Shown piece by piece: positions 1 through 64,000 of a stretch of 64,000 nucleotides of DNA. The notes under the pieces were generated by a model. The model was not told the origin of the DNA. It saw only the letters and a program-made list of their open reading frames with translations, and searched no databases. The stretch comes from Polynucleobacter finlandensis (GTDB taxonomy: Bacteria; Pseudomonadota; Gammaproteobacteria; Burkholderiales; Burkholderiaceae): contig NZ_JACVPS010000002.1 in the NCBI RefSeq assembly GCF_018881755.1, positions 124,001-188,000 of the forward strand. Reading direction: 5' to 3'. Each line of letters opens with the position of its first letter. The first letter of the stretch is position 1. The position numbers and the translations under genes were made by a program.

Positions 1-1409
1 TTGACCGGCTGACCATCAATAAACGCCACCGCTTGCGAAAGCATAAAGTCATCGGCACTACCTAGCTCAGTTGGCTTTTTAGACTTTTCTTTCTCTTTTT
101 CCTCAGGCGTTTTCTTAGCGTTTCTTTCTTCAATGCGCTGCATCTCTTCAATGCGACGTTGCTCACGATCTTTGATCAACTTATCTTCAGCTGATTGTTT
201 ATTGCGTAAGTGCTTCTCGCTATCAATTTCACGGGTGATTAAGACATCATCAGGGTCACCATCTTTATTCTGATCAACCGGGATGTCTGGCTTAACGCCA
301 TATGCCTGAATCGATTTACCACTCGGCGTGTAGTAGTAAGCAGTAGTAATTTTCAGTGCTGAGTCATTGGTTAATGGGCGCACGGTTTGAACTGAGCCTT
401 TACCAAAAGTTGTTTTACCCATGATCGTTGCACGCTTGTAATCTTGCAAAGCTCCGGCAACAATTTCAGAGGCAGATGCAGAATAGGCGTTTACTAAAAC
501 CACCATCGGTATTTTCTTAAAGAGCGCTGGCACACCAGCTAATGGGTCGCCCGGTTCACTCAGTCGATACATCTCAGGCGTTGCATTAAATACTTGTTTG
601 GAATCAGGAGATTGGCCCTTAGTGGAAACAATCACTGCATCGGCTGGTAAGAAGGCGGCTGCAACTCCAACAGCGCCTTGTAACAAGCCGCCACCATTGT
701 TACGCAAGTCTAGGATGACACCTTTAAGTTTTGGATCTTGTGCTGCAATTTCGCTTAACTTCTTAGCAAGATCTGGCACGGTGCGCTCTTGAAAGCTAGT
801 GACGCGAACCCATGCAATGTCGTTATCTAAGATTTTTGTTTTAACTGACTGCACTTTAATTTCAGCGCGGGTAATAGTGACGGGGAAAGTCCGCTCTTCG
901 CTCTTGCGATAAATAGTGAGCGTAATTTTTGTACCAGGTGTGCCGCGCATTGTGCGTACAGCTTTATCAAGTGACATCCCACGCACAGGCTTGTCGTCCA
1001 GGCGAGTAATCAAGTCGCCCGCCTGAAGTCCCGCACGTGCTGCTGGACTATCTTCAATGGGATTAAGGACCTTAACGAGGCCATCCTCTGATGTGATTTC
1101 AATTCCAAGGCCAGCGAATTTTCCCGAGGTTTGCTCTTGCATCTCGGAAAAATCTTTTTTATCTAAGAACGTGGAGTGTGGATCTAAGCTGCTAACCATT
1201 CCCTTAACTGCATCCGTTAAAAGTTGCTTATCTTCAATAGGCTCTACGTACTCCCGTTTAATTTGTGCAAAAACATTTGAGAGAGTTCGTAGCTCATCTA
1301 GCGGGAGGGTGGTACTTTGTTGAGCGGTTGCTGACAGTTGAATGGTTGCTGTTACTCCGGCAATAAGACCGACAGAGATTAGGGCAAAGTTCTTAAGAAA
1401 TCGACGCAT
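1..1409 (-). CDS. ctpA: C-terminal processing serine protease, S41 family (3' end outside window)
   Basis: Periplasmic, membrane-anchored tail-specific protease that trims or degrades envelope proteins. Reading from the ATG at 1409 gives a hydrophobic N-terminal signal/anchor (MRRFLKNFALISVGLIAGV), then a helical region, a PDZ domain (about residues 90-180, with GIEITSEDGLVKV) and the S41 core with the NNGGG loop. The catalytic serine lies in AYSASASEIVAGA and the lysine in TFGKGSVQ. A charged Lys/Glu-rich segment follows near the window edge. About 469 residues are visible and the stop codon is not in the window. It lies 14 nt downstream of gpmA on the same strand, so the two probably share a transcript. 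Family assignment is firm; the substrate is unknown. Confidence 0.95.
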   Translation of the reverse strand, partial: MRRFLKNFALISVGLIAGVTATIQLSATAQQSTTLPLDELRTLSNVFAQIKREYVEPIEDKQLLTDAVKGMVSSLDPHSTFLDKKDFSEMQEQTSGKFAGLGIEITSEDGLVKVLNPIEDSPAARAGLQAGDLITRLDDKPVRGMSLDKAVRTMRGTPGTKITLTIYRKSEERTFPVTITRAEIKVQSVKTKILDNDIAWVRVTSFQERTVPDLAKKLSEIAAQDPKLKGVILDLRNNGGGLLQGAVGVAAAFLPADAVIVSTKGQSPDSKQVFNATPEMYRLSEPGDPLAGVPALFKKIPMVVLVNAYSASASEIVAGALQDYKRATIMGKTTFGKGSVQTVRPLTNDSALKITTAYYYTPSGKSIQAYGVKPDIPVDQNKDGDPDDVLITREIDSEKHLRNKQSAEDKLIKDREQRRIEEMQRIEERNAKKTPEEKEKEKSKKPTELGSADDFMLSQAVAFIDGQPV

Positions 1410-1423
1410 GTGTTTGGGTAACC

Positions 1424-2113
1424 CTAGTCTAAATAAAAATGTTGAATTGGTTTGAGCTGGTCATCCAATTCATATACGAGTGGTACGCCATTTGGAACAT
1501 TGACTTCCATAATGGCTGCATCAGACATCTGATCTAAATATTTAATCAAAGAACGGATGCTATTGCCGTGAGCCACTATTAATACACGTTTACCTGCTTT
1601 CAGTGCGGGGGCAATGGATTCATTCCAAAGAGGCAAAACTCGCTCGACGTTATCTTTAAGGCACTCACCTAAAGGAATATCGGAGGCATTAAGTTTTGCA
1701 TAGCGTGGGTCATTTTGGGGGTTACGCTCGTCGCCGGTCTCCAATAATGGTGGGCGTATGTCGTAAGAGCGCCGCCAGATATGAACTTGTTCATCACCAT
1801 ATTGAGCGGCTGTTTCAGCTTTATTCAGGCCGGTTAGGGCGCCATAGTGACGTTCATTGAGCCGCCAGCTATGTACAACAGGGATCCACATGAGATCCAT
1901 GGTGTCTTGAACATGCCATAGGGTGCGAATAGCGCGCCTTAAAACGGAGGTATAGGCAACATCAAACTCATAGCCCGCTTTGCGTAGGTTTTCACCGGCA
2001 GAAAGGGCTTGCTCAGCCCCCTTTGGGGTGAGGTCAACATCAGCCCAGCCAGTAAAGCGGTTTTCAAGGTTCCAAGCGGATTCGCCATGGCGAATAAGGA
2101 CAAGTTGTTTCAT
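1424..2113 (-). CDS. gpmA: 2,3-bisphosphoglycerate-dependent phosphoglycerate mutase
   Basis: Interconverts 3- and 2-phosphoglycerate in glycolysis/gluconeogenesis in the cytoplasm. The catalytic RHGES motif sits at residues 8-12 (phospho-His9), with the [16 protein letters not shown] region, [15 protein letters not shown] and the second histidine in [17 protein letters not shown]. The length of 229 aa is normal for the cofactor-dependent enzyme. No Shine-Dalgarno sequence precedes the ATG. Instead TAGAAT ends exactly 6 nt before it (2125-2120 on the minus strand), so the mRNA may be leaderless. It is divergent from the rhodanese gene, with 22 bp between the start codons. Confidence 0.98.
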
Positions 2114-2119
2114 AGAGCC

Positions 2120-2129
2120 ATTCTATAAT
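2120..2129. promoter_or_regulatory. Overlapping divergent -10 elements between gpmA and rhodanese gene
   Basis: The 10-bp ATTCTATAAT contains TATAAT on the plus strand (2124-2129) and TAGAAT on the minus strand (2125-2120). Each ends exactly 6 nt before the ATG of its gene (2136 and 2113). Transcription starting 7 nt after each hexamer would begin at the A of the start codon. No clear -35 consensus is visible on either side. Confidence 0.6.
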
Positions 2130-2135
2130 CCGGTG

Positions 2136-2549
2136 ATGAACTTTCTCACTCAAATTGATAATTTAGCGCTTATTGCCTTATTGGTGGTTTCAGGCATAGC
2201 ACTCTTCCTACCGACATTATCTACGCTTATTAGCGGAAAGGGCTTGTCGCCCACCGAAGCAACCATTTGGATGAACCGCCGCAAGGCACATGTTTTCGAT
2301 TTGCGTCCAGAAGACGCATTTAAGGCCGGGCATTTGCCAGCTGCAAAACATATCAGTGCCAGCCAATTGGCAACGGGACTGGAAAAAATGAAATTGGACC
2401 GTAAGCACCCAGTCGTATTGGTTTGTGAGAGTGGCAGCCATTCTCGTAAGGCGATTGCCGATGTACAAAAGTTAGGCTTTGCTGAAGTGGCCATACTTGA
2501 AGGCGGCGTTCAGGCTTGGAAGGCTGCTGCGCTCCCCTTGGTAAAGTAA
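2136..2549 (+). CDS. Rhodanese-like domain membrane protein
   Basis: 137-residue protein with one N-terminal membrane helix (about residues 9-30, LALIALLVVSGIALFLP) followed by a single rhodanese domain. The VFDLRPEDAFKAGHLPAA stretch and the active-site loop VCESGSHSRKA, with its candidate catalytic cysteine, are intact. Such proteins carry persulphide sulphur; the acceptor here is unknown. The longer reading frame from 1980 runs antisense through gpmA and is rejected. ATG 2136 places the membrane helix at the N-terminus and a TATAAT box 6 nt upstream. It precedes grxC and secB, a neighbourhood common in Burkholderiales. Confidence 0.9.
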   Translation: MNFLTQIDNLALIALLVVSGIALFLPTLSTLISGKGLSPTEATIWMNRRKAHVFDLRPEDAFKAGHLPAAKHISASQLATGLEKMKLDRKHPVVLVCESGSHSRKAIADVQKLGFAEVAILEGGVQAWKAAALPLVK

Positions 2550-2576
2550 GTAGCCCTGGAAAGTTTGAAAGAAATC

Positions 2577-2831
2577 ATGCCCCAAGTGACGATGTACAGC
2601 ACCCAAGTTTGCCCTTACTGCGTAATGGCAGAAAAATTACTGCAGAAAAAAGGTGTGGCAAATTTAGAGAAGATTTTGATTGATCGAGATCCTGCCCAGC
2701 GCGAACTGATGATGACTCGTACTGGCCGACGTACGGTTCCACAAATCTATATTGGTGAAACCCATGTTGGTGGCTACGATGATTTAGTTGCCCTAGATCG
2801 CGCTGGTCAACTTGACCCACTGCTAGCCTAA
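2577..2831 (+). CDS. grxC: Glutaredoxin 3
   Basis: Small cytoplasmic dithiol oxidoreductase that uses glutathione. The 84-residue protein has the CPYC active site near residues 12-15 (YSTQVCPYCVMAEKLL), the cis-proline TVPQIYIG motif and the GGYDDL glutathione-binding turn. ATG 2577 is preferred over the upstream TTG at 2565 because MPQVTMYS aligns with the usual N-terminus. It lies 27 nt after the rhodanese stop and 32 nt before secB, probably in one operon. Confidence 0.96.
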   Translation: MPQVTMYSTQVCPYCVMAEKLLQKKGVANLEKILIDRDPAQRELMMTRTGRRTVPQIYIGETHVGGYDDLVALDRAGQLDPLLA

Positions 2832-2863
2832 TATATTTAAGTAATTTATAGAGAAAGTTTGTC

Positions 2864-3388
2864 ATGACTGAAAAATCCTCCACCGCCCAAGACGGCATTG
2901 AAAACTCTGGCGAGCCAGGTTTTCGTATTCAGCGAATCTACCTGAAAGATGTGTCCTTAGAGCAGCCCAATGCACCTCAAATCTTATTGGTAGCGGCAGA
3001 CCCACAAGTGCAGGTAGAAGTTGATGTAGCTGTAAATCGCCTCAGTGATGAAATTTTTGAAGTGGCCTTGATCTCAACCATTACCGCTAGGGTAGATGGA
3101 AAAGTTCTTTTCTTGGTTGAGGCAAATCAAGCGGGTATTTTTGAATTTCACAATATTCCAGCAGAGCAAATTGATCCTATGTTGGGAATTGCTTGCCCAA
3201 CCATTTTGTATCCTTACCTGCGCTCCAATATGGCAGACATCATAAGCCGGGCGGGCTTCCAGCCAATCCACTTAAATGAAATCAATTTCCATGGCATGTA
3301 TGAACATCGTTTGATGCAGGCAGCACAAGCTGCTGAGAGTAAAGAGGATGGCGCAAGCGATGAGAGCAAGATTATTCTCCCCAACTAA
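2864..3388 (+). CDS. secB: Protein-export chaperone SecB
   Basis: Tetrameric cytoplasmic chaperone that keeps precursor proteins unfolded and hands them to SecA. The 174-residue sequence shows the SecB core: the [15 protein letters not shown] start, the [12 protein letters not shown] beta strand, the [25 protein letters not shown] segment (seen in two parts) and the helix ending [18 protein letters not shown] ribosome-binding site precedes ATG 2864. The gene order grxC-secB-gpsA is typical of proteobacteria. Confidence 0.98.
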
Positions 3389-3412
3389 GTTTACTTAACA
3401 GGCCCACAGATC

Positions 3413-4435
3413 ATGAAAGTGACGCTGCTCGGAGCTGGTGCTTGGGGGACTGCCATGGCTGTGCAGGCGTCTAAGCATCTTCAAGAGGGCGATGTTTGTT
3501 TGTGGTCTCGGAATTCTGAGCAGGCAAGCGCCATGAATAAGACTGGCGAAAACCAGTCTTATTTACCAGGTGTTACCCTGCCAAAAAGTTTGTTACTCGA
3601 GACTACTTTTGCAGATGCCATTGGCAGACTTTCTTCTGATGATTTATTGGTGATTGCAACCCCGATGTCGGGATTGTCAGAAACCATTGCGAAAGTCTTG
3701 GATTTAGCAAAGCACCCACTCAATATTGTTTGGTTATGCAAAGGCCTTGAGCCCAATACTGCTTTGTTGCCACACCAGGTAGTAGAGCGTGAGGATCGTT
3801 TACATAGCCATGGTTTAAAGCACACCTATGGTGCGCTCTCAGGGCCAAGTTTTGCGCGTGAAGTGGGTGAAGGTATGCCCTGCGCGCTGACTGTGGCTAG
3901 TGCCTCAGGCAATCTGTGCAGCATTGTTCAAATCGCCTTTCATCAAGGCAATATGCGTATCTATGCAAGCGATGATTTGATTGGTGTTGAATTAGGTGGC
4001 GCAGTAAAAAACGTATTAGCTATTGCTGCAGGCATTGGCGACGGACTTGATCTTGGATTAAATGCTCGTGCAGCAGTTCTGACGCGTGGGCTCGCTGAGA
4101 TGATGCGTTTAGTAAAGGCAGCTGGTGGCAAACCGGAAACCTGCATGGGATTGACTGGTGCTGGTGATTTGATCTTAACTGCGACTGGTGATCTCTCACG
4201 CAATCGTCGTGTTGGATTATTGCTGGCCGATGGTAAGTCGTTGCCAGAGATTTTGCAGGGCTTAGGGCATGTTGCTGAGGGCGTCCTGTGTGCTTCTGAG
4301 GTTGGCAAGCTCGCAACTCGGTTGGGTGTAGAGATGCCGATTACCGCCATGATGGGTGAAGTTTTATCTGGCAAGCTATCTGCTCAAGAGGCAGTTAAAA
4401 AACTCATGGGGCGCGACCCCAAGATTGAAACTTAA
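3413..4435 (+). CDS. gpsA: Glycerol-3-phosphate dehydrogenase [NAD(P)+]
   Basis: Reduces dihydroxyacetone phosphate to sn-glycerol 3-phosphate for phospholipid synthesis. The N-terminal Rossmann motif GAGAWGTAMA is at residues 7-16. The substrate-binding regions GALSGPSFAREV and LGGAVKNVLAIAAGI (catalytic lysine) and the GLTGAGDLILT loop are all present. At 340 aa it has family length. It begins 24 nt after secB and converges on trmL with only 6 bp between stop codons, so no separate terminator fits between them. Confidence 0.98.
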   Translation: MKVTLLGAGAWGTAMAVQASKHLQEGDVCLWSRNSEQASAMNKTGENQSYLPGVTLPKSLLLETTFADAIGRLSSDDLLVIATPMSGLSETIAKVLDLAKHPLNIVWLCKGLEPNTALLPHQVVEREDRLHSHGLKHTYGALSGPSFAREVGEGMPCALTVASASGNLCSIVQIAFHQGNMRIYASDDLIGVELGGAVKNVLAIAAGIGDGLDLGLNARAAVLTRGLAEMMRLVKAAGGKPETCMGLTGAGDLILTATGDLSRNRRVGLLLADGKSLPEILQGLGHVAEGVLCASEVGKLATRLGVEMPITAMMGEVLSGKLSAQEAVKKLMGRDPKIET

Positions 4436-4441
4436 AGCGCT

Positions 4442-4912
4442 TTAGTTTCCACCTGCGAGGCCATTTTGGCGCCACGCTTCATACACAATGATGGCAACGG
4501 TATTCGATAGATTGAGGCTGCGGCTGCTGTCTTGCATTGCTAAACGCATTCTATTAGCGACGGGAATAGAGTCTCTCACTTCCTCAGTAATACCTTTGGT
4601 TTCTGAGCCAAAAATAAAGTAATCATTTGGCAGGTATTTGCCTTCATGAAACTTGCCAGACCCCTTAGTAGTCAGCGCAAAAAGACGATCTGCAGCAGGC
4701 TTTTCGCCTTCTAAAAATGCTGCCCAGTTAGCATGCACTTTGATGCTAGCAAACTCGTGATAGTCCAAGCCAGCCCTGCGTAATTTCGCATCCTCCATTG
4801 GAAAGCCAAGTGGTTCGATCAAATGGAGTTTGGCACCGGTGTTCGCACACAGGCGAATGATGTTTCCAGTATTGGGGGGAATTTCTGGTTCAAATAAAAC
4901 GATATTAAACAT
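4442..4912 (-). CDS. trmL: tRNA (cytidine(34)-2'-O)-methyltransferase, SPOUT family
   Basis: Methylates the 2'-OH of the wobble nucleotide in certain tRNA-Leu isoacceptors. The 156-residue protein has the SPOUT signature: [20 protein letters not shown] at the N-terminus, the SAM-binding knot [10 protein letters not shown] and the C-terminal [17 protein letters not shown]. Its start overlaps the comF stop by 8 nt, so translation is probably coupled to comF. Confidence 0.96.
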
Positions 4913-5681
4913 GCTGGGCTCTCGGTTGTGTTGGTCTAGATGTTCTTAGCAAGACCCAATTAATCACACGGGATGCACCATTGTCCTTCAGAACGGTTGC
5001 AATTTCATTTAATGTTGAACCACTAGTCATGACATCATCAAAAACAATGATGTTTTGGTTTTCCAGTAAACACCGATATTTTTCTTCGATATAAAACATC
5101 CCTTGAATTGCGCTATTTCGCATTGCCCTGTTGCCTGATGCCTGTTGTTGTTCATGATGATGGCGCTTTAAAGCATTTGGCAATTTCTGGATATGGAGCC
5201 CGCATTGAATGCGGCGCGCTAATTCCCAGCTTTGATTGAAGCCCCTCAGGCAGAGCTTTTGCTCGCTCAGTGGAACCGGCAAGAGATATGCTGCATTGGT
5301 ATTTGCCAGACTATTTGCAAATAATAGATTCCATGCATTAGCTAGGCCATGAGCGAATGCAAGACGTTTCTGATATTTAAGTTCATGTAAGGCTGGCTGC
5401 AATAGTCCGTCGTAGCGATCAAGGCAATACGTTTCATCATAGTTTGGCGGATTGAGTTCACATTGATGGCAATGTTGATTGGTGACTTCTGACCCTTCTA
5501 GGGTAATGCCACACTGGCTGCAACATTCGTAGTTGATGAGGCTCGTACTTGCAATATGCCTTGCGCATGCATTACATAGAGAATGATCTTGAAATGCTGC
5601 GCAGATGACGCAAGAGGTAGGTAAAGCCCGAGCAATGATTTTTGCAAAAACAGCTTGGAAAGTTTGCGCTAGTGGAGGCAT
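4905..5681 (-). CDS. comF: ComF family protein (phosphoribosyltransferase-like)
   Basis: ComF proteins are needed for DNA uptake in naturally competent bacteria and resemble type I phosphoribosyltransferases. The 258-residue protein has a cysteine-rich N-terminal zinc-ribbon region (CVICAAF, CNAC, CSQCG, CHQC) and the C-terminal PRPP-binding motif [18 protein letters not shown]. The long frame back to 5861 crosses the divergent methyltransferase gene, so ATG 5681 ([11 protein letters not shown]) was chosen. It overlaps trmL by 8 nt and is divergent from the BioC-like gene, 23 bp apart. Confidence 0.93.
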
Positions 5682-5690
5682 GGGGCGCTG

Positions 5691-5698
5691 AGTATACT
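5691..5698. promoter_or_regulatory. Palindromic -10 element between comF and the BioC-like gene
   Basis: AGTATACT is a perfect 8-bp palindrome giving TATACT on both strands. On the plus strand it ends 6 nt before ATG 5705. On the minus strand it ends 9 nt before ATG 5681. Neither start has a Shine-Dalgarno sequence. No convincing -35 hexamer is seen. Confidence 0.5.
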
Positions 5699-5704
5699 GA
5701 GCGA

Positions 5705-6505
5705 ATGACCCAATCCCTAAGATGGCTACAGAGTGAAATTGCAGATCGTATGCTGCAAAAATTAGACATTGTGAAGCTTGATCCAAGGGATGTTTTATTG
5801 ATCCCCGATTTTTCTGGGGCTCATGCCGAGTTTTTGAGTAAGCGATTTCCAAAAGTGGCATTTCATAGTGTGGCTGAAGAGGGTTTATCGGGAATCGATC
5901 TGTGGAGATTTCAGATTGCTCGCAAGTGGAACTCTATTTTTAGAGGGGGTTCCTCCCCATCACTGGAGGTCTTCCAAAAAACTGGTCGCATTGGACTGCC
6001 TGACAATTCTGTTGATTTGATTTTTAGTGATTTATTGATACAGGATCTCCCGGACCCTAAACACTTTCTGCAAGAGTGTTGGAGGGTCCTCAGGGAGGGT
6101 GGCTTACTGACCTTGAGTTATCTCGGGCCAGATACTGGCAAAGAGCTTCGTGCAATAGAGGGCCCAAGCAACCTTGGCATAAGGCCCTTGCTAAGTTCTT
6201 GGGATATGCACGACATGGGCGACGCCCTTCTGGGCGAAAGATTCTCTGATCCAGTGATGGATATGGAGTTTCTGACGCTCGATTATGAGTCTGATGCGCT
6301 GATGCTTTCTGATGCGCAAGCACTTGGCTTAATTCGCCCTCTAAAAACCAGTGAGGAATCGTCTGAATTACCCAAAAAACTCACTTTAGAGTTGGTTTAT
6401 GGGCATGCTTGGGCCCTTGGAAAGCACTTAGCCAAAGCACAAAATCAGGTCGCTTATATTGATCCAAAACAAATCCAACGCAAGACAATTAGTGATTCTG
6501 ATTGA
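5705..6505 (+). CDS. BioC-like SAM-dependent methyltransferase
   Basis: 266-residue class I methyltransferase-like protein. BioC methylates malonyl-ACP at the start of biotin synthesis, and genes beside comF in Burkholderiales are often given that name. Support comes from the family-like N-terminus (MTQSLRWLQSEIADRMLQ, then LDIVKLDPRDVLLIPD), the LPDNSVDLIFSDLLIQDL motif IV region and the VLREGGLLTLSYLGPDT motif. The glycine-rich SAM loop, normally GxGxG, reads LIPDFSGAHAEFL and is degenerate. It could therefore be a BioC with a divergent loop or a related methyltransferase with another substrate. ATG 5705 follows TATACT by 6 nt; the upstream ATG at 5642 lies inside comF. Confidence 0.75.
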   Translation: MTQSLRWLQSEIADRMLQKLDIVKLDPRDVLLIPDFSGAHAEFLSKRFPKVAFHSVAEEGLSGIDLWRFQIARKWNSIFRGGSSPSLEVFQKTGRIGLPDNSVDLIFSDLLIQDLPDPKHFLQECWRVLREGGLLTLSYLGPDTGKELRAIEGPSNLGIRPLLSSWDMHDMGDALLGERFSDPVMDMEFLTLDYESDALMLSDAQALGLIRPLKTSEESSELPKKLTLELVYGHAWALGKHLAKAQNQVAYIDPKQIQRKTISDSD

Positions 6506-6568
6506 GTGTGAGTATTTACTATCATTTAAACCTTTATTAGGATTGAGTTGAGCCTAGGTGGTCTTGGT

Positions 6569-6597
6569 TTGTTGTTGCGCTTAATTGACCCTATAAT
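6569..6597 (+). promoter_or_regulatory. Sigma-70 type promoter for the cox operon
   Basis: TTGTTG (6569-6574), a 17-bp spacer and a perfect TATAAT (6592-6597) lie in the 180-bp gap before ctaC. This predicts a leader of roughly 80 nt. The rest of this gap (6506-6685) shows no ORF or clear terminator. Confidence 0.6.
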
Positions 6598-6685
6598 CAG
6601 CCCTTGATGTATTGGCTTGAGACCGCATTTTGAGCATTTTGTGGCGTTATTGCTACTTTGTTCGCGACAATAAACAGAGAATAAG

Positions 6686-7843
6686 ATGAATTTATTTGGA
6701 AAAGTCACTAGGGCTTCGCTCTATTTAGTAGCAGCCTTTGGCACTGCTTTTGCACACGCAGTTGAAAATATGCCAGGCGGCCCAGCTGTCATGCAGCTGA
6801 ATTTCACTGCCCCAGCAACTAAAATCATGCAAGAAATCCACTGGTTACATTGGATGATGTTGGTGATTTGTGCGGTGATTTTTGTTGCGGTATTTGGGGT
6901 GATGTTTTATTCCATCCTGAAGCACCGTAAATCACTCGGCGCTAAATCAGCCTCATTTCATGAGAGCACCACAGTTGAGATCATTTGGACGGTCATTCCT
7001 TTGCTCATCGTGATCGGTATGGCATTGCCAGCAACTAAAACAGTTGTAGCCATGAAAGACACAACCAATTCAGATATCACCATTAAAACCACTGGCTATC
7101 AGTGGAAATGGGGATATGACTACATTAAAGGTGAGGGTGAAGGCATTAGCTTTTTATCCACACTGTCAACTTCCCGTGAAGCCATTAACAACCTCGCACC
7201 AAAATCAAATACCTATTTGATGGAAGTGGACAATGAAATGGTTGTGCCAGTTGGCAAAAAGATTCGCTTAATTACCACTGCCAACGACGTGATTCACGCT
7301 TGGACTATCCCAGCATTTGGTGTGAAGCAAGATGCTATCCCTGGTTTTGTTCGTGATACTTGGTTTAGAGCTGAAACCATTGGCACATTCCGTGGCCAAT
7401 GCTCTGAGTTATGCGGTGCAGAGCACGCCTTCATGCCAATCGTTGTAAGAGTGGTCTCAGAAGAGGATTACACCAAGTGGGTTGCCGAGAAGAAGAAAGA
7501 CTTAGCCGCCGCATCTGATGATCCTGCTAAGGTTTACACATTAGACGAGCAAAAAGAGCGTGGAGCCAAGGTCTATGCGGCCAACTGTGCAGCGTGCCAT
7601 CAGCCAAACGGCAAGGGCGCAGGTACATTCCCAGCATTGGATGGCAGCAAAGTAGTGAATGGGCCTAAAGCAGGTCAATTCAATATTCTCTTGAACGGTA
7701 AAAATGCAATGCCTAAGTGGGCTGGTGTACTTTCTGATGGCGATATCGCTGCAGTCATCACCTACACACGAAATAGCTGGGGTAATAAGACGGGTGAAGT
7801 GATTCAGACCCAAGAAATTATTACCGTACGCGGCGGCAAGTAA
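6686..7843 (+). CDS. ctaC: Cytochrome c oxidase subunit II with fused cytochrome c domain
   Basis: Membrane subunit that takes electrons from cytochrome c through the CuA centre. The 385-residue sequence has a signal peptide (to about residue 25), two membrane helices, the CuA motif GQCSELCGAEHAFM (Cys239, Cys243) and a C-terminal class I cytochrome c domain with CAACH (Cys301, Cys304, His305). This makes it a caa3-style subunit II, as is usual in Burkholderiales. A purine-rich ribosome-binding site (AGAGAATAAG) precedes ATG 6686. It is the first gene of the cox cluster. Confidence 0.98.
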   Translation: MNLFGKVTRASLYLVAAFGTAFAHAVENMPGGPAVMQLNFTAPATKIMQEIHWLHWMMLVICAVIFVAVFGVMFYSILKHRKSLGAKSASFHESTTVEIIWTVIPLLIVIGMALPATKTVVAMKDTTNSDITIKTTGYQWKWGYDYIKGEGEGISFLSTLSTSREAINNLAPKSNTYLMEVDNEMVVPVGKKIRLITTANDVIHAWTIPAFGVKQDAIPGFVRDTWFRAETIGTFRGQCSELCGAEHAFMPIVVRVVSEEDYTKWVAEKKKDLAAASDDPAKVYTLDEQKERGAKVYAANCAACHQPNGKGAGTFPALDGSKVVNGPKAGQFNILLNGKNAMPKWAGVLSDGDIAAVITYTRNSWGNKTGEVIQTQEIITVRGGK

Positions 7844-7883
7844 CCCATTCATTAATACAGATAAAACGAAACCGGAGTAATCC

Positions 7884-9503
7884 ATGAGCACAGTCTCTAC
7901 CACCCACGATCACGCACACGATCACGCGCATGATGATCACACGCCACATGGATGGCGTCGTTGGTTGTTCGCAACCAACCACAAAGACATCGGCACGATG
8001 TACCTGATCTTCTCGTTTATCAGCTTGTTGGCTGGTGGGACGATGGCCTTGGGAATTCGTTTGGAATTGTTCCAGCCTGGTTTGCAATTCTTCCGCCCAG
8101 AGTTCTTTAATCAATTGACCACCATGCATGGTCTAGTGATGGTGTTCGGCGCGATCATGCCGGCCTTCGTTGGTTTTGCAAACTGGATGGTGCCGCTACA
8201 GATTGGCGCATCTGACATGGCGTTTGCGCGTATGAACAACTTTAGCTTCTGGATTCTGCCGGTAGCTGCTACCTTGTTGTTGAGCTCATTCTTTGTTCCG
8301 GGTGGCGCGCCATCCGGTGGCTGGACTATTTATGCCCCTTTGACATCACAGATGGGTCCTGGAATGGATATGGCGATTTTCTCCCTCCATTTGTTAGGCG
8401 CATCTTCCATCATGGGCTCGATTAACATCATCGTGACCATCTTGAACATGCGCGCTCCTGGATTAACGCTGATGAAGATGCCAATGTTCTGCTGGACTTG
8501 GTTGATCACTGCTTACCTCTTAATTGCCGTAATGCCTGTGTTGGCTGGCGCGATTACGATGGTTTTGACAGATCGTCATTTCGGTACCTCATTCTTCTCA
8601 GCAGTTGGCGGCGGCGATCCAATCATGTTCCAGCATATTTTCTGGTTCTTTGGTCACCCAGAGGTTTACATCATGATTCTTCCAGCATTCGGAATCGTGA
8701 GTGAAATCGTTCCTGCTTTCTCCAGAAAGACATTGTTTGGCTACAGCTCAATGGTTTATGCAACAGCATCCATTGCGATCTTGTCATTCATCGTTTGGGC
8801 TCACCACATGTTTGCAACTGGCATGCCTGTAACTGGCCAACTATTCTTTATGTACGCTACGATGTTGATTGCTGTTCCAACTGGGGTGAAGATTTTCAAC
8901 TGGGTTGCAACCATGTGGAAAGGTTCAATGACCTTTGAAACGCCAATGTTGTGGGCCGTCGGTTTTATTTTCGTATTCACCATGGGCGGCTTTACAGGTT
9001 TGATCTTGGCGATGGCTCCAATTGATATCGGCGTTCAAGATACTTATTACGTTGTTGCCCACTTCCACTATGTATTGGTCGCCGGTTCATTGTTCGCAAT
9101 GTTTGCTGGCTTTTACTACTGGTGCCCAAAGTGGACTGGCTTCATGGCAAATGAAACTCGTGGCAAGATCCATTTCTGGGCTTCCATGATTTTCTTCAAC
9201 GTTACTTTCTTCCCAATGCACTTCTTGGGCCTGGCTGGTATGCCACGTCGCTATGCAGACTACCCAACTCAATTTGCCGACTTCAATATGGTTGCATCTA
9301 TTGGTGCACTGGGCTTCGGTTTAGCACAGGTTTATTTCTTGTTCTGCGTAGCATTGCCTGCATACCGCGGCAAAGGCGAAAAGGCAGCAATGAAACCATG
9401 GGATGGTGCCAAAGGTTTGGAGTGGACTATTCCATCACCAGCGCCTCACCATACTTTTGAAACTCCTCCATCAGCACAGCAATTGCATGACGCAGGAATT
9501 TAA
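7884..9503 (+). CDS. ctaD: Cytochrome c oxidase subunit I
   Basis: Catalytic subunit of the aa3-type haem-copper oxidase, with haem a, haem a3, CuB and proton channels. At 539 aa with about 12 membrane helices it is of normal size. The CuB ligand and cross-linked Tyr motif HPEVY is at residues 258-262, and the haem ligand region VVAHFHYVL is intact. The N-terminus is histidine-rich (HDHAHDHAHDDH), which may bind metal. A GGAG ribosome-binding site precedes ATG 7884. The 3' end overlaps the next small gene by 17 bp. Confidence 0.99.
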   Translation: MSTVSTTHDHAHDHAHDDHTPHGWRRWLFATNHKDIGTMYLIFSFISLLAGGTMALGIRLELFQPGLQFFRPEFFNQLTTMHGLVMVFGAIMPAFVGFANWMVPLQIGASDMAFARMNNFSFWILPVAATLLLSSFFVPGGAPSGGWTIYAPLTSQMGPGMDMAIFSLHLLGASSIMGSINIIVTILNMRAPGLTLMKMPMFCWTWLITAYLLIAVMPVLAGAITMVLTDRHFGTSFFSAVGGGDPIMFQHIFWFFGHPEVYIMILPAFGIVSEIVPAFSRKTLFGYSSMVYATASIAILSFIVWAHHMFATGMPVTGQLFFMYATMLIAVPTGVKIFNWVATMWKGSMTFETPMLWAVGFIFVFTMGGFTGLILAMAPIDIGVQDTYYVVAHFHYVLVAGSLFAMFAGFYYWCPKWTGFMANETRGKIHFWASMIFFNVTFFPMHFLGLAGMPRRYADYPTQFADFNMVASIGALGFGLAQVYFLFCVALPAYRGKGEKAAMKPWDGAKGLEWTIPSPAPHHTFETPPSAQQLHDAGI

Positions 9504-9618
9504 TTCAGGATCTAAGCAAGCCCTCGCTGCGAATAATCGTCGCTTGGGGCTTGTGCTGTTGAGCGTGGTTGTGATTTTTTTTATCGGCATCGTGATTAAA
9601 CGTAGCGTTTTAAGTTAA
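9487..9618 (+). CDS. Cytochrome oxidase small assembly protein
   Basis: 43-residue single-pass membrane peptide (MTQEFNSGSKQALAANNRRL followed by a hydrophobic helix). Peptides of this size and form sit between ctaD and ctaG in many betaproteobacteria and are annotated as cytochrome oxidase small assembly proteins. The start overlaps the end of ctaD, and the stop is 6 nt before the ctaG ATG, which implies translational coupling. Its molecular role is inferred only from location. Confidence 0.75.
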   Translation: MTQEFNSGSKQALAANNRRLGLVLLSVVVIFFIGIVIKRSVLS

Positions 9619-9624
9619 GCCTTG

Positions 9625-10206
9625 ATGTCAGCAGTTCAAAATCTCAATCGCCAAATCTTACTGAAGCTTTTAATAGCTTCGGTAATGATGTTTGGATTTG
9701 GTTACGCTTTGGTGCCACTGTATAAAGCGCTGTGTGAAGTAACTGGTATTAATGTAGTGACCAGTAAGAATGATTATGGTGTGAGGGCTTTTAGTCCTAA
9801 TAAGGTTGGTAATACTCAAGTAGATTATTCGCGGGTTGTCACGATTGAATTTGATTCAAATAGTCGCGGACCATTTACTTTTAAGCCGGTAAAGAATTTT
9901 TTAGAAGTACACCCGGGCGAGATGACTGAGATTGTGTATGAGGTTTATAACAATCTAGATCGTTCGGTAGAGGCGCAGGCAATTCCAAGCTATGCGCCCA
10001 AGAGTGCAACTGAGTTTTTTACTAAGTTAGAGTGTTTTTGTTTTCAGCAGCAAACATTAACTGCGCATGAGACTAGAAAGATGCCAGTGGTATTTATGAT
10101 TGATGCTGGTTTGCCTGAGGATGTGAAGACGATTACTTTGTCGTATACCTTCTTTGAGTTGGGGGTTGGACCACCGCAAGCTCCTAAATCGAAGGTGTCG
10201 TCATGA
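9625..10206 (+). CDS. ctaG: Cytochrome c oxidase assembly protein CtaG/Cox11
   Basis: Membrane-anchored copper chaperone for the CuB site of subunit I. One N-terminal membrane helix (KLLIASVMMFGFGYALVPLY) leads into the periplasmic Cox11 domain, including LYKALCEVTGI and the copper-binding ECFCFQQQTL motif with its two cysteines. At 193 aa it has family length. ATG 9625 is preferred over the adjacent TTG 9622. It ends in an ATGA overlap with the next gene. Confidence 0.97.
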   Translation: MSAVQNLNRQILLKLLIASVMMFGFGYALVPLYKALCEVTGINVVTSKNDYGVRAFSPNKVGNTQVDYSRVVTIEFDSNSRGPFTFKPVKNFLEVHPGEMTEIVYEVYNNLDRSVEAQAIPSYAPKSATEFFTKLECFCFQQQTLTAHETRKMPVVFMIDAGLPEDVKTITLSYTFFELGVGPPQAPKSKVSS

Positions 10207-10397
10207 AGAAGAACAGTAGTTTTTGGCAGTCTATGAAAGCGGTAATGTGGGGTTTCTTGGGGGTCCGGAAGAAGTCGGGCTTACAAGAGGATGTGACCTC
10301 ACTCAGTTTTGTACACATTATCATTGCGGGGGTAGTAGGAGCCTTGATTTTTATGGCGACCCTCTTATTGATAGTGAAAGTAGTTGTTTCCCATTGA
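10203..10397 (+). CDS. DUF2970 family small membrane protein
   Basis: 64-residue protein with a short cytoplasmic N-terminus containing a GFLGVRKKSGLQEDV motif and one C-terminal membrane helix (HIIIAGVVGALIFMATLLLI). This matches the DUF2970 proteins found in betaproteobacterial cox clusters. It overlaps ctaG by 4 nt (ATGA) and precedes ctaE. Its function is not established; a role in oxidase assembly or stability is inferred from position. Confidence 0.8.
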   Translation: MKKNSSFWQSMKAVMWGFLGVRKKSGLQEDVTSLSFVHIIIAGVVGALIFMATLLLIVKVVVSH

Positions 10398-10430
10398 TTA
10401 TTTTTTGATTGATTGATTAGAGAGAATAAG

Positions 10431-11285
10431 ATGTCATCCAATTCAACCCCATACTATTTCGTCCCTGCACTATCTCGACATCCAGCGATGGCAGCCATTG
10501 GCTTAATCGCTTTTGGATTTGGCATGTCAGGTTGGGTAAATCACACCTCTTGGGGTGGTACGCTGGCCTTGGTAGGCGTGGCATGGATTTTGTTTGTTCT
10601 CTACAACTGGTTTGGCGATACGATTGCCGAGTCAAATGCTGGTAAGAACGGACTCAACGTTGACATCTCCTATCGTTGGTCAATGGCCTGGTTTATCTTC
10701 TCAGAAATCATGTTCTTTGGCGCATTCTTTGCAGCGTTGTTCTATGCGCGCAATATTGCAATGCCTTGGTTGGGTGATGTTGAAAGCAAATTGTTGTGGC
10801 CTAACTTCTCAGCAGTTTGGCCAAATGATGGTCCTGCTGGTTTGGTTGAGAAATTCACCACCATGGGTCCTTGGCCAATTCCAACAATCAATACATTATT
10901 GCTCTTGAGCTCTGGGGTAACGATTACTTATGCTCATCATGCATTAGTTGCAAACCACATGAAGCAAGCCATTATTGGTTTGGCGGCCACCGTTGCTTTA
11001 GGTGCGATCTTCTTGGGCTTTCAGGGATTTGAGTACTACCATGCCTACCATGAGCTGAACTTGAAGCTCACATCAGGTATTTATGGCTCAACCTTCTTTA
11101 TGTTGACCGGTTTCCACGGCTTCCACGTATTTTTGGGGGGCACGATGTTGGCAATTGTTTTGCGTCGTATGATTCGTGGCGACTTCACTGCTGAGCATCA
11201 CTTCGCGTTTGAGGGTGCTGCTTGGTACTGGCACTTTGTTGACGTTGTATGGCTTGGTTTGTACATCGCTGTTTACTGGATGTAA
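10431..11285 (+). CDS. ctaE: Cytochrome c oxidase subunit III
   Basis: Third core subunit of the aa3 oxidase. 284 residues with seven predicted membrane helices and typical motifs: WSMAWFIFSEIMFFGAFFAA, ITYAHHALVAN, FLGFQGFEYYHAY, GFHGFHVFLG and the C-terminal AAWYWHFVDVVWLGLYIAVY. ATG 10431 was chosen because a GAGAGAAT ribosome-binding site lies just upstream; the in-frame TTG at 10413 would include that site. A strong terminator follows. Confidence 0.98.
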   Translation: MSSNSTPYYFVPALSRHPAMAAIGLIAFGFGMSGWVNHTSWGGTLALVGVAWILFVLYNWFGDTIAESNAGKNGLNVDISYRWSMAWFIFSEIMFFGAFFAALFYARNIAMPWLGDVESKLLWPNFSAVWPNDGPAGLVEKFTTMGPWPIPTINTLLLLSSGVTITYAHHALVANHMKQAIIGLAATVALGAIFLGFQGFEYYHAYHELNLKLTSGIYGSTFFMLTGFHGFHVFLGGTMLAIVLRRMIRGDFTAEHHFAFEGAAWYWHFVDVVWLGLYIAVYWM

Positions 11286-11294
11286 TAAGCAAGT

Positions 11295-11325
11295 AAATCG
11301 GGGCGTAAAGCCCCGATTTGTTTTT
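11295..11325 (+). terminator. Rho-independent terminator after ctaE
   Basis: A perfect 10-bp stem, AAATCGGGGC (11295-11304) with GCCCCGATTT (11310-11319), and a 5-nt loop are followed by a T-rich run. It closes the ctaC-ctaE transcript. Confidence 0.9.
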
Positions 11326-11352
11326 GTTTGTGCGGGTTTGGTTTAAAGCTCT

Positions 11353-11565
11353 TTAATTCACTCCAACGCGTATGCCGGTTGCTTCGATATAGCCAAAGTA
11401 GTGGGCCAGCAAAATGCCAATAAACAAAGCAATCGAAAGCCCAATGCGGAGCATGAGTGAATGAACCATTTTCGAGCTATTGCCCTTGCCCTTCATCATG
11501 TAATAGAGCGCCGATCCTAAGCTTGCAACAATCATTAGTAATGCAATCGGAATAATCCACTTCAT
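11353..11565 (-). CDS. Twin transmembrane protein, DUF2909 family
   Basis: 70-residue protein with two hydrophobic helices (IIPIALLMIVASLGSALYY and RIGLSIALFIGILLAHYF) separated by a basic loop (KGKGNSSK). This fits the DUF2909/twin-transmembrane proteins next to SURF1 in Burkholderiales. A GAGG ribosome-binding site precedes the ATG. It runs against the rest of the cox cluster, with 13 bp separating it from the SURF1 start. The function is unknown. Confidence 0.8.
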   Translation of the reverse strand: MKWIIPIALLMIVASLGSALYYMMKGKGNSSKMVHSLMLRIGLSIALFIGILLAHYFGYIEATGIRVGVN

Positions 11566-11578
11566 TTTTAAATCCTCG

Positions 11579-12358
11579 TTGAATATTTTTTATAGCCTAG
11601 TTACTAAGCGCATAGTTGCTACTGTATCAGCCCTGCTGGTAGTGGTAATTGGTTGTGCGGCTGGCTTTTGGCAACTCAGTCGTGCTAATGAAAAGATTGC
11701 TCTAGCCGAGCACTTGGCCGCTAGACAGCAAATGACTATTCTGAATGCCAATACTCAAGATTGGGGTTTAGAGGAGGCAAATCAGCGCAGGATGATTGCG
11801 CGTGGCATCTACCTTCCACAAGCATCAGTTTGGCTAGATAACCGCCCACGTCCTTTACCTGCTGGTGGGGTCGCTAATGCCGCGCAATCAGGATTCTTGT
11901 TGATGATGCCCCTAAAGCTTGAAGGGGTTGATCGCATTCTGTGGGTCAATCGAGGCTGGGCTCCACGTAATAATGAAGATCGCGAGACATTACCTTTAGT
12001 GAAGACTCGGGAAGGTCTAGTATCGATTGAGGGCATTGTATTTGCGCACCCAGGAAAAGTTTATGAGCTTGGGAAAAAGACAGGTGATGCGGCTATTGGA
12101 GCGCCCCGGATAGAGCAAAATTTTGAATTAGAGCGTGAAGGACAGCTCCATCACTGGGAGCAGAGCCCTTTTATATTGCGTGAGAATGAGGTGGGTGTAG
12201 AAGATGGCCTATTGCGTGAATGGGCACCACTGACAACAGGAGTCGATCGCCATTATGCTTATGCCTTTCAGTGGTTTGCATTGGCTTTAAGCGGTTTTTT
12301 ATTTTGGCTGATTAGTGGATTAATCCAGCAGCGAAAGCATGGGGATCAAAGTGAGTGA
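11579..12358 (+). CDS. SURF1 family cytochrome oxidase assembly protein
   Basis: SURF1 proteins help insert haem a into subunit I. The 259-residue protein has the expected N- and C-terminal membrane helices (ALLVVVIGCAAGFWQLSRA and FQWFALALSGFLFWLISGL) around a periplasmic domain with RGIYLPQASVWLDNRP and ILWVNRGWAPRN. The start is uncertain. No ATG lies before the first helix; TTG 11579 is the best choice but has no clear ribosome-binding site and sits 13 bp from a divergent gene. The 3' end overlaps the next gene by 20 nt. Confidence 0.92.
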   Translation: MNIFYSLVTKRIVATVSALLVVVIGCAAGFWQLSRANEKIALAEHLAARQQMTILNANTQDWGLEEANQRRMIARGIYLPQASVWLDNRPRPLPAGGVANAAQSGFLLMMPLKLEGVDRILWVNRGWAPRNNEDRETLPLVKTREGLVSIEGIVFAHPGKVYELGKKTGDAAIGAPRIEQNFELEREGQLHHWEQSPFILRENEVGVEDGLLREWAPLTTGVDRHYAYAFQWFALALSGFLFWLISGLIQQRKHGDQSE

Positions 12359-13007
12359 TAAAGAGTTGTTAATACCAGCATCGGCAGATTCTGTAGCGAT
12401 TGATACGCGAACACGTCGCGGCAGAATGCAAATGCTATTTCTTTTACTGGCTTGTGCTGCCCCGGTGATTGCCTCTTATTTTGCCTATTACGTGATTAAG
12501 CCTGAAGGTGGAAAAACCAACTTTGGGGTTTTAGTTCAGCCCGCACAGGATGCAAATGAGGCGTGGTTCAGCGTTCCTTTGAAGGGTAAGTGGACCTTAT
12601 TAGTTGCTCGTCCTGCTGGTGATTGCCAGATCAAGAATGAGTCCTGCATTGAGGCGCTATTTTTGATGAGGCAATTGCGTGTTGCGATGGGCAGAGAGAG
12701 TGGGCGCGTGCAATTGCTTTGGGTGAATCTTGACGGCAAGCCAGTGGACCCTGAAGTCGCTCTTGCCTATGATGAAAAGACAGCAGGCCTTAAGGTGGTT
12801 AATCTTCCGTCTGATCCAAAGCTTAAAGCCGAGTTTCAGGCATGGTTAGATCGCGAAGGTGCTGGAAAAGCGATTCAGCTAGTAGATCCTAGTCCGGCAA
12901 AAATGATGTATTTCCCCGTTACAAATTCATCTAAAGAGTTCGCCAACATTAAAAAAGATTTGGAAAAATTGTTGCGCCTCAATCACAAGGGTGAAAGTTT
13001 GCAATGA
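12339..13007 (+). CDS. Membrane-anchored protein of the cox cluster, thioredoxin-fold/SCO-like
   Basis: 222 residues with one membrane helix near residues 32-52 (MLFLLLACAAPVIASYFAYY) and a periplasmic domain. The segment LKGKWTLLVARPAGDCQIKN, a second cysteine six residues later, and FLMRQLRVAMGRE resemble the layout of SCO-like thioredoxin-fold proteins. The cysteines read C-x6-C, not CxxxC. Homologues of this shape occur between SURF1 and ctaA in Burkholderiales. It overlaps SURF1 by 20 nt and ctaA by 4 nt. A role in copper or disulphide handling during oxidase assembly is inference. Confidence 0.65.
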   Translation: MGIKVSDKELLIPASADSVAIDTRTRRGRMQMLFLLLACAAPVIASYFAYYVIKPEGGKTNFGVLVQPAQDANEAWFSVPLKGKWTLLVARPAGDCQIKNESCIEALFLMRQLRVAMGRESGRVQLLWVNLDGKPVDPEVALAYDEKTAGLKVVNLPSDPKLKAEFQAWLDREGAGKAIQLVDPSPAKMMYFPVTNSSKEFANIKKDLEKLLRLNHKGESLQ

Positions 13008-14134
13008 GTCAGTTGGCTTTATTCCTGGAGCTAGCAACGATTGCAATTATTTTTGCAGGCTTACCTTTGGCTTATCTATGGACAAGGCCTGGCTATCGTT
13101 TTTTCACAAAACTCAATTGGATTTTGGTCTTTATGACGTTTGATCTAATTGTATTTGGCGCATTTACTCGCCTAACTGATTCTGGCTTAGGGTGCCCGGA
13201 TTGGCCTGGTTGCTATGGCACCTCCAATCCATGGCATGCGATTGGTGATATTCAAATGGCACAGTCGACCTTGCCAGATGGGCCTGTCACAGTGATGAAG
13301 GCTTGGATTGAAATGATTCACCGTTATCTGGCGATGACGGTTGGTGCATTGATCCTGGTTCAGCTGGGCTTGGCACTTAGTAAGATGAACAGCTTGGGCA
13401 AGAAACCGCTTCTCGGAAGTCTGGCTTTGCTAGTGCTAGTTTGTATTCAAGGTGCATTTGGTGCTTGGACAGTGACCATGAAACTTCAACCCATTATTGT
13501 CACCATTCACTTGATGTTGGCCTTGGTATTGCTTGTATCACTCACTGCTTATGCGCAACAGAACTGGCAAGAAAAAGAATCCAAGATTCTTGAGCTGCGC
13601 AGCAAGCCAATCTCTGCAACATTGCTCACTATCGCATTTGTGGTGCTGACAATGCAGATCTTCTTAGGCGCCTGGGTGAGTACCAATTACGCAGTCTTAG
13701 CCTGCCCAGATTTTCCAACCTGTCTTGGTGCTTTATGGCCCGAAGCAAATTGGCAGGAAGGCTTTACCTTGTGGAGGGAGCTGGGACGTAATGCTGTAGG
13801 CGAATATGTTTCCCCTGCCTCCTTGCAAGCAATTCATTGGGCGCATCGTGTTTTTGCTGTGCTCGTATTAATAACCCTTTCCTTTTTGGCTTTCAACGCA
13901 TCCGGTTTAGCCACTAGCGTATTGCCTCAAGTCAGGAAGCTAGCCAAATTACTATTTGCACTTTTAATCCTGCAAGTTCTCACTGGAATATCGAACGTTG
14001 TTTTCCAATGGCCCTTATTGGCTGCCTTAATGCATACAGGTGGATCGGCCGCTTTGGTATTCTGTTTAGTCCGTATGACTTACTGGGCCTCGTGGAAGTC
14101 ACCCATTCAAATGAAGATCGCTAAATTGATATGA
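13004..14134 (+). CDS. ctaA: Haem A synthase (COX15/CtaA family)
   Basis: Oxidises the C8 methyl of haem O to the formyl group of haem A. 376 residues with about eight membrane helices and a two-fold repeat. [19 protein letters not shown] and the paired [11 protein letters not shown] carry the conserved loop cysteines. Histidine ligands are seen in [27 protein letters not shown] and LMHTGG. It overlaps both neighbours by 4 nt (ATGA), which indicates a tightly coupled operon. Confidence 0.97.
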
Positions 14135-15024
14135 GCAGCCCGCAATCATCCACACCCACAGTAATGCCCCGCTGGCGTCAGTACTGGGTATTAACTAAGC
14201 CCCGCGTCACTCAGTTAGCGGTATTTTGTGCCGTAATTGGTATGTTCTTGGCAACGCCTGGAATGGTTCCTTACCCAATATTGATTGGTGGGATTGTCGG
14301 TATTTGGTTATTGGCTGGTGCAGCGTTTGCCGTGAACTGTTTGATCGAACAAGCGGTCGATGCCAAGATGAAAAGAACAGCCTGGCGCCCATCTGCGACC
14401 GGCGAAGTCACTCCTTTCAGCATTGTGATTTTCTCAATCGTGCTCGGTACCTTGGGGATGATTATTTTGTGGAACTTCTGCAACCCATTGACGATGTGGC
14501 TGACTTTAGCTACCTTTGTTGGTTATGCAGTGATCTATACCTGGCTACTAAAGCCTGCAACCCCTCAGAACATTGTGATTGGCGGTTTATCAGGCGCAAT
14601 GCCTCCTGCACTTGGTTGGGCTGCTGTGACCAATACGCTATCTGCAGAGGCATGGCTGTTGGTCCTGATTATTTTCGTTTGGACTCCTCCGCACTTCTGG
14701 GCTTTGGCTTTATACCGGCGTGATGACTATGTTCAATCTGGCCTACCGATGCTGCCCGTGACCCACGGCGAGCGCTTTACCCTGCTCAATATCTTGCTCT
14801 ACACCTTAATATTGATTGCGGCTACTTTACTTCCCTATATCTACGGCATGAGTGGTGTGGTCTATTTGATCTCAGCGCTCATCTTGGGCCTGCTATTTTT
14901 GGCATATGTTATTGCACTATTTATTTCTTACAGCGATGCATTAGCTAAGAAAACTTTCCGCTTTTCAATTACCTATTTATCGCTCTTATTCGCAGCGCTG
15001 TTAATAGATCACTATTTCATGTGA
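14131..15024 (+). CDS. ctaB: Protohaem IX farnesyltransferase (haem O synthase)
   Basis: Membrane prenyltransferase that adds a farnesyl group to haem B, giving the substrate for CtaA. 297 residues and about nine membrane helices, with the signature [19 protein letters not shown], in which Glu takes the place of the first Asp of the usual DxxxD, and the second loop [32 protein letters not shown] is highly conserved. It starts within the ctaA stop and ends 7 nt before the SCO gene. Confidence 0.97.
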
Positions 15025-15031
15025 GATCACT

Positions 15032-15616
15032 ATGAATTTCATCAGATCATGTTTACTTGTTGCGCTATTCCTGGCCTTGGCTGCTTGCAGTCAAAAGCCT
15101 GAATTTAAGAATGTCGACATTACTGGCAGCACTGCTTTTGGAAAAGACTTTGGCTTGCTTGATCCAGATGGCAAAACGAGAACTTTAGCCGACTTCAAAG
15201 GCAAGGTGGTGGTGATGTTCTTTGGTTATACCCAATGTCCTGATGTCTGCCCAACAACCCTAACGGAAATGCAGCAGGTCATGACCCTCATGGGTCCTCA
15301 GGCTGATAAGGTACAGGTGCTCTTTGTTACTATTGACCCTGCGCGTGATACAGCGGCTATTTTGAAGCAATATGTTCCCGCTTTTGATCTCCGTTTCTTG
15401 GGCTTGCGACCAGCGGATCAAGCGGCATTGGAGCAGGTGACAAAAGACTTCAAGATTTACTACAAGAAGGTTCCAGGAACCAGTCCTGGTTCATACACTA
15501 TGGATCACACAGCAGGCAGCTATGCGTTCGATCCAGACGGACATCTTCGCCTGTATATCAAACATGCACAAGGTCCAGAGACCTTGGCACATGACTTGAA
15601 AGAGTTACTAAAGTAG
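15032..15616 (+). CDS. SCO1/SenC family copper chaperone lipoprotein
   Basis: Delivers or redox-primes copper for the CuA site of subunit II. 194 residues: a lipoprotein signal with the lipobox LALAAC (Cys19), then a thioredoxin fold with the metal-binding pair CPDVC (Cys69, Cys73) and the distal ligand histidine in TMDHTAGSY (His159). It is the last gene of the ctaA-ctaB group and converges on rpoH with 18 bp between stops. Confidence 0.95.
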   Translation: MNFIRSCLLVALFLALAACSQKPEFKNVDITGSTAFGKDFGLLDPDGKTRTLADFKGKVVVMFFGYTQCPDVCPTTLTEMQQVMTLMGPQADKVQVLFVTIDPARDTAAILKQYVPAFDLRFLGLRPADQAALEQVTKDFKIYYKKVPGTSPGSYTMDHTAGSYAFDPDGHLRLYIKHAQGPETLAHDLKELLK

Positions 15617-15634
15617 GGCGGTAGGGAGAAGCGC

Positions 15635-16570
15635 TTAGGCTGCTTGCAGCAGGCCGCGCATTTTTTTGAGGGCAGAGGTCTCAATTTGGCGAACACGCTC
15701 TGCTGAGATGCCATATTCACTAGCAAGATCATGCAATGTTTTTGTGCCATTGCCTTCCGCATCCATTGCCAACCAGCGAGATTGAACAATGTTACGGCTA
15801 CGCTCATCTAAAGCCATGAGCGCTTGATCTAACTTAGGGCCCTGCAATGTATCTGTCTCAGCAGCAGCCATCATTGCTGTTGGCTCTTGCGTATTGTCGG
15901 CTAGCCACTGAATCGGCGCATAAGCAGATTCATCATCGTTATCGTCACCCTCTAAGGCAACGTCACCGCCAGCAAGACGCATTTCCATTTCTTTAACATC
16001 AGAACCTTTGACGTCGAGTGCTTTTGCTAAAGCTTCAACTTCGCTTGGCGTTAATGCGCTCAGAGTAGGTTTATTGCTGCGTAGATTAAAGAATAATTTA
16101 CGTTGTGCTTTAGTGGTGGCTACTTTGACAAGACGCCAGTTCTTAAGAATGTACTCATGAATCTCGGCTTTAATCCAATGAATTGCATAAGAGACTAAGC
16201 GGGCACCTTGGCTTGGGTCATAGCGTTTTACGGCCTTCATCAAACCAACGTTACCTTCTTGAATAAGGTCGGCATGTGGAATGCCATAGCCTAAATATTG
16301 ACGGGCTACAGATACGACGAGACGCAGATGTGAGAGCACTAAAGTTCTCGCAGCATCAACATTTTCAGTACGACGAAATTCTTGCGCAAGATGTAACTCT
16401 TCCGCAGCGCTGAGCATCGGCACGCGATTAACGTATGAGATATACGAATCGAGCGTACCAACCCCAAGAGATGGCAGAACCGGAAAGGCAGACATAGCCG
16501 CAGCAGTGTGCACTGCTGGCAGTGTTTGCCTTGCTTGCATTAGCGGTTTATTTGCTTTCTTTTGAATCAT
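15635..16570 (-). CDS. rpoH: Heat-shock sigma factor RpoH (sigma-32)
   Basis: Directs RNA polymerase to heat-shock promoters. 311 residues with sigma region 2 (LVLSHLRLVVSVARQYLGYG, DLIQEGNVGLMKAVKRYDP), the RpoH-specific box QRKLFFNLRS and a region 4 helix-turn-helix (LHDLASEYGISAERVRQIE). A perfect CIRCE operator lies 40 bp upstream of the ATG, so HrcA control is likely in addition to the usual post-transcriptional control. It lies downstream of ftsY in the same direction. Confidence 0.97.
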   Translation of the reverse strand: MIQKKANKPLMQARQTLPAVHTAAAMSAFPVLPSLGVGTLDSYISYVNRVPMLSAAEELHLAQEFRRTENVDAARTLVLSHLRLVVSVARQYLGYGIPHADLIQEGNVGLMKAVKRYDPSQGARLVSYAIHWIKAEIHEYILKNWRLVKVATTKAQRKLFFNLRSNKPTLSALTPSEVEALAKALDVKGSDVKEMEMRLAGGDVALEGDDNDDESAYAPIQWLADNTQEPTAMMAAAETDTLQGPKLDQALMALDERSRNIVQSRWLAMDAEGNGTKTLHDLASEYGISAERVRQIETSALKKMRGLLQAA

Positions 16571-16609
16571 TTTCTTTTAGTAAATTGCAGGTGTTGATAG
16601 AGTTCTATT

Positions 16610-16636
16610 TTAGCACTCTTGTCAAGCGAGTGCTAA
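16610..16636 (-). promoter_or_regulatory. CIRCE operator (HrcA site) upstream of rpoH
   Basis: TTAGCACTC (16610-16618), a 9-nt spacer and GAGTGCTAA (16628-16636) match the full CIRCE consensus at every position. On the minus strand TTGACA, a consensus -35, spans 16625-16620 inside the spacer, so bound HrcA would cover the promoter. No good -10 follows at 17 bp. Between the operator and ftsY (16637-16664) nothing else is recognised. Confidence 0.95.
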
Positions 16637-16664
16637 TGGTTTTTTAGATCCATAAGCCTATGAT

Positions 16665-17555
16665 TTAATTGAATAATTCCGATGAATACTGACTAGCCGT
16701 GAAGGCTACTAAGTCATCAATTCCCTCGCCTTTGCCAAGGGCTAAAACAGCCGGTTTTGGCCCATCCTGAAGGGTATAGGCCAGAGCACAGATGACGCCG
16801 CCTTTAGCAGTGCCATCCAATTTAGTGACAATGATTCCGGTAAGCCCCAGAGCCCCATGAAAGGCTTTTACCTGGCTTAAGCCATTTTGACCAGTATTGC
16901 CATCAAGTACCAGCAAAGTCTGGTGAGGGGCCCCAGGAAGGGCCTTGCCAATGACGCGTTTCACCTTTTTGAGTTCTTCCATCAAGTGATCTTGTGTAGC
17001 AAGGCGTCCAGCGGTGTCAATAATCAGAATGTCGCTCTTGCGAGAGATGGCCGCATGGATTGCATCATGGGCTACCGCGGCAGCATCACCACCCTCTTGG
17101 GAAATCACATCCACTTGATTGCGCCCACCCCATTCTTGAAGCTGGTTGCGAGCAGCGGCGCGGAAGGTATCACCAGCGGCGAGTAATACCGACTTGCCTT
17201 GTGACTGGAAGAGGCGGCAGAGCTTGCCAATGGTAGTGGTTTTACCTGCACCATTGACGCCAACCACCAGCCATACTTCAGGAATCGTTGCAGGATTACG
17301 GGTATAGAGGGGATTGGGTGAAGGCTCTAGGGCGCCAAGCAATACAGTAACTTCTTGAATCAGTAAGGCTTGCAGCGCTTCTGGGCTGGAGGCTTTTTCT
17401 GATTTGGCAGCCTTACGTAACTTAGCAATTAATTGCTCAGTCGTAGGCAACCCAACATCACTTTGAATGAGGGAGTCTTCTAAAGTATCAAACCAGGCTT
17501 CATCAGTCTGAGTTGATTTGAAAAGGGATCCGAGGGTTTTACGTAGGCCGAACAT
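16665..17555 (-). CDS. ftsY: Signal recognition particle receptor FtsY
   Basis: SRP-receptor GTPase that docks ribosome-nascent chain complexes at the membrane. 296 residues comprising the N domain and the G domain: GVNGAGKTTTIGKLCRLF, the DTFRAAARNQLQEW insertion box, LIIDTAGRLATQ, VTKLDGTAKGG and the ALGKGEGIDDL C-terminal motif. The long acidic A domain of the E. coli protein is absent, as in many bacteria. In E. coli ftsY is followed by ftsE, ftsX and rpoH; here rpoH follows directly. Confidence 0.97.
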   Translation of the reverse strand: MFGLRKTLGSLFKSTQTDEAWFDTLEDSLIQSDVGLPTTEQLIAKLRKAAKSEKASSPEALQALLIQEVTVLLGALEPSPNPLYTRNPATIPEVWLVVGVNGAGKTTTIGKLCRLFQSQGKSVLLAAGDTFRAAARNQLQEWGGRNQVDVISQEGGDAAAVAHDAIHAAISRKSDILIIDTAGRLATQDHLMEELKKVKRVIGKALPGAPHQTLLVLDGNTGQNGLSQVKAFHGALGLTGIIVTKLDGTAKGGVICALAYTLQDGPKPAVLALGKGEGIDDLVAFTASQYSSELFN

Positions 17556-17602
17556 AGTCGATACAATTTAAAACATGCATCTTATCAATTTAATCTAAGA
17601 AT

Positions 17603-18985
17603 ATGGTGAACTCACAGATGCGCTCTATTTTGTTGCAATTTTTCTTCTTATTGATCACCTGCTCCCAATATGCTTGGGCAGCCCCGGCCGGCCAATCAAG
17701 TAATACCCATGAATATCAGTTTGCCAATGGGCTCAAGCTCATCGTTCAAGAAGATCACCGTGCGCCTACCGTTGCCCATATGGTTTGGTACCGTGCTGGC
17801 TCAATGGATGAAATGAATGGGCGCACTGGAGTGGCGCACGTACTAGAGCACATGATGTTTAAGGGTACGGAGAAAGTAAAAGCTGGAGAATTTTCTCGTC
17901 TAGTTGCTGCGCTGGGCGGACGTGAAAATGCTTTTACCTCTCGTGATTACACGGCGTATTTTCAGCAAGTGGAAAAATCAAAGCTCAACGAGGTGATGAA
18001 GCTTGAGGCAGATCGCATGTCTAACCTGAATTTTGATGATGCAGAGTTCTTAAAAGAAATTCAGGTTGTAATGGAAGAGCGTCGTTTACGGACAGAAGAC
18101 AATCCCAACAGCCTCTTAAATGAATCGCTGATGGCTACTGCTTTTATGAGTTCGCCTTATCGGCACCCCGTGGTGGGTTGGATGAATGATTTAGAAAACA
18201 TGAAGGCTACAGATGCGCGTGATTGGTATCGCAGTTGGTATGCTCCAAACAATGCGACTGTAGTGATCAGCGGCGATGTTGACCCAGAGCAAACTAGGCA
18301 GGCAGTAGAAAAATATTATGGCGTGATATCTGCCCATGAATTACCAGTGCGTAAACCTCAAATTGAGCCTGTGCAAAAGGGTATTAAACATGTTGAGGTG
18401 AAGGCGCCTGCAGATAGCCCCCAGTTGGCAATGGCTTGGAAGGTGCCGCGTTTACAAGTGGGAGCGCAAGACGATGTTGAGCCCTATGCACTAGAGCTGC
18501 TATCAGCTGTCTTGGATGGTTACGATAATGCGCGTTTAAATCGCGTCATGGTTAAACAAGAGCGCGTAGTCAATGATGTAGGTGTTTCGTATGACATGAT
18601 TTCTCGTGGACCAGAGTTATTCCAGATCAACGCAAGCTTGGCAAAAGGCAAAACTGTTGCACAAGCAGAAGCCAGTATTCGCAGAGTCTTAAATGAGATT
18701 GTACAAAAAGGCGTTTTGGATTCTGAGCTCAAGCGTATTAAAGTCCGATTACTATCAAGCCAAATTTACAAGCGTGACTCTATTTTTGGTCAGGCAATGG
18801 AAATTGGCGGCATGGAGATGGCTGGCTTTTCGTGGCGCGATATTGATCCCATGTTGGAAAAGATGCAGACCATTACCCCAGAGCAGGTACAAGCGGTAAC
18901 AAAAAAATATCTCCTAGACGAAAGCCTAACAATTGCCGTGTTGGATCCTCAAGCCCGTAAGTCAGTAGTGAAGGAGGGCAAATAA
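17603..18985 (+). CDS. M16 family zinc metallopeptidase, catalytic subunit
   Basis: Periplasmic insulinase/pitrilysin-family peptidase. 460 residues with an N-terminal signal peptide (hydrophobic stretch LLQFFFLLITCSQYAWA). The inverted zinc motif HVLEH is near residue 80 and a distal glutamate lies in the following helix region, so the catalytic set is intact. ATG 17603 has TAATCT 6 nt upstream and no ribosome-binding site; ATG 17618 is an alternative that also keeps the signal. Its stop overlaps the next M16 gene (TAATG), which suggests a heterodimer of fixed stoichiometry. The substrate is unknown. Confidence 0.92.
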   Translation: MVNSQMRSILLQFFFLLITCSQYAWAAPAGQSSNTHEYQFANGLKLIVQEDHRAPTVAHMVWYRAGSMDEMNGRTGVAHVLEHMMFKGTEKVKAGEFSRLVAALGGRENAFTSRDYTAYFQQVEKSKLNEVMKLEADRMSNLNFDDAEFLKEIQVVMEERRLRTEDNPNSLLNESLMATAFMSSPYRHPVVGWMNDLENMKATDARDWYRSWYAPNNATVVISGDVDPEQTRQAVEKYYGVISAHELPVRKPQIEPVQKGIKHVEVKAPADSPQLAMAWKVPRLQVGAQDDVEPYALELLSAVLDGYDNARLNRVMVKQERVVNDVGVSYDMISRGPELFQINASLAKGKTVAQAEASIRRVLNEIVQKGVLDSELKRIKVRLLSSQIYKRDSIFGQAMEIGGMEMAGFSWRDIDPMLEKMQTITPEQVQAVTKKYLLDESLTIAVLDPQARKSVVKEGK

Positions 18986-20319
18986 TGAGACTCATCAAAC
19001 AATCTTGCTGCGTAATCATTTTTGTATTTGGATTGTTGCAATCTGCCCAAGCTATTTTGCCGATTGAGAAACTCGATTCAGTTAAAGGTGCCAAGGCCTA
19101 TTTAGTCCAAACTCAGGCCTTGCCCATGCTGGATATCGAGATCAGTATTGATGCGGGCGACCGCTTCGATCCGACTGGCAAGAGTGGACTTGCGTCCATG
19201 ACCGCAGAGTTGATGAACTATGGTGCCAGATCATCAAAGGGCGCTTTAAGCGAAGCGCAAATTGCCGATGAAATCGCTGACTTAGGTGCTAACTTTGGCA
19301 TATCGGTTGGGGGTGAGCGCGCCGTGATTCGGATTCGGAGTCTGAGCCGCAAAGATCTGCGTGATCGCGCCGTGCAATTGGCATCAGCGATGCTCAGTGC
19401 GCCAACATACGATGCCAAAATATTAGAACGTGAGAAACAGCGCGCTATTACCGGTTTGCTTGAAGCAGAAACGAAGCCTGAATCAGTGCTTGAGCGCCGT
19501 TTCAGAAAATCGGTTTATGGGAATTATCCGCTGAGCGAATCACCTTCTGTCAAATCGGTTGGCTCAGTAAGCGTTTCTGATTTAGCAAGATTTCATCAAC
19601 AGTTTTATCGCGGCGATCGCATCATTGTGAGTATTGTTGGCGATGTGAGCCCAGCGGAAGCTAACGAGATCGTGGAAGTCTTACTAAAGAATGTGCCGCA
19701 ATCAGGGGCGGCTATTCCAGCTCTTCAACAGTTTGAACGTTCACCGATTGAGCCTCTAGCTAGCCGTCAAATATATATTCCGTTTGATTCTCAGCAAGCC
19801 CATATCGCCATGGGTATGACTGCCATTACGCGAAGTAATCCAGACTACTTCCCGCTGATTGTTGGTAACTACATCTTAGGTGGTGGGGGATTTGTGTCAC
19901 GACTGATGTCTGAAGTAAGAGAGAAACGCGGCTTGGCCTATAGCGTCTTCAGTTATTTTGCGCCTGGCAAGGACACTGGCATTTTTCAAGCGGGCTTGCA
20001 AACGAAGGGTGATCAAGCGACCTTAGCGCTTGAGGTGATGAATTCAACCATTGCTAATTTCATTGCAAATGGAGCTACACCCTCTGAGCTACAAGCTGCT
20101 AAAGCCAATTTAGTAAATGGTTTCCCGTTGCGGATTGATAACAATCGTAAATTACTTGATAACGTTTCCTCTATTGCCTGGAACGATTTGCCTTTAGATA
20201 CGCTGGAAACTTGGACGACTAAAGTGGATGCAGTGACCTTAGAGCAAGTGAGTGCCGCCTTTCAGAAGTACCTTGCGATGGATCGTATGAAGATTGTCGT
20301 ATTGGGAGCATCCAAATAA
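18985..20319 (+). CDS. M16 family peptidase-like protein, non-catalytic partner
   Basis: 444 residues with a signal peptide (CCVIIFVFGLLQSAQA) and the M16 fold, but the position of HxxEH reads LASMTAELMNYG, so it lacks zinc ligands. The glycine-rich GNYILGGGGFVSRLMSEVRE and REKRGLAYSVFSYF motifs of the regulatory subunit are present. Paired catalytic and non-catalytic M16 proteins are known from other bacteria and from mitochondrial processing peptidase. It overlaps the catalytic gene by one nucleotide. Confidence 0.92.
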   Translation: MRLIKQSCCVIIFVFGLLQSAQAILPIEKLDSVKGAKAYLVQTQALPMLDIEISIDAGDRFDPTGKSGLASMTAELMNYGARSSKGALSEAQIADEIADLGANFGISVGGERAVIRIRSLSRKDLRDRAVQLASAMLSAPTYDAKILEREKQRAITGLLEAETKPESVLERRFRKSVYGNYPLSESPSVKSVGSVSVSDLARFHQQFYRGDRIIVSIVGDVSPAEANEIVEVLLKNVPQSGAAIPALQQFERSPIEPLASRQIYIPFDSQQAHIAMGMTAITRSNPDYFPLIVGNYILGGGGFVSRLMSEVREKRGLAYSVFSYFAPGKDTGIFQAGLQTKGDQATLALEVMNSTIANFIANGATPSELQAAKANLVNGFPLRIDNNRKLLDNVSSIAWNDLPLDTLETWTTKVDAVTLEQVSAAFQKYLAMDRMKIVVLGASK

Positions 20320-20345
20320 AGAAATCCGCAAATAAGACTGCCACT

Positions 20346-20948
20346 ATGGGTCAGCGTTCAGAGCTCCCCAAGAAGATTCGCATTATTGGCGGGACTTGGC
20401 GCAGTCGTTTGTTATCGGTTATGGATTTGCCTGGGCTGCGCCCAAGCACAGATCGCATTCGTGAAACTTTATTTAATTGGTTAGGCCAAGATCTAACAGG
20501 TTTGCGTTGTTTGGATTTATTTGCTGGTACTGGAGCATTGGGTTTTGAGGCGGCTTCAAGAGATGCAGAGCTAGTGGTATTGATCGAGCGAGATAAAAAA
20601 GCCCATGCAAATTTATTAGCCACCTTCAAACTACTTCAATCTTCACCTGCATCAGGCTTAGTCGAGATATTGCATCAAGACAGTTTGGAGTTCTTAAGTC
20701 AGCAACCAAATCTTTCAAGCCATTTGATTTTTATCGACCCGCCTTTTCAGGAAGCGGCTTTGCTCGATAAAGCGGTCATACAAGCCGGTCGTATTTGTGA
20801 TGACAGCTCTGGAGGTGGTATTTACATTGAATTTCCCTCTAGCCGGACTCTTAGGGAAATAGAAGCCCTATTGCCAGACTGGCATTGTGGAAAATACTTA
20901 GAGGCTGGACAGGTAAAAGCTTGTCTATTTCGCAGCAGAAGGGGCTAA
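20346..20948 (+). CDS. rsmD: 16S rRNA (guanine(966)-N2)-methyltransferase
   Basis: Modifies G966 of 16S rRNA in the assembled 30S subunit. The 200-residue protein shows IRIIGGTWRSRLL, RPSTDRIRETLFNWL, the SAM-binding LDLFAGTGALGFEAASR and the catalytic FIDPPF motif, all typical of RsmD. It lies 26 nt after the M16 pair and 36 nt before coaD, the common rsmD-coaD pairing. Confidence 0.96.
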   Translation: MGQRSELPKKIRIIGGTWRSRLLSVMDLPGLRPSTDRIRETLFNWLGQDLTGLRCLDLFAGTGALGFEAASRDAELVVLIERDKKAHANLLATFKLLQSSPASGLVEILHQDSLEFLSQQPNLSSHLIFIDPPFQEAALLDKAVIQAGRICDDSSGGGIYIEFPSSRTLREIEALLPDWHCGKYLEAGQVKACLFRSRRG

Positions 20949-20969
20949 ACTCTTGCCTGTAGCTGATAA

Positions 20970-21482
<513 letters not shown>

Positions 21483-21495
21483 GGCCAATAGCTAA

Positions 21496-21765
<270 letters not shown>

Positions 21766-21770
21766 GCCTC

Positions 21771-22361
21771 TTAGCCCTTGGAGTGCAATTCCAACATAGC
21801 CGTTTGAGAATCACCTTTGAGAAATAGCGGCAGAATTTGCAAGCCATTTTCAATGCTGCTCTCAATGAGTTTTTGCTCTACGAGTAAGGGCCTTCTCAAA
21901 ACATAGTCAGCCACATCCATTACCCGTCCATCACCAGCTAAATCGCGTGGATGACCGATGCCAAGGCGTAGACGCCAGTACTCCGGCGTACCAAGGTGTG
22001 CCTGAATGTCTTTAAGGCCGTTGTGACCACCCGTCCCGCCGCCCAGCTTGATGCGAGCCGTGCCTGGCTTAAGGTCGAGCTCATCTTGAACTACCAAAAT
22101 CTCTTGAGGCAACATTTTATGAAAGCGACAAAGCGCGCCTACAGCCTGACCACTTAGATTCATGTAGGTAGTAGGCTTTAGTAAGAAGAGGTCTTCCCCT
22201 GCCCATTTAGCCTTAGCCACTTTTCCATGAAAGCGCTTTTCAGCTTCAAAGCGGACGCCTAATTGCTTTGCTAAGGCGTCAACAAACCAGAAGCCGGCAT
22301 TGTGTCGATCTTCTTGGTGCTCTTCCCCTGGATTACCCAGGCCAACGATTAATTTAGTCAT
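21771..22361 (-). CDS. pth: Peptidyl-tRNA hydrolase
   Basis: Releases tRNA from peptidyl-tRNA that drops off the ribosome. 196 residues with VGLGNPGEEHQEDRHNAGFW including the catalytic histidine, LLKPTTYMNLSG, VQDELDLKPGTARIKLGGG and the GGHNGLKDI motif. It lies downstream of rplY on the same strand, but a terminator-like hairpin separates them, so expression may be partly independent. Confidence 0.98.
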   Translation of the reverse strand: MTKLIVGLGNPGEEHQEDRHNAGFWFVDALAKQLGVRFEAEKRFHGKVAKAKWAGEDLFLLKPTTYMNLSGQAVGALCRFHKMLPQEILVVQDELDLKPGTARIKLGGGTGGHNGLKDIQAHLGTPEYWRLRLGIGHPRDLAGDGRVMDVADYVLRRPLLVEQKLIESSIENGLQILPLFLKGDSQTAMLELHSKG

Positions 22362-22390
22362 GATGTGGGCTAAGGATAAAAGCTTTTCTA

Positions 22391-22420
22391 CAAAAAAGAA
22401 AACCCGCGATTAAGCGGGCC
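22391..22420 (-). terminator. Rho-independent terminator after rplY
   Basis: Read on the minus strand: CCCGC, a 6-nt loop and GCGGG (22418-22403), followed by TTTTCTTTTTTG. The stem is short (5 bp) but GC-only and the T tract is good. Confidence 0.75.
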
Positions 22421-22451
22421 TTCTCGTTTGCATAAAATGCAGCTTAAATCA

Positions 22452-23096
22452 TTAAGCCTTATCTTTTGCAGCATCGGCAGCTGGAGCAGCAGCGGCTGCA
22501 GCTGGAGCAACTTCAGTATCAGCAGCTTTAACTGCTGGGATACGTGCATTAGCCAATACTGGGTTTTCTTGCTCAACATGCAATACCAAAGAAACACCTT
22601 TTGGTAATGTCAGGTCTTTAGCGTGAATGCCATGGCCGCCAACTTCAATGCCGCCTAAGTCTACTTCGATAAACTCTGGCAAGTCTGCTGGCAAGCAGGA
22701 AACTTCAATTTCAGTTGTGATGTGACTTACAACTGCGCCTTGCAACTTCACTGCATTTGAATTTTCAGCATTAATGAAGTGCAATGGAACGCGCATATGA
22801 ACTTTCTCAGTCGCAGATACGCGCTGGAAGTCAATGTGCAAAACCAAAGGCTTGAATGGATGCATCTGATAATCGCGCAACAACACTTTCTGTGCTTTGC
22901 CGTCGATTTCGAGATCGAGGATTGACGAGTGAAACGCTTCCTTGCGGAGAGCATGGAACAGAGCGTTGTGGTCCAACTCAATTGCTACAGCTGGATTTTT
23001 GCTACCGTAGATAATTCCCGGAGTTTTACCGGAGTTGCGCAGACGGCGGCTCGCACCCGTTCCCTGTACGCTTCTTTCAAAGGCTACTACTTTCAT
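22452..23096 (-). CDS. rplY: 50S ribosomal protein L25, long (Ctc) form
   Basis: 5S rRNA-binding ribosomal protein. The N-terminal 90 residues form the L25 domain ([35 protein letters not shown]). The second domain is of TL5/CTC type ([34 protein letters not shown]). The C-terminal tail is rich in alanine and low in complexity. At 214 aa this is the long form, as in most betaproteobacteria. The order prs-rplY-pth is conserved in the group. Confidence 0.97.
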
Positions 23097-23152
23097 ATTG
23101 AATTCCCAAATTAAGGTTAATTTCCGTTCGCGACCAAACAGAAAAGCCTTCG

Positions 23153-23158
23153 ATTATA
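23153..23158 (-). promoter_or_regulatory. -10 element for rplY
   Basis: A perfect TATAAT on the minus strand lies in the 136-bp prs-rplY gap and predicts a leader of about 50 nt ending in a GGGA ribosome-binding site. No clear -35 is seen 16-18 bp upstream. Confidence 0.45.
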
Positions 23159-23199
23159 TCGTGGGATTGAGTGTTTTTGCCTACTTAGGGCTAAAAACT

Positions 23200-23232
23200 G
23201 CTAAAAATGGGGGTGAAACCGCTATTTTTAGC
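23200..23232 (-). terminator. Possible terminator after prs
   Basis: The inverted repeat GCTAAAAAT / ATTTTTAGC (23232-23224 and 23208-23200) has a 15-nt loop, directly abuts the prs stop and is followed by AGTTTTTAGCCC. The stem is AT-rich, so this is tentative. Confidence 0.35.
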
Positions 23233-24201
23233 TTATTCAGCAAACATCGACATCACGGAATCACCCTTGCTAATACGGGAAAGGGTTTCAGCCAGTATGG
23301 GGGCAACGCTCAGTTGACGAATTTTGCCCACTTTCATGGCTTCTGGAGTCAAAGGAATGGTATCGGTAACGACGAGTTCATCTAATTCCGAAGCAGCAAT
23401 TCGAGCCACAGCACCGCCTGATAGCACTGCGTGGGTACAGTAAGCCGTAACACCCTTAGCACCACGTGCTTTAAGCGCCTCAGCGGCCTTACAAAGCGTG
23501 CCACCAGTATCAATGATGTCATCCATGATCACGCAATGGCGACCTTCTACTTCACCAATGAGGTGCATCACTTCAGAAACGTTCGCTTTAGGACGACGTT
23601 TATCAATAATTGCCAAATCGGTACCCAATTGCTTCGCCATGGCGCGGGCGCGTACAACGCCACCGATATCTGGGGAAACAATGATGAGATCCTTCTTAGC
23701 CTTCTGTGCCTCTAGGTCAGCCAGTAAAACTGGTGAGGCATAGATGTTGTCTACCGGAATATCAAAGAAGCCCTGAATTTGGTCTGCATGCAGATCCATG
23801 GTCAAAACCCGCTCAATTCCAGCAACCGATTGGAGCATGTTGGCAATGATTCTGGCGGAGATAGCAACGCGTGCTGAGCGTGGGCGACGGTCTTGCCTAG
23901 CATATCCGAAGTAAGGGATCACTGCGGTTATGTGACTTGCTGATGCTCGTTTCAGGGCATCAATCATGATCATTAATTCCATCAAATTGTCATTCGTCGG
24001 CGCGCAGGTCGACTGAATTACAACAACGTTTTTACCCCGGACGTTTTCCTGAATTTCAACCTGAATTTCGCCATCTGAGAAGCGACCAACAAAGGCCTTT
24101 CCGAGGGGAAGATTGAGTTCTTTAGCGACAGCTTGAGCTAAAACGGGATTTGCATTACCGGTGAATAGAGTCAGTAAATCAGCGTTCATAGGAGCGGACA
24201 T
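23233..24201 (-). CDS. prs: Ribose-phosphate pyrophosphokinase (PRPP synthetase)
   Basis: Makes PRPP for nucleotide, histidine, tryptophan and NAD synthesis. 322 residues with [18 protein letters not shown], the RQDRRPRSA flexible ATP loop, the [18 protein letters not shown] metal-binding region, VVSPD-like [20 protein letters not shown] and the PRPP-binding [15 protein letters not shown] 24201 is used; Met5 (24189) is an alternative. It lies just downstream of tRNA-Gln on the same strand. Confidence 0.97.
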
Positions 24202-24263
24202 GGGCTATTTGAGAATTTTTGGTGTGGGTCGAATGGGTGTCTTTTAGTCGCATCTACAGTTGT

Positions 24264-24340
24264 TGGCAGGGGAAGAAGGATTCGAACCTTCGCATGCTGG
24301 AATCAAAATCCAGTGCCTTAACCAGCTTGGCGATTCCCCT
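24264..24340 (-). tRNA. tRNA-Gln (anticodon UUG)
   Basis: The minus strand folds as a complete cloverleaf: acceptor AGGGGAA pairing with TTCCCCT, anticodon stem CTGGA/TCCAG with loop TTTTGAT (anticodon TTG) and T arm GAAGG-TTCGAAT-CCTTC. CCA is encoded at the 3' end (24266-24264). It lies 5 nt after the ispE stop and 62 nt before prs, so it is probably processed from an ispE-tRNA-prs transcript. Confidence 0.97.
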
Positions 24341-24345
24341 ACAGG

Positions 24346-25230
24346 TCAATCTGAAGAGATCAAATTGTAAGCGGGATTTTTATTTAGCCCCCGAACAATT
24401 CGACCTACCCATCCTTTTGGAAGATTTTGCAAAAGATTTTCTAGTTTTGCGGTATCTGTTTTGGCCGCTAAGGCTGTAAATACGCTACTTCCAGAGCCAG
24501 ACATACGAGGCTCCGAGTTCGGTAACGCCACGCTAATCCAATCTAATGCTTGCTTCACTTCAGGACATATCCGCATCGCTACCGCCTGACAATCGTTCAA
24601 ATGATTTGACAATGGCGATGCAAGAAAGCCATCTATTGTAATCGGAGCGTGATCTCGGGTCAATTTAGAGTCTAGAAAAATACTAGCAGTGGCTATGCCC
24701 TTGTTGGGAAAAATGACCAAAAAATCTCGATTTTCCAAGGCAATACCTTGTATTTGCTCGCCAATTCCTTCTACAAAGGCGTTATGGCCAAAGATGAAAA
24801 AGGGGACATCAGCCCCAAGCTGTAAGCCTAACTGACTAAGGCTCGCTTTATCTAAATGGAGATTCCAAAGCTGGTTCAGGCCGATCAGTGTCGAGGCGGC
24901 ATCTGAGGAGCCGCCACCAAGGCCAGCCCCCATGGGGATTTCTTTTTGGAGATGAATTTCAACGCCACTAGAAACCTTGCCAAATTCTTTGAGCAGTCTG
25001 GCGGCACGAACCACTAAATCTTGCTCTGGTGGGACGCCAGGAATTGGGTTACTCCGACGCACTTCATTTTCAGGGATGGTTTTCAGGGTGACCGTGTCGC
25101 ACCAATCGATCAACTGGAAAGCTGATTGAAGGAGGTGATAACCATCGGATCGACGTCCAACAATATGTAGGAAAAGATTGAGCTTTGCTGGGCAGCTTAG
25201 CTCCAATGTGGCTTGCTTTACTTCAGTCAT
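24346..25230 (-). CDS. ispE: 4-diphosphocytidyl-2-C-methyl-D-erythritol kinase
   Basis: GHMP kinase of the MEP isoprenoid pathway. 294 residues from ATG 25230: CPAKLNLFLHIVGRRSDGYH at the N-terminus, the ATP-binding KEIPMGAGLGGGSSDAASTL and the C-terminal MSGSGSSVFTAL. The start at Met14 of the open frame was chosen because upstream codons overlap the TPR-LolB gene. The remaining 8-nt overlap with its stop suggests coupling. The same order (lolB, ispE, tRNA-Gln, prs) occurs in other Burkholderiales. Confidence 0.97.
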   Translation of the reverse strand: MTEVKQATLELSCPAKLNLFLHIVGRRSDGYHLLQSAFQLIDWCDTVTLKTIPENEVRRSNPIPGVPPEQDLVVRAARLLKEFGKVSSGVEIHLQKEIPMGAGLGGGSSDAASTLIGLNQLWNLHLDKASLSQLGLQLGADVPFFIFGHNAFVEGIGEQIQGIALENRDFLVIFPNKGIATASIFLDSKLTRDHAPITIDGFLASPLSNHLNDCQAVAMRICPEVKQALDWISVALPNSEPRMSGSGSSVFTALAAKTDTAKLENLLQNLPKGWVGRIVRGLNKNPAYNLISSD

Positions 25231-26713
25231 TCGGGGAATCAAATACCAAGCGAATATCAATCGACCCAATATTGGAGCTGCGAGTCATGACGAGTTTTTC
25301 TAGGCGATTGGATTCGCCCCAGTTGTAGTTCAGAGTCCAGCCGTCTTGAATAATTTTGCTGACCTGACCTTTTGTATTTCTTTCGACACTGGCATTACCG
25401 CCTGGACGTACTTCGCCGCGCAACCAATTTGAAAGACCGCGTGCGGGCAGTGGCAAGCCTAAAGCATTCTGAAGTAATGTGTCGGCATCAATCGCAGTAA
25501 TCGTTTCACCATTGCGTTCTAGTGTTGCCTCACCAGGTGTAATGGTGATTTTGGCAATCGAGCCACCAACAGGATTACGAATTTCTAAAACGTCTTTGAG
25601 TGCGTCTTGCGTTAAGGTAAATCCGCCAGATCCACCTTGATTTTGGCTGTCAGTGAGGCCAGTGATTTTGACCGCAAAACGACCATCCCATAAGCCGTTA
25701 GGGGCCTGTACTGCAAGCGACCAGTCTGGTTTCAAGCGCTTTAGAGTCTCTTTCAGCGTCGCGTTATTCGCATCAAGTTTTTGCCCCTGACGCCATACGT
25801 CTTCAGCCTCGGCGGTGCGGTTCATTGTCCAGAGTACTTCGCCTAAATGTGCCGCAATATCTGCTTCAGGTTTCTGTGTGAATGCCTGTTGCAGCTGTTC
25901 TAGGGCAAGTGCGTTTTTACCTAAGCGAAAGTTAACCCACCCAAGACTATCTAAGATAAAACCATCACGTGGTGAGAGTTGGTGCGCTTTATTAATAAGC
26001 GTAAATGCTTCAGGTAATTTGAGATTACGGTCTGCAAGCGAGTAACCCAATGCATTGAGGGAGTTCACATCGTTAGGGTTCTTGCGCAAAATTTGACGCA
26101 ATATTTTTTCCATCACATCCATATGCCCAGATTTTTCAGCTGACATGGCATAGGTGTACAAAAGATTGGGATCTTTTGGTTCAGGCTTTACTGCTGAAAC
26201 GATTTCATAAAAAGCTTGTAACGCTTGCGTTTCATCATTCGCCTTGCCCAACAAGGATTGCAATTGCAATAAGGTATTTTCTCTTTGCGCTAGGGTTTGT
26301 TGATTGAGAAGCTCAATCGTTGGCTTCACTAGATCTGGCCAGCGCTGACTTAATGCCAGCAAGGTAATCAACACTTCTTTTGGCTTAGTCTCAGATGGTG
26401 GGGTGAGGGTATCCCAGAGTTGAGTGGCTTGTAGTGCTAAATCTGGCGATCCGGCGGTGATCGCAATTTCCATAGCCCGCTGTGCCAAACGGGGATCTCG
26501 GTACTGCCGAGCCATCTCCATGTAGGTGTTGTATGCCAAGCCTGCCTCACCGCGCTGCAAGGCGATCTCCGAGGCAAGGACTTCAAATACACCTTCGCCG
26601 GTATCTGGACGATTAGCCTGCGCAACAGCAAGAGTTGGCAAGCATGCTCCAGCACCTAGTATTGTTGCGATGAATAAACCCTGAAAATATGGCTTAAGCG
26701 TAAATTTGGTCAT
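25223..26713 (-). CDS. TPR protein fused to outer-membrane lipoprotein-insertion factor LolB domain
   Basis: 496 residues. Residues 1-33 are a signal peptide; either AQA-N cleavage after Ala33 or, less likely, a weak lipobox around Cys24 could be used. Residues about 40-325 form tetratricopeptide helices (for example NPNDVNSLNALGYSLADRN and LSPRDGFILDSLGWVNFRLG). From about residue 330 the sequence is a LolB domain: WDGRFAVKITG (Trp342), LEIRNPVGGSIAKITITPG, LPARGLSNWLRGEV and the IIQDGWTLNYNW/LEKLVM end. LolB accepts lipoproteins from LolA and inserts them into the outer membrane. In related genera TPR and lolB are usually separate adjacent genes. TAGAAT ends 6 nt before ATG 26713 and no ribosome-binding site is seen. 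Confidence 0.88.
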   Translation of the reverse strand: MTKFTLKPYFQGLFIATILGAGACLPTLAVAQANRPDTGEGVFEVLASEIALQRGEAGLAYNTYMEMARQYRDPRLAQRAMEIAITAGSPDLALQATQLWDTLTPPSETKPKEVLITLLALSQRWPDLVKPTIELLNQQTLAQRENTLLQLQSLLGKANDETQALQAFYEIVSAVKPEPKDPNLLYTYAMSAEKSGHMDVMEKILRQILRKNPNDVNSLNALGYSLADRNLKLPEAFTLINKAHQLSPRDGFILDSLGWVNFRLGKNALALEQLQQAFTQKPEADIAAHLGEVLWTMNRTAEAEDVWRQGQKLDANNATLKETLKRLKPDWSLAVQAPNGLWDGRFAVKITGLTDSQNQGGSGGFTLTQDALKDVLEIRNPVGGSIAKITITPGEATLERNGETITAIDADTLLQNALGLPLPARGLSNWLRGEVRPGGNASVERNTKGQVSKIIQDGWTLNYNWGESNRLEKLVMTRSSNIGSIDIRLVFDSPND

Positions 26714-26719
26714 AAGCAC

Positions 26720-26742
26720 ATTCTAATCCGCGAATCTACAAT
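26720..26742. promoter_or_regulatory. Divergent -10 pair between TPR-lolB and mutM
   Basis: TAGAAT on the minus strand (26725-26720) ends 6 nt before ATG 26713. TACAAT on the plus strand (26737-26742) ends 6 nt before ATG 26749. Both starts lack Shine-Dalgarno sequences, so both mRNAs may be leaderless. No -35 consensus is evident. Confidence 0.55.
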
Positions 26743-26748
26743 CCATTT

Positions 26749-27585
26749 ATGCCAGAACTTCCAGAAGTAGAGGTCACCAGACTTGGGATTCAACCACACC
26801 TTGAGGGGCGCAAAGTGAGCGCTGTTCAGGTCATTGATGGCCGTCTGCGTTGGCCGGTCCCCAGTAATTTAACCAAAATACTTCCAGGCCAGAAAGTAAG
26901 CTCCATCAAACGTCGTGGCAAATATCTGCTGCTCGAGATGGAGACTGGCTATCTATTGCTGCACCTAGGTATGACTGGCACATTGCGAGTGCTGCCTAGT
27001 AGCGATCCACTCAAAATACATGATCGCGTGACATTTGAATTTGGAAAGCTCAGCTTGCGCCTGCATGACCCCCGCAAATTTGGCGCAGTGCTATGGCACC
27101 CTAAATCAAAAGGTCCCGTCGAGAACTATCCATTGCTACTCAAATTAGGAGTAGAGCCTTTCTCCCCAGAATTTTCAGGAGAGCTTGGTGCCGAGGTTTT
27201 GTATCAACATTCGCGAGGCCGCAGCGTTGCTGTGAAGCAATTCTTATTGGCAGGTCAAGCCGTGGTGGGTGTGGGCAACATCTACTGCTCAGAAAGTTTG
27301 TTCGAGGCTGGCATACATCCTGCAAAAGCAGCGGGTAAGTTAATGCGGCCCCAGTGTTCTCGTTTAGCGGCTGCAGTGAGATTGATTTTGAAGCGGGCCA
27401 TTGATGCCGGTGGCAGCACCCTGAAAGACTTCGTCAATAGTGAAGGTGACCCGGGCCACTTCATGGTGCAAACGAAGGTCTATGATCGAAAAGATCAACC
27501 ATGCAAAGTGTGTAAGACGCCCATCAAGCAAATTGTCCAAGGGCAGCGCTCCACGTATTTTTGTGCGCAATGTCAGAAGCGTTGA
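26749..27585 (+). CDS. mutM: Formamidopyrimidine-DNA glycosylase
   Basis: Removes 8-oxoguanine and ring-opened purines from DNA. 278 residues starting with the catalytic MPELPEVEVTR (Pro2, Glu3), with the lysine in KRRGKYLLLEM, the helix-two-turn-helix region (GQAVVGVGNIYCSESLF) and the C-terminal zinc finger (CKVCKTPI then FCAQCQKR). It is followed one nucleotide later by mutY, so the two GO-repair glycosylases form an operon. Confidence 0.98.
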   Translation: MPELPEVEVTRLGIQPHLEGRKVSAVQVIDGRLRWPVPSNLTKILPGQKVSSIKRRGKYLLLEMETGYLLLHLGMTGTLRVLPSSDPLKIHDRVTFEFGKLSLRLHDPRKFGAVLWHPKSKGPVENYPLLLKLGVEPFSPEFSGELGAEVLYQHSRGRSVAVKQFLLAGQAVVGVGNIYCSESLFEAGIHPAKAAGKLMRPQCSRLAAAVRLILKRAIDAGGSTLKDFVNSEGDPGHFMVQTKVYDRKDQPCKVCKTPIKQIVQGQRSTYFCAQCQKR

Positions 27586-27586
27586 T

Positions 27587-28729
27587 ATGAGTTTGATCAA
27601 AACCTTTTCCAAAAAACTCATCGCTTGGCATGGGGTAGACGGTCGTCAAGGTTTGCCTTGGCAAAACAATCGTGATCCTTACGCAGTGTGGGTTTCAGAA
27701 ATCATGCTGCAACAAACACAAGTTGCTACGGTGTTGGAACGTTACCCGCGTTTTATGAAGCGCTTTCCAACGGTCAAGAGATTGGCTGCGGCTGATATTG
27801 ATGAAGTTCTCGCTGAATGGGCCGGACTAGGCTACTACTCAAGAGCCCGAAATTTACACGCTTGCGCAAAGCAAGTCATGGAGCAATTTTCTGGCAAGTT
27901 TCCAAGTGATCCCGTCTTACTGGAGCAGCTCAAAGGTATTGGGCGTTCTACCGCAGGCGCAATTGCTGCATTTGCCTTTCATGAGCGTGCACCGATCTTG
28001 GACGCCAATGTGAAACGCATCCTCGCGCGTTTATTTTGTATCGATGGCGCCTTGCAAGATAAAAAAGTGAATGATCAACTGTGGAGCTTAGCGAGCTCAC
28101 TGCTCCCCACCAAGTCCGAAGATATGCCAATCTATACCCAAGCCTTAATGGATTTTGGAGCGACTTGGTGTACTTCCCGCAAGCCGGTATGTTTGACCGG
28201 TGAGAGAAAATGCCCTTTCGCAAAAGAATGTCAGGCCAACTTAAGTGATCAGGTACTGTTATTTCCGCAAAAGACCATTAAAGCAAAGTCACCTGAATTT
28301 GATTGCGACATGCTACTACTGCGCCATGGCAATCAGGTCTTATTACAAAAGCGTCCGAGCAAGGCAATTTGGGGTGGTCTATGGTGTTTGCCAGAGTCTG
28401 CTTGGGTGGCTAAAGCAAAAGTCAGCAAAGTGGGTGCCACTCCGAAGTTAGAAGATTTACTGGCGCTGACTTTATCTAATGAGACAGCAGGCCCCTTGCT
28501 AAAACTAGGTAAACAAGTTGAACGTGGAGAAAATATTAAACATATCTTTACCCACAGACGTTTATGGATACAAATTTGGAATGTTCAAACAAGCAAAGCG
28601 TATGCATTCGCAAGTGGGGATTTAAAGTGGGTGCCCTTGGCTAAGTTAGGGCAGTATGGCTTGCCGCAACCAATCAAACTGCTTTTACAGGGATTGAGTC
28701 TAGCTCGCGGTGACGATCTAAAAAATTAA
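27587..28729 (+). CDS. mutY: A/G-specific adenine DNA glycosylase
   Basis: Removes adenine mispaired with 8-oxoguanine, completing the GO system begun by MutM. 380 residues: SEIMLQQTQVATVLERYP, the helix-hairpin-helix LKGIGRSTAGAIAAFAF with its catalytic region ILDANVKRILAR, a [4Fe-4S] loop and a C-terminal Nudix-like domain (HIFTHRRLWIQIW). The loop cysteines are Cys195, Cys202, Cys209 and Cys215, giving C-x6-C-x6-C-x5-C instead of the usual C-x6-C-x2-C-x5-C. ATG 27587 was chosen over the in-frame upstream codons inside mutM. The last 56 nt overlap the 3' end of rapZ on the other strand. Confidence 0.96.
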   Translation: MSLIKTFSKKLIAWHGVDGRQGLPWQNNRDPYAVWVSEIMLQQTQVATVLERYPRFMKRFPTVKRLAAADIDEVLAEWAGLGYYSRARNLHACAKQVMEQFSGKFPSDPVLLEQLKGIGRSTAGAIAAFAFHERAPILDANVKRILARLFCIDGALQDKKVNDQLWSLASSLLPTKSEDMPIYTQALMDFGATWCTSRKPVCLTGERKCPFAKECQANLSDQVLLFPQKTIKAKSPEFDCDMLLLRHGNQVLLQKRPSKAIWGGLWCLPESAWVAKAKVSKVGATPKLEDLLALTLSNETAGPLLKLGKQVERGENIKHIFTHRRLWIQIWNVQTSKAYAFASGDLKWVPLAKLGQYGLPQPIKLLLQGLSLARGDDLKN

Positions 28730-29564
28730 TCTGTAATTCGGCAAGCTTCTTTTGTGAGTGAAAGTATTCGCTAATACGATTCACAAGATATACCGATCGA
28801 TGTTGTCCACCAGTGCACCCAATGGCAATCGTCAAATAGCTCCGACCTTGTGCGATGTAATGGGGCAACCATTTTTCAATAAATTGAATGATGTCGCTCT
28901 CCATGCTTGCCACCTCTGGAATTTTTTCCAGAAATTCGATAACGGGTTTGTCATTGCCGCTTAATGGCTGCAACTCTTTGTCATAGTGAGGGTTAGGCAG
29001 GCAGCGCACATCAAAAACCAAATCTGCCTCACTCGGTATACCCTTTTTAAATCCAAACGATTCAAAGATAACGGTTAGACCAAGGGGTTTATCTTTTAGT
29101 AAATCATGAATCCATGAGCGCAAGGTGTGGGCTGGAAGGTTGCTAGTATCGATGCTATGGGCTTGGTCTTTTAGAGGCTCAAGTAAATTCCGCTCTCTAT
29201 CAATGGCCTCGATTAATGTGGCTGATTGAGGATTGTTAGCATTGTCTGAAAGTGGGTGGCGCCTGCGAGTTTCTGAAAAACGTTGAACCAGAGTCTCTGT
29301 ACTGGCGTTCAAAAAGATAACCCTTACCTCATGTTGGCGGCGGAGGCTTTCAAGAATGAGTGGTAGATTGACAATGGATTCTCCGCGACGCGCATCAATT
29401 GCTACCGCGACTTGTTCGCATTTTTCACTCTCTAGAGTGCTGACGAGATTTTCAAGCAAGGACACTGGCAAGTTGTCTACACAATCATAGCCAGCATCTT
29501 CAAAGGCTCTCAGTGCAACTGATTTACCTGAGCCCGAGATTCCGGTAATCAGATTAATTTGCAT
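28674..29564 (-). CDS. rapZ: RNase adapter protein RapZ (nucleotide-binding)
   Basis: P-loop protein that in E. coli binds glucosamine-6-phosphate and guides RNase E to sRNA GlmZ. 296 residues from ATG 29564: LITGISGSGKSVALRAFED at the N-terminus, the VFLNASTETLVQRFSETRR-like segment, FGFKKGIPSEADLVFDVRCL and the C-terminal IAIGCTGGQHRSVYL motif. Met1 of the longer frame lies inside hprK and is rejected. It follows hprK by one nucleotide. Whether GlmY/GlmZ exist in this organism is unknown. Confidence 0.96.
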   Translation of the reverse strand: MQINLITGISGSGKSVALRAFEDAGYDCVDNLPVSLLENLVSTLESEKCEQVAVAIDARRGESIVNLPLILESLRRQHEVRVIFLNASTETLVQRFSETRRRHPLSDNANNPQSATLIEAIDRERNLLEPLKDQAHSIDTSNLPAHTLRSWIHDLLKDKPLGLTVIFESFGFKKGIPSEADLVFDVRCLPNPHYDKELQPLSGNDKPVIEFLEKIPEVASMESDIIQFIEKWLPHYIAQGRSYLTIAIGCTGGQHRSVYLVNRISEYFHSQKKLAELQINFLDRHRELDSIPVKAV

Positions 29565-29565
29565 A

Positions 29566-30552
29566 TTACAGAAGGCGCCCTTGAGTTTTGCTTGACTCAG
29601 CCTCTGCATTCATTTGAATGCGCTGACGTTCAATAAACTCTTTAAGGGTGTCAATACCCCGTAATTGCAAGATCGTATTACGAACAGCTGCTTCAACGAG
29701 AACTGCCAAGTTGCGCCCCGCAGCCACTTGAATTTTTACCGTCCGAATTGGAATGCCCAATACATCAATATGTTGGGCTTCCAGGGGAAGGCGTTCAAAT
29801 TCGCCATCGTTACGGCGCACTAACTGCACAATCAAGCGTAGTTTTAGTTTGCGGCGTACTGCAGTCTCGCCAAAAATGGTTCGAATATCCAACAGACCCA
29901 GGCCGCGCACTTCTAGGAGGTTGCGCAAAATGACTGGGCAACGACCCTCAATGTAGTCTGGTCCCAGGCGCGCAAAGTCAACTGCATCATCAGCCACTAG
30001 ACCGTGGCCACGGGAGATTAATTCAAGACCTAATTCGCTTTTACCTAGCCCAGACTCACCTGTTAATAAAACACCAAGGCCCAAGATATCCATAAAGACA
30101 CCATGCATGGTGATCTGAGGGGCGCCAATCTTGGTCAGATAGGTGCGCAGGTGGTCAATCACCTCGGCTGCAGAAACAGCAGTGGTGAATAAGGGGGTTG
30201 ATGAGCGCTGGCAAAAAAGCTGTAGGTCAGCATCGGCTGCCTTGCCATCAGCAACAATCACGCAGGGAGGCGTTTTAGAGATGAGGCTGGAGATTTGCTC
30301 TTGCCGCTGCTTAGGCTCTAATGCTGCGTGGTAATCGACTTCTTGTTCACCAAAAATCTGGATACGACTGGGGTGAATCAGATTTAAGTGCCCAACTAAA
30401 TCTGAGCTCGCTGCAGCAGCTTTAATGGCTTCTGGGGGAAACGTGCGATCTGCACCTTCCAACCCACCGATCCAAGAAAGTTTTAAGTCAGAAACGTTGT
30501 CATCAAAAATCTGCTGGGCGTTCACGCCCTCTAGGAGCAAGGGTTGTGTCAT
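29566..30552 (-). CDS. hprK: HPr kinase/phosphorylase
   Basis: Phosphorylates and dephosphorylates HPr on serine. In proteobacteria it accompanies a regulatory PTS without sugar permeases. 328 residues with the Walker [33 protein letters not shown], and the signature [23 protein letters not shown] 30552 overlaps the ptsN stop by one nucleotide (TAATG), so the long upstream start is rejected. Part of the ptsN-hprK-rapZ operon. Confidence 0.97.
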
Positions 30553-31010
30553 TACTGGGAACCCCATTGTTGCAAAAGCTGACACACCTTTTCTGGGTCA
30601 CTTTCCGTCGCTAGATGTTTACGTGCATCTGAATCCGATAAAAGCTGTGCGATAGACGACAGAATTTCGAGATGTTGCTGAGTTGCTTTTTCAGGGACCA
30701 ATAAAAAAATCAAGAGCGATACTGGCTCGCCATCTGGTGCTGCAAAATCAATCGGGTTTTGCAGGTTGATAAAAGCAGCTACCGGATGTTTCAGGCCTTT
30801 GACTCGACCGTGCGGTATTGCAACTCCTGCGCCAAGTGCGGTTGATCCTAAATCTTCTCGAACATTTAAGAAGCCAATAACGGCTGCTGCATCAATACCA
30901 GTATGCTTTGCAAAGAGATCGCCAGCGACAGCAAATGCATCAGAACGGTTTTTGGCCGGATTATTTAATGCAATGCAGTCGAGGGCGAAAAGATCTATCA
31001 GGGCAGTCAT
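30552..31010 (-). CDS. ptsN: PTS IIA-like nitrogen-regulatory protein (EIIA-Ntr)
   Basis: Regulatory phospho-acceptor of the nitrogen-related PTS, known to affect potassium transport and other targets in proteobacteria. 152 residues with the active-site histidine in [14 protein letters not shown] and the [19 protein letters not shown] motif. It lies 32 nt after hpf and directly before hprK. Confidence 0.96.
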
Positions 31011-31042
31011 ATCAAGTGATTATAGGTGTCCTGAATCAACAC

Positions 31043-31366
31043 TTACTCAAAATGCTTATCGTGATAGTGATCTTGAATTTTTTCTTTGTGTTTCACGACT
31101 TGACGTTCCAACTTGTCAACAACTTGATCCATCGCATGATAGAGGTCTGCGTTATGCGCCTCAGCGAATAGCTCCTTGCCTTTAAGGTGAATCGTAATCT
31201 CCGCTCCCTGGCGAAGATCTTTCTCTTTAGCGTTATCGACAATCAAAATGGCTGAGGCATCAAGCACGTGGTCAAAATGCTTACGAATTTTGGCTAGACC
31301 GGCTTCTAAGTGGCTGCGCATGGCAGGTGTCACTTCTACATGGCGGCTATTAATCTTTAAATTCAT
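31043..31366 (-). CDS. hpf: Ribosome hibernation-promoting factor, short form
   Basis: Binds the 30S decoding region in stationary phase and helps to form 100S dimers. 107 residues with MNLKINSRHVEVTPAMRSHL, VDNAKEKDLRQGAEITIHL, LFAEAHNADLYHAMDQVVDK and a basic C-terminal helix (LERQVVKHKEKI). ATG 31366 is preceded by an AGGAG ribosome-binding site; the Met further upstream would make a long N-terminus lacking the motif. In many proteobacteria rpoN lies directly upstream, but not here. Confidence 0.95.
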   Translation of the reverse strand: MNLKINSRHVEVTPAMRSHLEAGLAKIRKHFDHVLDASAILIVDNAKEKDLRQGAEITIHLKGKELFAEAHNADLYHAMDQVVDKLERQVVKHKEKIQDHYHDKHFE

Positions 31367-31480
31367 CTTCAGCTCCTTTTTGTGTGCATGCGCATACATA
31401 TTCCTGGGGTGCGCAGCATGCCCCGTAATTTTTATACTTGTCTGGTACTTGTATCTTTGGAATGAACTTCATGAACCTCC

Positions 31481-31509
31481 AGCGTATCAGCGATTTTGCT
31501 GAAATCCAA
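31481..31509 (-). promoter_or_regulatory. Sigma-70 type promoter for hpf-ptsN-hprK-rapZ
   Basis: On the minus strand TTGGAT (31509-31504), a 17-bp spacer and TACGCT (31486-31481) form a reasonable promoter with a leader of about 110 nt. The 190-bp lptB-hpf gap contains no ORF and no recognisable rpoN remnant. Confidence 0.5.
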
Positions 31510-31556
31510 GAGGGTAAACCGCTTTATTTCAGAAATACCCCCTAAAAAGGGAATTC

Positions 31557-32324
31557 TTACATCCTGAAGTTTTCGCCTAGGTAGACCCTACGGACAGCAT
31601 CATTTTCAATAATTTGGTCTGGTTTACCTTCAGCCAGAACGCTACCTTCGCTAATGATGTAAGCGTGATCGCAAATACCTAGAGTTTCACGAACGTTATG
31701 GTCGGTGATCAAAACGCCGATTTGACGATCGCGTAAAAAACGGACGATTCTTTGAATTTCCCCAACAGCAATAGGGTCAACACCGGCAAATGGCTCATCT
31801 AACAGGATAAATTTAGGTTGAGATGCGAGCGCGCGCGCAATTTCCACGCGTCGGCGTTCGCCACCGGAAAGCGATAGTGCGGGATTGTTTCTGAGGTGGG
31901 TAATTTGCAACTCACCTAAAAGTTCATCTAGGCGTTGGGCAATCTCAGCCTTACTTAAAGATTTACCATCCTGAACTTGTAGCTCTAGTACTGCCTGAAT
32001 ATTTTCAGCAACATTGAGTTTTCTGAAAACAGATGCTTCTTGCGGCAGATAGGACAGGCCCATTCTGGCGCGTTCATGAATCGGCAGATGGGTAATATCG
32101 GTGCCATCTAGAACAATGTTGCCACCATCTAACGGGACAAGACCAACAATCATGTAGAAAGAAGTAGTTTTGCCTGCGCCATTCGGGCCAAGCAGTCCAA
32201 CCACCTCGCCGCATTTCACTTCAATCGACACATCGCGCACAACGGTTCTGGAGCCGTAGCGTTTTTGCAGGTGATGCGCGCTAAGGGTTGCAGGACTATT
32301 ATTTTTGCTTAAATCTGCTGTCAT
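31557..32324 (-). CDS. lptB: LPS export ABC transporter ATP-binding protein LptB
   Basis: ATPase of the LptB2FG complex that pulls LPS from the inner membrane. 255 residues with Walker [21 protein letters not shown], the LptB Q-loop region [16 protein letters not shown], signature [17 protein letters not shown], Walker [14 protein letters not shown] and the switch histidine in [10 protein letters not shown]. It overlaps lptA by 4 nt. Confidence 0.98.
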
Positions 32325-32878
32325 TTCTCTAATGTGGCTTTTCGTCTTGGTGAAAGAATGGCTCTAGCCAAAGGCAAGTCATCTACTTTTGCATCTGTTG
32401 GAGGTGATACGCGATAGTACTGCTTAATATCATCGTACTCAATTTTCCAGCCACGCAATTGATCTAGCATCTGCATGTTGAGTAGTCGTTTTAAGCTGGC
32501 ATCACCTGTTAGCGTCAGAAACTCCGTTTTAGCGTTGTAGTTGATATTGGTAGCGCGGCCTTGCATAAATTCGTCAGCAGGTCCCTCACGTTTCTGTCTA
32601 AAGCTCGCGACTTCTTCGGGCGTGCCTTTCATATCAACATATTCGTAGCCTTCAGGATCTACTTTGATATTTCCTTGTTCACCCGTAACAACAATCGTCC
32701 CTTTAATCAGGAGAATTTGGCCATTTAGCTCATAGGTTTGTTGCACATCGTTTACAGAAACTTTTTCTGCCTCTAGGATGAGAGGTTTATCTTGGTCTGC
32801 TTTTTCGGCATGAGCCAGCGGCATGATAAAAATACTCAAGCCTGTTAAACCTAAAACAATATTTCGAAGAGGGCGCAT
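32321..32878 (-). CDS. lptA: LPS transport periplasmic protein LptA
   Basis: Periplasmic bridge protein that carries LPS between LptC and LptD. 185 residues from ATG 32878: a signal peptide ([19 protein letters not shown]) and the OstA/LptA beta-jellyroll with [37 protein letters not shown] and [16 protein letters not shown]. The upstream Met of the open frame lies inside lptC. It overlaps lptB and follows lptC by 10 nt. Confidence 0.95.
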
Positions 32879-32888
32879 AGCAATCACC

Positions 32889-33530
32889 TTACTGCGCCTC
32901 TCGCGGTAGACGCTCAATGCGACCTTTTACCTGTCCTGATAACACCATACTTTGGTCTACATTATTAAAGGTGCCACCATCAGTAGAGTTCATGACTGAC
33001 ATTCCTTGCTCCAGTCTGATCGGCCTATCGGTTTCAATGATGTCGTCATTAATGAGTACTTTAAAGTAAGACGATCGTGCAAGCATACGCAATGTTGCTG
33101 GTTCGGTAGCAGTAGCTGCTTGTGCTGGACGAAAAATTTCAGCATTGTCGACGAGGTCCAGAATGGTGAGATCACCGTCGAGATGACCCGTATCTGACTT
33201 TACTGTGACTGGTGCTTTATCTGCTTGAAATAAACGCATGCGCGGCGTAAGGATATCGATTGATGCGTCATCGTCGTAGTGAGTTACTTTTTTACCCAGC
33301 ACTCGATATTTTGTATTGCCAAGTTCATTGAGGGCTGATAGCGCACCATTCTGAATAGTGTAGTCGGGCTCATGAAGTCGAACACGTTCAAGTAATGAGC
33401 TTTCTGGTGGCGTATTTTTTTTAACAAGCCAAAAAGTAATCAGGGTAATTGTGCCCATCAAAATCAATGGCATTAGGCGCAATATGGTGCGACCTAAACT
33501 AACTTTGATTTGCTTGGGATTGAGTTGCAT
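32889..33530 (-). CDS. lptC: LPS export protein LptC
   Basis: Inner-membrane, single-pass component that receives LPS from LptFG and passes it to LptA. 213 residues with one N-terminal membrane helix (MPLILMGTITLITFWLV) and a periplasmic jellyroll (LHEPDYTIQNGALSALNE, VKSDTGHLDGDLTILDLV). It lies 10 nt after kdsC in the kdsD-kdsC-lptC-lptA-lptB operon. Confidence 0.94.
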   Translation of the reverse strand: MQLNPKQIKVSLGRTILRLMPLILMGTITLITFWLVKKNTPPESSLLERVRLHEPDYTIQNGALSALNELGNTKYRVLGKKVTHYDDDASIDILTPRMRLFQADKAPVTVKSDTGHLDGDLTILDLVDNAEIFRPAQAATATEPATLRMLARSSYFKVLINDDIIETDRPIRLEQGMSVMNSTDGGTFNNVDQSMVLSGQVKGRIERLPREAQ

Positions 33531-33540
33531 TACTGATTGC

Positions 33541-34113
33541 TTAATTGCGAGCTTGGTTTAGCAGTTCTTCATAGCGGTTTTGCGCTTTGAGAATGAGATC
33601 GCATAACTCACGTACTGCGCTACTACCACCAACGCGACTGGTGACAAAATGCACGCTCTCCTTAACTGCTTCGTGTCCTTGGGCGGGGCAAACTGTAAAG
33701 CCAGCTTTACGCATCATTTTAAGATCTGGCCAATCATCACCCATGACCGCACAGTCTGAGTGAGTTAAAGATAAAGACTTCAAAATTTTCTCGAGCGCAA
33801 TTGCTTTGTTATCAACACCCATGTGGACATGCTTAATGCCCAACTCCTCGCAACGAGCTAACACCATTTTGGAGTTGCGACCAGTAATAATGGCGGTGGG
33901 AATGCCGCATTGCTCTAGCAACTTGATGCCTAGACCATCTTGAATATCGAAAGCTTTTAAAGATTCTTTGCCGTCAGCCCCAATGAATACTTGCCCATTG
34001 GTCAACACCCCATCCACATCCAGTACTAAGAGCTTGACTTTGCCAGCGCGTTCCCATGCTTGTGGATATTGGCTTAGAGGATTTGTATTGTGAGTATTAA
34101 AAGCGCTTGGCAT
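33541..34113 (-). CDS. kdsC: 3-deoxy-D-manno-octulosonate 8-phosphate phosphatase
   Basis: HAD-family phosphatase that yields Kdo for LPS inner core. 190 residues with the nucleophile motif LLVLDVDGVLTNG, IITGRNSKMV, and VMGDDWPDLKMMRKAG carrying the metal-binding Asp residues. The C-terminal segment VTSRVGGSSAVRELCDLIL is typical. It follows kdsD by 17 nt. Confidence 0.97.
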   Translation of the reverse strand: MPSAFNTHNTNPLSQYPQAWERAGKVKLLVLDVDGVLTNGQVFIGADGKESLKAFDIQDGLGIKLLEQCGIPTAIITGRNSKMVLARCEELGIKHVHMGVDNKAIALEKILKSLSLTHSDCAVMGDDWPDLKMMRKAGFTVCPAQGHEAVKESVHFVTSRVGGSSAVRELCDLILKAQNRYEELLNQARN

Positions 34114-34130
34114 GAATTAAATAAACTACC

Positions 34131-35123
34131 TTAAATAACTTTAGCTGCAAATAGGTCATGCAGATTGAGGGCACCGAGTAGAGTGCCGTTGTTATCGGCT
34201 ACTACTAAATGGTTAATGCGATATTTCTCCATCATCTCAATGGCTTCTTCAGCGAGTAGTTCTGGTGGAATGGTTCTCGGTGCCGAGGTTGTCGCTTCCT
34301 TCAAAGTCACACCATCCAGATTGGTACTCTTCTCTAGCAAGCGGCGTAAATCACCATCAGTAAAGATGCCTGCCACCTTGTTGCTGGCATCAAGCGTGAT
34401 GACCATGCCCATCCGTTTAGCGGTCATCTCTAACAAGGCTTCTTGTAGAGAGGCTTGGATAGAAATCTTTGGTGTTTCATCAATACTGCGCATGACTTCG
34501 CTCACGTAACTTAATTGCTTGCGACCGAGTCTGCCGCCCGGATGTGAGCGAATAAAATCTTCAGCCTGAAAACCTCTGGCATCCAAGAGCGCAACGGCAA
34601 GGGCATCACCCATCGCTAAAGCTGCTGTGGTGCTGGTGGTGGGCGCTAAGTTAAGAGGGCAAGCCTCTTTTTCTACGCTGGTGTCCAAATGCGCATCCGC
34701 TAACTTTGCCAGGGAGGATTGGGGTGCGCCAGTGAGGGCGATTAGTTTTGCACCAGTGCGTTTAACAATCGGGACGATTGTCAGCAATTCATCTGTTTCC
34801 CCAGAATTCGATAGGGCAACAAATACGTCTTCACGAGTGACCATCCCCAAATCACCGTGACTTGCTTCAGCAGGGTGCACAAAGAAGGCCGGGGATCCAG
34901 TGGAAGCAAAGGTTGCAGCAATTTTGCGGGCAATATGACCAGATTTGCCGATGCCAGACACCACAATCCGTCCTTTGCAGTCATGCAAAAGCTCTACCGC
35001 CCGCACCAGGGCGTCTGCATTAGGCCCCTCAAGGCGATCACGCATTGTTTGCAGTGCGGTAGCCTCAATAGTGAGGGTATCGCGTGCAAGCTTTAGGGTT
35101 CGTTCACGAGTCTTAGCTATCAT
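34131..35123 (-). CDS. kdsD: D-arabinose-5-phosphate isomerase
   Basis: Converts ribulose-5-phosphate to arabinose-5-phosphate for Kdo synthesis. 330 residues: an N-terminal SIS domain (VVSGIGKSGHIARKIAATFA, HPAEASHGDLGMV, SNSGETDELLTIVP) and two C-terminal CBS domains. TATACT ends 6 nt before ATG 35123 on the minus strand and there is no ribosome-binding site. It is divergent from the Kef-type antiporter with only 11 bp between the start codons. Confidence 0.97.
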   Translation of the reverse strand: MIAKTRERTLKLARDTLTIEATALQTMRDRLEGPNADALVRAVELLHDCKGRIVVSGIGKSGHIARKIAATFASTGSPAFFVHPAEASHGDLGMVTREDVFVALSNSGETDELLTIVPIVKRTGAKLIALTGAPQSSLAKLADAHLDTSVEKEACPLNLAPTTSTTAALAMGDALAVALLDARGFQAEDFIRSHPGGRLGRKQLSYVSEVMRSIDETPKISIQASLQEALLEMTAKRMGMVITLDASNKVAGIFTDGDLRRLLEKSTNLDGVTLKEATTSAPRTIPPELLAEEAIEMMEKYRINHLVVADNNGTLLGALNLHDLFAAKVI

Positions 35124-35129
35124 CGAGTA

Positions 35130-35135
35130 AGTATA
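35130..35135 (-). promoter_or_regulatory. -10 element of the kdsD operon overlapping the antiporter start codon
   Basis: TATACT on the minus strand (35135-35130) is followed by exactly 6 nt and the kdsD ATG. The hexamer includes the first base of the antiporter ATG on the other strand. No clear -35 is seen. Confidence 0.5.
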
Positions 35136-37117
35136 TGCCGTCAGTCCTTCAATTAACTCTCATCTTGTTGGCCTCCGCTGTGGCCGGAGTGGTTATTTTC
35201 CGCTATTTTGGCCTGCCCCCTATTTTGGGCTATTTAGCCATTGGTGTCTTGATTGGTCCTAAGGCCCTAGCTCTAGCAAATGATTCAGCCACCGTAAAGT
35301 ATTTAGCTGAATTTGGGGTGGTTTTCTTAATGTTCTCGATAGGCCTGGAGTTCAATCTCCATAAGCTTCGGGCAATGCGGTCTATCGTTTTTGGCCTAGG
35401 CAGTAGTCAGGTCGTTTTAACGATGCTCTTGGCAGTGCCCGCTAGCCTTTTTATGAACTGGATTTACCCCATTTCTTGGCAGGCGGCTATTGCCCTGGGC
35501 GGTGCGTTAGCGATGTCTTCGACGGCAATTGTGACTAAGCTGATTTCCGATCGCTCTGAATTTGAAACTGAACATGGTCGCAACGTAGTCGGAATTCTGT
35601 TATTCCAAGATTTGGCGGTGGTGTTCCTATTAATTCTGTTGCCATCACTGGGTAAAAATCCTGGCGACTTGATCCTGGCCTTAACAGCAGCCTCCATCAA
35701 AATTGCTGTGGCTTTGGGTCTCATTTTTGTCATCGGTCAAACCTTGATGAGTCGCTGGTTTAGCTTGGTTGCCAAATTGCGCTCTCAAGAACTCTTCATG
35801 CTCAATCTCTTATTGATTGTGTTGGGTATGGCGGCACTTACTGAGCACTTCGGTTTGTCTTTGGCGCTCGGTGCATTTTTGGCCGGGATGTTGATTTCAG
35901 AGACGCCCTATCGGCATCAGGTTGAAGAAGATGTGAAGCCTTTTAGAGATGTCTTGCTAGGACTCTTTTTTATTACGATCGGGATGCAACTTGATCTTGA
36001 GGTGATTTATCAACAGTGGATGCTAGTGCTGCTTTTGTTAATTGGACCGCTGATCTTTAAGTTTGGTTTGATTGCTTTGCTGTCCCGTGCTTTTGGATCA
36101 AGCCCTGGTATCTCGATTCGGACTGGCTTATGCCTAGCGCAGGCTGGTGAATTTGGATTCGTTCTGCTCAATCAGATTGACGGTTTAGATTTGATTGACC
36201 ATGCCTTAAGTCAGGCAGTGTTGGCGGCAATGCTGATATCAATGTTTGGCGCACCATTCTTAATTCAATACAGCGATCGTATTGCGATGCGCTTCTCTAG
36301 TAACGAGTGGCTATTGCAATCATTGGCATTGACACGCGTTGCTGCCAAAAGCGTCCGCACTGAAAACCATGTGGTGATTTGTGGTTTTGGTCGTTCGGGA
36401 CAAAGTCTTGCACGCATGCTGGATCAAGAAAAAATTCCTTATATTGCTTTGGATATGGACCCCGATAGGGTGAAAGAGGCAGCCGCTGCTGGTGACAACG
36501 TCTCGTATGGAGATGCCAGTCGTGAGAATTATCTAATCGCAGCAGGCTTATCTAAAGCCAAGGCCGTCGTCATTACTTATGCAGATACGCCGGCAAGCAT
36601 GAAGGTCTTATATCAAGTGGAACGCTTACGACCAGGCATGACGATCCTGGTGCGTACTAAGGATGATGCAGATTTAAGTAAGCTGCAGGCAGCAGGTGCA
36701 ACTGAGGTGGTGCCAGAGTTGATTGAAGGTAGCTTAATGATGGCATCACATGTCCTGCTGATGATGGGCGTACCCATGCGTAAAGTGGTCAGAATTGTCA
36801 CCAATGCACGCGAGGCAAGGTATAGCTTATTGCGCGGATATTTCCGCGGGTCTGAAGCGGATGACTTTAATGCAAATGAATCTTGGCGTTTACATTCCGT
36901 GACCCTATTGCCCGAGTCAATCAGCATTAACAAGACGCTAGGTGAGCTCAATCTGGAAAATGACGGTGTGAGTGTACAAGCCGTGCGCCGTAAAATCAGT
37001 GGTGCAGATTACGTCAAGCTAGACCTTAGCCCTGATTTGCGTTTACAGGCAAATGACATCTTGGTGCTATCAGGCAATCCAGAAGCGACCGATTTGGCCG
37101 AATCTAAATTGCTCTGA
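35135..37117 (+). CDS. CPA2 family Kef-type potassium/proton antiporter
   Basis: 660 residues: 12-13 membrane helices of the Na+/H+ exchanger fold (about residues 1-385, with GYLAIGVLIGPKALALAN and LGGALAMSSTAIVTKLISDR), then a TrkA-N domain binding NAD(H) (VVICGFGRSGQSLARMLDQ, about residue 410) and a C-terminal TrkA-C domain. The layout is that of KefB/KefC, which export potassium with proton exchange under electrophile stress. The precise ion and the regulator are not shown by the sequence. The start has no obvious ribosome-binding site. It converges on uvrA. Confidence 0.93.
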   Translation: MPSVLQLTLILLASAVAGVVIFRYFGLPPILGYLAIGVLIGPKALALANDSATVKYLAEFGVVFLMFSIGLEFNLHKLRAMRSIVFGLGSSQVVLTMLLAVPASLFMNWIYPISWQAAIALGGALAMSSTAIVTKLISDRSEFETEHGRNVVGILLFQDLAVVFLLILLPSLGKNPGDLILALTAASIKIAVALGLIFVIGQTLMSRWFSLVAKLRSQELFMLNLLLIVLGMAALTEHFGLSLALGAFLAGMLISETPYRHQVEEDVKPFRDVLLGLFFITIGMQLDLEVIYQQWMLVLLLLIGPLIFKFGLIALLSRAFGSSPGISIRTGLCLAQAGEFGFVLLNQIDGLDLIDHALSQAVLAAMLISMFGAPFLIQYSDRIAMRFSSNEWLLQSLALTRVAAKSVRTENHVVICGFGRSGQSLARMLDQEKIPYIALDMDPDRVKEAAAAGDNVSYGDASRENYLIAAGLSKAKAVVITYADTPASMKVLYQVERLRPGMTILVRTKDDADLSKLQAAGATEVVPELIEGSLMMASHVLLMMGVPMRKVVRIVTNAREARYSLLRGYFRGSEADDFNANESWRLHSVTLLPESISINKTLGELNLENDGVSVQAVRRKISGADYVKLDLSPDLRLQANDILVLSGNPEATDLAESKLL

Positions 37118-37137
37118 TGTGCTTGTCGTATTGACTG

Positions 37138-40026
37138 TTATTTTTTCTGGGTTTTTGTTGCTGGTTTACGAGCTAGTAATGGCGCCAAGTAATGGCCGGT
37201 AAAGCTCGCTTCATTCTTAGCCACATCTTCTGGAGTTCCAGTAGCAATAATTTGCCCACCACCAGCACCGCCCTTAGGCCCTAAATCAATAATCCAGTCG
37301 GCGGTTTTAATGACATCCAAGTTGTGTTCAATGATGACAATCGTATTGCCTTGTTTCTTCAAGGTTTGAATGACAGTGAGCAAGAGTTGAATGTCATGAA
37401 AGTGTAAGCCAGTCGTCGGCTCATCCAAGATATATAAGGTTCTACCGGTGTCACGCTTGGAGAGTTCAAGGGATAGCTTTACACGCTGTGCCTCACCGCC
37501 TGATAGCGTAGTGGCGCTTTGTCCGAGTTTGACATAGCCAAGACCAACATCTAGCAGGGTTTTGAGTTTGCGTTTCACCACAGGTACCGCTTCAAAGAAT
37601 TCATGTGCTTGCTCGATCGTCATCGAAAGCACTTCATGAATGTTTTTACCTTTGTAGCGAATATCCAAGGTTTCACGGTTGTAGCGTTTACCGTGGCAAA
37701 CATCACAAGGCACATAAACGTCTGGTAGAAAATGCATCTCTACTTTGAGAACGCCATCGCCTTCACATGAATCGCAACGGCCACCTTTGACGTTAAAAGA
37801 GAATCGGCCAGCCTCATACCCACGTTCACGGGATGAAGGAACGCCAGCAAACAATTCCCGAATCGGGGTGAAAAGGCCTGTGTAGGTTGCTGGGTTAGAG
37901 CGTGGTGTTCTGCCAATTGGAGACTGATCAACGCTAATAATTTTGTCGAAATGCTCTAAACCTTTGATGGCATCGTGAGCAGCAGGTTCTGCAACTGAGC
38001 CATAAAAATGTTGGGCTACCGCATGATGCAAGGTGTCATTAATTAAGGTTGACTTACCTGAGCCCGAAACGCCGGTGACACAAGTTAACAAGCCTACTGG
38101 AATTTTGGCATGGACAGATTGCAAGTTATTACCGCGTGCACCAATCACTTCCAAGAAGCGATCGCCAACTGGAATACGTTTTTCAGGAATTTCAATACGT
38201 ACACGTCCTGCTAGGTAGGCGCCTGTGAGAGATTTGGGATTCGCTTCAACTTGGGCAGGTGTGCCTTCTGCAACAATCTCGCCGCCATGAACGCCAGCGC
38301 CAGGACCAATATCGATGACATAGTCGGAGGCGCGAATCATGTCTTCATCGTGTTCAACGACCAACACGCTATTACCTAAATCACGCAAATGCTTGAGTGT
38401 GCCAATTAAGCGATCATTGTCGCGTTGATGTAAGCCGATTGATGGCTCATCTAATACGTACATGACGCCCGTTAGACCAGAGCCAATTTGTGAGGCTAGA
38501 CGAATACGTTGGGCTTCACCGCCAGACAAGGTATCGGCGCTACGTTCAAGCGAGAGATAGTCGAGGCCGACGTCGTTTAAAAAACGTAAGCGTGCGCCAA
38601 TCTCTTTAACAATCTTATCGGCAATTTCTCGTTTGGCACCCTTCAATTCAAGGGCTTCAAAATATTCTTTTGCTTCTTTGAGTGGCAGGGCGCTGATTTC
38701 ATAAATCGCACGTGATTGTTTTTTCTCGCCTACCTTTACAAAGCGCGCTTCTTTGCGAAGACGGCTGCCACCACAATCTTTACAAGTTTGCATATTTTGG
38801 TAGCGTGCTAATTCTTCGCGGACAGTGGCTGAATCAGTCTCTTTGTAACGCCTCTCAAAATTGGCAACGATGCCTTCGAATGGGTGCTGACGCACACTGA
38901 GTTTGCCGCGCTCGTTGATGTACTCAAATGGAATTTCAACATCGCCAGAACCCAGGAGGACGAGATCTTGTTGTTTCTTGCTGAGGGTCTCAAAAGGCTT
39001 CTCTACGTCAAAACCACCATGCTTAGCCAGGGTCTGCAAGAGTTTGAAATAAAACTGATTGCGGCGATCCCAGCCTTTAATAGCGCCAGATGCTAAGGAG
39101 AGATCTGGATGGGCAACGATCCGTTTTGGATCAAAGAAAGATTGATGACCTAAGCCATCACACGAAGGGCAAGCACCCATCGGGTTGTTAAACGAAAAGA
39201 GGCGTGGCTCTAGTTCTTGCAGCGAGTATGAGCAGACTGGGCAAGCAAATTTGCTGGAGAAGATCATGTCTTTGCCTGTATCCATGTCGACGATCATGGC
39301 TTTGCCATCGGCAAGACGTAAGGCAGTTTCAAATGATTCGGCTAAGCGTTGCTGAATATCAGGGCGTACTTTGATGCGATCCACTACAACCTCAATGGAA
39401 TGCTTATCGTTTTTCTTTAACTCTGGTAGTTGATCTACTTCAAAGATTTCTGCTTTAGCAGTATTGGTGGTGCCACCACCGGAGCGCACTCTAAAGCGCA
39501 CAAAACCTTGGGCTTGTAGATCTTGAAAGAGATCTACAAACTCGCCCTTACGCTCGCTCACAACGGGAGCCAAGATCATCAACTTGGTATCTTCCGGCAT
39601 TGCTAAAACGGTATCGACCATTTGAGAAACGCTTTGAGCTTCTAATGGAAGATCGTGATCGGGGCAGTGTGGCGTACCAGCACGCGCAAATAACAAACGT
39701 AAGTAGTCATGAATTTCTGTAACTGTGCCAACGGTAGACCGTGGATTATGGCTAGTCGCTTTTTGTTCAATGGAGATGGCGGGCGATAGACCCTCGATCG
39801 TATCGACGTCAGGCTTTTCCATGAGTTGCAAGAATTGACGGGCATAGGCAGAGAGTGACTCCACATAGCGACGTTGACCTTCGGCATACAGGGTGTCAAA
39901 AGCCAGCGAGCTTTTTCCGGAACCAGATAAACCAGTCAAGACGACTAACTTCTCTCTAGGAATGTCTAGATTGATATTTTTGAGGTTGTGCGTGCGCGCA
40001 CCGCGGATCTTAATTTCGTTATTCAT
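37138..40026 (-). CDS. uvrA: Excinuclease ABC subunit A
   Basis: Damage-recognition ATPase of nucleotide excision repair. 962 residues with two ABC ATPase modules: Walker [21 protein letters not shown] (first, near residue 33) and [15 protein letters not shown] (second), signature motifs [17 protein letters not shown] and [17 protein letters not shown], and zinc-binding cysteines ([17 protein letters not shown] and CDVCHGKRY). TACGCT lies 8 nt before the ATG and no ribosome-binding site is seen. It is divergent from the MFS gene. No LexA-type operator was recognised by eye. Confidence 0.99.
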
Positions 40027-40063
40027 GATTTTTTAGCGTAACTTGTTAATATAGCCTTTTCCT

Positions 40064-41239
40064 ATGAATCCTTCCGAACTTCGCTCAACTCTGGCCTTAG
40101 CAGGCATTTTTGGCCTCCGCATGCTGGGCCTGTTCTTGCTTTTGCCGGTTTTTAGCATTCATGCACGTGGCTTACCAGGCGGTGAGCATGCTTTATGGGT
40201 CGGCTTGGCTTTAGGAATCTTCAATATCGTTCAGGCTTGTTTTTACATCCCTTTAGGGCGACTATCCGACCGAATTGGCCGAAAACCAGTAGTTTTCTGG
40301 GGACTTTCTCTATTTGTTGCTGGAGCCTTGATTTGCGCGGCTCAGGATGATTTGCTCTGGATTGCGATTGGGCGTGGCGTGATGGGTGCCGGGGCTATTT
40401 CAGCGGCGATATCTGCTTGGGTTGCTGATCTCACGCGTGAGCAGGTGCGTACTCGCGCCATGGCTCTGGTCGGTGGCAGTATTGCGCTCTCATTTGCTTT
40501 ATCACTTGTGATTGCTGCACCGATCTATCGCATGATTGGTTTGAGCGGTATTTTTGTGGTGCTGGCAGTACTTGGTGTGATCGCGATGTTGGTGACCTAC
40601 TTTGTACTCCCTACCCATAAGCCAGAAATGAAAGCCCCTCAAGCTTCTTTGAAAGAAGTATTTTTCCGTCCTGAGTTGATGCGTCTCAATGCTGGCGTGT
40701 TTGTTTTGCATGCAACGCAAGTGGCAATGTTCTTAGTGGTGCCCCGTTTATTGGTGCAAGCAGGTTTGCCTTTGTCAGACCATTGGCAGGTTTATCTGCC
40801 GGTAGTGCTCCTTTCTTTCTTTTTGATGGCCCCTTTGATCATTATTGGCGAGAAGAAACAGTGCCTGAGACTCATTCTTTTAATTGCCATTGTTTTGCTG
40901 TTTATTGCTGAATGCTTCTTTACTGGCACTTCATCGGTACTGGGAATTGCTTCTGCCTTATTGATTTATTTTGTCGGTTTTAATTTACTAGAGGCTTTAC
41001 AGCCCTCTTTAGTTTCTCGCTTTGCAAAAGAATCAAAAGGCACTGCGATGGGCGTTTACAACACCACTCAGTCGATTGGGCTGTTTTCAGGTGCTGTAAT
41101 TGGGGGTTGGTTGATGGATAGCCATGGTGATTTGTCGGTCTTTGCTGCAGGTGCAGTACTGCTTCTTTGCTGGCTTATAATCGCTTGGTCGATGCGTGAA
41201 CTGCCTGCAAAGGTTGTAGATTCAACGGCTGCAATTTAA
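40064..41239 (+). CDS. Major facilitator superfamily transporter
   Basis: 391 residues with 12 predicted membrane helices and the MFS motif A GRLSDRIGRKPVVFWGLSLF between helices 2 and 3. Overall it resembles the YajR-type drug/proton antiporters without their C-terminal soluble domain. The order uvrA-MFS-ssb is common in Burkholderiales. The substrate is unknown. Confidence 0.9.
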   Translation: MNPSELRSTLALAGIFGLRMLGLFLLLPVFSIHARGLPGGEHALWVGLALGIFNIVQACFYIPLGRLSDRIGRKPVVFWGLSLFVAGALICAAQDDLLWIAIGRGVMGAGAISAAISAWVADLTREQVRTRAMALVGGSIALSFALSLVIAAPIYRMIGLSGIFVVLAVLGVIAMLVTYFVLPTHKPEMKAPQASLKEVFFRPELMRLNAGVFVLHATQVAMFLVVPRLLVQAGLPLSDHWQVYLPVVLLSFFLMAPLIIIGEKKQCLRLILLIAIVLLFIAECFFTGTSSVLGIASALLIYFVGFNLLEALQPSLVSRFAKESKGTAMGVYNTTQSIGLFSGAVIGGWLMDSHGDLSVFAAGAVLLLCWLIIAWSMRELPAKVVDSTAAI

Positions 41240-41276
41240 GATTTAATTCACATTACATTTTTCTTCGGGAGACAAC

Positions 41277-41735
41277 ATGGCTTCGGTAAATAAGGTCATC
41301 ATCGTAGGTAACGTAGGACGCGATCCAGAAACACGTTACATGCCAAGCGGCGACGCCGTTACAAATATTTCAGTTGCGACATCTGACCGCTATAAAGATA
41401 AGCAAACTAATGAAATGAAAGAAACCACTGAATGGCACCGCGTTGCATTCTTTGGCAAGCTTGCTGAGATCGCAGGACAATATCTCAAAAAGGGCTCACA
41501 AGTTTATGTTGAAGGTCGTTTGCGTACTCGCAAATGGACAGATGCTAGTGGTCAAGAAAAGTATTCCACTGAGATCGTTGCAGAAACCATGCAAATGCTT
41601 GGTGGCAAACCAGTAGGTGGTAGCGAAGGTGGCGGTGAAAGCTACAGCCGCGCAAAATCTACTGAACAGTCCGCACCTGCAGCATCTTCTAATGCCGCTT
41701 CACTCGGTGCAATGGATGACGATATTCCGTTTTAA
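41277..41735 (+). CDS. ssb: Single-stranded DNA-binding protein
   Basis: Coats single-stranded DNA in replication, repair and recombination and recruits partners through its tail. 152 residues: the OB fold ([54 protein letters not shown]), a flexible Gly/Ser/Ala linker and the acidic C-terminal tip DDDIPF. A GGGAG ribosome-binding site precedes ATG 41277. Confidence 0.99.
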
Positions 41736-41755
41736 ATAGTTTCTACTGTATTAAC

Positions 41756-41790
41756 AAAGCCCTTCTAGGTTTTCCTACAAGGGCTTTTTC
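41756..41790 (+). terminator. Rho-independent terminator after ssb
   Basis: AAAGCCCTT (41756-41764) pairs with AAGGGCTTT (41779-41787). The stem continues inward as TAGG/CCTA around a TTTT loop and is followed by a T tract. It also faces the end of queF on the other strand. Confidence 0.9.
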
Positions 41791-41813
41791 TTTGGAATTT
41801 TTTGCTGAAGCTT

Positions 41814-42641
41814 TTACTGTCGTGCGTGCCGTATATTTTCAGGCCATGGTGAATTGTGATCGGTACGGAAGGGGTTAATGTCTAAGCCGCCACGTCTTGT
41901 GTAACGAGCATAGACGGATAATTTATCGGGTTTACATTGGCGCTTGATATCGCAGAAAATCGTTTCAACACAATGCTCATGAAACTCCCCGAGTTGTCTA
42001 AAGCCAATCAAGTAGCGCAGTAAACCTTCTTCCAGGATCGGGCGTCCTTGGTAACGAATTTGTACGCTTGCCCAATCAGGTTGGCCTGTGACAGGGCAGT
42101 TCGATTTCAGTAAATGGGTCACCAGGCATTGTTCAATTGGCCCGAATGAGTCATTCACTTCGAGCAGCGATGGATCAGCTGGCAAGTTCGGATCAATCTC
42201 AATATCGAGCCTATCCATTAAGACTCCGCTCATTTCTTGCATACCCTTTTTGGAAATAAGCTCAGGCGGATTGATGCGAGTGGAAATTTTGCTGCCAGCA
42301 ACTGCCGATAAATCAGCAATGAGTCTTTCGCGAACATCTTCCTCATTTTTAAAGCGTGCGCTATTGAGGCTATTGAGATACAGCTTGAACGATTTGGACT
42401 CAATCATATTGGGTGAGTCAGCAGGAATCTGAAACTCTGCCAAAGCAATTTGTGGCTTGCCTTTTGGGTTAAGCCAACTCAGCTCATAAGCATTCCAAAT
42501 ATCAACGCCAACAAATGGCAAGGCTTGATTCGATTGGATGTTGAGCTTGAGGCGATTCTCAGAGCGTGGAATTGGAAACAACACACTCGGATCGTATTGA
42601 TCTGGATATTGCGTAGCTTGACCGAGCGGAAGTATTGCCAT
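41814..42641 (-). CDS. queF: NADPH-dependent 7-cyano-7-deazaguanine reductase
   Basis: Reduces preQ0 to preQ1 in queuosine biosynthesis. 275 residues, the long E. coli type. The active-site cysteine and aspartate are in LKSNCPVTGQPDWASVQIRY, with the substrate-binding EFHEHCVE motif and an N-terminal SWLNPKGKPQIALAEF segment. It ends the ilvA-nucleotidase-queF group, 27 nt after the nucleotidase gene. No preQ1 riboswitch is seen. Confidence 0.96.
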   Translation of the reverse strand: MAILPLGQATQYPDQYDPSVLFPIPRSENRLKLNIQSNQALPFVGVDIWNAYELSWLNPKGKPQIALAEFQIPADSPNMIESKSFKLYLNSLNSARFKNEEDVRERLIADLSAVAGSKISTRINPPELISKKGMQEMSGVLMDRLDIEIDPNLPADPSLLEVNDSFGPIEQCLVTHLLKSNCPVTGQPDWASVQIRYQGRPILEEGLLRYLIGFRQLGEFHEHCVETIFCDIKRQCKPDKLSVYARYTRRGGLDINPFRTDHNSPWPENIRHARQ

Positions 42642-42668
42642 GATAAATGGTGATTAAGTTGTGGGCGC

Positions 42669-43577
42669 TTAGCTCTTAGGCCGATTGGATACGCCAGATA
42701 CTACGTGACCGGTTGGCGCAACCGATGCAGCGGATTGGCAATGACCAGTTTGATCATCAAAGAAAAAGTCGGGCTCGAATTCTCTGAGGAACTCGCTCTT
42801 GGATAAGCCGCCCAAGAACATGGCTTCATCTACATCAATGCCCCATGCCATCAAAGTACGAATAGCGCGTTCATGTGCTGGAGCCGAGCGTGCAGTAACC
42901 AATGCGGTACGAATGCGCATGCCTTTTTCGCTGGTAGAGCGTTGTAGACGATGAAGCGCTTCAAGCAAGGGTTTGAAGGGTCCTGGTGGTAATGGAATGT
43001 CTGCATTTTTGCTTTCGTGATCCACAAAGGCTTCAAGACCTTTACTCTGAAAGACTTGCTCAGCTTCATCTGAAAACAGAACTGCGTCACCGTCAAATGC
43101 AATACGAATTTCATTCGGATGAGACTCAGCGGTTTTGCTGGACTCTGGGTAGACGCGCGCGGCAGGAAAGCCTGCTTCGATAGTGGCGCGAACGTCATCT
43201 TCGTTTGCTGACAGAAAGAGATTGGCATGCAATGAGCGAAGGTAGTGATAGGGAGGGCGACCTCTAGTAAATACACCGCGCTCTAAATGCAGTCCATGGT
43301 GCTCTGCTGAGCGGAATACGCGTAGGCCGCTGACCGGATCATTGCGAGACAGAATCACTACCTCAACCCGCTGTTCATCACCCTCGTTAAAGGCTAATAA
43401 TTTTTTGACTAAAGGAAAGGCTACACCTGTTTGCGCTGCTTTACCGAGACGTTCAAGCTGTAACTTCATATACGCACTGTCATCACTCGACTCGAAGATG
43501 CGATTTTCTTCTTCGAAGTCAAACAGGGCGCGCGAAGAAATCGCAACAACGAGTTTTCCGGTAAGTGTGTATGACAT
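42669..43577 (-). CDS. 5'-nucleotidase (NT5C1-like family)
   Basis: 302 residues similar to the bacterial branch of cytosolic 5'-nucleotidase I (5-nucleotidase Pfam family). A HAD-like core is visible in EIRIAFDGDAVLFSDEAEQ, ALVTARSAPAHERAIRTL and FEPDFFFDDQTGHC. The N-terminal VVAISSRALFDFEEENRIF is typical of the family. It probably dephosphorylates nucleoside monophosphates; the preferred nucleotide is not shown. It lies between ilvA and queF. Confidence 0.88.
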   Translation of the reverse strand: MSYTLTGKLVVAISSRALFDFEEENRIFESSDDSAYMKLQLERLGKAAQTGVAFPLVKKLLAFNEGDEQRVEVVILSRNDPVSGLRVFRSAEHHGLHLERGVFTRGRPPYHYLRSLHANLFLSANEDDVRATIEAGFPAARVYPESSKTAESHPNEIRIAFDGDAVLFSDEAEQVFQSKGLEAFVDHESKNADIPLPPGPFKPLLEALHRLQRSTSEKGMRIRTALVTARSAPAHERAIRTLMAWGIDVDEAMFLGGLSKSEFLREFEPDFFFDDQTGHCQSAASVAPTGHVVSGVSNRPKS

Positions 43578-43592
43578 CTGATGAATTACATC

Positions 43593-45113
43593 TTATTTAA
43601 GGAAGAGTCGATACGCTGGGTTCTTGGTCTCATCCCAGTGAGGATAGCCAAGTGTAGCTAAAAAGTTTTGAAATTTCTTCTGCTCATTTTTTGGCACTTG
43701 GATACCAATGAGGATACGGCCATAGTCAGCGCCGTGGTTGCGGTAATGAAAGAGACTGATATTCCAGTTGGGCGCCATGCTGGTTAAGAATTTCATCAAA
43801 GCGCCTGGGCGTTCTGGAAATTCAAAGCGATAGAGCAATTCATCTTTAGCTAGTGCAGAGTGACCGCCCACCATATGACGCAGGTGCGACTTCGCCAGCT
43901 CATCATGGGTCAGATCGATTGTTGCAAATTTTGCTTTAGTGAAATGCTTTGCAATCGCAGCGCTATCACTAGCCTTTTGTGTGCCAATGCCAACAAAAAT
44001 GTGTGCTTGGCTGCCATCGGCAATGCGGTAATTAAATTCAGTGACATTACGGTTGCCGAGAAGTTCACAGAAGCGTTTAAAGGAGCCGCGCTCTTCTGGG
44101 ATCGTGACCGCAAATACTGCTTCACGGTATTCACCGACATCAGCGCGCTCAGCTACGAAGCGTAGGCGACTGAAGTTCATATTGGCACCACAAGCAATAG
44201 CTACCAAGGTTTTCTTTTTGGTTTTATTCTTTTCGACGTATTTCTTCATGCCTGCAATGGCTAAAGCGCCTGCAGGCTCGAGAATACTGCGGGTATCGGT
44301 GAAGACATCGTTGATTGCTGCGCAGATCTCATCGGTATCAACCGTGACGATCTCATCCACTACGCGTTTGCAAATACGGAAGGTTTCTTTGCCAACCAAT
44401 TTGACAGCAGTGCCATCAGAGAAGAGGCCAACATCTTTCATCTCAATGCGTTTATTGGCTTTAAGCGAGCGCCTCATGGCATCAGAGTCAACGGATTGCA
44501 CCCCAATCACTTTAGTCTTTGGGCTAACCGCTTTGACGTATTCGCCAATACCGGAAATGAGTCCACCACCACCGATAGCAACAAAAATAGCGTCGATAGG
44601 TTCTTGGTATTGCTGAAAGATTTCTTGGGCAATCGTGCCTTGACCGGCAATGACATCTGGATCATCGAAGGGGTGAACAAAAGTAAGCCCGCGTTTTTTC
44701 TCCAAGAGCTCTGAGTACTTGAAGGCATCGCTATAAGAATCGCCATGCAGAATGATTTCTACCCAAGGGCCACCACGAGCTTTAACGGCATCGATTTTGA
44801 GGCTAGGAGTCGTCGTCGGCATCACGATTACTGCTTTGCACTTCATTTTGGCGGCTGACAGGGCAACCCCTTGAGCATGATTGCCGGCAGAAGCGGCAAT
44901 GACCCCGCGTTTTAAGGCTTCGGGGGGTAAATGAGCCATTTTGTTATAGGCACCCCGGAGTTTGAAGGAGAAAACCGGCTGGTTATCCTCTCTTTTGAGC
45001 AATACTTGGTTGCCTAAACGCTTGCTGAGTTCGGGGGCCAGCTCGAGCTCAGTTTCCCTAGCTACATCGTAGACTCGGGCAGATAAAATTTTCTTTAAAT
45101 AGTTCGTTGCCAT
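43593..45113 (-). CDS. ilvA: Threonine ammonia-lyase, biosynthetic
   Basis: PLP enzyme that converts threonine to 2-oxobutanoate, the first step of isoleucine synthesis. 506 residues: the catalytic domain with the PLP lysine in PVFSFKLRGAYNKM (near residue 51), ASAGNHAQGVALSA and the GGGGLISGIGEY phosphate-binding loop, followed by two ACT-like regulatory repeats (about residues 330-500) expected to bind isoleucine and valine. TACGCT ends 6 nt before ATG 45113 and no ribosome-binding site is present. Confidence 0.97.
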   Translation of the reverse strand: MATNYLKKILSARVYDVARETELELAPELSKRLGNQVLLKREDNQPVFSFKLRGAYNKMAHLPPEALKRGVIAASAGNHAQGVALSAAKMKCKAVIVMPTTTPSLKIDAVKARGGPWVEIILHGDSYSDAFKYSELLEKKRGLTFVHPFDDPDVIAGQGTIAQEIFQQYQEPIDAIFVAIGGGGLISGIGEYVKAVSPKTKVIGVQSVDSDAMRRSLKANKRIEMKDVGLFSDGTAVKLVGKETFRICKRVVDEIVTVDTDEICAAINDVFTDTRSILEPAGALAIAGMKKYVEKNKTKKKTLVAIACGANMNFSRLRFVAERADVGEYREAVFAVTIPEERGSFKRFCELLGNRNVTEFNYRIADGSQAHIFVGIGTQKASDSAAIAKHFTKAKFATIDLTHDELAKSHLRHMVGGHSALAKDELLYRFEFPERPGALMKFLTSMAPNWNISLFHYRNHGADYGRILIGIQVPKNEQKKFQNFLATLGYPHWDETKNPAYRLFLK

Positions 45114-45119
45114 CCAATG

Positions 45120-45125
45120 AGCGTA
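45120..45125 (-). promoter_or_regulatory. -10 like element placed for leaderless ilvA
   Basis: TACGCT (45125-45120 on the minus strand) precedes the ilvA ATG by exactly 6 nt, the same spacing seen at gpmA, kdsD and other starts in the window. No good -35 is visible. Confidence 0.4.
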
Positions 45126-45247
45126 CCATGGATGGCCTCTAAGCCCTTAGATTTGCAAGGGTTTATCCCTTCCGCCAACATCTTTCCCTATTTCCTGCCA
45201 ATATCAAGATTGCTCAATTAAAATACATATTTACCAAATATGACGCT

Positions 45248-48200
45248 ATGAACGCACCCCTAGCTTTAAATCAGTTGTTGGACGCCGAGGCCGCCTCGCC
45301 CCGTTTGCGTGAAATACCTTACAACTACACCTCCTTTTCTGATCGAGAAATCGTGATTCGTCTCTTGGGCGAGGAGTCATGGCGCGTTCTGAATGATTTG
45401 CGTGGCGTTCGCCGTACTGGCCGCTCAGCCCGTATGTTGTTTGAAATCTTGGGCGATATCTGGGTCGTTCAACGCAACCCTTTTTTGCAAGATGACTTGC
45501 TTGATAACGCTAATCGTCGTCAATTATTGATTGATGCTTTATGGCATCGCTTGGGCGAAGTCAAAAAACGTTCTAGCGGTGATTCAGCTGGCCAAGTTGA
45601 AATTCTATTAAGTGCTGCAAGTCGCGCTGTAGAAAACTTCGAGAGCGGCTTTAAAGAAGTTGAGCAGGTTCGCAAACGCGCTAAAAAAGTATTGGGTCGC
45701 CATACTGCCGCAGACAATATTTGTTTCGATGGTGTTTCTCGTGCAGCGCATGTGACTGATGCGACAGACTGGCGCGTTGAGTTTCCATTGGTTGTACTGA
45801 AGCCCGATTACGAATCAGAAATTCCTGGTTTGGTGAAAGATTGTGTTGAGCTTGGCTTAACGATCATTCCACGTGGAGGTGGCACAGGCTACACCGGCGG
45901 TGCAATTCCTTTGTACGCGATGTCTGCCGTGATTAATACTGAAAAGTTACAAGATATCGGTGGCGTGAAATCTCAGCATTTACCTGGCGTTGATCATGAA
46001 GTTTCAACGATCTTTACTGGTGCAGGTGTGGTGACTCGCAGAGTATCTGATGCTGCAGAGCATGCTGGTCTTGTGTTTGCGGTTGATCCTACTTCGGCTG
46101 ATGCCAGTTGTATTGGCGGCAACATTGCCATGAATGCAGGTGGCAAGAAGGCTGTTCTCTGGGGTACTGCACTCGATAACTTAGCTAGCTGGAGAATGGT
46201 TGATCCACAAGGCAATTGGTTGGATGTTGAGCGCCTTGATCACAATCTCGGCAAGATTCATGAAGTAGAAAAAGTTCGCTTTCAGTTAACCTGGTCAGAT
46301 GGTACAAGCGAACCGGGCGAACGCATTATAAAAACAGAACTGCTCGAAGTGGAAGGCAAGCGTTTCCGAAAAGAAGGTTTGGGCAAAGACGTTACTGATA
46401 AATTTTTATCGGGCTTGCCGGGCGTTCAAAAAGAAGGTTGCGATGGTTTAATTACCAGTGCTACTTGGATATTGCATCGCATGCCTAAGTACATGCGTAC
46501 AGTCTGCCTGGAGTTTTTTGGGCAAGCGCGTGAAGCGATTCCTAGTATTGTGGAGATCAAAGCTTATCTTGACGGCTTGAGCAAACAAGGCGGTCCAATC
46601 TTGGCTGGCCTTGAGCATTTGGACGATCGTTATTTAAGAGCGGTCGGCTATTCAACCAAGTCAAAGCGCAATAGTTTGCCAAAGATGGTTTTGCTTGGTG
46701 ATATTGCAGGCGATGATGAAGAGGCGGTTGCTGCAGCAACTAGCGAAGTCGTACGGATGGCCAACTTGCGTGTAGGCGAGGGCTTTGTAGCTGTGAGTGC
46801 CGAAGCACGTAAAAAGTTCTGGCTAGATCGCGCTCGTACAGCGGCGATTGCCCGTCATACCAATGCGTTCAAGATTAATGAAGACGTCGTGATTCCATTG
46901 CCCCGGATGGGCGAGTACACCGATGGTATTGAGCGCATCAATATTGAGCTCTCCCTCAAGAGCAAATTACAAGTTCTGGATGGCTTAGAGCTTTTCCTGA
47001 AAAAGAGCGCTTTACCTTTGGGTAAGAGTGATGAAGAGTATGAGATTCCTACTGCTGAAATTTTGGGCGATCGTGTTCAGCAAGCACTCGACTTAATTGC
47101 AAAGGTGCGGGCACATTGGTCTGAGTGGCTAACTCAGATGGACACGTATTTCCCACAATTACAGAACTACAGCTTGCGTGCCTCTTGGAAAGAGGAAGTG
47201 CGCTCTGAACTCAGAATTATTTTTGGTGGATTGGCTTTTGAGCCCATTCTTAATGAGCTTGAGGCTATTCATAAGAAGATCTTGCGTAAGCGAGTGTTCG
47301 TTGCTTTGCATATGCATGCAGGTGATGGCAATGTCCATACGAATATTCCAGTCAACTCCGACGACTATGAGATGTTGCAAGATGCGCATCACGCAGTCAA
47401 TCGGATCATGGCTTTGGCGCGCTCTTTGGACGGCGTGATCTCAGGTGAGCATGGCATTGGTATTACTAAGTTGGAATACCTCACCGAAGCAGAGTTGAAG
47501 GATTTCCGCAGTTATAAAAATCGCGTTGATCCAGAAGGTCGCTTCAATAAAGGCAAGTTGATGCCGAACGCCGATCTCAGCATGGCCTATACGCCAAGTT
47601 TTGGTTTGATGGGACATGAGTCGATCATCATGCAGCAGAGTGATATTGGCGCGATTGCGGATAGCATTAAAGGTTGCTTGCGTTGCGGTAAGTGCAAGCC
47701 AGTGTGCGCAACGCATGTACCACGTGCGAACTTGCTGTATAGCCCACGTGACAAGATCTTGGCGACATCATTACTGATCGAGGCCTTCTTATACGAAGAG
47801 CAAACTCGTCGCGGTATATCGATTCGTCATTGGGAAATGTTTGATGACGTTGCTGCGCACTGCACTGTTTGCCATAAGTGCTTGACGCCTTGCCCAGTCA
47901 AAATTGACTTTGGTGATGTGACCATGAATATGCGTAACTTATTGCGCAAGATGGGTCAGCAACGCTTTAACCCTGGCACGGCTGCATCGATGTTCTTTTT
48001 AAATGCAACCAGTCCAGACACGATTAACTTGGCGCGCAAGGCGATGATTGGCTGGGGCTACAAAGCTCAGCGGCTTGGTAATGACTTATTGCGTAAGTTT
48101 GCCAAAAAACAGACTGCGCATCCACCGGCAACAGTAGGTAAGCCTAGTGTTAAAGAGCAGGTCATTTTCTTTGTCAATAAGAAGATGCCTGGTAACTTGC

Positions 48201-49087
48201 CAAAGAAAACTGCCCGTGCGTTGCTAGATATTGAAGATGCCGATTACGTTCCGATTATTCGAGATCCTAAAACCACCTCTGCTGATACTGAGGCAGTGTT
48301 TTATTTCCCGGGTTGTGGCTCCGAACGCTTGTTCTCTCAAGTAGGTTTAGCTACCCAAGCGATGTTGTGGAATGTCGGTGTTCAGACAGTCCTGCCACCG
48401 GGTTATCTGTGTTGTGGTTATCCACAGCGTGGCAATGGCGACTTTGATAAAGCCGAGAAGATGATTACAGACAATCGCGTGCTGTTCCATCGTGTTGCTA
48501 ATACCTTGAACTATCTTGATATCAAAACAGTGGTTGTGTCTTGCGGAACTTGCTATGACCAATTGGCTGGGTATCAGTTTGAACAAATATTCCCAGGTTG
48601 CCGCATCATTGATATTCATGAGTATTTGCTGGAGAAGGGTGTCAAGCTTTCCAATGTCACCGGCGTCAAATACATGTATCACGATCCATGTCACTCTCCG
48701 ATGAAGTTGCAAGATCCGATGAAAACTGTCAATGAGCTGATTCAAATGGAAGATGGTAAAGCGATTAAAAAGAACGATCGTTGTTGTGGTGAATCTGGCA
48801 CGCTTGCCGTGACACGTCCGGATATCTCTACCCAAGTGCGCTTTCGTAAGCAAATTGAGATGGAGAAGGCTGCCAATGAATTGCGTCAGGGTGACGAGGC
48901 TGCGGATGTTAAGGTGCTGACCAGTTGCCCATCATGCTTGCAAGGTTTGGCTCGCTTCAACGCAGATAGTGATACAACTGCTGATTACATCGTTGTTGAA
49001 ATGGCGCAAAAACTATTGGGTGAAAACTGGATGCAAGATTATGTTGCCAAGGCTAACCAAGGCGGTATTGAGAGGGTATTGGTTTAA
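45248..49087 (+). CDS. Giant FAD-linked/Fe-S oxidoreductase (DUF3683 and D-lactate dehydrogenase-like)
   Basis: 1279-residue fusion. The N-terminal 130 or so residues match the DUF3683 type region of Burkholderiales homologues. A PCMH-type FAD-binding domain follows ([18 protein letters not shown] near residue 210; [19 protein letters not shown]) with an FAD-oxidase C-terminal domain ending [12 protein letters not shown] and [11 protein letters not shown]. Two [4Fe-4S] motifs come next, [11 protein letters not shown] (Cys810) and [12 protein letters not shown] (Cys872), then two CCG domains (CCGYPQRG near 1055, CCGESGTL near 1178) as in GlpC/LutA proteins. It is probably a membrane-associated D-2-hydroxyacid (D-lactate or glycolate-like) dehydrogenase feeding quinone; the substrate is inferred. 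It overlaps the DUF971 gene by one nucleotide. Confidence 0.9.
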
Positions 49088-49485
49088 TGATTCCAAGCAA
49101 TGTTGTAGTTCATCAACAATCCAAGGTATTGGAGCTCTCTTACGAGAATGGCAATACCTATCGCCTCCCGTTTGAGTTACTCAGAGTGCTATCACCTTCT
49201 GCCGAGGTGCAAGGTCATGGTCCTGGGCAGGAAACCCTGCAAACAGGCAAGCGCGATGTATTGATTGCTAATATCGAGCCAGTGGGTCACTATGCATTGA
49301 AGCCAAGCTTTTCTGATGGCCACGATTCTGGTTTGTACTCTTGGGACTTCTTGCAATATTTGTGCGAAAACCAAGCGCAATTATGGAAAGAGCATTTAGA
49401 TAAATTGGCTGCTGCTGGTCTTGATCGGGATGCGCCGATGACAACAAAAGGCCATTCGCATGACCATTCCTGTGGAAGTCATTAA
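49087..49485 (+). CDS. DUF971 domain protein with histidine-rich tail
   Basis: 132 residues of the gamma-butyrobetaine-hydroxylase N-terminal-like family (DUF971), seen in [20 protein letters not shown] and [22 protein letters not shown]. This domain is linked to iron-sulphur or iron chemistry in some proteins, but no reaction is established here. The tail [10 protein letters not shown] could bind a metal. It is translationally coupled at both ends (TAATG) to the FAD/Fe-S oxidoreductase and ubiE, so it may help to mature one of them. Confidence 0.85.
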
Positions 49486-50228
49486 TGAGTAAAACCCATT
49501 TCGGTTATCAAAGTGTTGATGAGGCTGAAAAAGCCGGCAAGGTTGCCGAAGTATTCCATTCGGTAGCCAGTAAATATGATGTGATGAATGACTTGATGTC
49601 ATTTGGCTTGCATCGCCTGTGGAAAAAAATCACGATTGCCCGCGCACAAGTTCGCCCAGGTCAAAAAGTATTAGACATTGCCGGTGGTACTGGTGACTTG
49701 GCAGCAGCTTTTGCTAAGGCCGCAGCATGGGGTAAAAATCCCGATGCTCAAGTTTGGTTAAGTGACATCAATGCATCTATGTTGGGTGTTGGTCGTGACC
49801 GTTTACTAGATCGTGGCTTAGCCTTACCTTGCGTCCAATTTGATGCAGAGAAAATTCCTTTTCCAGCCAATCATTTTGATGTGGTGACAGTAGCCTTCGG
49901 TTTGCGCAATATGACGCATAAAGATGTGGCTCTAGGTGAGATGTGCCGGGTGATTAAACCGGGCGGTCGCGTCTTGGTGTTGGAGTTTTCCAAGCCCGAT
50001 GCTTTTTTACAGCCTGTTTATGATGCCTATTCATTCAAGGTATTGCCTTGGCTGGGCGAAAAGATTGCCCAAGACTCAGAAAGCTATCGCTATTTGGCCG
50101 AATCTATTCGGATGCACCCAGATGCTGATGCCTTAAAAGAAATCATGTTGGGAGTAGGATTTGATGAGGTAGAAACCCATAGAATGTCTGGGGGTATCGT
50201 TGCCTTACATATTGGTATTAAATACTAA
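49485..50228 (+). CDS. ubiE: Ubiquinone/menaquinone methyltransferase UbiE
   Basis: C-methylates the demethylquinone ring in quinone synthesis. 247 residues with the UbiE N-terminus ([20 protein letters not shown]), SAM motif [35 protein letters not shown] and the C-terminal [12 protein letters not shown]. Its ATG overlaps the DUF971 stop by one nucleotide. It heads a group with the Tim44-like, UbiJ and UbiB genes. Confidence 0.98.
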
Positions 50229-50294
50229 TTGTTTTGTAGTTTGAAGCGCTGAAGTAATGCAGAAGTTAAGAAGTTATATAAGGGGATAAATACA

Positions 50295-51197
50295 ATGAAT
50301 AAGCATTTTTTCAAAGCAGTACTGTTAAGTCTGAGTTTGTTATTTGCTTTGGTTGGTCAAGTTGATGCTGCTCGTCTAGGCGGGGGAAGAAGTATTGGCA
50401 GGGCGCCTAGCGCACCAATGCAAAAACAGGCTGCACCTGTACAAAAACCAGTTCAGCAAGCTCAACCTACGGCTCCAGCTCCAGCGCCACAAGCGCCGGC
50501 ACCAAGTCGCTTTGGAGGGATGGGCGGAATTTTGGGCGGCCTAGCAGCTGGTCTTGGTATCGGCTATCTCTTATCTCACTTTGGTATGGGTGAGGGCGCA
50601 TCATCCTTCATCACTGGTTTGTTGATTGCTGTATTGGCTGGCTTTGTCATTATGTTTGTGATTAGAAGATTGCTTCCAGCGTTTTCTGGTGCTGGACAGG
50701 CTTCAGGTGCCCCCATGCAGCGCGCTCCGCTTGAGCAAGCCCCCAGAAGTGAGCCTGGCTTTAATCCTGCCTCCAATGCTTTTGGCGGCACAAGCGCAGA
50801 GCCAGAGCCATTTAAGTCGACGCTACCACCAGGATTCGATGAATATGCATTCTTAGAAAATGCAAAACAATATTTTGGGAGCCTGCAAAGGGCCTGGGAT
50901 CAAGGCGATTTGGTTGCTTTAAGAGAATTTACTACCCCTGAAATGTTTGCCACGATTCAGCAAGACTTAGCTGGTCGCACGGATAGCGCCAATCAAACCG
51001 ACGTTGTAACTATTAACGCGCAACTTTTGGGGATCGAAATTTTGGATAACGCTTATTACTGCAGCGTCCAGTTCGGTGGCATGATTCGCGAACAGCAAGG
51101 TGCTCCCGCTAATAACTTCTCTGAAATCTGGAATTTGAGTAAGCCGGTCGAGGGTCCTGGAGGCTGGGTACTGGCGGGTATTCAACAGTTGGTTTAA
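50295..51197 (+). CDS. Tim44-like domain membrane protein
   Basis: 300 residues: signal peptide (FKAVLLSLSLLFALVGQVDA), a Pro/Ala/Gln-rich linker (about residues 35-65), a glycine-rich stretch and a membrane helix (FITGLLIAVLAGFVIMFVI) and a C-terminal Tim44-like domain (FLENAKQYFGSLQRAWDQGD and onward). The Tim44 fold in mitochondria binds lipids and import motors; the bacterial role is unknown. An AGGGG ribosome-binding site precedes ATG 50295. It is found before ubiJ-ubiB in many Burkholderiales. Confidence 0.9.
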   Translation: MNKHFFKAVLLSLSLLFALVGQVDAARLGGGRSIGRAPSAPMQKQAAPVQKPVQQAQPTAPAPAPQAPAPSRFGGMGGILGGLAAGLGIGYLLSHFGMGEGASSFITGLLIAVLAGFVIMFVIRRLLPAFSGAGQASGAPMQRAPLEQAPRSEPGFNPASNAFGGTSAEPEPFKSTLPPGFDEYAFLENAKQYFGSLQRAWDQGDLVALREFTTPEMFATIQQDLAGRTDSANQTDVVTINAQLLGIEILDNAYYCSVQFGGMIREQQGAPANNFSEIWNLSKPVEGPGGWVLAGIQQLV

Positions 51198-51218
51198 GCT
51201 TAAGGTACTTTCCATTGG

Positions 51219-51243
51219 AAACCCGCACTAGTGCGGGTTTTTT
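51219..51243 (+). terminator. Palindromic terminator between the Tim44-like gene and ubiJ
   Basis: A 22-bp perfect palindrome (51219-51240, core CCCGCACTAGTGCGGG) is followed by a run of six T residues ending at 51243. The ubiJ ATG is only 7 nt further on, with no ribosome-binding site between. Confidence 0.85.
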
Positions 51244-51249
51244 ACACTC

Positions 51250-51867
51250 ATGAATGCAGTTTCTTCAACCCACACAATTGCAGCTGGCGCCGCCTGCCGG
51301 GGTATTAACCATGTCTTATCGAGTGAACCATGGGCCACTGGTGAGTTAGCACGCCATGCTGGCAAAACAATTCTTTTAAAGTTGCCTGTAGGCGACCTGT
51401 GTTTTGAAATCACACCTGCTGGCTTGTTGGCTGTATCGGAGGCTTCCGATACAAGCAGCTTAGTTTTAGAAGTATCAGCTAGGGCGCTTAGCGAACTTAC
51501 GGGTAGCACGGGCTCATTACGAGAGCAGGCTTTCAAGGCAGTCAAGATTACGGGCGATGCTGATTTAGCACAATTGTTAGGACGTCTTGTTGGTCAAGTC
51601 CGATGGGAATACGAAGAAGATTTAGCGCGGCTAGTGGGAGACGCCCCTGCAAATTTCGCAGTGCGACAGGGTAAGAAATTTGTGTCTGCGAGTAAGTCTG
51701 CTGCAAGCGATCTATTAAGTAATGTTGTGGAGTATGTCAGCGAAGAAAGAAAAGTCTTGCTCAATCAGCGGGATTTTATGGCTCATAAGAATGAATTAAA
51801 CGAATTGCGTGATGCGGTTGATCGCATGGAAAAGCGGATTCAAATACTAGTGCAGAAGGTTCAATAA
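51250..51867 (+). CDS. ubiJ: Ubiquinone biosynthesis accessory factor UbiJ (SCP2 domain)
   Basis: UbiJ is a lipid-binding SCP2-like protein of the soluble Ubi complex and works with UbiB and UbiK. 205 residues with the SCP2 region (HAGKTILLKLPVGDLCFEIT, VKITGDADLAQLLGRLVGQV, WEYEEDLARLVGDAPA) and a C-terminal coiled coil (NELNELRDAVDRMEKRIQIL). ATG 51250 aligns with the usual N-terminus, yet it sits directly behind a terminator and lacks a Shine-Dalgarno sequence. It is followed by ubiB after 3 nt. Confidence 0.9.
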   Translation: MNAVSSTHTIAAGAACRGINHVLSSEPWATGELARHAGKTILLKLPVGDLCFEITPAGLLAVSEASDTSSLVLEVSARALSELTGSTGSLREQAFKAVKITGDADLAQLLGRLVGQVRWEYEEDLARLVGDAPANFAVRQGKKFVSASKSAASDLLSNVVEYVSEERKVLLNQRDFMAHKNELNELRDAVDRMEKRIQILVQKVQ

Positions 51868-51870
51868 ATC

Positions 51871-53451
51871 GTGCGTCGACTTGCCCGTCTTTGTTTTATT
51901 TTCTTTACGGCATGGCGCTATGGCCTCTTGCCTTTATTGCGCGATAACTTAAAGCCTGGAATTCGCCGTAGCTTGCTTTCTGTTCTGTGCTGGACTTCAC
52001 CTAGTTCTGATTTACCTAGAGGCGCGCGTATCCGCCTTACCCTAGAAGCGCTTGGCCCCATTTTTGTAAAGTTTGGACAGGTACTGTCGACTCGCCGTGA
52101 TTTATTGCCGGAAGATATTTCTGATGAGCTTGCAAAATTGCAGGATCAGGTCCCACCATTTTCGAATGAAGAATCGCGCCGCTTGATTGAAGAAGCGCTT
52201 GGTCAGCCAATTGAAGAAATATTTGTGAGCTTCGATGCCAGCCCTGTAGCTAGCGCCTCCGTAGCCCAGGTGCACTTTGGGATTTTGCGTTCAACAGAGA
52301 AACATCCAGAGTGGCATCATCGAGCGGTAGCCATTAAAGTTTTGCGCCCCGGTATCTTGCCGGTGATTGAAGGCGACATTGCTTTGATGTATGACTTGGC
52401 AAAAATTATTGAGAGAACATCTGAAGATGGCCGTCGTTTAAAGCCTCGTGAGAACGTAGCGGAATTCGATACCTATTTACATGATGAGTTAGACCTCATG
52501 CGTGAAGCAGCCAATGCAAGCCAATTGCGCCGCTATTTCAAGGATTCTAAAAAGCTCATGATCCCCGAAATGTATTGGGATCTATGTCATACCAATGTCA
52601 TTGTGATGGAGCGTATGGAGGGAATCTCCATTGGACGTTCTGAAGAATTACGTGCGGCGGGCGTTGACTTCAAAAAGTTGGCTGCAGATGGCGTAGAAAT
52701 ATTTTTTACACAAGTGTTTGAATATGGTTTTTTCCATGCCGATATGCACCCAGGAAATATCATGATCAGCTTGGAGCCGGAAACGTTCGGCAGATTTATC
52801 TCTTTAGATTTTGGAATCGTTGGCGCCTTGAGCGAGTCTGACAAAAACTACTTGGCACTCAACTTCCTAGCGTTCTTTAATCGGGATTACCGCCGAGTGG
52901 CTGAGTTGCATATTGAGTCTGGTTGGGTTCCCGCCAATACGCGTGTTGAAGAGTTGGAGGGCGCGGTGCGTTCTGTATGTGAGCCTTACTTCGATCGTCC
53001 TTTAAAAGAGATTTCGCTAGGTATCGTGTTGATGCGTTTGTTCCAAACCTCGCGCCGTTTTAAGGTAGAAATTCAGCCACAACTTACTTTGCTACAAAAA
53101 ACACTCTTGAACGTTGAGGGGCTTGCCCGTCAATTGGACCCCGATTTGGATCTGTGGAAAACAGCCAAACCGATTTTGGAGAAGTGGATTAGTCAGCAAT
53201 TAGGTTGGCGTGGCTTGTTAGACGGCCTAAAGTCTGAGGCGCCTGCATGGGCCAAGATCTTGCCAACCTTGCCTCGCTTGATTGCGGAAAGCTTGGCGCA
53301 GGGGCAGAAAAAAGAGCAAAACGGGGAATTAGAGGTTTTAAAAGCCCTTTTGCAGCAGGAAAGACGGACTCACCGCTTAATCATGGGCGCATTGCTCTTT
53401 GCTGGCGGGTTTTTGGCTGGAATTTTGATAATCGGCTTAGGTATTTATTAG
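51871..53451 (+). CDS. ubiB: Ubiquinone biosynthesis kinase-like ATPase UbiB
   Basis: Atypical protein-kinase-like ATPase needed for ubiquinone synthesis. 526 residues starting at GTG 51871: the KxGQ motif in [16 protein letters not shown], the alanine-rich ATP loop ASVAQVHFG, the catalytic-loop-like [13 protein letters not shown] and the DFG-like LDFGIVGAL. Two C-terminal membrane helices anchor it (the end reads [20 protein letters not shown]). It lies 3 nt after ubiJ. Confidence 0.97.
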
Positions 53452-53469
53452 TCTCTCGCCGAATGGCTT

Positions 53470-53494
53470 CTAACCCGCTAAAATAGCGGGTTAG
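53470..53494 (+). repeat. Perfect 11-bp inverted repeat between ubiB and the DUF502 gene
   Basis: CTAACCCGCTA (53470-53480) and TAGCGGGTTAG (53484-53494) are separated by AAA. No T tract follows, so it is not a standard terminator for the plus strand. It may act as an RNA-stability hairpin or as a Rho/processing element. Confidence 0.7.
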
Positions 53495-53516
53495 GCAAAG
53501 CGCAAGCACTAAGCAC

Positions 53517-54170
53517 ATGAAAAAATACTTTATCGCAGGCATTCTCGTATGGGCCCCCATGGCCGTCACTATTTGGGTGATTACTTGGGGCTTGGATCTG
53601 CTCGACGGGGTTTTTGGGTCGGTGATGCACGCCATTATTGCGGTCTTCCCACGAGAGTTTGCTTCAGATCTCCAGCATTTCCGCGACTTGCCAGCTGTTG
53701 GGATTGCGATAGTGGTTGCGGTCATTATGTTGACTGGCTTGATTGCTATTAGCTTTGCAGGTCAGTGGTGGATGAAGGTTTGGGATAGCTTGATGAATCG
53801 CATCCCAGTGGTGCGTTCTATTTATTCCAGCGTGCAACAAGTGTCATCCACTTTATTTTCAGGAAGTGGTCAGGCCTTTAGTAAAGCGCTTCTGATTCGC
53901 TACCCACATGCGGACTCTTGGGTCATAGCATTTCAGACGGGAGTGCCGGCGAAAGAGGTTACGGCGAAATTGGGCGAAGATTATGTCAACGTCTTTTTGC
54001 CAACGACCCCAAATCCGACTTCTGGTTTTTTTATGATCGTGCCGCGTGCGCAAACGATTGAATTAGATATGAGCGTGGAAGAAGCGCTCAAACATATTGT
54101 TTCTATGGGATCTGTTCCTCCCAATAGCCCAACTGGTCTGAATGCTATTCAGTCACCAAATCATTTTTGA
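53517..54170 (+). CDS. DUF502 family membrane protein
   Basis: 217 residues with two N-terminal membrane helices (YFIAGILVWAPMAVTIWVIT and AVGIAIVVAVIMLTGLIAIS) and a conserved C-terminal domain (RIPVVRSIYSSVQQVSSTLF, VFLPTTPNPTSGFFMIVP). This is the DUF502 layout; no biochemical function is known. It precedes aspS, as in many Burkholderiales, where both lie near ubiB. No clear ribosome-binding site is seen before ATG 53517. Confidence 0.92.
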   Translation: MKKYFIAGILVWAPMAVTIWVITWGLDLLDGVFGSVMHAIIAVFPREFASDLQHFRDLPAVGIAIVVAVIMLTGLIAISFAGQWWMKVWDSLMNRIPVVRSIYSSVQQVSSTLFSGSGQAFSKALLIRYPHADSWVIAFQTGVPAKEVTAKLGEDYVNVFLPTTPNPTSGFFMIVPRAQTIELDMSVEEALKHIVSMGSVPPNSPTGLNAIQSPNHF

Positions 54171-54186
54171 TTTATAGGAAATTGTT

Positions 54187-55986
54187 ATGTCGATGCGAAG
54201 CCATACCTGCGGTCAGGTAACCGATTCACTAATCGGACAAGAAGTCACTCTCTCTGGGTGGGTTAACCGTCGTCGTGACCATGGTGGCGTGATCTTTATT
54301 GACTTGCGCGATCACCAAGGCTTTGTGCAGGTAGTCTGCGATCCAGATCGTCCTGAGATGTTTGCTCTGGCTGAGGAAGTGCGTAATGAATTCTGTATCC
54401 AGATCAAAGGTCTGGTGCGTGCTCGTCCAGCAGGTACTGAGAACGTTGATTTAGTGAGCGGCAAGGTTGAAGTGCTTTGTCATAGTCTCACAATCTTGAA
54501 TGCCTCAATTACACCTCCATTCCAATTGGATGATGAGAATTTATCTGAGACCACACGCTTAACTCATCGCGTTTTGGATTTGCGTCGTCCACAGATGCAA
54601 AAGAACTTACGTTTGCGTTATAACGTGGCCATGGAGTGCCGTCGCTATTTGGACACTGCTGGCTTTATTGATATTGAAACGCCGATGCTTACCAAGAGCA
54701 CGCCTGAAGGTGCGCGAGACTATTTGGTTCCTTCACGCGTGCATGATGGCCACTTCTTTGCCTTGCCACAATCTCCACAACTGTTTAAGCAATTGTTAAT
54801 GGTCGCTGGATTTGATCGCTACTACCAAATTACAAAGTGCTTCCGCGACGAAGACTTGCGCGCAGATCGTCAACCTGAATTTACTCAGATCGACTGTGAA
54901 ACAGCCTTCTTGAGCGAAGTTGAGATTCGTGATTTATTTGAAAACATGATTCGTCATATTTTCAAGGTCACCATGAATGTTGAGTTGCCAAATCCATTCC
55001 CAACCATGCCTTACTCTGAAGGTATGGCACGCTTTGGTTCTGATAAGCCTGATCTGCGTGTGAACTTTGAGTTCACTGAATTGACTGATCTGATGAAAGA
55101 CGTTGATTTCAAGGTGTTCTCAGGCGCAGCTAATCAAGACGGCGGACGGGTAGTTGGTTTATGTGTACCTGGCGGCGCAGGAATTAGTCGTAGCGAAATC
55201 GATGATTACACGCAATTTGTGGCGATTTATGGCGCCAAAGGTTTGGCATGGATTAAGGTGAACTCTGTTGCTGAAGGGCGTAATGGTTTGCAATCCCCAA
55301 TCGTGAAGAACTTGCATGATGCTGCGATCGAAGGCATCTTGAAGCGCACCGGTGCTAAAGATGGCGATATTATTTTCTTCGGTGCCGATAAAGAAAAAGT
55401 TGCAAACGATGCTATGGGCAATTTGCGCTTACGCATTGGCCATTCCGCTTGGGGTAAAGAGCATGGTCTCTTTACTGAGGGCTGGAAGCCATTGTGGGTA
55501 GTTGATTTCCCGATGTTTGACTATGACGAAGGCGATGCTCGCTGGGTTGCTTGTCATCATCCGTTCACCAGCCCCAAAGACGAACACATGAAGTATCTCG
55601 AGTCTGATCCAGGCAAGTGCTTGGCTAAGGCCTATGACATGGTTCTCAACGGCAGCGAAATTGGTGGTGGTTCGGTGCGTATTCACCAAGAGGCAGTGCA
55701 GAGCCAAGTATTCCGTGCTTTGAAGATTGGCGCAGAAGAAGCGCAAGCTAAATTTGGTTTCTTGTTGGATGCCTTGCAATATGGCGCCCCTCCACATGGC
55801 GGCATTGCGTTTGGTCTAGACCGGATTGTCACGATGATGACTGGTGCTGAATCGATTCGTGATGTGATTGCATTCCCTAAAACACAGCGTGCACAGTGCT
55901 TATTGACGCAAGCTCCTAGCCCAGTGGATGAGCGTCAGTTGCGTGAGTTGCATATTCGTTTGCGCCAGGCAACTCCTGCCGCTTAA
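54187..55986 (+). CDS. aspS: Aspartyl-tRNA synthetase, bacterial type
   Basis: Charges tRNA-Asp. 599 residues with the N-terminal OB anticodon-binding domain ([20 protein letters not shown]), class II motif 2 ([20 protein letters not shown]), the bacterial GAD insertion (about residues 290-420) and motif 3 ([15 protein letters not shown]). AGGAAATTGTT precedes ATG 54187. Many Burkholderiales use a non-discriminating AspRS with GatCAB; that cannot be judged from this window. Confidence 0.99.
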
Positions 55987-56013
55987 TTCACTTAGGTCAG
56001 TAACGCCAGTATC

Positions 56014-56457
56014 TTGAAAATCCCTATTTCGGTTTTAGTAGTGATCTACAAATCGAATGGGGATGTCTTATTGATTGAGCGGGCGGATCGCGCTCATTTC
56101 TGGCAGTCCGTTACGGGTAGCCTAGATTTCCCTGATGAAGATTTGCCTTTAGCTGCGGCTCGCGAGGTATTAGAAGAGACCGGTATTGATGTCTACCTCT
56201 TGCCACCAGATGCATTGCAAGACATGCATTACCAGATCGAATACGAAATCTATCCTGCCTGGCAACATCGCTACGCGCCAGGAGTCGTCAGAAATACTGA
56301 GCATTGGTTCTCCTTGGAAGTGCCGGACAACATTGAAGTTGTTCTTGCCCCGAGAGAGCATGTTGCCTATCAGTGGCTACCTTATTGCGATGCTATCAAA
56401 AAGTGTTTCTCGCCCAGTAATGGTGAGGCAATACTCCAATTGTTTTCAGCGCGCTAG
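56014..56457 (+). CDS. nudB: Dihydroneopterin triphosphate diphosphatase (Nudix)
   Basis: Removes pyrophosphate from dihydroneopterin triphosphate in folate synthesis. 147 residues; IPISVLVVIYKSNGDVLLIE and FWQSVTGSLDFPDEDLPLAA match NudB and the Nudix box AAREVLEETGIDV carries the catalytic glutamates. The start is a TTG at 56014, since the alignment begins at this residue and no ATG is available. It lies 27 nt after aspS, the same pairing as in E. coli. Confidence 0.92.
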   Translation: MKIPISVLVVIYKSNGDVLLIERADRAHFWQSVTGSLDFPDEDLPLAAAREVLEETGIDVYLLPPDALQDMHYQIEYEIYPAWQHRYAPGVVRNTEHWFSLEVPDNIEVVLAPREHVAYQWLPYCDAIKKCFSPSNGEAILQLFSAR

Positions 56458-56481
56458 TGAAGAAGTCACTAAGATAGCAGT

Positions 56482-58305
56482 ATGAGACATTCATCTGGGC
56501 GCCATCATGCTGGCGCTGAAGTAAAAACATTTCAACGTGGCGATTGGCGGGTCATTCGTGACTTATTGCCCTATTTGTGGGAATATAAATTTAGAGTAGC
56601 TATCGCTCTTAGTTGCCTAGTACTTGCTAAGGTGACCAATCTTGGTATCCCGATTTTGATGAAGCGCCTGATTGATGCGCTCAATATCAAATCAAATTCC
56701 CCAGAAATATTATTAGTAGTACCGGTGGGTTTGTTGCTCGCCTATGGAGCACTGCGCATCTCTGCCTCACTTTTTACTGAGTTACGTGAATCACTGTTTG
56801 CCCGCGTGACCCAAAATGCTGTGCGTAAAGTGGCACTCCAAGTGTTTGAGCATTTGCACTCATTGGCTTTGAGTTTTCATTTGGCCCGTCAGACAGGGGG
56901 CGTGAGTCGGGATATTGAGCGTGGTACACGCGGTATTCAGTCACTAATTGCCTATTCGCTCTATAGCATTTTGCCGACCCTGATTGAGTTCTGCTTGGTA
57001 CTGGGCTACTTTGCTTATTCATACGATATTTGGTTTGCTGCGATTACTTTAGTGGCCTTGGTTTTATATATTGCCTTTACTGTCATCGTGACCGAGTGGC
57101 GCACCCACTTCCGCCGCACCATGAATGATATGGATTCCAAGGCGAATCAAAAAGCCATTGATTCCTTGCTCAACTTTGAAACAGTCAAGTATTTTGGTAA
57201 TGAATCTTTCGAAGCTGGCCGCTACGATGAAAATTTGGCGCGCTATCAAGTAGCCGCCGTGAAGTCGCAAAAGTCTTTAGCAGTTTTAAATCTGGGGCAG
57301 CAGATTATTATTGCGGTTGGCCTAGTGCTGATCTTATGGCTGGCCACTCTTGGTGTTATCGATGGCAGTATGACTTTAGGCGACTTTGTGCTGGTCAACA
57401 CCTTGATGATTCAACTCTACATCCCGCTGAACTTCTTGGGCGTGATGTATCGGGAGATTAAACAGTCCTTAACTGATATGGACCGGATGTTCGCTTTACT
57501 CAATACCGAAAAAGAGATTGCCGATACACCCCATGCAAAGCCATTGCATATTCGTAACTATTCACATGGCCCAGATGTTCGCTTTGAGAATGTTTCTTTT
57601 CATTACGAGGCAAAGCGTGAGATCTTGCACGATGTGAGTTTTAACATTCCAGCTGGCACCATCACTGCGGTTGTTGGACAAAGCGGTGCTGGCAAAAGCA
57701 CTTTGGCAAGATTGTTATTTCGCTTCTACGATATTCAGTCTGGAAAGATCTTGATTGACGGTCAGAATATCTTGGATGTGCAGCAAGCCAGCCTCAGAAA
57801 GGCGATTGGCATTGTTCCCCAGGATACGGTGCTCTTTAACGACACCATTGGTTACAACATTGCTTATGGCAATCCAAAGGCTTCGATTGCGGAAGTGTAC
57901 GAGGCTGCGAGGGCGGCTCAAATTGATAGCTTTATTAAACATTTGCCTGATGGCTATGAAACTCAGGTTGGTGAGCGCGGCCTTAAATTATCGGGTGGTG
58001 AAAAGCAGCGCGTTGCAATTGCCCGTACTTTGCTAAAAAAACCAGCGATGTTGATTTTTGATGAGGCCACCTCTGCTTTGGATTCTAAGACGGAACGCGC
58101 ATTCCAAGAAGAGCTGCTCAGCTTGGCTAAGAATCGAACCACTCTCATCATTGCCCATCGACTCTCCACCATCATCCATGCAGACCAAATTTTGGTCATG
58201 GAGCATGGGCAAATAGTGGAGCGTGGCACTCATCATGAGCTACTTGCTGCAAATGGCCGCTATGCTGATATGTGGCATATGCAAGAGCGTGCAGCGCTTG
58301 ATTAG
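56482..58305 (+). CDS. Atm1/HMT1-type ABC exporter
   Basis: 607-residue half-transporter: six membrane helices (about residues 35-330) including SLLNFETVKYFGNESFEAGR, a hallmark of the Atm1 family, and a nucleotide-binding domain with Walker A VVGQSGAGKSTLARLLFRFY, signature LSGGEKQRVAIARTLL, Walker B MLIFDEATSALD and the H-loop IIAHRLSTI. Relatives export glutathione-linked compounds or sulphur/metal conjugates. TAAGAT ends 6 nt before ATG 56482 and there is no ribosome-binding site. Confidence 0.93.
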   Translation: MRHSSGRHHAGAEVKTFQRGDWRVIRDLLPYLWEYKFRVAIALSCLVLAKVTNLGIPILMKRLIDALNIKSNSPEILLVVPVGLLLAYGALRISASLFTELRESLFARVTQNAVRKVALQVFEHLHSLALSFHLARQTGGVSRDIERGTRGIQSLIAYSLYSILPTLIEFCLVLGYFAYSYDIWFAAITLVALVLYIAFTVIVTEWRTHFRRTMNDMDSKANQKAIDSLLNFETVKYFGNESFEAGRYDENLARYQVAAVKSQKSLAVLNLGQQIIIAVGLVLILWLATLGVIDGSMTLGDFVLVNTLMIQLYIPLNFLGVMYREIKQSLTDMDRMFALLNTEKEIADTPHAKPLHIRNYSHGPDVRFENVSFHYEAKREILHDVSFNIPAGTITAVVGQSGAGKSTLARLLFRFYDIQSGKILIDGQNILDVQQASLRKAIGIVPQDTVLFNDTIGYNIAYGNPKASIAEVYEAARAAQIDSFIKHLPDGYETQVGERGLKLSGGEKQRVAIARTLLKKPAMLIFDEATSALDSKTERAFQEELLSLAKNRTTLIIAHRLSTIIHADQILVMEHGQIVERGTHHELLAANGRYADMWHMQERAALD

Positions 58306-58314
58306 AATAGCAAT

Positions 58315-59628
58315 ATGAATAAGCAAGAGACGATTTTGAAAAAAGCCTTTGCTACAGCAGTAGCAGTAGCCGATCCTCAAATCATCGTCCCAGAATATTT
58401 AGCTCGGATTTTTCCTAAAGGACAAGAGCCCAAGGGAATGTGTTTGGTAGTGGGGGCTGGTAAGGCAAGTGCCTCTATGGCTAGTGCTTTAGAACGCCAT
58501 GCCCTGCTCAACTGGCCAGATGCAAAACTGGAAGGCACGGTTCTCACTCGCTATGGGCATAGCTCGCCAACAAAACATCTTCAGATCATTGAAGCTGGCC
58601 ACCCTGTGCCAGACCAGGCGGGCATGGATGGTGCAAAAGCAATCTTTGATTCGGTCAATCGCTTGGGTATGGGCGACGTTTTAATCGCTTTAGTCTCTGG
58701 TGGAGGATCTAGTCTTTTGACCTTACCCCAGAATGGCATCAGCATAGAAGACATGCGTAAAACGACGGAGGCTTTATTGCGTAGTGGTGCTCCTATTGAA
58801 GAGATGAATGTTGTTCGCAAACACTTATCTGCCATTCTTGGTGGAAATTTGGCTAGACTTGCCATTGCCAGAGGTGCTCGGGTAGAGGCCTTGTTAATCT
58901 CTGATGTCACAGGTGACTTGCCGGCAGATATTGCTAGTGGCCCATGTGCGCCAGACTATTCAACTTATCAAGATGCGCTTAACATTTTGGCCAAATATTA
59001 TTTGAATGAAGAAACGATTCCAGCATCGGTTTTGAATCACTTGAACAAAGGGCATTCTGGCGAAATTCCTGAGACCTTGAAGGAAGTTGATTTACAAGAT
59101 GCCCAAGTCAAGAACCATGTGATTGCCACTGCTTATAAAAGTTTGGAAGCGGCGGCTGATTATGTTCGCACGCAAGGCTACGAACCAATCGTCTTAGGCG
59201 ACACGATTACTGGCGAGGCTCAAGAGGTTGCCATTGAGCAAGCTGTCATTGCACGACAGCGTCTAGGCAAGTCAGTGGCATTGATTTCTGGCGGGGAGTG
59301 TACTGTCACCTTGCCGGTTGGTATAAAAGGGCGCGGTGGGCGCTGTAGTGAATTTTTACTTTCGCTATTTTCTGCGACCGATGGCCTGTCAAATATCTCT
59401 GCTTTGGCCGCAGATACTGATGGTATTGATGGTAGCGAGAAGAATGCAGGTGCTTGGTTTACGCCTGAACTTCGACAGGCAAGCAAAGACCAAGGCTTAT
59501 TGCCGGCGCCATACTTGGCAGCACATGATTGTTATGGATTTTTTGCACAATTGGATGCTTTAGTGGAAACTGGCCCTACACTGACTAATGTGAATGATTT
59601 CCGCATCATCCTGATTGATACTGAATAA
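58315..59628 (+). CDS. Glycerate 2-kinase, MOFRL family
   Basis: Phosphorylates D-glycerate to 2-phosphoglycerate, linking glyoxylate/tartronate or photorespiration-type carbon to glycolysis. 437 residues with the N-terminal DUF4147 domain ([50 protein letters not shown]) and the C-terminal MOFRL domain ([42 protein letters not shown]). TAGAAT ends 6 nt before ATG 58315 and no ribosome-binding site is visible. It may be called gckA or ttuD; which is right is unclear. Confidence 0.93.
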
Positions 59629-59630
59629 CT

Positions 59631-60689
59631 ATGGCAACGAACCCAACTCAAATTGAACTGATCCAGCCAGATGACTGGCATTTGCATATTCGTGATGGCG
59701 AAGTCATGAAAGATGTGTTGGCGGATACGGCGCGTCAGTTTGCCCGGGCCATCATCATGCCGAACTTGAAGCCACCCGTTACAACGGTAGATTTAGCAAA
59801 TGCTTATCGCGCTCGCATTGAGGGGCAATTGAAAGCATTGGGGATGAATAGTTTCACACCTTTAATGACTTTGTATCTCACCGACAATACGTCTGCAGAT
59901 GAAGTACGTAAAGCTAAAGCCGAGGGGATCGCAGCATTCAAACTCTATCCTGCAGGCGCTACAACCAACAGCGATGCTGGCGTGAGTGATCTGAAACATT
60001 GCCATGCTGCCCTAGAGGCAATGCAGGCTGTGGGTATGCCGCTGCTAGTGCATGGCGAAGTGACCAGTTCTGAAATCGATATCTTTGATCGTGAGGCGGT
60101 ATTTATTGATCAGGTTCTCGAACCTTTGCGTAAAAACTTCCCTGAACTCAAGATTGTGTTTGAGCACATCACTACTTTACAGGCTGCACACTATGTGCGA
60201 GATGCCGCCACTGCTGGAAAAAATACCATCGGCGCAACTATTACGCCCCAGCACTTATTAATGAATCGCAATGCAATTTTTGCTGGCGGCATTCGTCCGC
60301 ACAACTATTGCTTGCCAGTTCTCAAACGTGAAGAGCATCGCATTGCACTACTAGAAGCTGCTACTAGTGGCAGCTCTCGTTTTTTCTTGGGTACTGATAG
60401 CGCACCTCATGCCAAAGGCGCTAAAGAAACAGCCTGTGGGTGCGCTGGTTGCTACAGTGCATTTAATGCTTTAGGTTTGTATGCTGAAGCATTTGAGAGT
60501 GTTGGCAAGTTAGATAAGTTAGAAGGCTTTGCGAGTTTCTTTGGTCCTGATTTTTATGCTTTGCCGCGCAACACCAAAAAAATTACCTTAGTGAAGCAGG
60601 CTCAAAGTATTCCAAATGAGCTACCTTTAGGTGATGCCACAATTGTTCCGCTCCGCGCAGGCGAAACCATCGCCTGGTCGCTGGTTTAA
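59631..60689 (+). CDS. pyrC: Dihydroorotase, class II
   Basis: Cyclises N-carbamoyl-aspartate to dihydroorotate in pyrimidine synthesis. 352 residues, E. coli type. The metal site is seen in [17 protein letters not shown], the carbamylated lysine in [16 protein letters not shown], histidines in [18 protein letters not shown] and KIVFEHITT, and the substrate loop in [13 protein letters not shown]. It begins 2 nt after the glycerate kinase stop. Confidence 0.98.
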
Positions 60690-60733
60690 TCTCACCCCTA
60701 CTGTTTTTACAAGCCAATTTGCTCTGACTGCGT

Positions 60734-60739
60734 TAGACT
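60734..60739 (+). promoter_or_regulatory. -10 element of rnpB
   Basis: TAGACT ends 6 nt before G60746, which is the predicted first base of RNase P RNA helix P1, so the predicted start fits the RNA structure. No clear -35 is visible at the normal distance. Confidence 0.5.
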
Positions 60740-60745
60740 GCAGGC

Positions 60746-61052
60746 GCAGAGTCAATTGGGCAATCGCCGCCTCTTTATTGAGGGGGAGGAAAGTCCGGAC
60801 TCCATAGGGAAGGGTGATGGCTAACGGCCATCCACGGCGACGTGAGGAATAGGGCCACAGAGACGAGCGTATTTAGTTACGGTGAAACGCGGTAACCTCC
60901 ACCCGGAGCAATCCCAAGTAAGCAGGCGATGAGGCGTCCCGCTGAGTCTGCGGGTAGGGAGCTTGAGCCGTCAGGTAACTGCCGGCCTAGAGGAATGATT
61001 GCCCCTAGATGCAAATCTAGGCGACAGAATCCGGCTTATCGATTGACTCTGC
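60746..61052 (+). ncRNA. rnpB: RNase P RNA, bacterial class A
   Basis: Catalytic RNA that trims the 5' leader of pre-tRNAs. Terminal helix P1 pairs GCAGAGTCAAT (60746-60756) with ATTGACTCTGC (61042-61052). The universally conserved core GAGGAAAGTCCGGACTCC is at about 60785-60802. The conserved 3' region near P4 includes ACAGAATCCGGCTTATCG just before P1. The total length of about 307 nt is normal for class A. ORFs inside it are rejected. It ends 2 nt before the osmC stop codon on the other strand. Confidence 0.97.
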
Positions 61053-61054
61053 AC

Positions 61055-61477
61055 TTATTCCGAAATGACTTCTACGGTGTAAGTCAGTTCCGCTGTTTTA
61101 GCGAGCATGGTGGTTGCTGAGCAGTACTTCTCGTGAGAGAGTTTGACGGCACGATCCACTTTGGCCTGGTCTAGATCTTTTCCCTTTACCTGGAAGTGCA
61201 GATTAATCTTGGTGAAGACTTTGGGATCTTCCGTGGCACGTTCAGCCTGAAGAGTGACATCGCAAGCGCTCACCGCTTGTCTGGCTCTTTGTAGGATTAA
61301 AACCACATCAAATGCTGAGCAACCGCCAGCGCCAGCCAAAAGTAGTTCCATGGGTCTGGGGGCTAGGTTTCTGCCGCCAGCTTCTGGTGCGCCATCCATA
61401 TTCACGAGGTGACCACTGCCAGTTTCTGCTGAAAAGGCCATTCCGCCACTACCTAACCAAGAAACTTTACATTCCAT
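61055..61477 (-). CDS. OsmC/Ohr family peroxiredoxin-like protein
   Basis: 140 residues of the OsmC fold. The two cysteines expected to reduce organic hydroperoxides are in GGCSAFDVVLILQRAR and HEKYCSATTMLAKT. The PMELLLAGAGGC motif before the first cysteine is typical of YhfA-like OsmC proteins. A GGAATC/AAGGA ribosome-binding site lies about 10 nt before the ATG. The true substrate of this subgroup is not certain. Confidence 0.9.
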   Translation of the reverse strand: MECKVSWLGSGGMAFSAETGSGHLVNMDGAPEAGGRNLAPRPMELLLAGAGGCSAFDVVLILQRARQAVSACDVTLQAERATEDPKVFTKINLHFQVKGKDLDQAKVDRAVKLSHEKYCSATTMLAKTAELTYTVEVISE

Positions 61478-61588
61478 CTTAGTGATTCCTTACTTCATAA
61501 ATTAATCAATGTTTTCAATAGTTTACCAATTTACAGAAGATTAAGTTACTGCATAGCAACATGAAAATCTTGATTTTGGTCAATATTC

Positions 61589-61618
61589 TTGCATTGCACC
61601 ATGATTTTTGTGTAGAAT
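61589..61618 (+). promoter_or_regulatory. Promoter for a candidate small RNA
   Basis: TTGCAT (61589-61594), an 18-bp spacer and TAGAAT (61613-61618) predict a start near 61625 in the 405-bp gap between osmC and rplM. The upstream part of the gap (61478-61588) is AT-rich and otherwise empty. Confidence 0.55.
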
Positions 61619-61624
61619 ACCCAT

Positions 61625-61726
61625 ATTGGTAGTCAGTCTTATATAAGAGATTGATTCACCTCCCAGTGTCTCCTCCACCCAAACAAAGGTGGATTCCAAC
61701 CCAGGACTCGTTCCTGGGTTTTTTTT
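61625..61726 (+). ncRNA. Candidate ~100-nt trans-acting sRNA with anti-Shine-Dalgarno sequence
   Basis: It has its own promoter and a strong terminator, with no ORF. Predicted fold: hairpin 1, AGTCAGTCT (61631-61639) with AGATTGATT (61648-61656), 9 bp including two G-U pairs and an 8-nt loop; a CU-rich single-stranded linker 61657-61673; hairpin 2, TCCACC (61674-61679) with GGTGGA (61688-61693); then the terminator hairpin. TCACCTCC (61656-61663) is identical to the anti-Shine-Dalgarno stretch at the 3' end of 16S rRNA, and TCTCCTCC follows at 61669. From memory, Rfam has a betaproteobacterial toxic small RNA with such a sequence; this may be a member, but I cannot check. Confidence 0.65.
61698..61726 (+). 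terminator. Rho-independent terminator of the candidate sRNA
   Basis: AACCCAGGA (61698-61706) pairs perfectly with TCCTGGGTT (61712-61720) around a 5-nt loop. A run of eight T residues (61719-61726) follows. Confidence 0.95.
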
Positions 61727-61752
61727 AGGTTACAATTCAAGGCTTTACTGAA

Positions 61753-61786
61753 TTACCGGTTAGTCAGCGGTAATTGTTTTACCGGT
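61753..61786 (+). promoter_or_regulatory. Overlapping inverted and direct repeats upstream of rplM
   Basis: TTACCGGT occurs at 61753-61760 and 61779-61786, with CGGTAA at 61768-61773 between them. The middle element can pair with either flank, giving two mutually exclusive hairpins (loops of 9 and 5 nt). The ACCGGT palindromes could instead be paired protein-binding sites. Which applies depends on the rplM transcription start. Confidence 0.45.
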
Positions 61787-61790
61787 GAAA

Positions 61791-61820
61791 TTACAGAATC
61801 TGCGAGCTTGCAAATATAAG
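61791..61820 (+). promoter_or_regulatory. Possible promoter for rplM-rpsI
   Basis: TTACAG (61791-61796), an 18-bp spacer and TATAAG (61815-61820) predict a start near 61827. A second -10-like TACAAT lies at 61731-61736 and would place the repeat elements within the leader. Confidence 0.4.
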
Positions 61821-61882
61821 CAGGGCCAAGGTGGACGTAGTTTGATTGGAGTATTTTTTTGACTATAACAATTTGAGAAATC

Positions 61883-62311
61883 ATGAAAACTTTTTCTGCA
61901 AAATCCCATGAGGTAGTGCATGAATGGTTCGTGATTGACGCTACGGACAAAGTCCTCGGTCGTGTCGCCAGTGAAGTGGCACACCGTCTACGCGGCAAGC
62001 ACAAACCCGAATTCACGCCACACGTTGATACAGGCGACTTTATTGTTGTCATCAACTCTTCTAAGCTGCGTGTTACAGGCACAAAAGGCTTGAACAAAAT
62101 TTATTACCGTCACAGCGGATACCCAGGTGGTATTAGCTCGACCAACTTCGACAAGATGCAAGACCGTTTCCCAGGTCGCGCTTTGGAGAAGGCTGTGAAG
62201 GGTATGTTGCCAAAAGGCCCACTAGGTTACGCCATGATCAAGAAATTGAAAGTCTACGGCGACGCCAGTCATCCGCATGCGGCTCAACAGCCAAAAGCGT
62301 TAGAGATTTAA
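61883..62311 (+). CDS. rplM: 50S ribosomal protein L13
   Basis: Early-assembly 23S rRNA-binding protein. 142 residues with the typical start [20 protein letters not shown], the [20 protein letters not shown] core and [29 protein letters not shown] before ATG 61883 gives a modest ribosome-binding site. It is followed by rpsI after 9 nt, the universal pairing. Confidence 0.99.
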
Positions 62312-62320
62312 GGAACCCAA

Positions 62321-62722
62321 ATGGCTATTAATTACGGAAATTGGAATTACGGTACGGGTCGTCGCAAGAGTTCTGTTGCGCGCGTATTCATTAAATCTGG
62401 CAAAGGTGAAATTATCGTTAACGGTAAGCCTATCGATGCTTATTTTGCTCGTGAAACATCACGCATGATCGCTCGTCAGCCTTTGGCTCTCACGGCCCAC
62501 TTAACGACCTTTGATATCAAAGTAAACGTTTCTGGTGGCGGTGAAACTGGCCAAGCTGGTGCAGTTCGTCACGGCGTTACACGTGCATTGATCGACTACG
62601 ACAACGCTTTGAAGCCAGCCCTGTCTAAAGCAGGCTTGGTTACTCGCGATGCTCGTGAAGTTGAGCGTAAAAAGGTTGGTCTGCACGGCGCGCGTCGTCG
62701 TAAGCAGTTCAGCAAGCGCTAA
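62321..62722 (+). CDS. rpsI: 30S ribosomal protein S9
   Basis: Small-subunit protein whose C-terminal tail reaches the P-site tRNA. 133 residues with [39 protein letters not shown] and the basic tail [22 protein letters not shown] precedes ATG 62321. The rplM-rpsI transcript ends at the hairpin after 62748. Confidence 0.99.
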
Positions 62723-62748
62723 TTTCTTTCAGTCGCTCAAGTTTTTCG

Positions 62749-62774
62749 AAAGGGTCGCGCAAGCGGCCCTTTTT
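62749..62774 (+). terminator. Rho-independent terminator after rpsI
   Basis: AAAGGGTCGC (62749-62758) pairs with GCGGCCCTTT (62763-62772), including one T-G pair, around a GCAA tetraloop and is followed by Ts. Confidence 0.9.
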
Positions 62775-62833
62775 GTTTCTACAATCGAGGTATTCAGAAA
62801 TACAATTCATAAGTCAGTATTTTGGAGAATGAC

Positions 62834-63892
62834 ATGATTAAGGTTGGCATCGTTGGCGGCACTGGTTATACCGGAGTGGAGTTGTTGCGTTTATTGGCGC
62901 AACACCCAGAGGTAAAAATTCAGGCAATTACTTCTCGCACAGAAGCTGGCATGCCAGTAGCTGAGATGTTCCCATCTTTGCGTGGCCGTATCGATCTGAA
63001 GTTCTCCACTCCAGATGACGCCAAGTTAAATGAATGTGATGCGGTGTTCTTTGCCACGCCGCATGGTGTTGCCATGGCTCAAGCTAAGGAATTGTTGGCT
63101 GCAGGTGTGAAGATTTTGGATTTGGCTGCTGACTTCCGTTTGAAAGATGTTAAAGAATTTACTCAGTGGTATGGCATGGAGCATAGCTGCCCAGATATTT
63201 TGGCTGAAGCAGTTTATGGTTTGCCAGAAATAAATCGTGAGGCAATTAAAAAAGCGCGCGTTGTTGGTTTGGCTGGTTGCTACCCGACTTCCGTGCAATT
63301 AGGTCTTGCGCCCTTACTGTCGCCTAAGTCGACTGGCGGCAAGCAACTCATCGATGGCACCCATATTATTTCTGATTCAAAGTCGGGCACTTCTGGTGCT
63401 GGACGTAAGGCAGAGATCGGCACTTTACATTCTGAATCTAGCGATAACTTTAAGGCTTATGGCGTTAAAGGGCATCGTCATTTGCCGGAAATCGTACAAG
63501 GTTTAAAAGCGATTGCAGGCCATGATCAGATTGGTTTGACCTTTGTTCCGCATCTCACGCCGATGGTGAGAGGTATTCATTCGACTTTGTATGTGCGCTT
63601 AACAGAGGCTGGTATGGCTGTGGATTACCAAAAACTGTATGAGAACTTCTATAAAAACGAGCCTTTTGTTGATGTCATGCCAGCAGGTAGTCACCCAGAA
63701 ACGCGCTCTGTTAGGGGTAGCAATGGCATCAGAATTGCCATCCATCGGCCAGGCAATGGCGATACTGTGGTTATTTTGGTGGTTGAGGACAATTTAGTGA
63801 AGGGTGCTTCAGGTCAGGGTGTGCAGTGCATGAACTTGATGTTTGGCTTACCTGAAACAACTGGCCTGACCCAGATTGCCGTTTCTCCATAA
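62834..63892 (+). CDS. argC: N-acetyl-gamma-glutamyl-phosphate reductase
   Basis: Third step of arginine synthesis. 352 residues, long type, with the NAD(P) motif [19 protein letters not shown], the catalytic cysteine in [18 protein letters not shown] and the [11 protein letters not shown] motif. ATG 62834 is preceded by GGAG at 6 nt; the in-frame ATG at 62822 would include this site. It precedes erpA. Confidence 0.98.
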
Positions 63893-63960
63893 AGCCCCTT
63901 CAGCAAACTAGGTATTAAAAGCCTAAAATAAGATATTGCCTTTTGATTTAGGAGTAAACC

Positions 63961-64000
63961 ATGACCCAAGTAGCCACACAGCCCGCACAAGATCTTGCTG
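63961..64000 (+). CDS. erpA: Probable iron-sulphur insertion protein ErpA (only first 13 codons)
   Basis: ATG 63961 is preceded by AGGAG with good spacing and opens a frame reading MTQVATQPAQDLA to the window edge. The residues alone are not diagnostic. In Burkholderiales an ErpA gene commonly follows the rplM-rpsI(-argC) genes, so the name rests on gene order. Confidence 0.5.
   Translation, partial: MTQVATQPAQDLA

Follow-up and report, generated by a model that had tools for sequence, protein, structure and literature searches.

A Polynucleobacter member of the betaproteobacterial toxic small RNA family lies between osmC and rplM and probably pairs with the Shine-Dalgarno sequences of selected uptake mRNAs

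The window analysed here is a 64,000-nucleotide stretch of Polynucleobacter finlandensis DNA. Between an osmC-like gene and an rplM-like gene (Table 1), positions 61589-61726 read, from sequence and predicted fold, as a -10-like box followed by a 5' hairpin, with a CU-rich linker leading to a second hairpin and then a terminator. The original prediction saw a regulatory RNA of about 100 nt here, and this is largely right; the RNA is not new in kind. Elsewhere in the window, an RNase P RNA gene occupies 60748-61054, between a dihydroorotase-like gene and osmC. The Rickettsia sRNA47 family (RF02800) matches 360-707 with 66.8 bits, antisense inside an open reading frame (3-1409, minus strand) that resembles an S41 (Ctp) peptidase, and the family may in fact be modelled on conserved protein-coding sequence.

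Table 1. Features of the osmC-rplM site in the window, and candidate target genes elsewhere in the same genome (duplex energies in kcal/mol)
Feature	Position	Strand	Remarks
osmC-like gene, divergent upstream neighbour, 140 aa	61055..61477	-	open reading frame, tblastn; named by eye
Predicted promoter	61589..61618	+	-35-like TTGCAT 61589-61594 (weak), -10-like TAGAAT 61613-61618
sRNA, predicted full-length transcript	61625..61726	+	start placed from the -10-like box; fold, Rfam, genus conservation
5' hairpin	61628..61660	+	closing GGU-ACC pairs include the ACC of TCACCTCC; fold, 24 relatives
TCACCTCC, 16S-like motif in linker	61656..61663	+	exact linker sequence not conserved
RF02278 match: seed, hairpin 2, terminator	61667..61727	+	51.9 bits; model R1 also finds 61664-61741
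Possible RNase E site GU/GU	between 61667 and 61668	+	analogy with S17; same letters here
Seed GUCUCCUCC (motif GTCTCCTCC)	61668..61676	+	complementary to candidate target ribosome-binding sites
Hairpin 2 (UCCACC, loop, GGUGGA)	61674..61693	+	100% of cells paired, 48 relatives
Hairpin 3 and U run, predicted intrinsic terminator	61698..61726	+	stem 61698-61720; 98.6% of cells paired, 48 relatives
rplM-like gene (ribosomal protein L13), downstream neighbour, 142 aa	61883..62311	+	open reading frame, tblastn; named by eye
Flavoprotein subunit of molybdopterin dehydrogenase, candidate target	C17:4042	reverse	duplex -26.5
ABC solute-binding protein, candidate target	C17:7196 (start 7208)		duplex -23.6
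Molybdopterin oxidoreductase, candidate target	C2:9304		duplex -22.0
SMP-30 protein, candidate target	C7:44335		duplex -22.3

The segment 61628-61726 has a minimum free energy of -36.9 kcal/mol (z -4.8), matched by none of 200 shuffles, and its predicted fold contains the three hairpins and intrinsic terminator described in the original prediction. Mechanical calling on both strands found no convincing open reading frame over the RNA, only frames of 20-39 aa, so the view that it is non-coding was upheld. The proposed promoter stood in part: the TAGAAT box and the weak TTGCAT box keep their form in 24 relatives, but no sigma-70 site on the RNA's strand passed the threshold of a consensus scan. 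We therefore used conservation as the evidence for a promoter instead. A covariance search for the betaproteobacterial toxic sRNA family, which had been suggested as a check, gave a match. In an Rfam scan, RF02278 (Betaproteobacteria toxic small RNA; NcS27, S17) aligned over model positions 1-64, and the full-length score is barely above the gathering cut-off of 50 bits. The match consists of the GUCUCCUCC seed, then a hairpin, then a terminator. Members of RF02278 have their own transcript of about 57-115 nt, and both a promoter and a terminator are predicted for the window RNA. It is the only match above the cut-off in its genome, where a search at E<=1 gave five further matches of 17.5-20.4 bits; 11 of 14 control genomes also gave matches in that search.

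Within the genus, 128 of 151 genomes match RF02278 at E<=0.01, 94 of them above the cut-off, and among good-quality genomes the count is 112 of 117. We examined 71 genus loci: that of the window, the top 30 by score and another 40 picked by hand, mostly for low scores or second matches. Fifty-seven lie at the main site and 14 at other sites. By tblastn, the main-site loci have rplM in 56 of 57 cases, osmC in 54 and both in 53; the contig of one locus, L018, ends before rplM. Three Polynucleobacter loci (L116, L142 and L179) have an rplM 93-97% identical and an unchanged gene order. GTCTCCTCCA and its hairpin are present in 54 of the 57 main-site loci, the exceptions being L044, which is cut at a contig end, and L048 and L057, with one change each. 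The L044 contig end carries a motif that we take to be a sequencing adapter, and it removes the sRNA seed.

Pairing was assessed in alignments drawn from 56 distinct copies, all of which contain GTCTCCTCC by selection. Alignment A1 (48 sequences) leaves out the other-site loci L046, L051, L053 and L055 and the near-duplicates L029, L031, L032 and L076. Hairpins 2 and 3 are paired in 99.2% of its cells, and 6 of 15 pairs have changed on both sides (2 of 6 in hairpin 2, 4 of 9 in hairpin 3). Such both-side changes fill 38 cells; the shuffles give 7.7, with none of the 500 as high as 38, and sliding the alignment gives 0-7. The number of further pair types in A1 (10) was not above that in shuffles, 385 of 500 being as high. 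The 5' hairpin was examined in alignment A2, with 24 sequences of the window's clade; L028 and L058, whose hairpin length differs, and L057 were excluded. It is paired in 79.5% of cells, with 4 of 13 pairs changed on both sides; the outer pairs co-vary, and in the register used four inner pairs do not form in 12-17 of the 24 rows. Taken together, the fold, the Rfam match and the paired changes place this RNA beyond chance.

Other RNA candidates were seen in the genus. A second double-hairpin candidate with the same GUCUCCUC start (L060:1446-1570, and L045, L047, L049 and L061-L066) lies between phasin-like and dihydrolipoamide-dehydrogenase-like genes, named by eye. It scores 26-30 bits against RF02278, below the cut-off, and shows paired changes in its first hairpin. 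A search of the window's own genome, run without a positive control, did not find this second RNA type. A third, more variable kind, made up of GTCTCCTCCATA, a hairpin and a terminator, occurs at other sites in four genomes (L046, L051, L053 and L055).

The original prediction regarded copying of the 16S rRNA 3' tail as the point of this RNA. Both motifs that it named, TCACCTCC and GTCTCCTCC, are present. The claim that the first lies in an exposed linker holds for its UCC, which is free (unpaired probability 0.94-1.0), but not for its ACC (0.06-0.08), which is paired with the GGU that closes the base of the 5' hairpin; the CCTCC motif is therefore half exposed rather than always paired. In the second motif GUCUCC is predicted to be free (0.96-1.0) and UCCACC to be paired. 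The longer TGGATCACCTCC occurs once in the genome, within a 16S rRNA match, and TCACCTCC alone is not unusual, with three occurrences in the window against 1.18 expected (14 of 100 shuffles reach three). Across A1, a single one of the 48 relatives has TCACCTCC exactly, and CCTCC occurs in the linker (the 16 bases before the seed) of 23 relatives and is absent from the other 25. Given these counts and the near-constancy of GTCTCCTCCA with its hairpin, 16S mimicry as the purpose of the RNA is not supported. Burkholderia and Paraburkholderia copies at the same site have AACCTCCG or ACACCTCCG, which makes a CCUCC linker an old, loosely kept trait of the osmC-rplM copy. We conclude that the conserved seed is GUCUCCUCC, rather than the 16S-like TCACCTCC. 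Identity with the 16S tail can thus be an accident of one species while the adjoining motif is the working seed.

The expectation of a CU-rich single strand able to pair with ribosome-binding sites was borne out by prediction, since the free GUCUCC is complementary to the Shine-Dalgarno (SD) sequences of candidate targets. Among 61 genus genomes, GGAGGAGAC with an ATG 1-12 bases on occurs at 123 places, some counted twice for having two ATGs. The letter-changed controls GGAGGAGCA and GGAGGAGTA gave 64 and 65, and the reversed GGAGGAGAC pattern gave 41; we used the two letter-changed controls because the reversed one ignores SD context. From 30 fetched places per motif, one per genome, an open reading frame of at least 80 aa begins at 24 for the AC motif, 8 for the CA control and 16 for the TA control. 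With related loci taken as independent, the AC fraction differs from that of CA (p-value = 7e-5) and less from that of TA (24/30 vs 16/30, p-value = 0.054). Among the AC cases, L243 (gap 12) probably represents an internal site. By eye, solute-binding look-alikes make up 18 of the 24, 3 of the 8 and 1-2 of the 16 frames. Three proteins, two among the 24 and one the ABC protein of the window's own genome, were checked against Pfam and gave two TctC and one Peripla_BP_6. The Fisher p-value of 4e-4 for the solute-binding bias is overstated, because related loci were taken as independent; grouped by gene family by eye, the bias is about 6/12 vs 4/16 (Fisher p-value = 0.24). Solute-binding proteins also turn up with the control motifs, so these genes tend in part to have a strong GGAGGAG anyway.

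In the window's own genome, GGAGGAGAC stands before an ATG at five sites. Four lead real genes (Table 1), with duplexes of -22.0 to -26.5 kcal/mol, and the fifth opens three codons. At E<=1e-120 the ABC solute-binding protein has orthologues in 26 of 61 genomes, and 22 of these keep TGGAGGAGAC. Of the remaining four, one reads GAT in place of GAC and the other three, which are distant, have GAAGGAGACAC. The flavoprotein subunit gave 31 matches, 30 of which were fetched: 17 keep TGGAGGAGAC, three more keep GGAGAC, and the rest, including most of the more distant orthologues, lack the site. In the flavoprotein leaders that keep the site, the three bases before the ATG vary and GAGAC stays. The operons of the ABC protein and the flavoprotein adjoin each other.

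The original prediction went further and suggested that the RNA could lower translation broadly and, as a speculation, that it tips the cell towards leaderless genes. Such a global brake, mimicking the 16S tail and pairing with most SDs, would make sense of the CU-rich single strand, of the presence of a 4-base SD at only 31 of 60 called window starts (83 of 472 internal ATGs have one; SD-poor genes may be common) and of the reported slowing of growth by overproduced family members (PMC5688073). Duplex energies speak against it. For gene starts in the window, of which 60 were called crudely, they had a median of -8.7 kcal/mol (best -20.2), compared with -10.1 (best -28.0) at 472 internal out-of-frame ATGs. 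Some of these internal ATGs form duplexes as strong as those of the targets, which counts against the selective-target model. The choice of starts favoured SD-bearing ATGs and should have helped the global reading. Because window gene starts show no general affinity for the RNA, neither broad repression nor a switch to leaderless translation is supported. Moreover, TCACCTCC is rarely exact and is half paired, the conserved target letters AGAC fall outside the SD core, and loss of S17 is reported to have raised 92 genes (PMC11722255). We consider a global brake highly improbable.

A different possibility is that the RNA acts mainly as a sponge or decoy that titrates Hfq, RNase E or another sRNA, its SD complementarity being incidental. 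The free CU-rich strand and the U-rich tail, which are usual features of chaperone-bound sRNAs, would suit such a role. Complementarity of the target sites over 10 bases in otherwise diverging leaders argues the other way, as do the compensatory mutations reported to restore S17 regulation (PMC11722255), and we give this explanation very little weight.

Beyond the genus, a scan of named relatives with a pattern that required the exact core returned at least 118 stretches. A divergent osmC lies within 2.5 kb upstream in 95, rplM lies within 1.5 kb downstream in 31, and 28 have both; among the 118 loci listed, the upstream side is too short to judge in 47 and the downstream side in 24. Two loci assigned by title to Planctomycetota and Verrucomicrobia (L155 and L157) lack osmC and rplM neighbours and may be due to chance or mis-binning. 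Burkholderia or Paraburkholderia copies at the osmC-rplM site (L118, L123, L145, L173 and L181) all have an ACCUCC linker, and the four of these five that were folded take the three-hairpin long form with a 5' hairpin.

In a class-wide sample of 369 genomes, 103 match RF02278 at E<=0.001, and the three above the cut-off are the window's own genome and two of the same order. We fetched the 27 best-scoring loci outside the order, all from the same class. In 23 of them, from 16 families, rplM follows the match by 95-417 bases on the same strand; the other four (L092, L096, L097 and L102, two families) have no rplM in 1.25-1.5 kb. These RNAs share a core of (G)ACTCCTCCATCCTCC...GGTGG and a terminator whose stem has changed on both sides in 8 of 8 pairs, and their hairpin 1 hardly varies. 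A model built from 19 of these loci (R1), whose calibration is rough, found its RNA in 36 of 39 sources, the three without being the control target loci L235, L236 and L242. On the window, R1 matched at the RNA with 37.1 bits (E 3.8e-9) and nowhere else in the 64 kb at E<=1. The outside-order RNAs thus share with the window RNA both a sequence-structure model and a place upstream of rplM. When 20 of the 27 loci were compared with all of Rfam, no family scored above its cut-off at the RNA's place. Second, weaker R1 matches lie at L092:2479-2545 (25 bits) and L097:220-286 (21 bits), two loci of one family; these are perhaps a paralogous RNA.

The rplM-linked loci outside the order raise two readings at once. 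One is that the RNA is a cis-acting rplM leader or attenuator, with hairpins and a terminator that control how far transcription reads through into rplM-rpsI, and with at most a secondary role in trans. The same-strand rplM about 160 bases downstream in nearly all main-site genus loci fits this, as does its position outside the order. The RNA, however, ends in a strong predicted terminator, 87 of the 118 listed named loci show no rplM within 1.5 kb downstream (24 loci end too soon to tell), and known members are reported to act in trans on other mRNAs (PMC11722255). A cis-acting role is therefore unlikely, though it deserves more credence than a sponge or a global brake.

The other reading concerns the age of the family. 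GTDB places the betaproteobacteria within the order outside which this sample lies, so the family seems wider than the name of RF02278, and the results suggest that it is also older. We give roughly even odds to a fuller version, in which the betaproteobacterial toxic sRNAs are a branch of an old family of rplM-upstream sRNAs with a CUCCUCCA seed, found across Gammaproteobacteria (as defined by GTDB) and kept through much of the history of the class, and in which the single Polynucleobacter copy has fixed the SDs of a nutrient-uptake regulon to UGGAGGAGAC beyond what 16S pairing needs. If the relatives outside the order are real sRNAs, the family is far older and has a lasting, unexplained link to a ribosomal protein operon.

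With these results, we think it likely that the window RNA is NcS27's orthologue in Polynucleobacter and that, as an RF02278 RNA, it represses selected uptake mRNAs by pairing its seed with their SDs. Our evidence consists of sequence, predicted fold, covariation, homology, synteny and conserved complementarity; from it we infer expression, processing, Hfq dependence, repression and an inducing condition. The pairing mechanism is carried over by analogy from characterised family members and is backed by the conserved target sites. The RNA would be a separate transcript from the osmC-rplM interval, ending at its intrinsic terminator, and would probably be trimmed at GU/GU (cut at the slash) to a two-hairpin form. 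AGU/GUCUCC stands at 61665-61673, and a cut there would remove TCACCTCC and leave a 59-nt form. The single-stranded GUCUCC would then pair with (GG)UGGAGGAGAC(A) at the SD of selected mRNAs, in a duplex of 9-13 bases that reaches into UCCACC once hairpin 2 has opened. Targets would chiefly encode periplasmic solute-binding proteins of ABC and TctC transporters, with some oxidoreductases, and blocked ribosome entry would result in less uptake and breakdown of carbon sources. This model would extend a regulator studied in two pathogens to free-living freshwater bacteria, and it names two adjacent operons as conserved targets. The passages of the Polynucleobacter sRNA literature that deal with the chosen terms do not describe this RNA.

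Among known systems, the cuckoo RNAs of alphaproteobacteria likewise work via anti-SD CCUCC motifs, but they belong to another lineage. The closest likeness is to NcS27 of Burkholderia cenocepacia: both belong to RF02278, and the Burkholderia copies between osmC and rplM have the same genomic place, three-hairpin form and CU-rich linker. NcS27 is reported as the 92-nt processed one of four RF02278 RNAs in that species (PMC4603805, PMC5688073), located between BCAL3348a and BCAL3349 (PMC4603805). Since BCAL3348 appears among ribosomal protein genes (PMC5688073), this location fits the place of the window RNA, and we infer that NcS27 itself is the osmC-rplM copy. The two differ in the loop of hairpin 2, which reads CAAACAAA in the window and lacks the CU-rich motif; CTCC occurs in this loop region in 90 of the 118 named loci listed, compared with 4 of 48 genus copies, and the motif is common in the family but not part of the Rfam cut-off. 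They also differ in copy number, with one copy above the cut-off here and three to five reported in Burkholderia (PMC5688073). NcS27 is reported to be conserved within Burkholderiales and to affect the use of amino acids and carbohydrates (PMC10987360), and its overexpression to attenuate growth (PMC5688073). Burkholderia copies introduced into E. coli are reported to inhibit growth (PMC5688073), and S17S is reported not to inhibit E. coli growth in exponential phase (PMC11722255). Herbaspirillum seropedicae, in contrast to the single copy above the cut-off here, is reported to have four RF02278 RNAs (Hsnc059, 063, 086 and 107; 93-115 nt), for which pairing with ribosome-binding sites has likewise been proposed (PMC7011215).

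S17 of Bordetella pertussis, another RF02278 relative, differs in lying between BP3151 and coq7, in its 190-nt long form, compared with about 100 nt here, and in being raised by BvgA (PMC11722255). The same source uses the name bdhR1 for one RF02278 double-hairpin RNA. It reports that RNase E cuts S17 at 5'GU/GU3', that Hfq binds S17 and that S17 represses directly by pairing at a ribosome-binding site, as shown with compensatory mutations; 32 transporter-related genes or operons are counted among its likely targets (PMC11722255). The window RNA has the same GU/GU letters and, as candidate targets, ribosome-binding sites of the same kind, those of transporters and solute-binding proteins.
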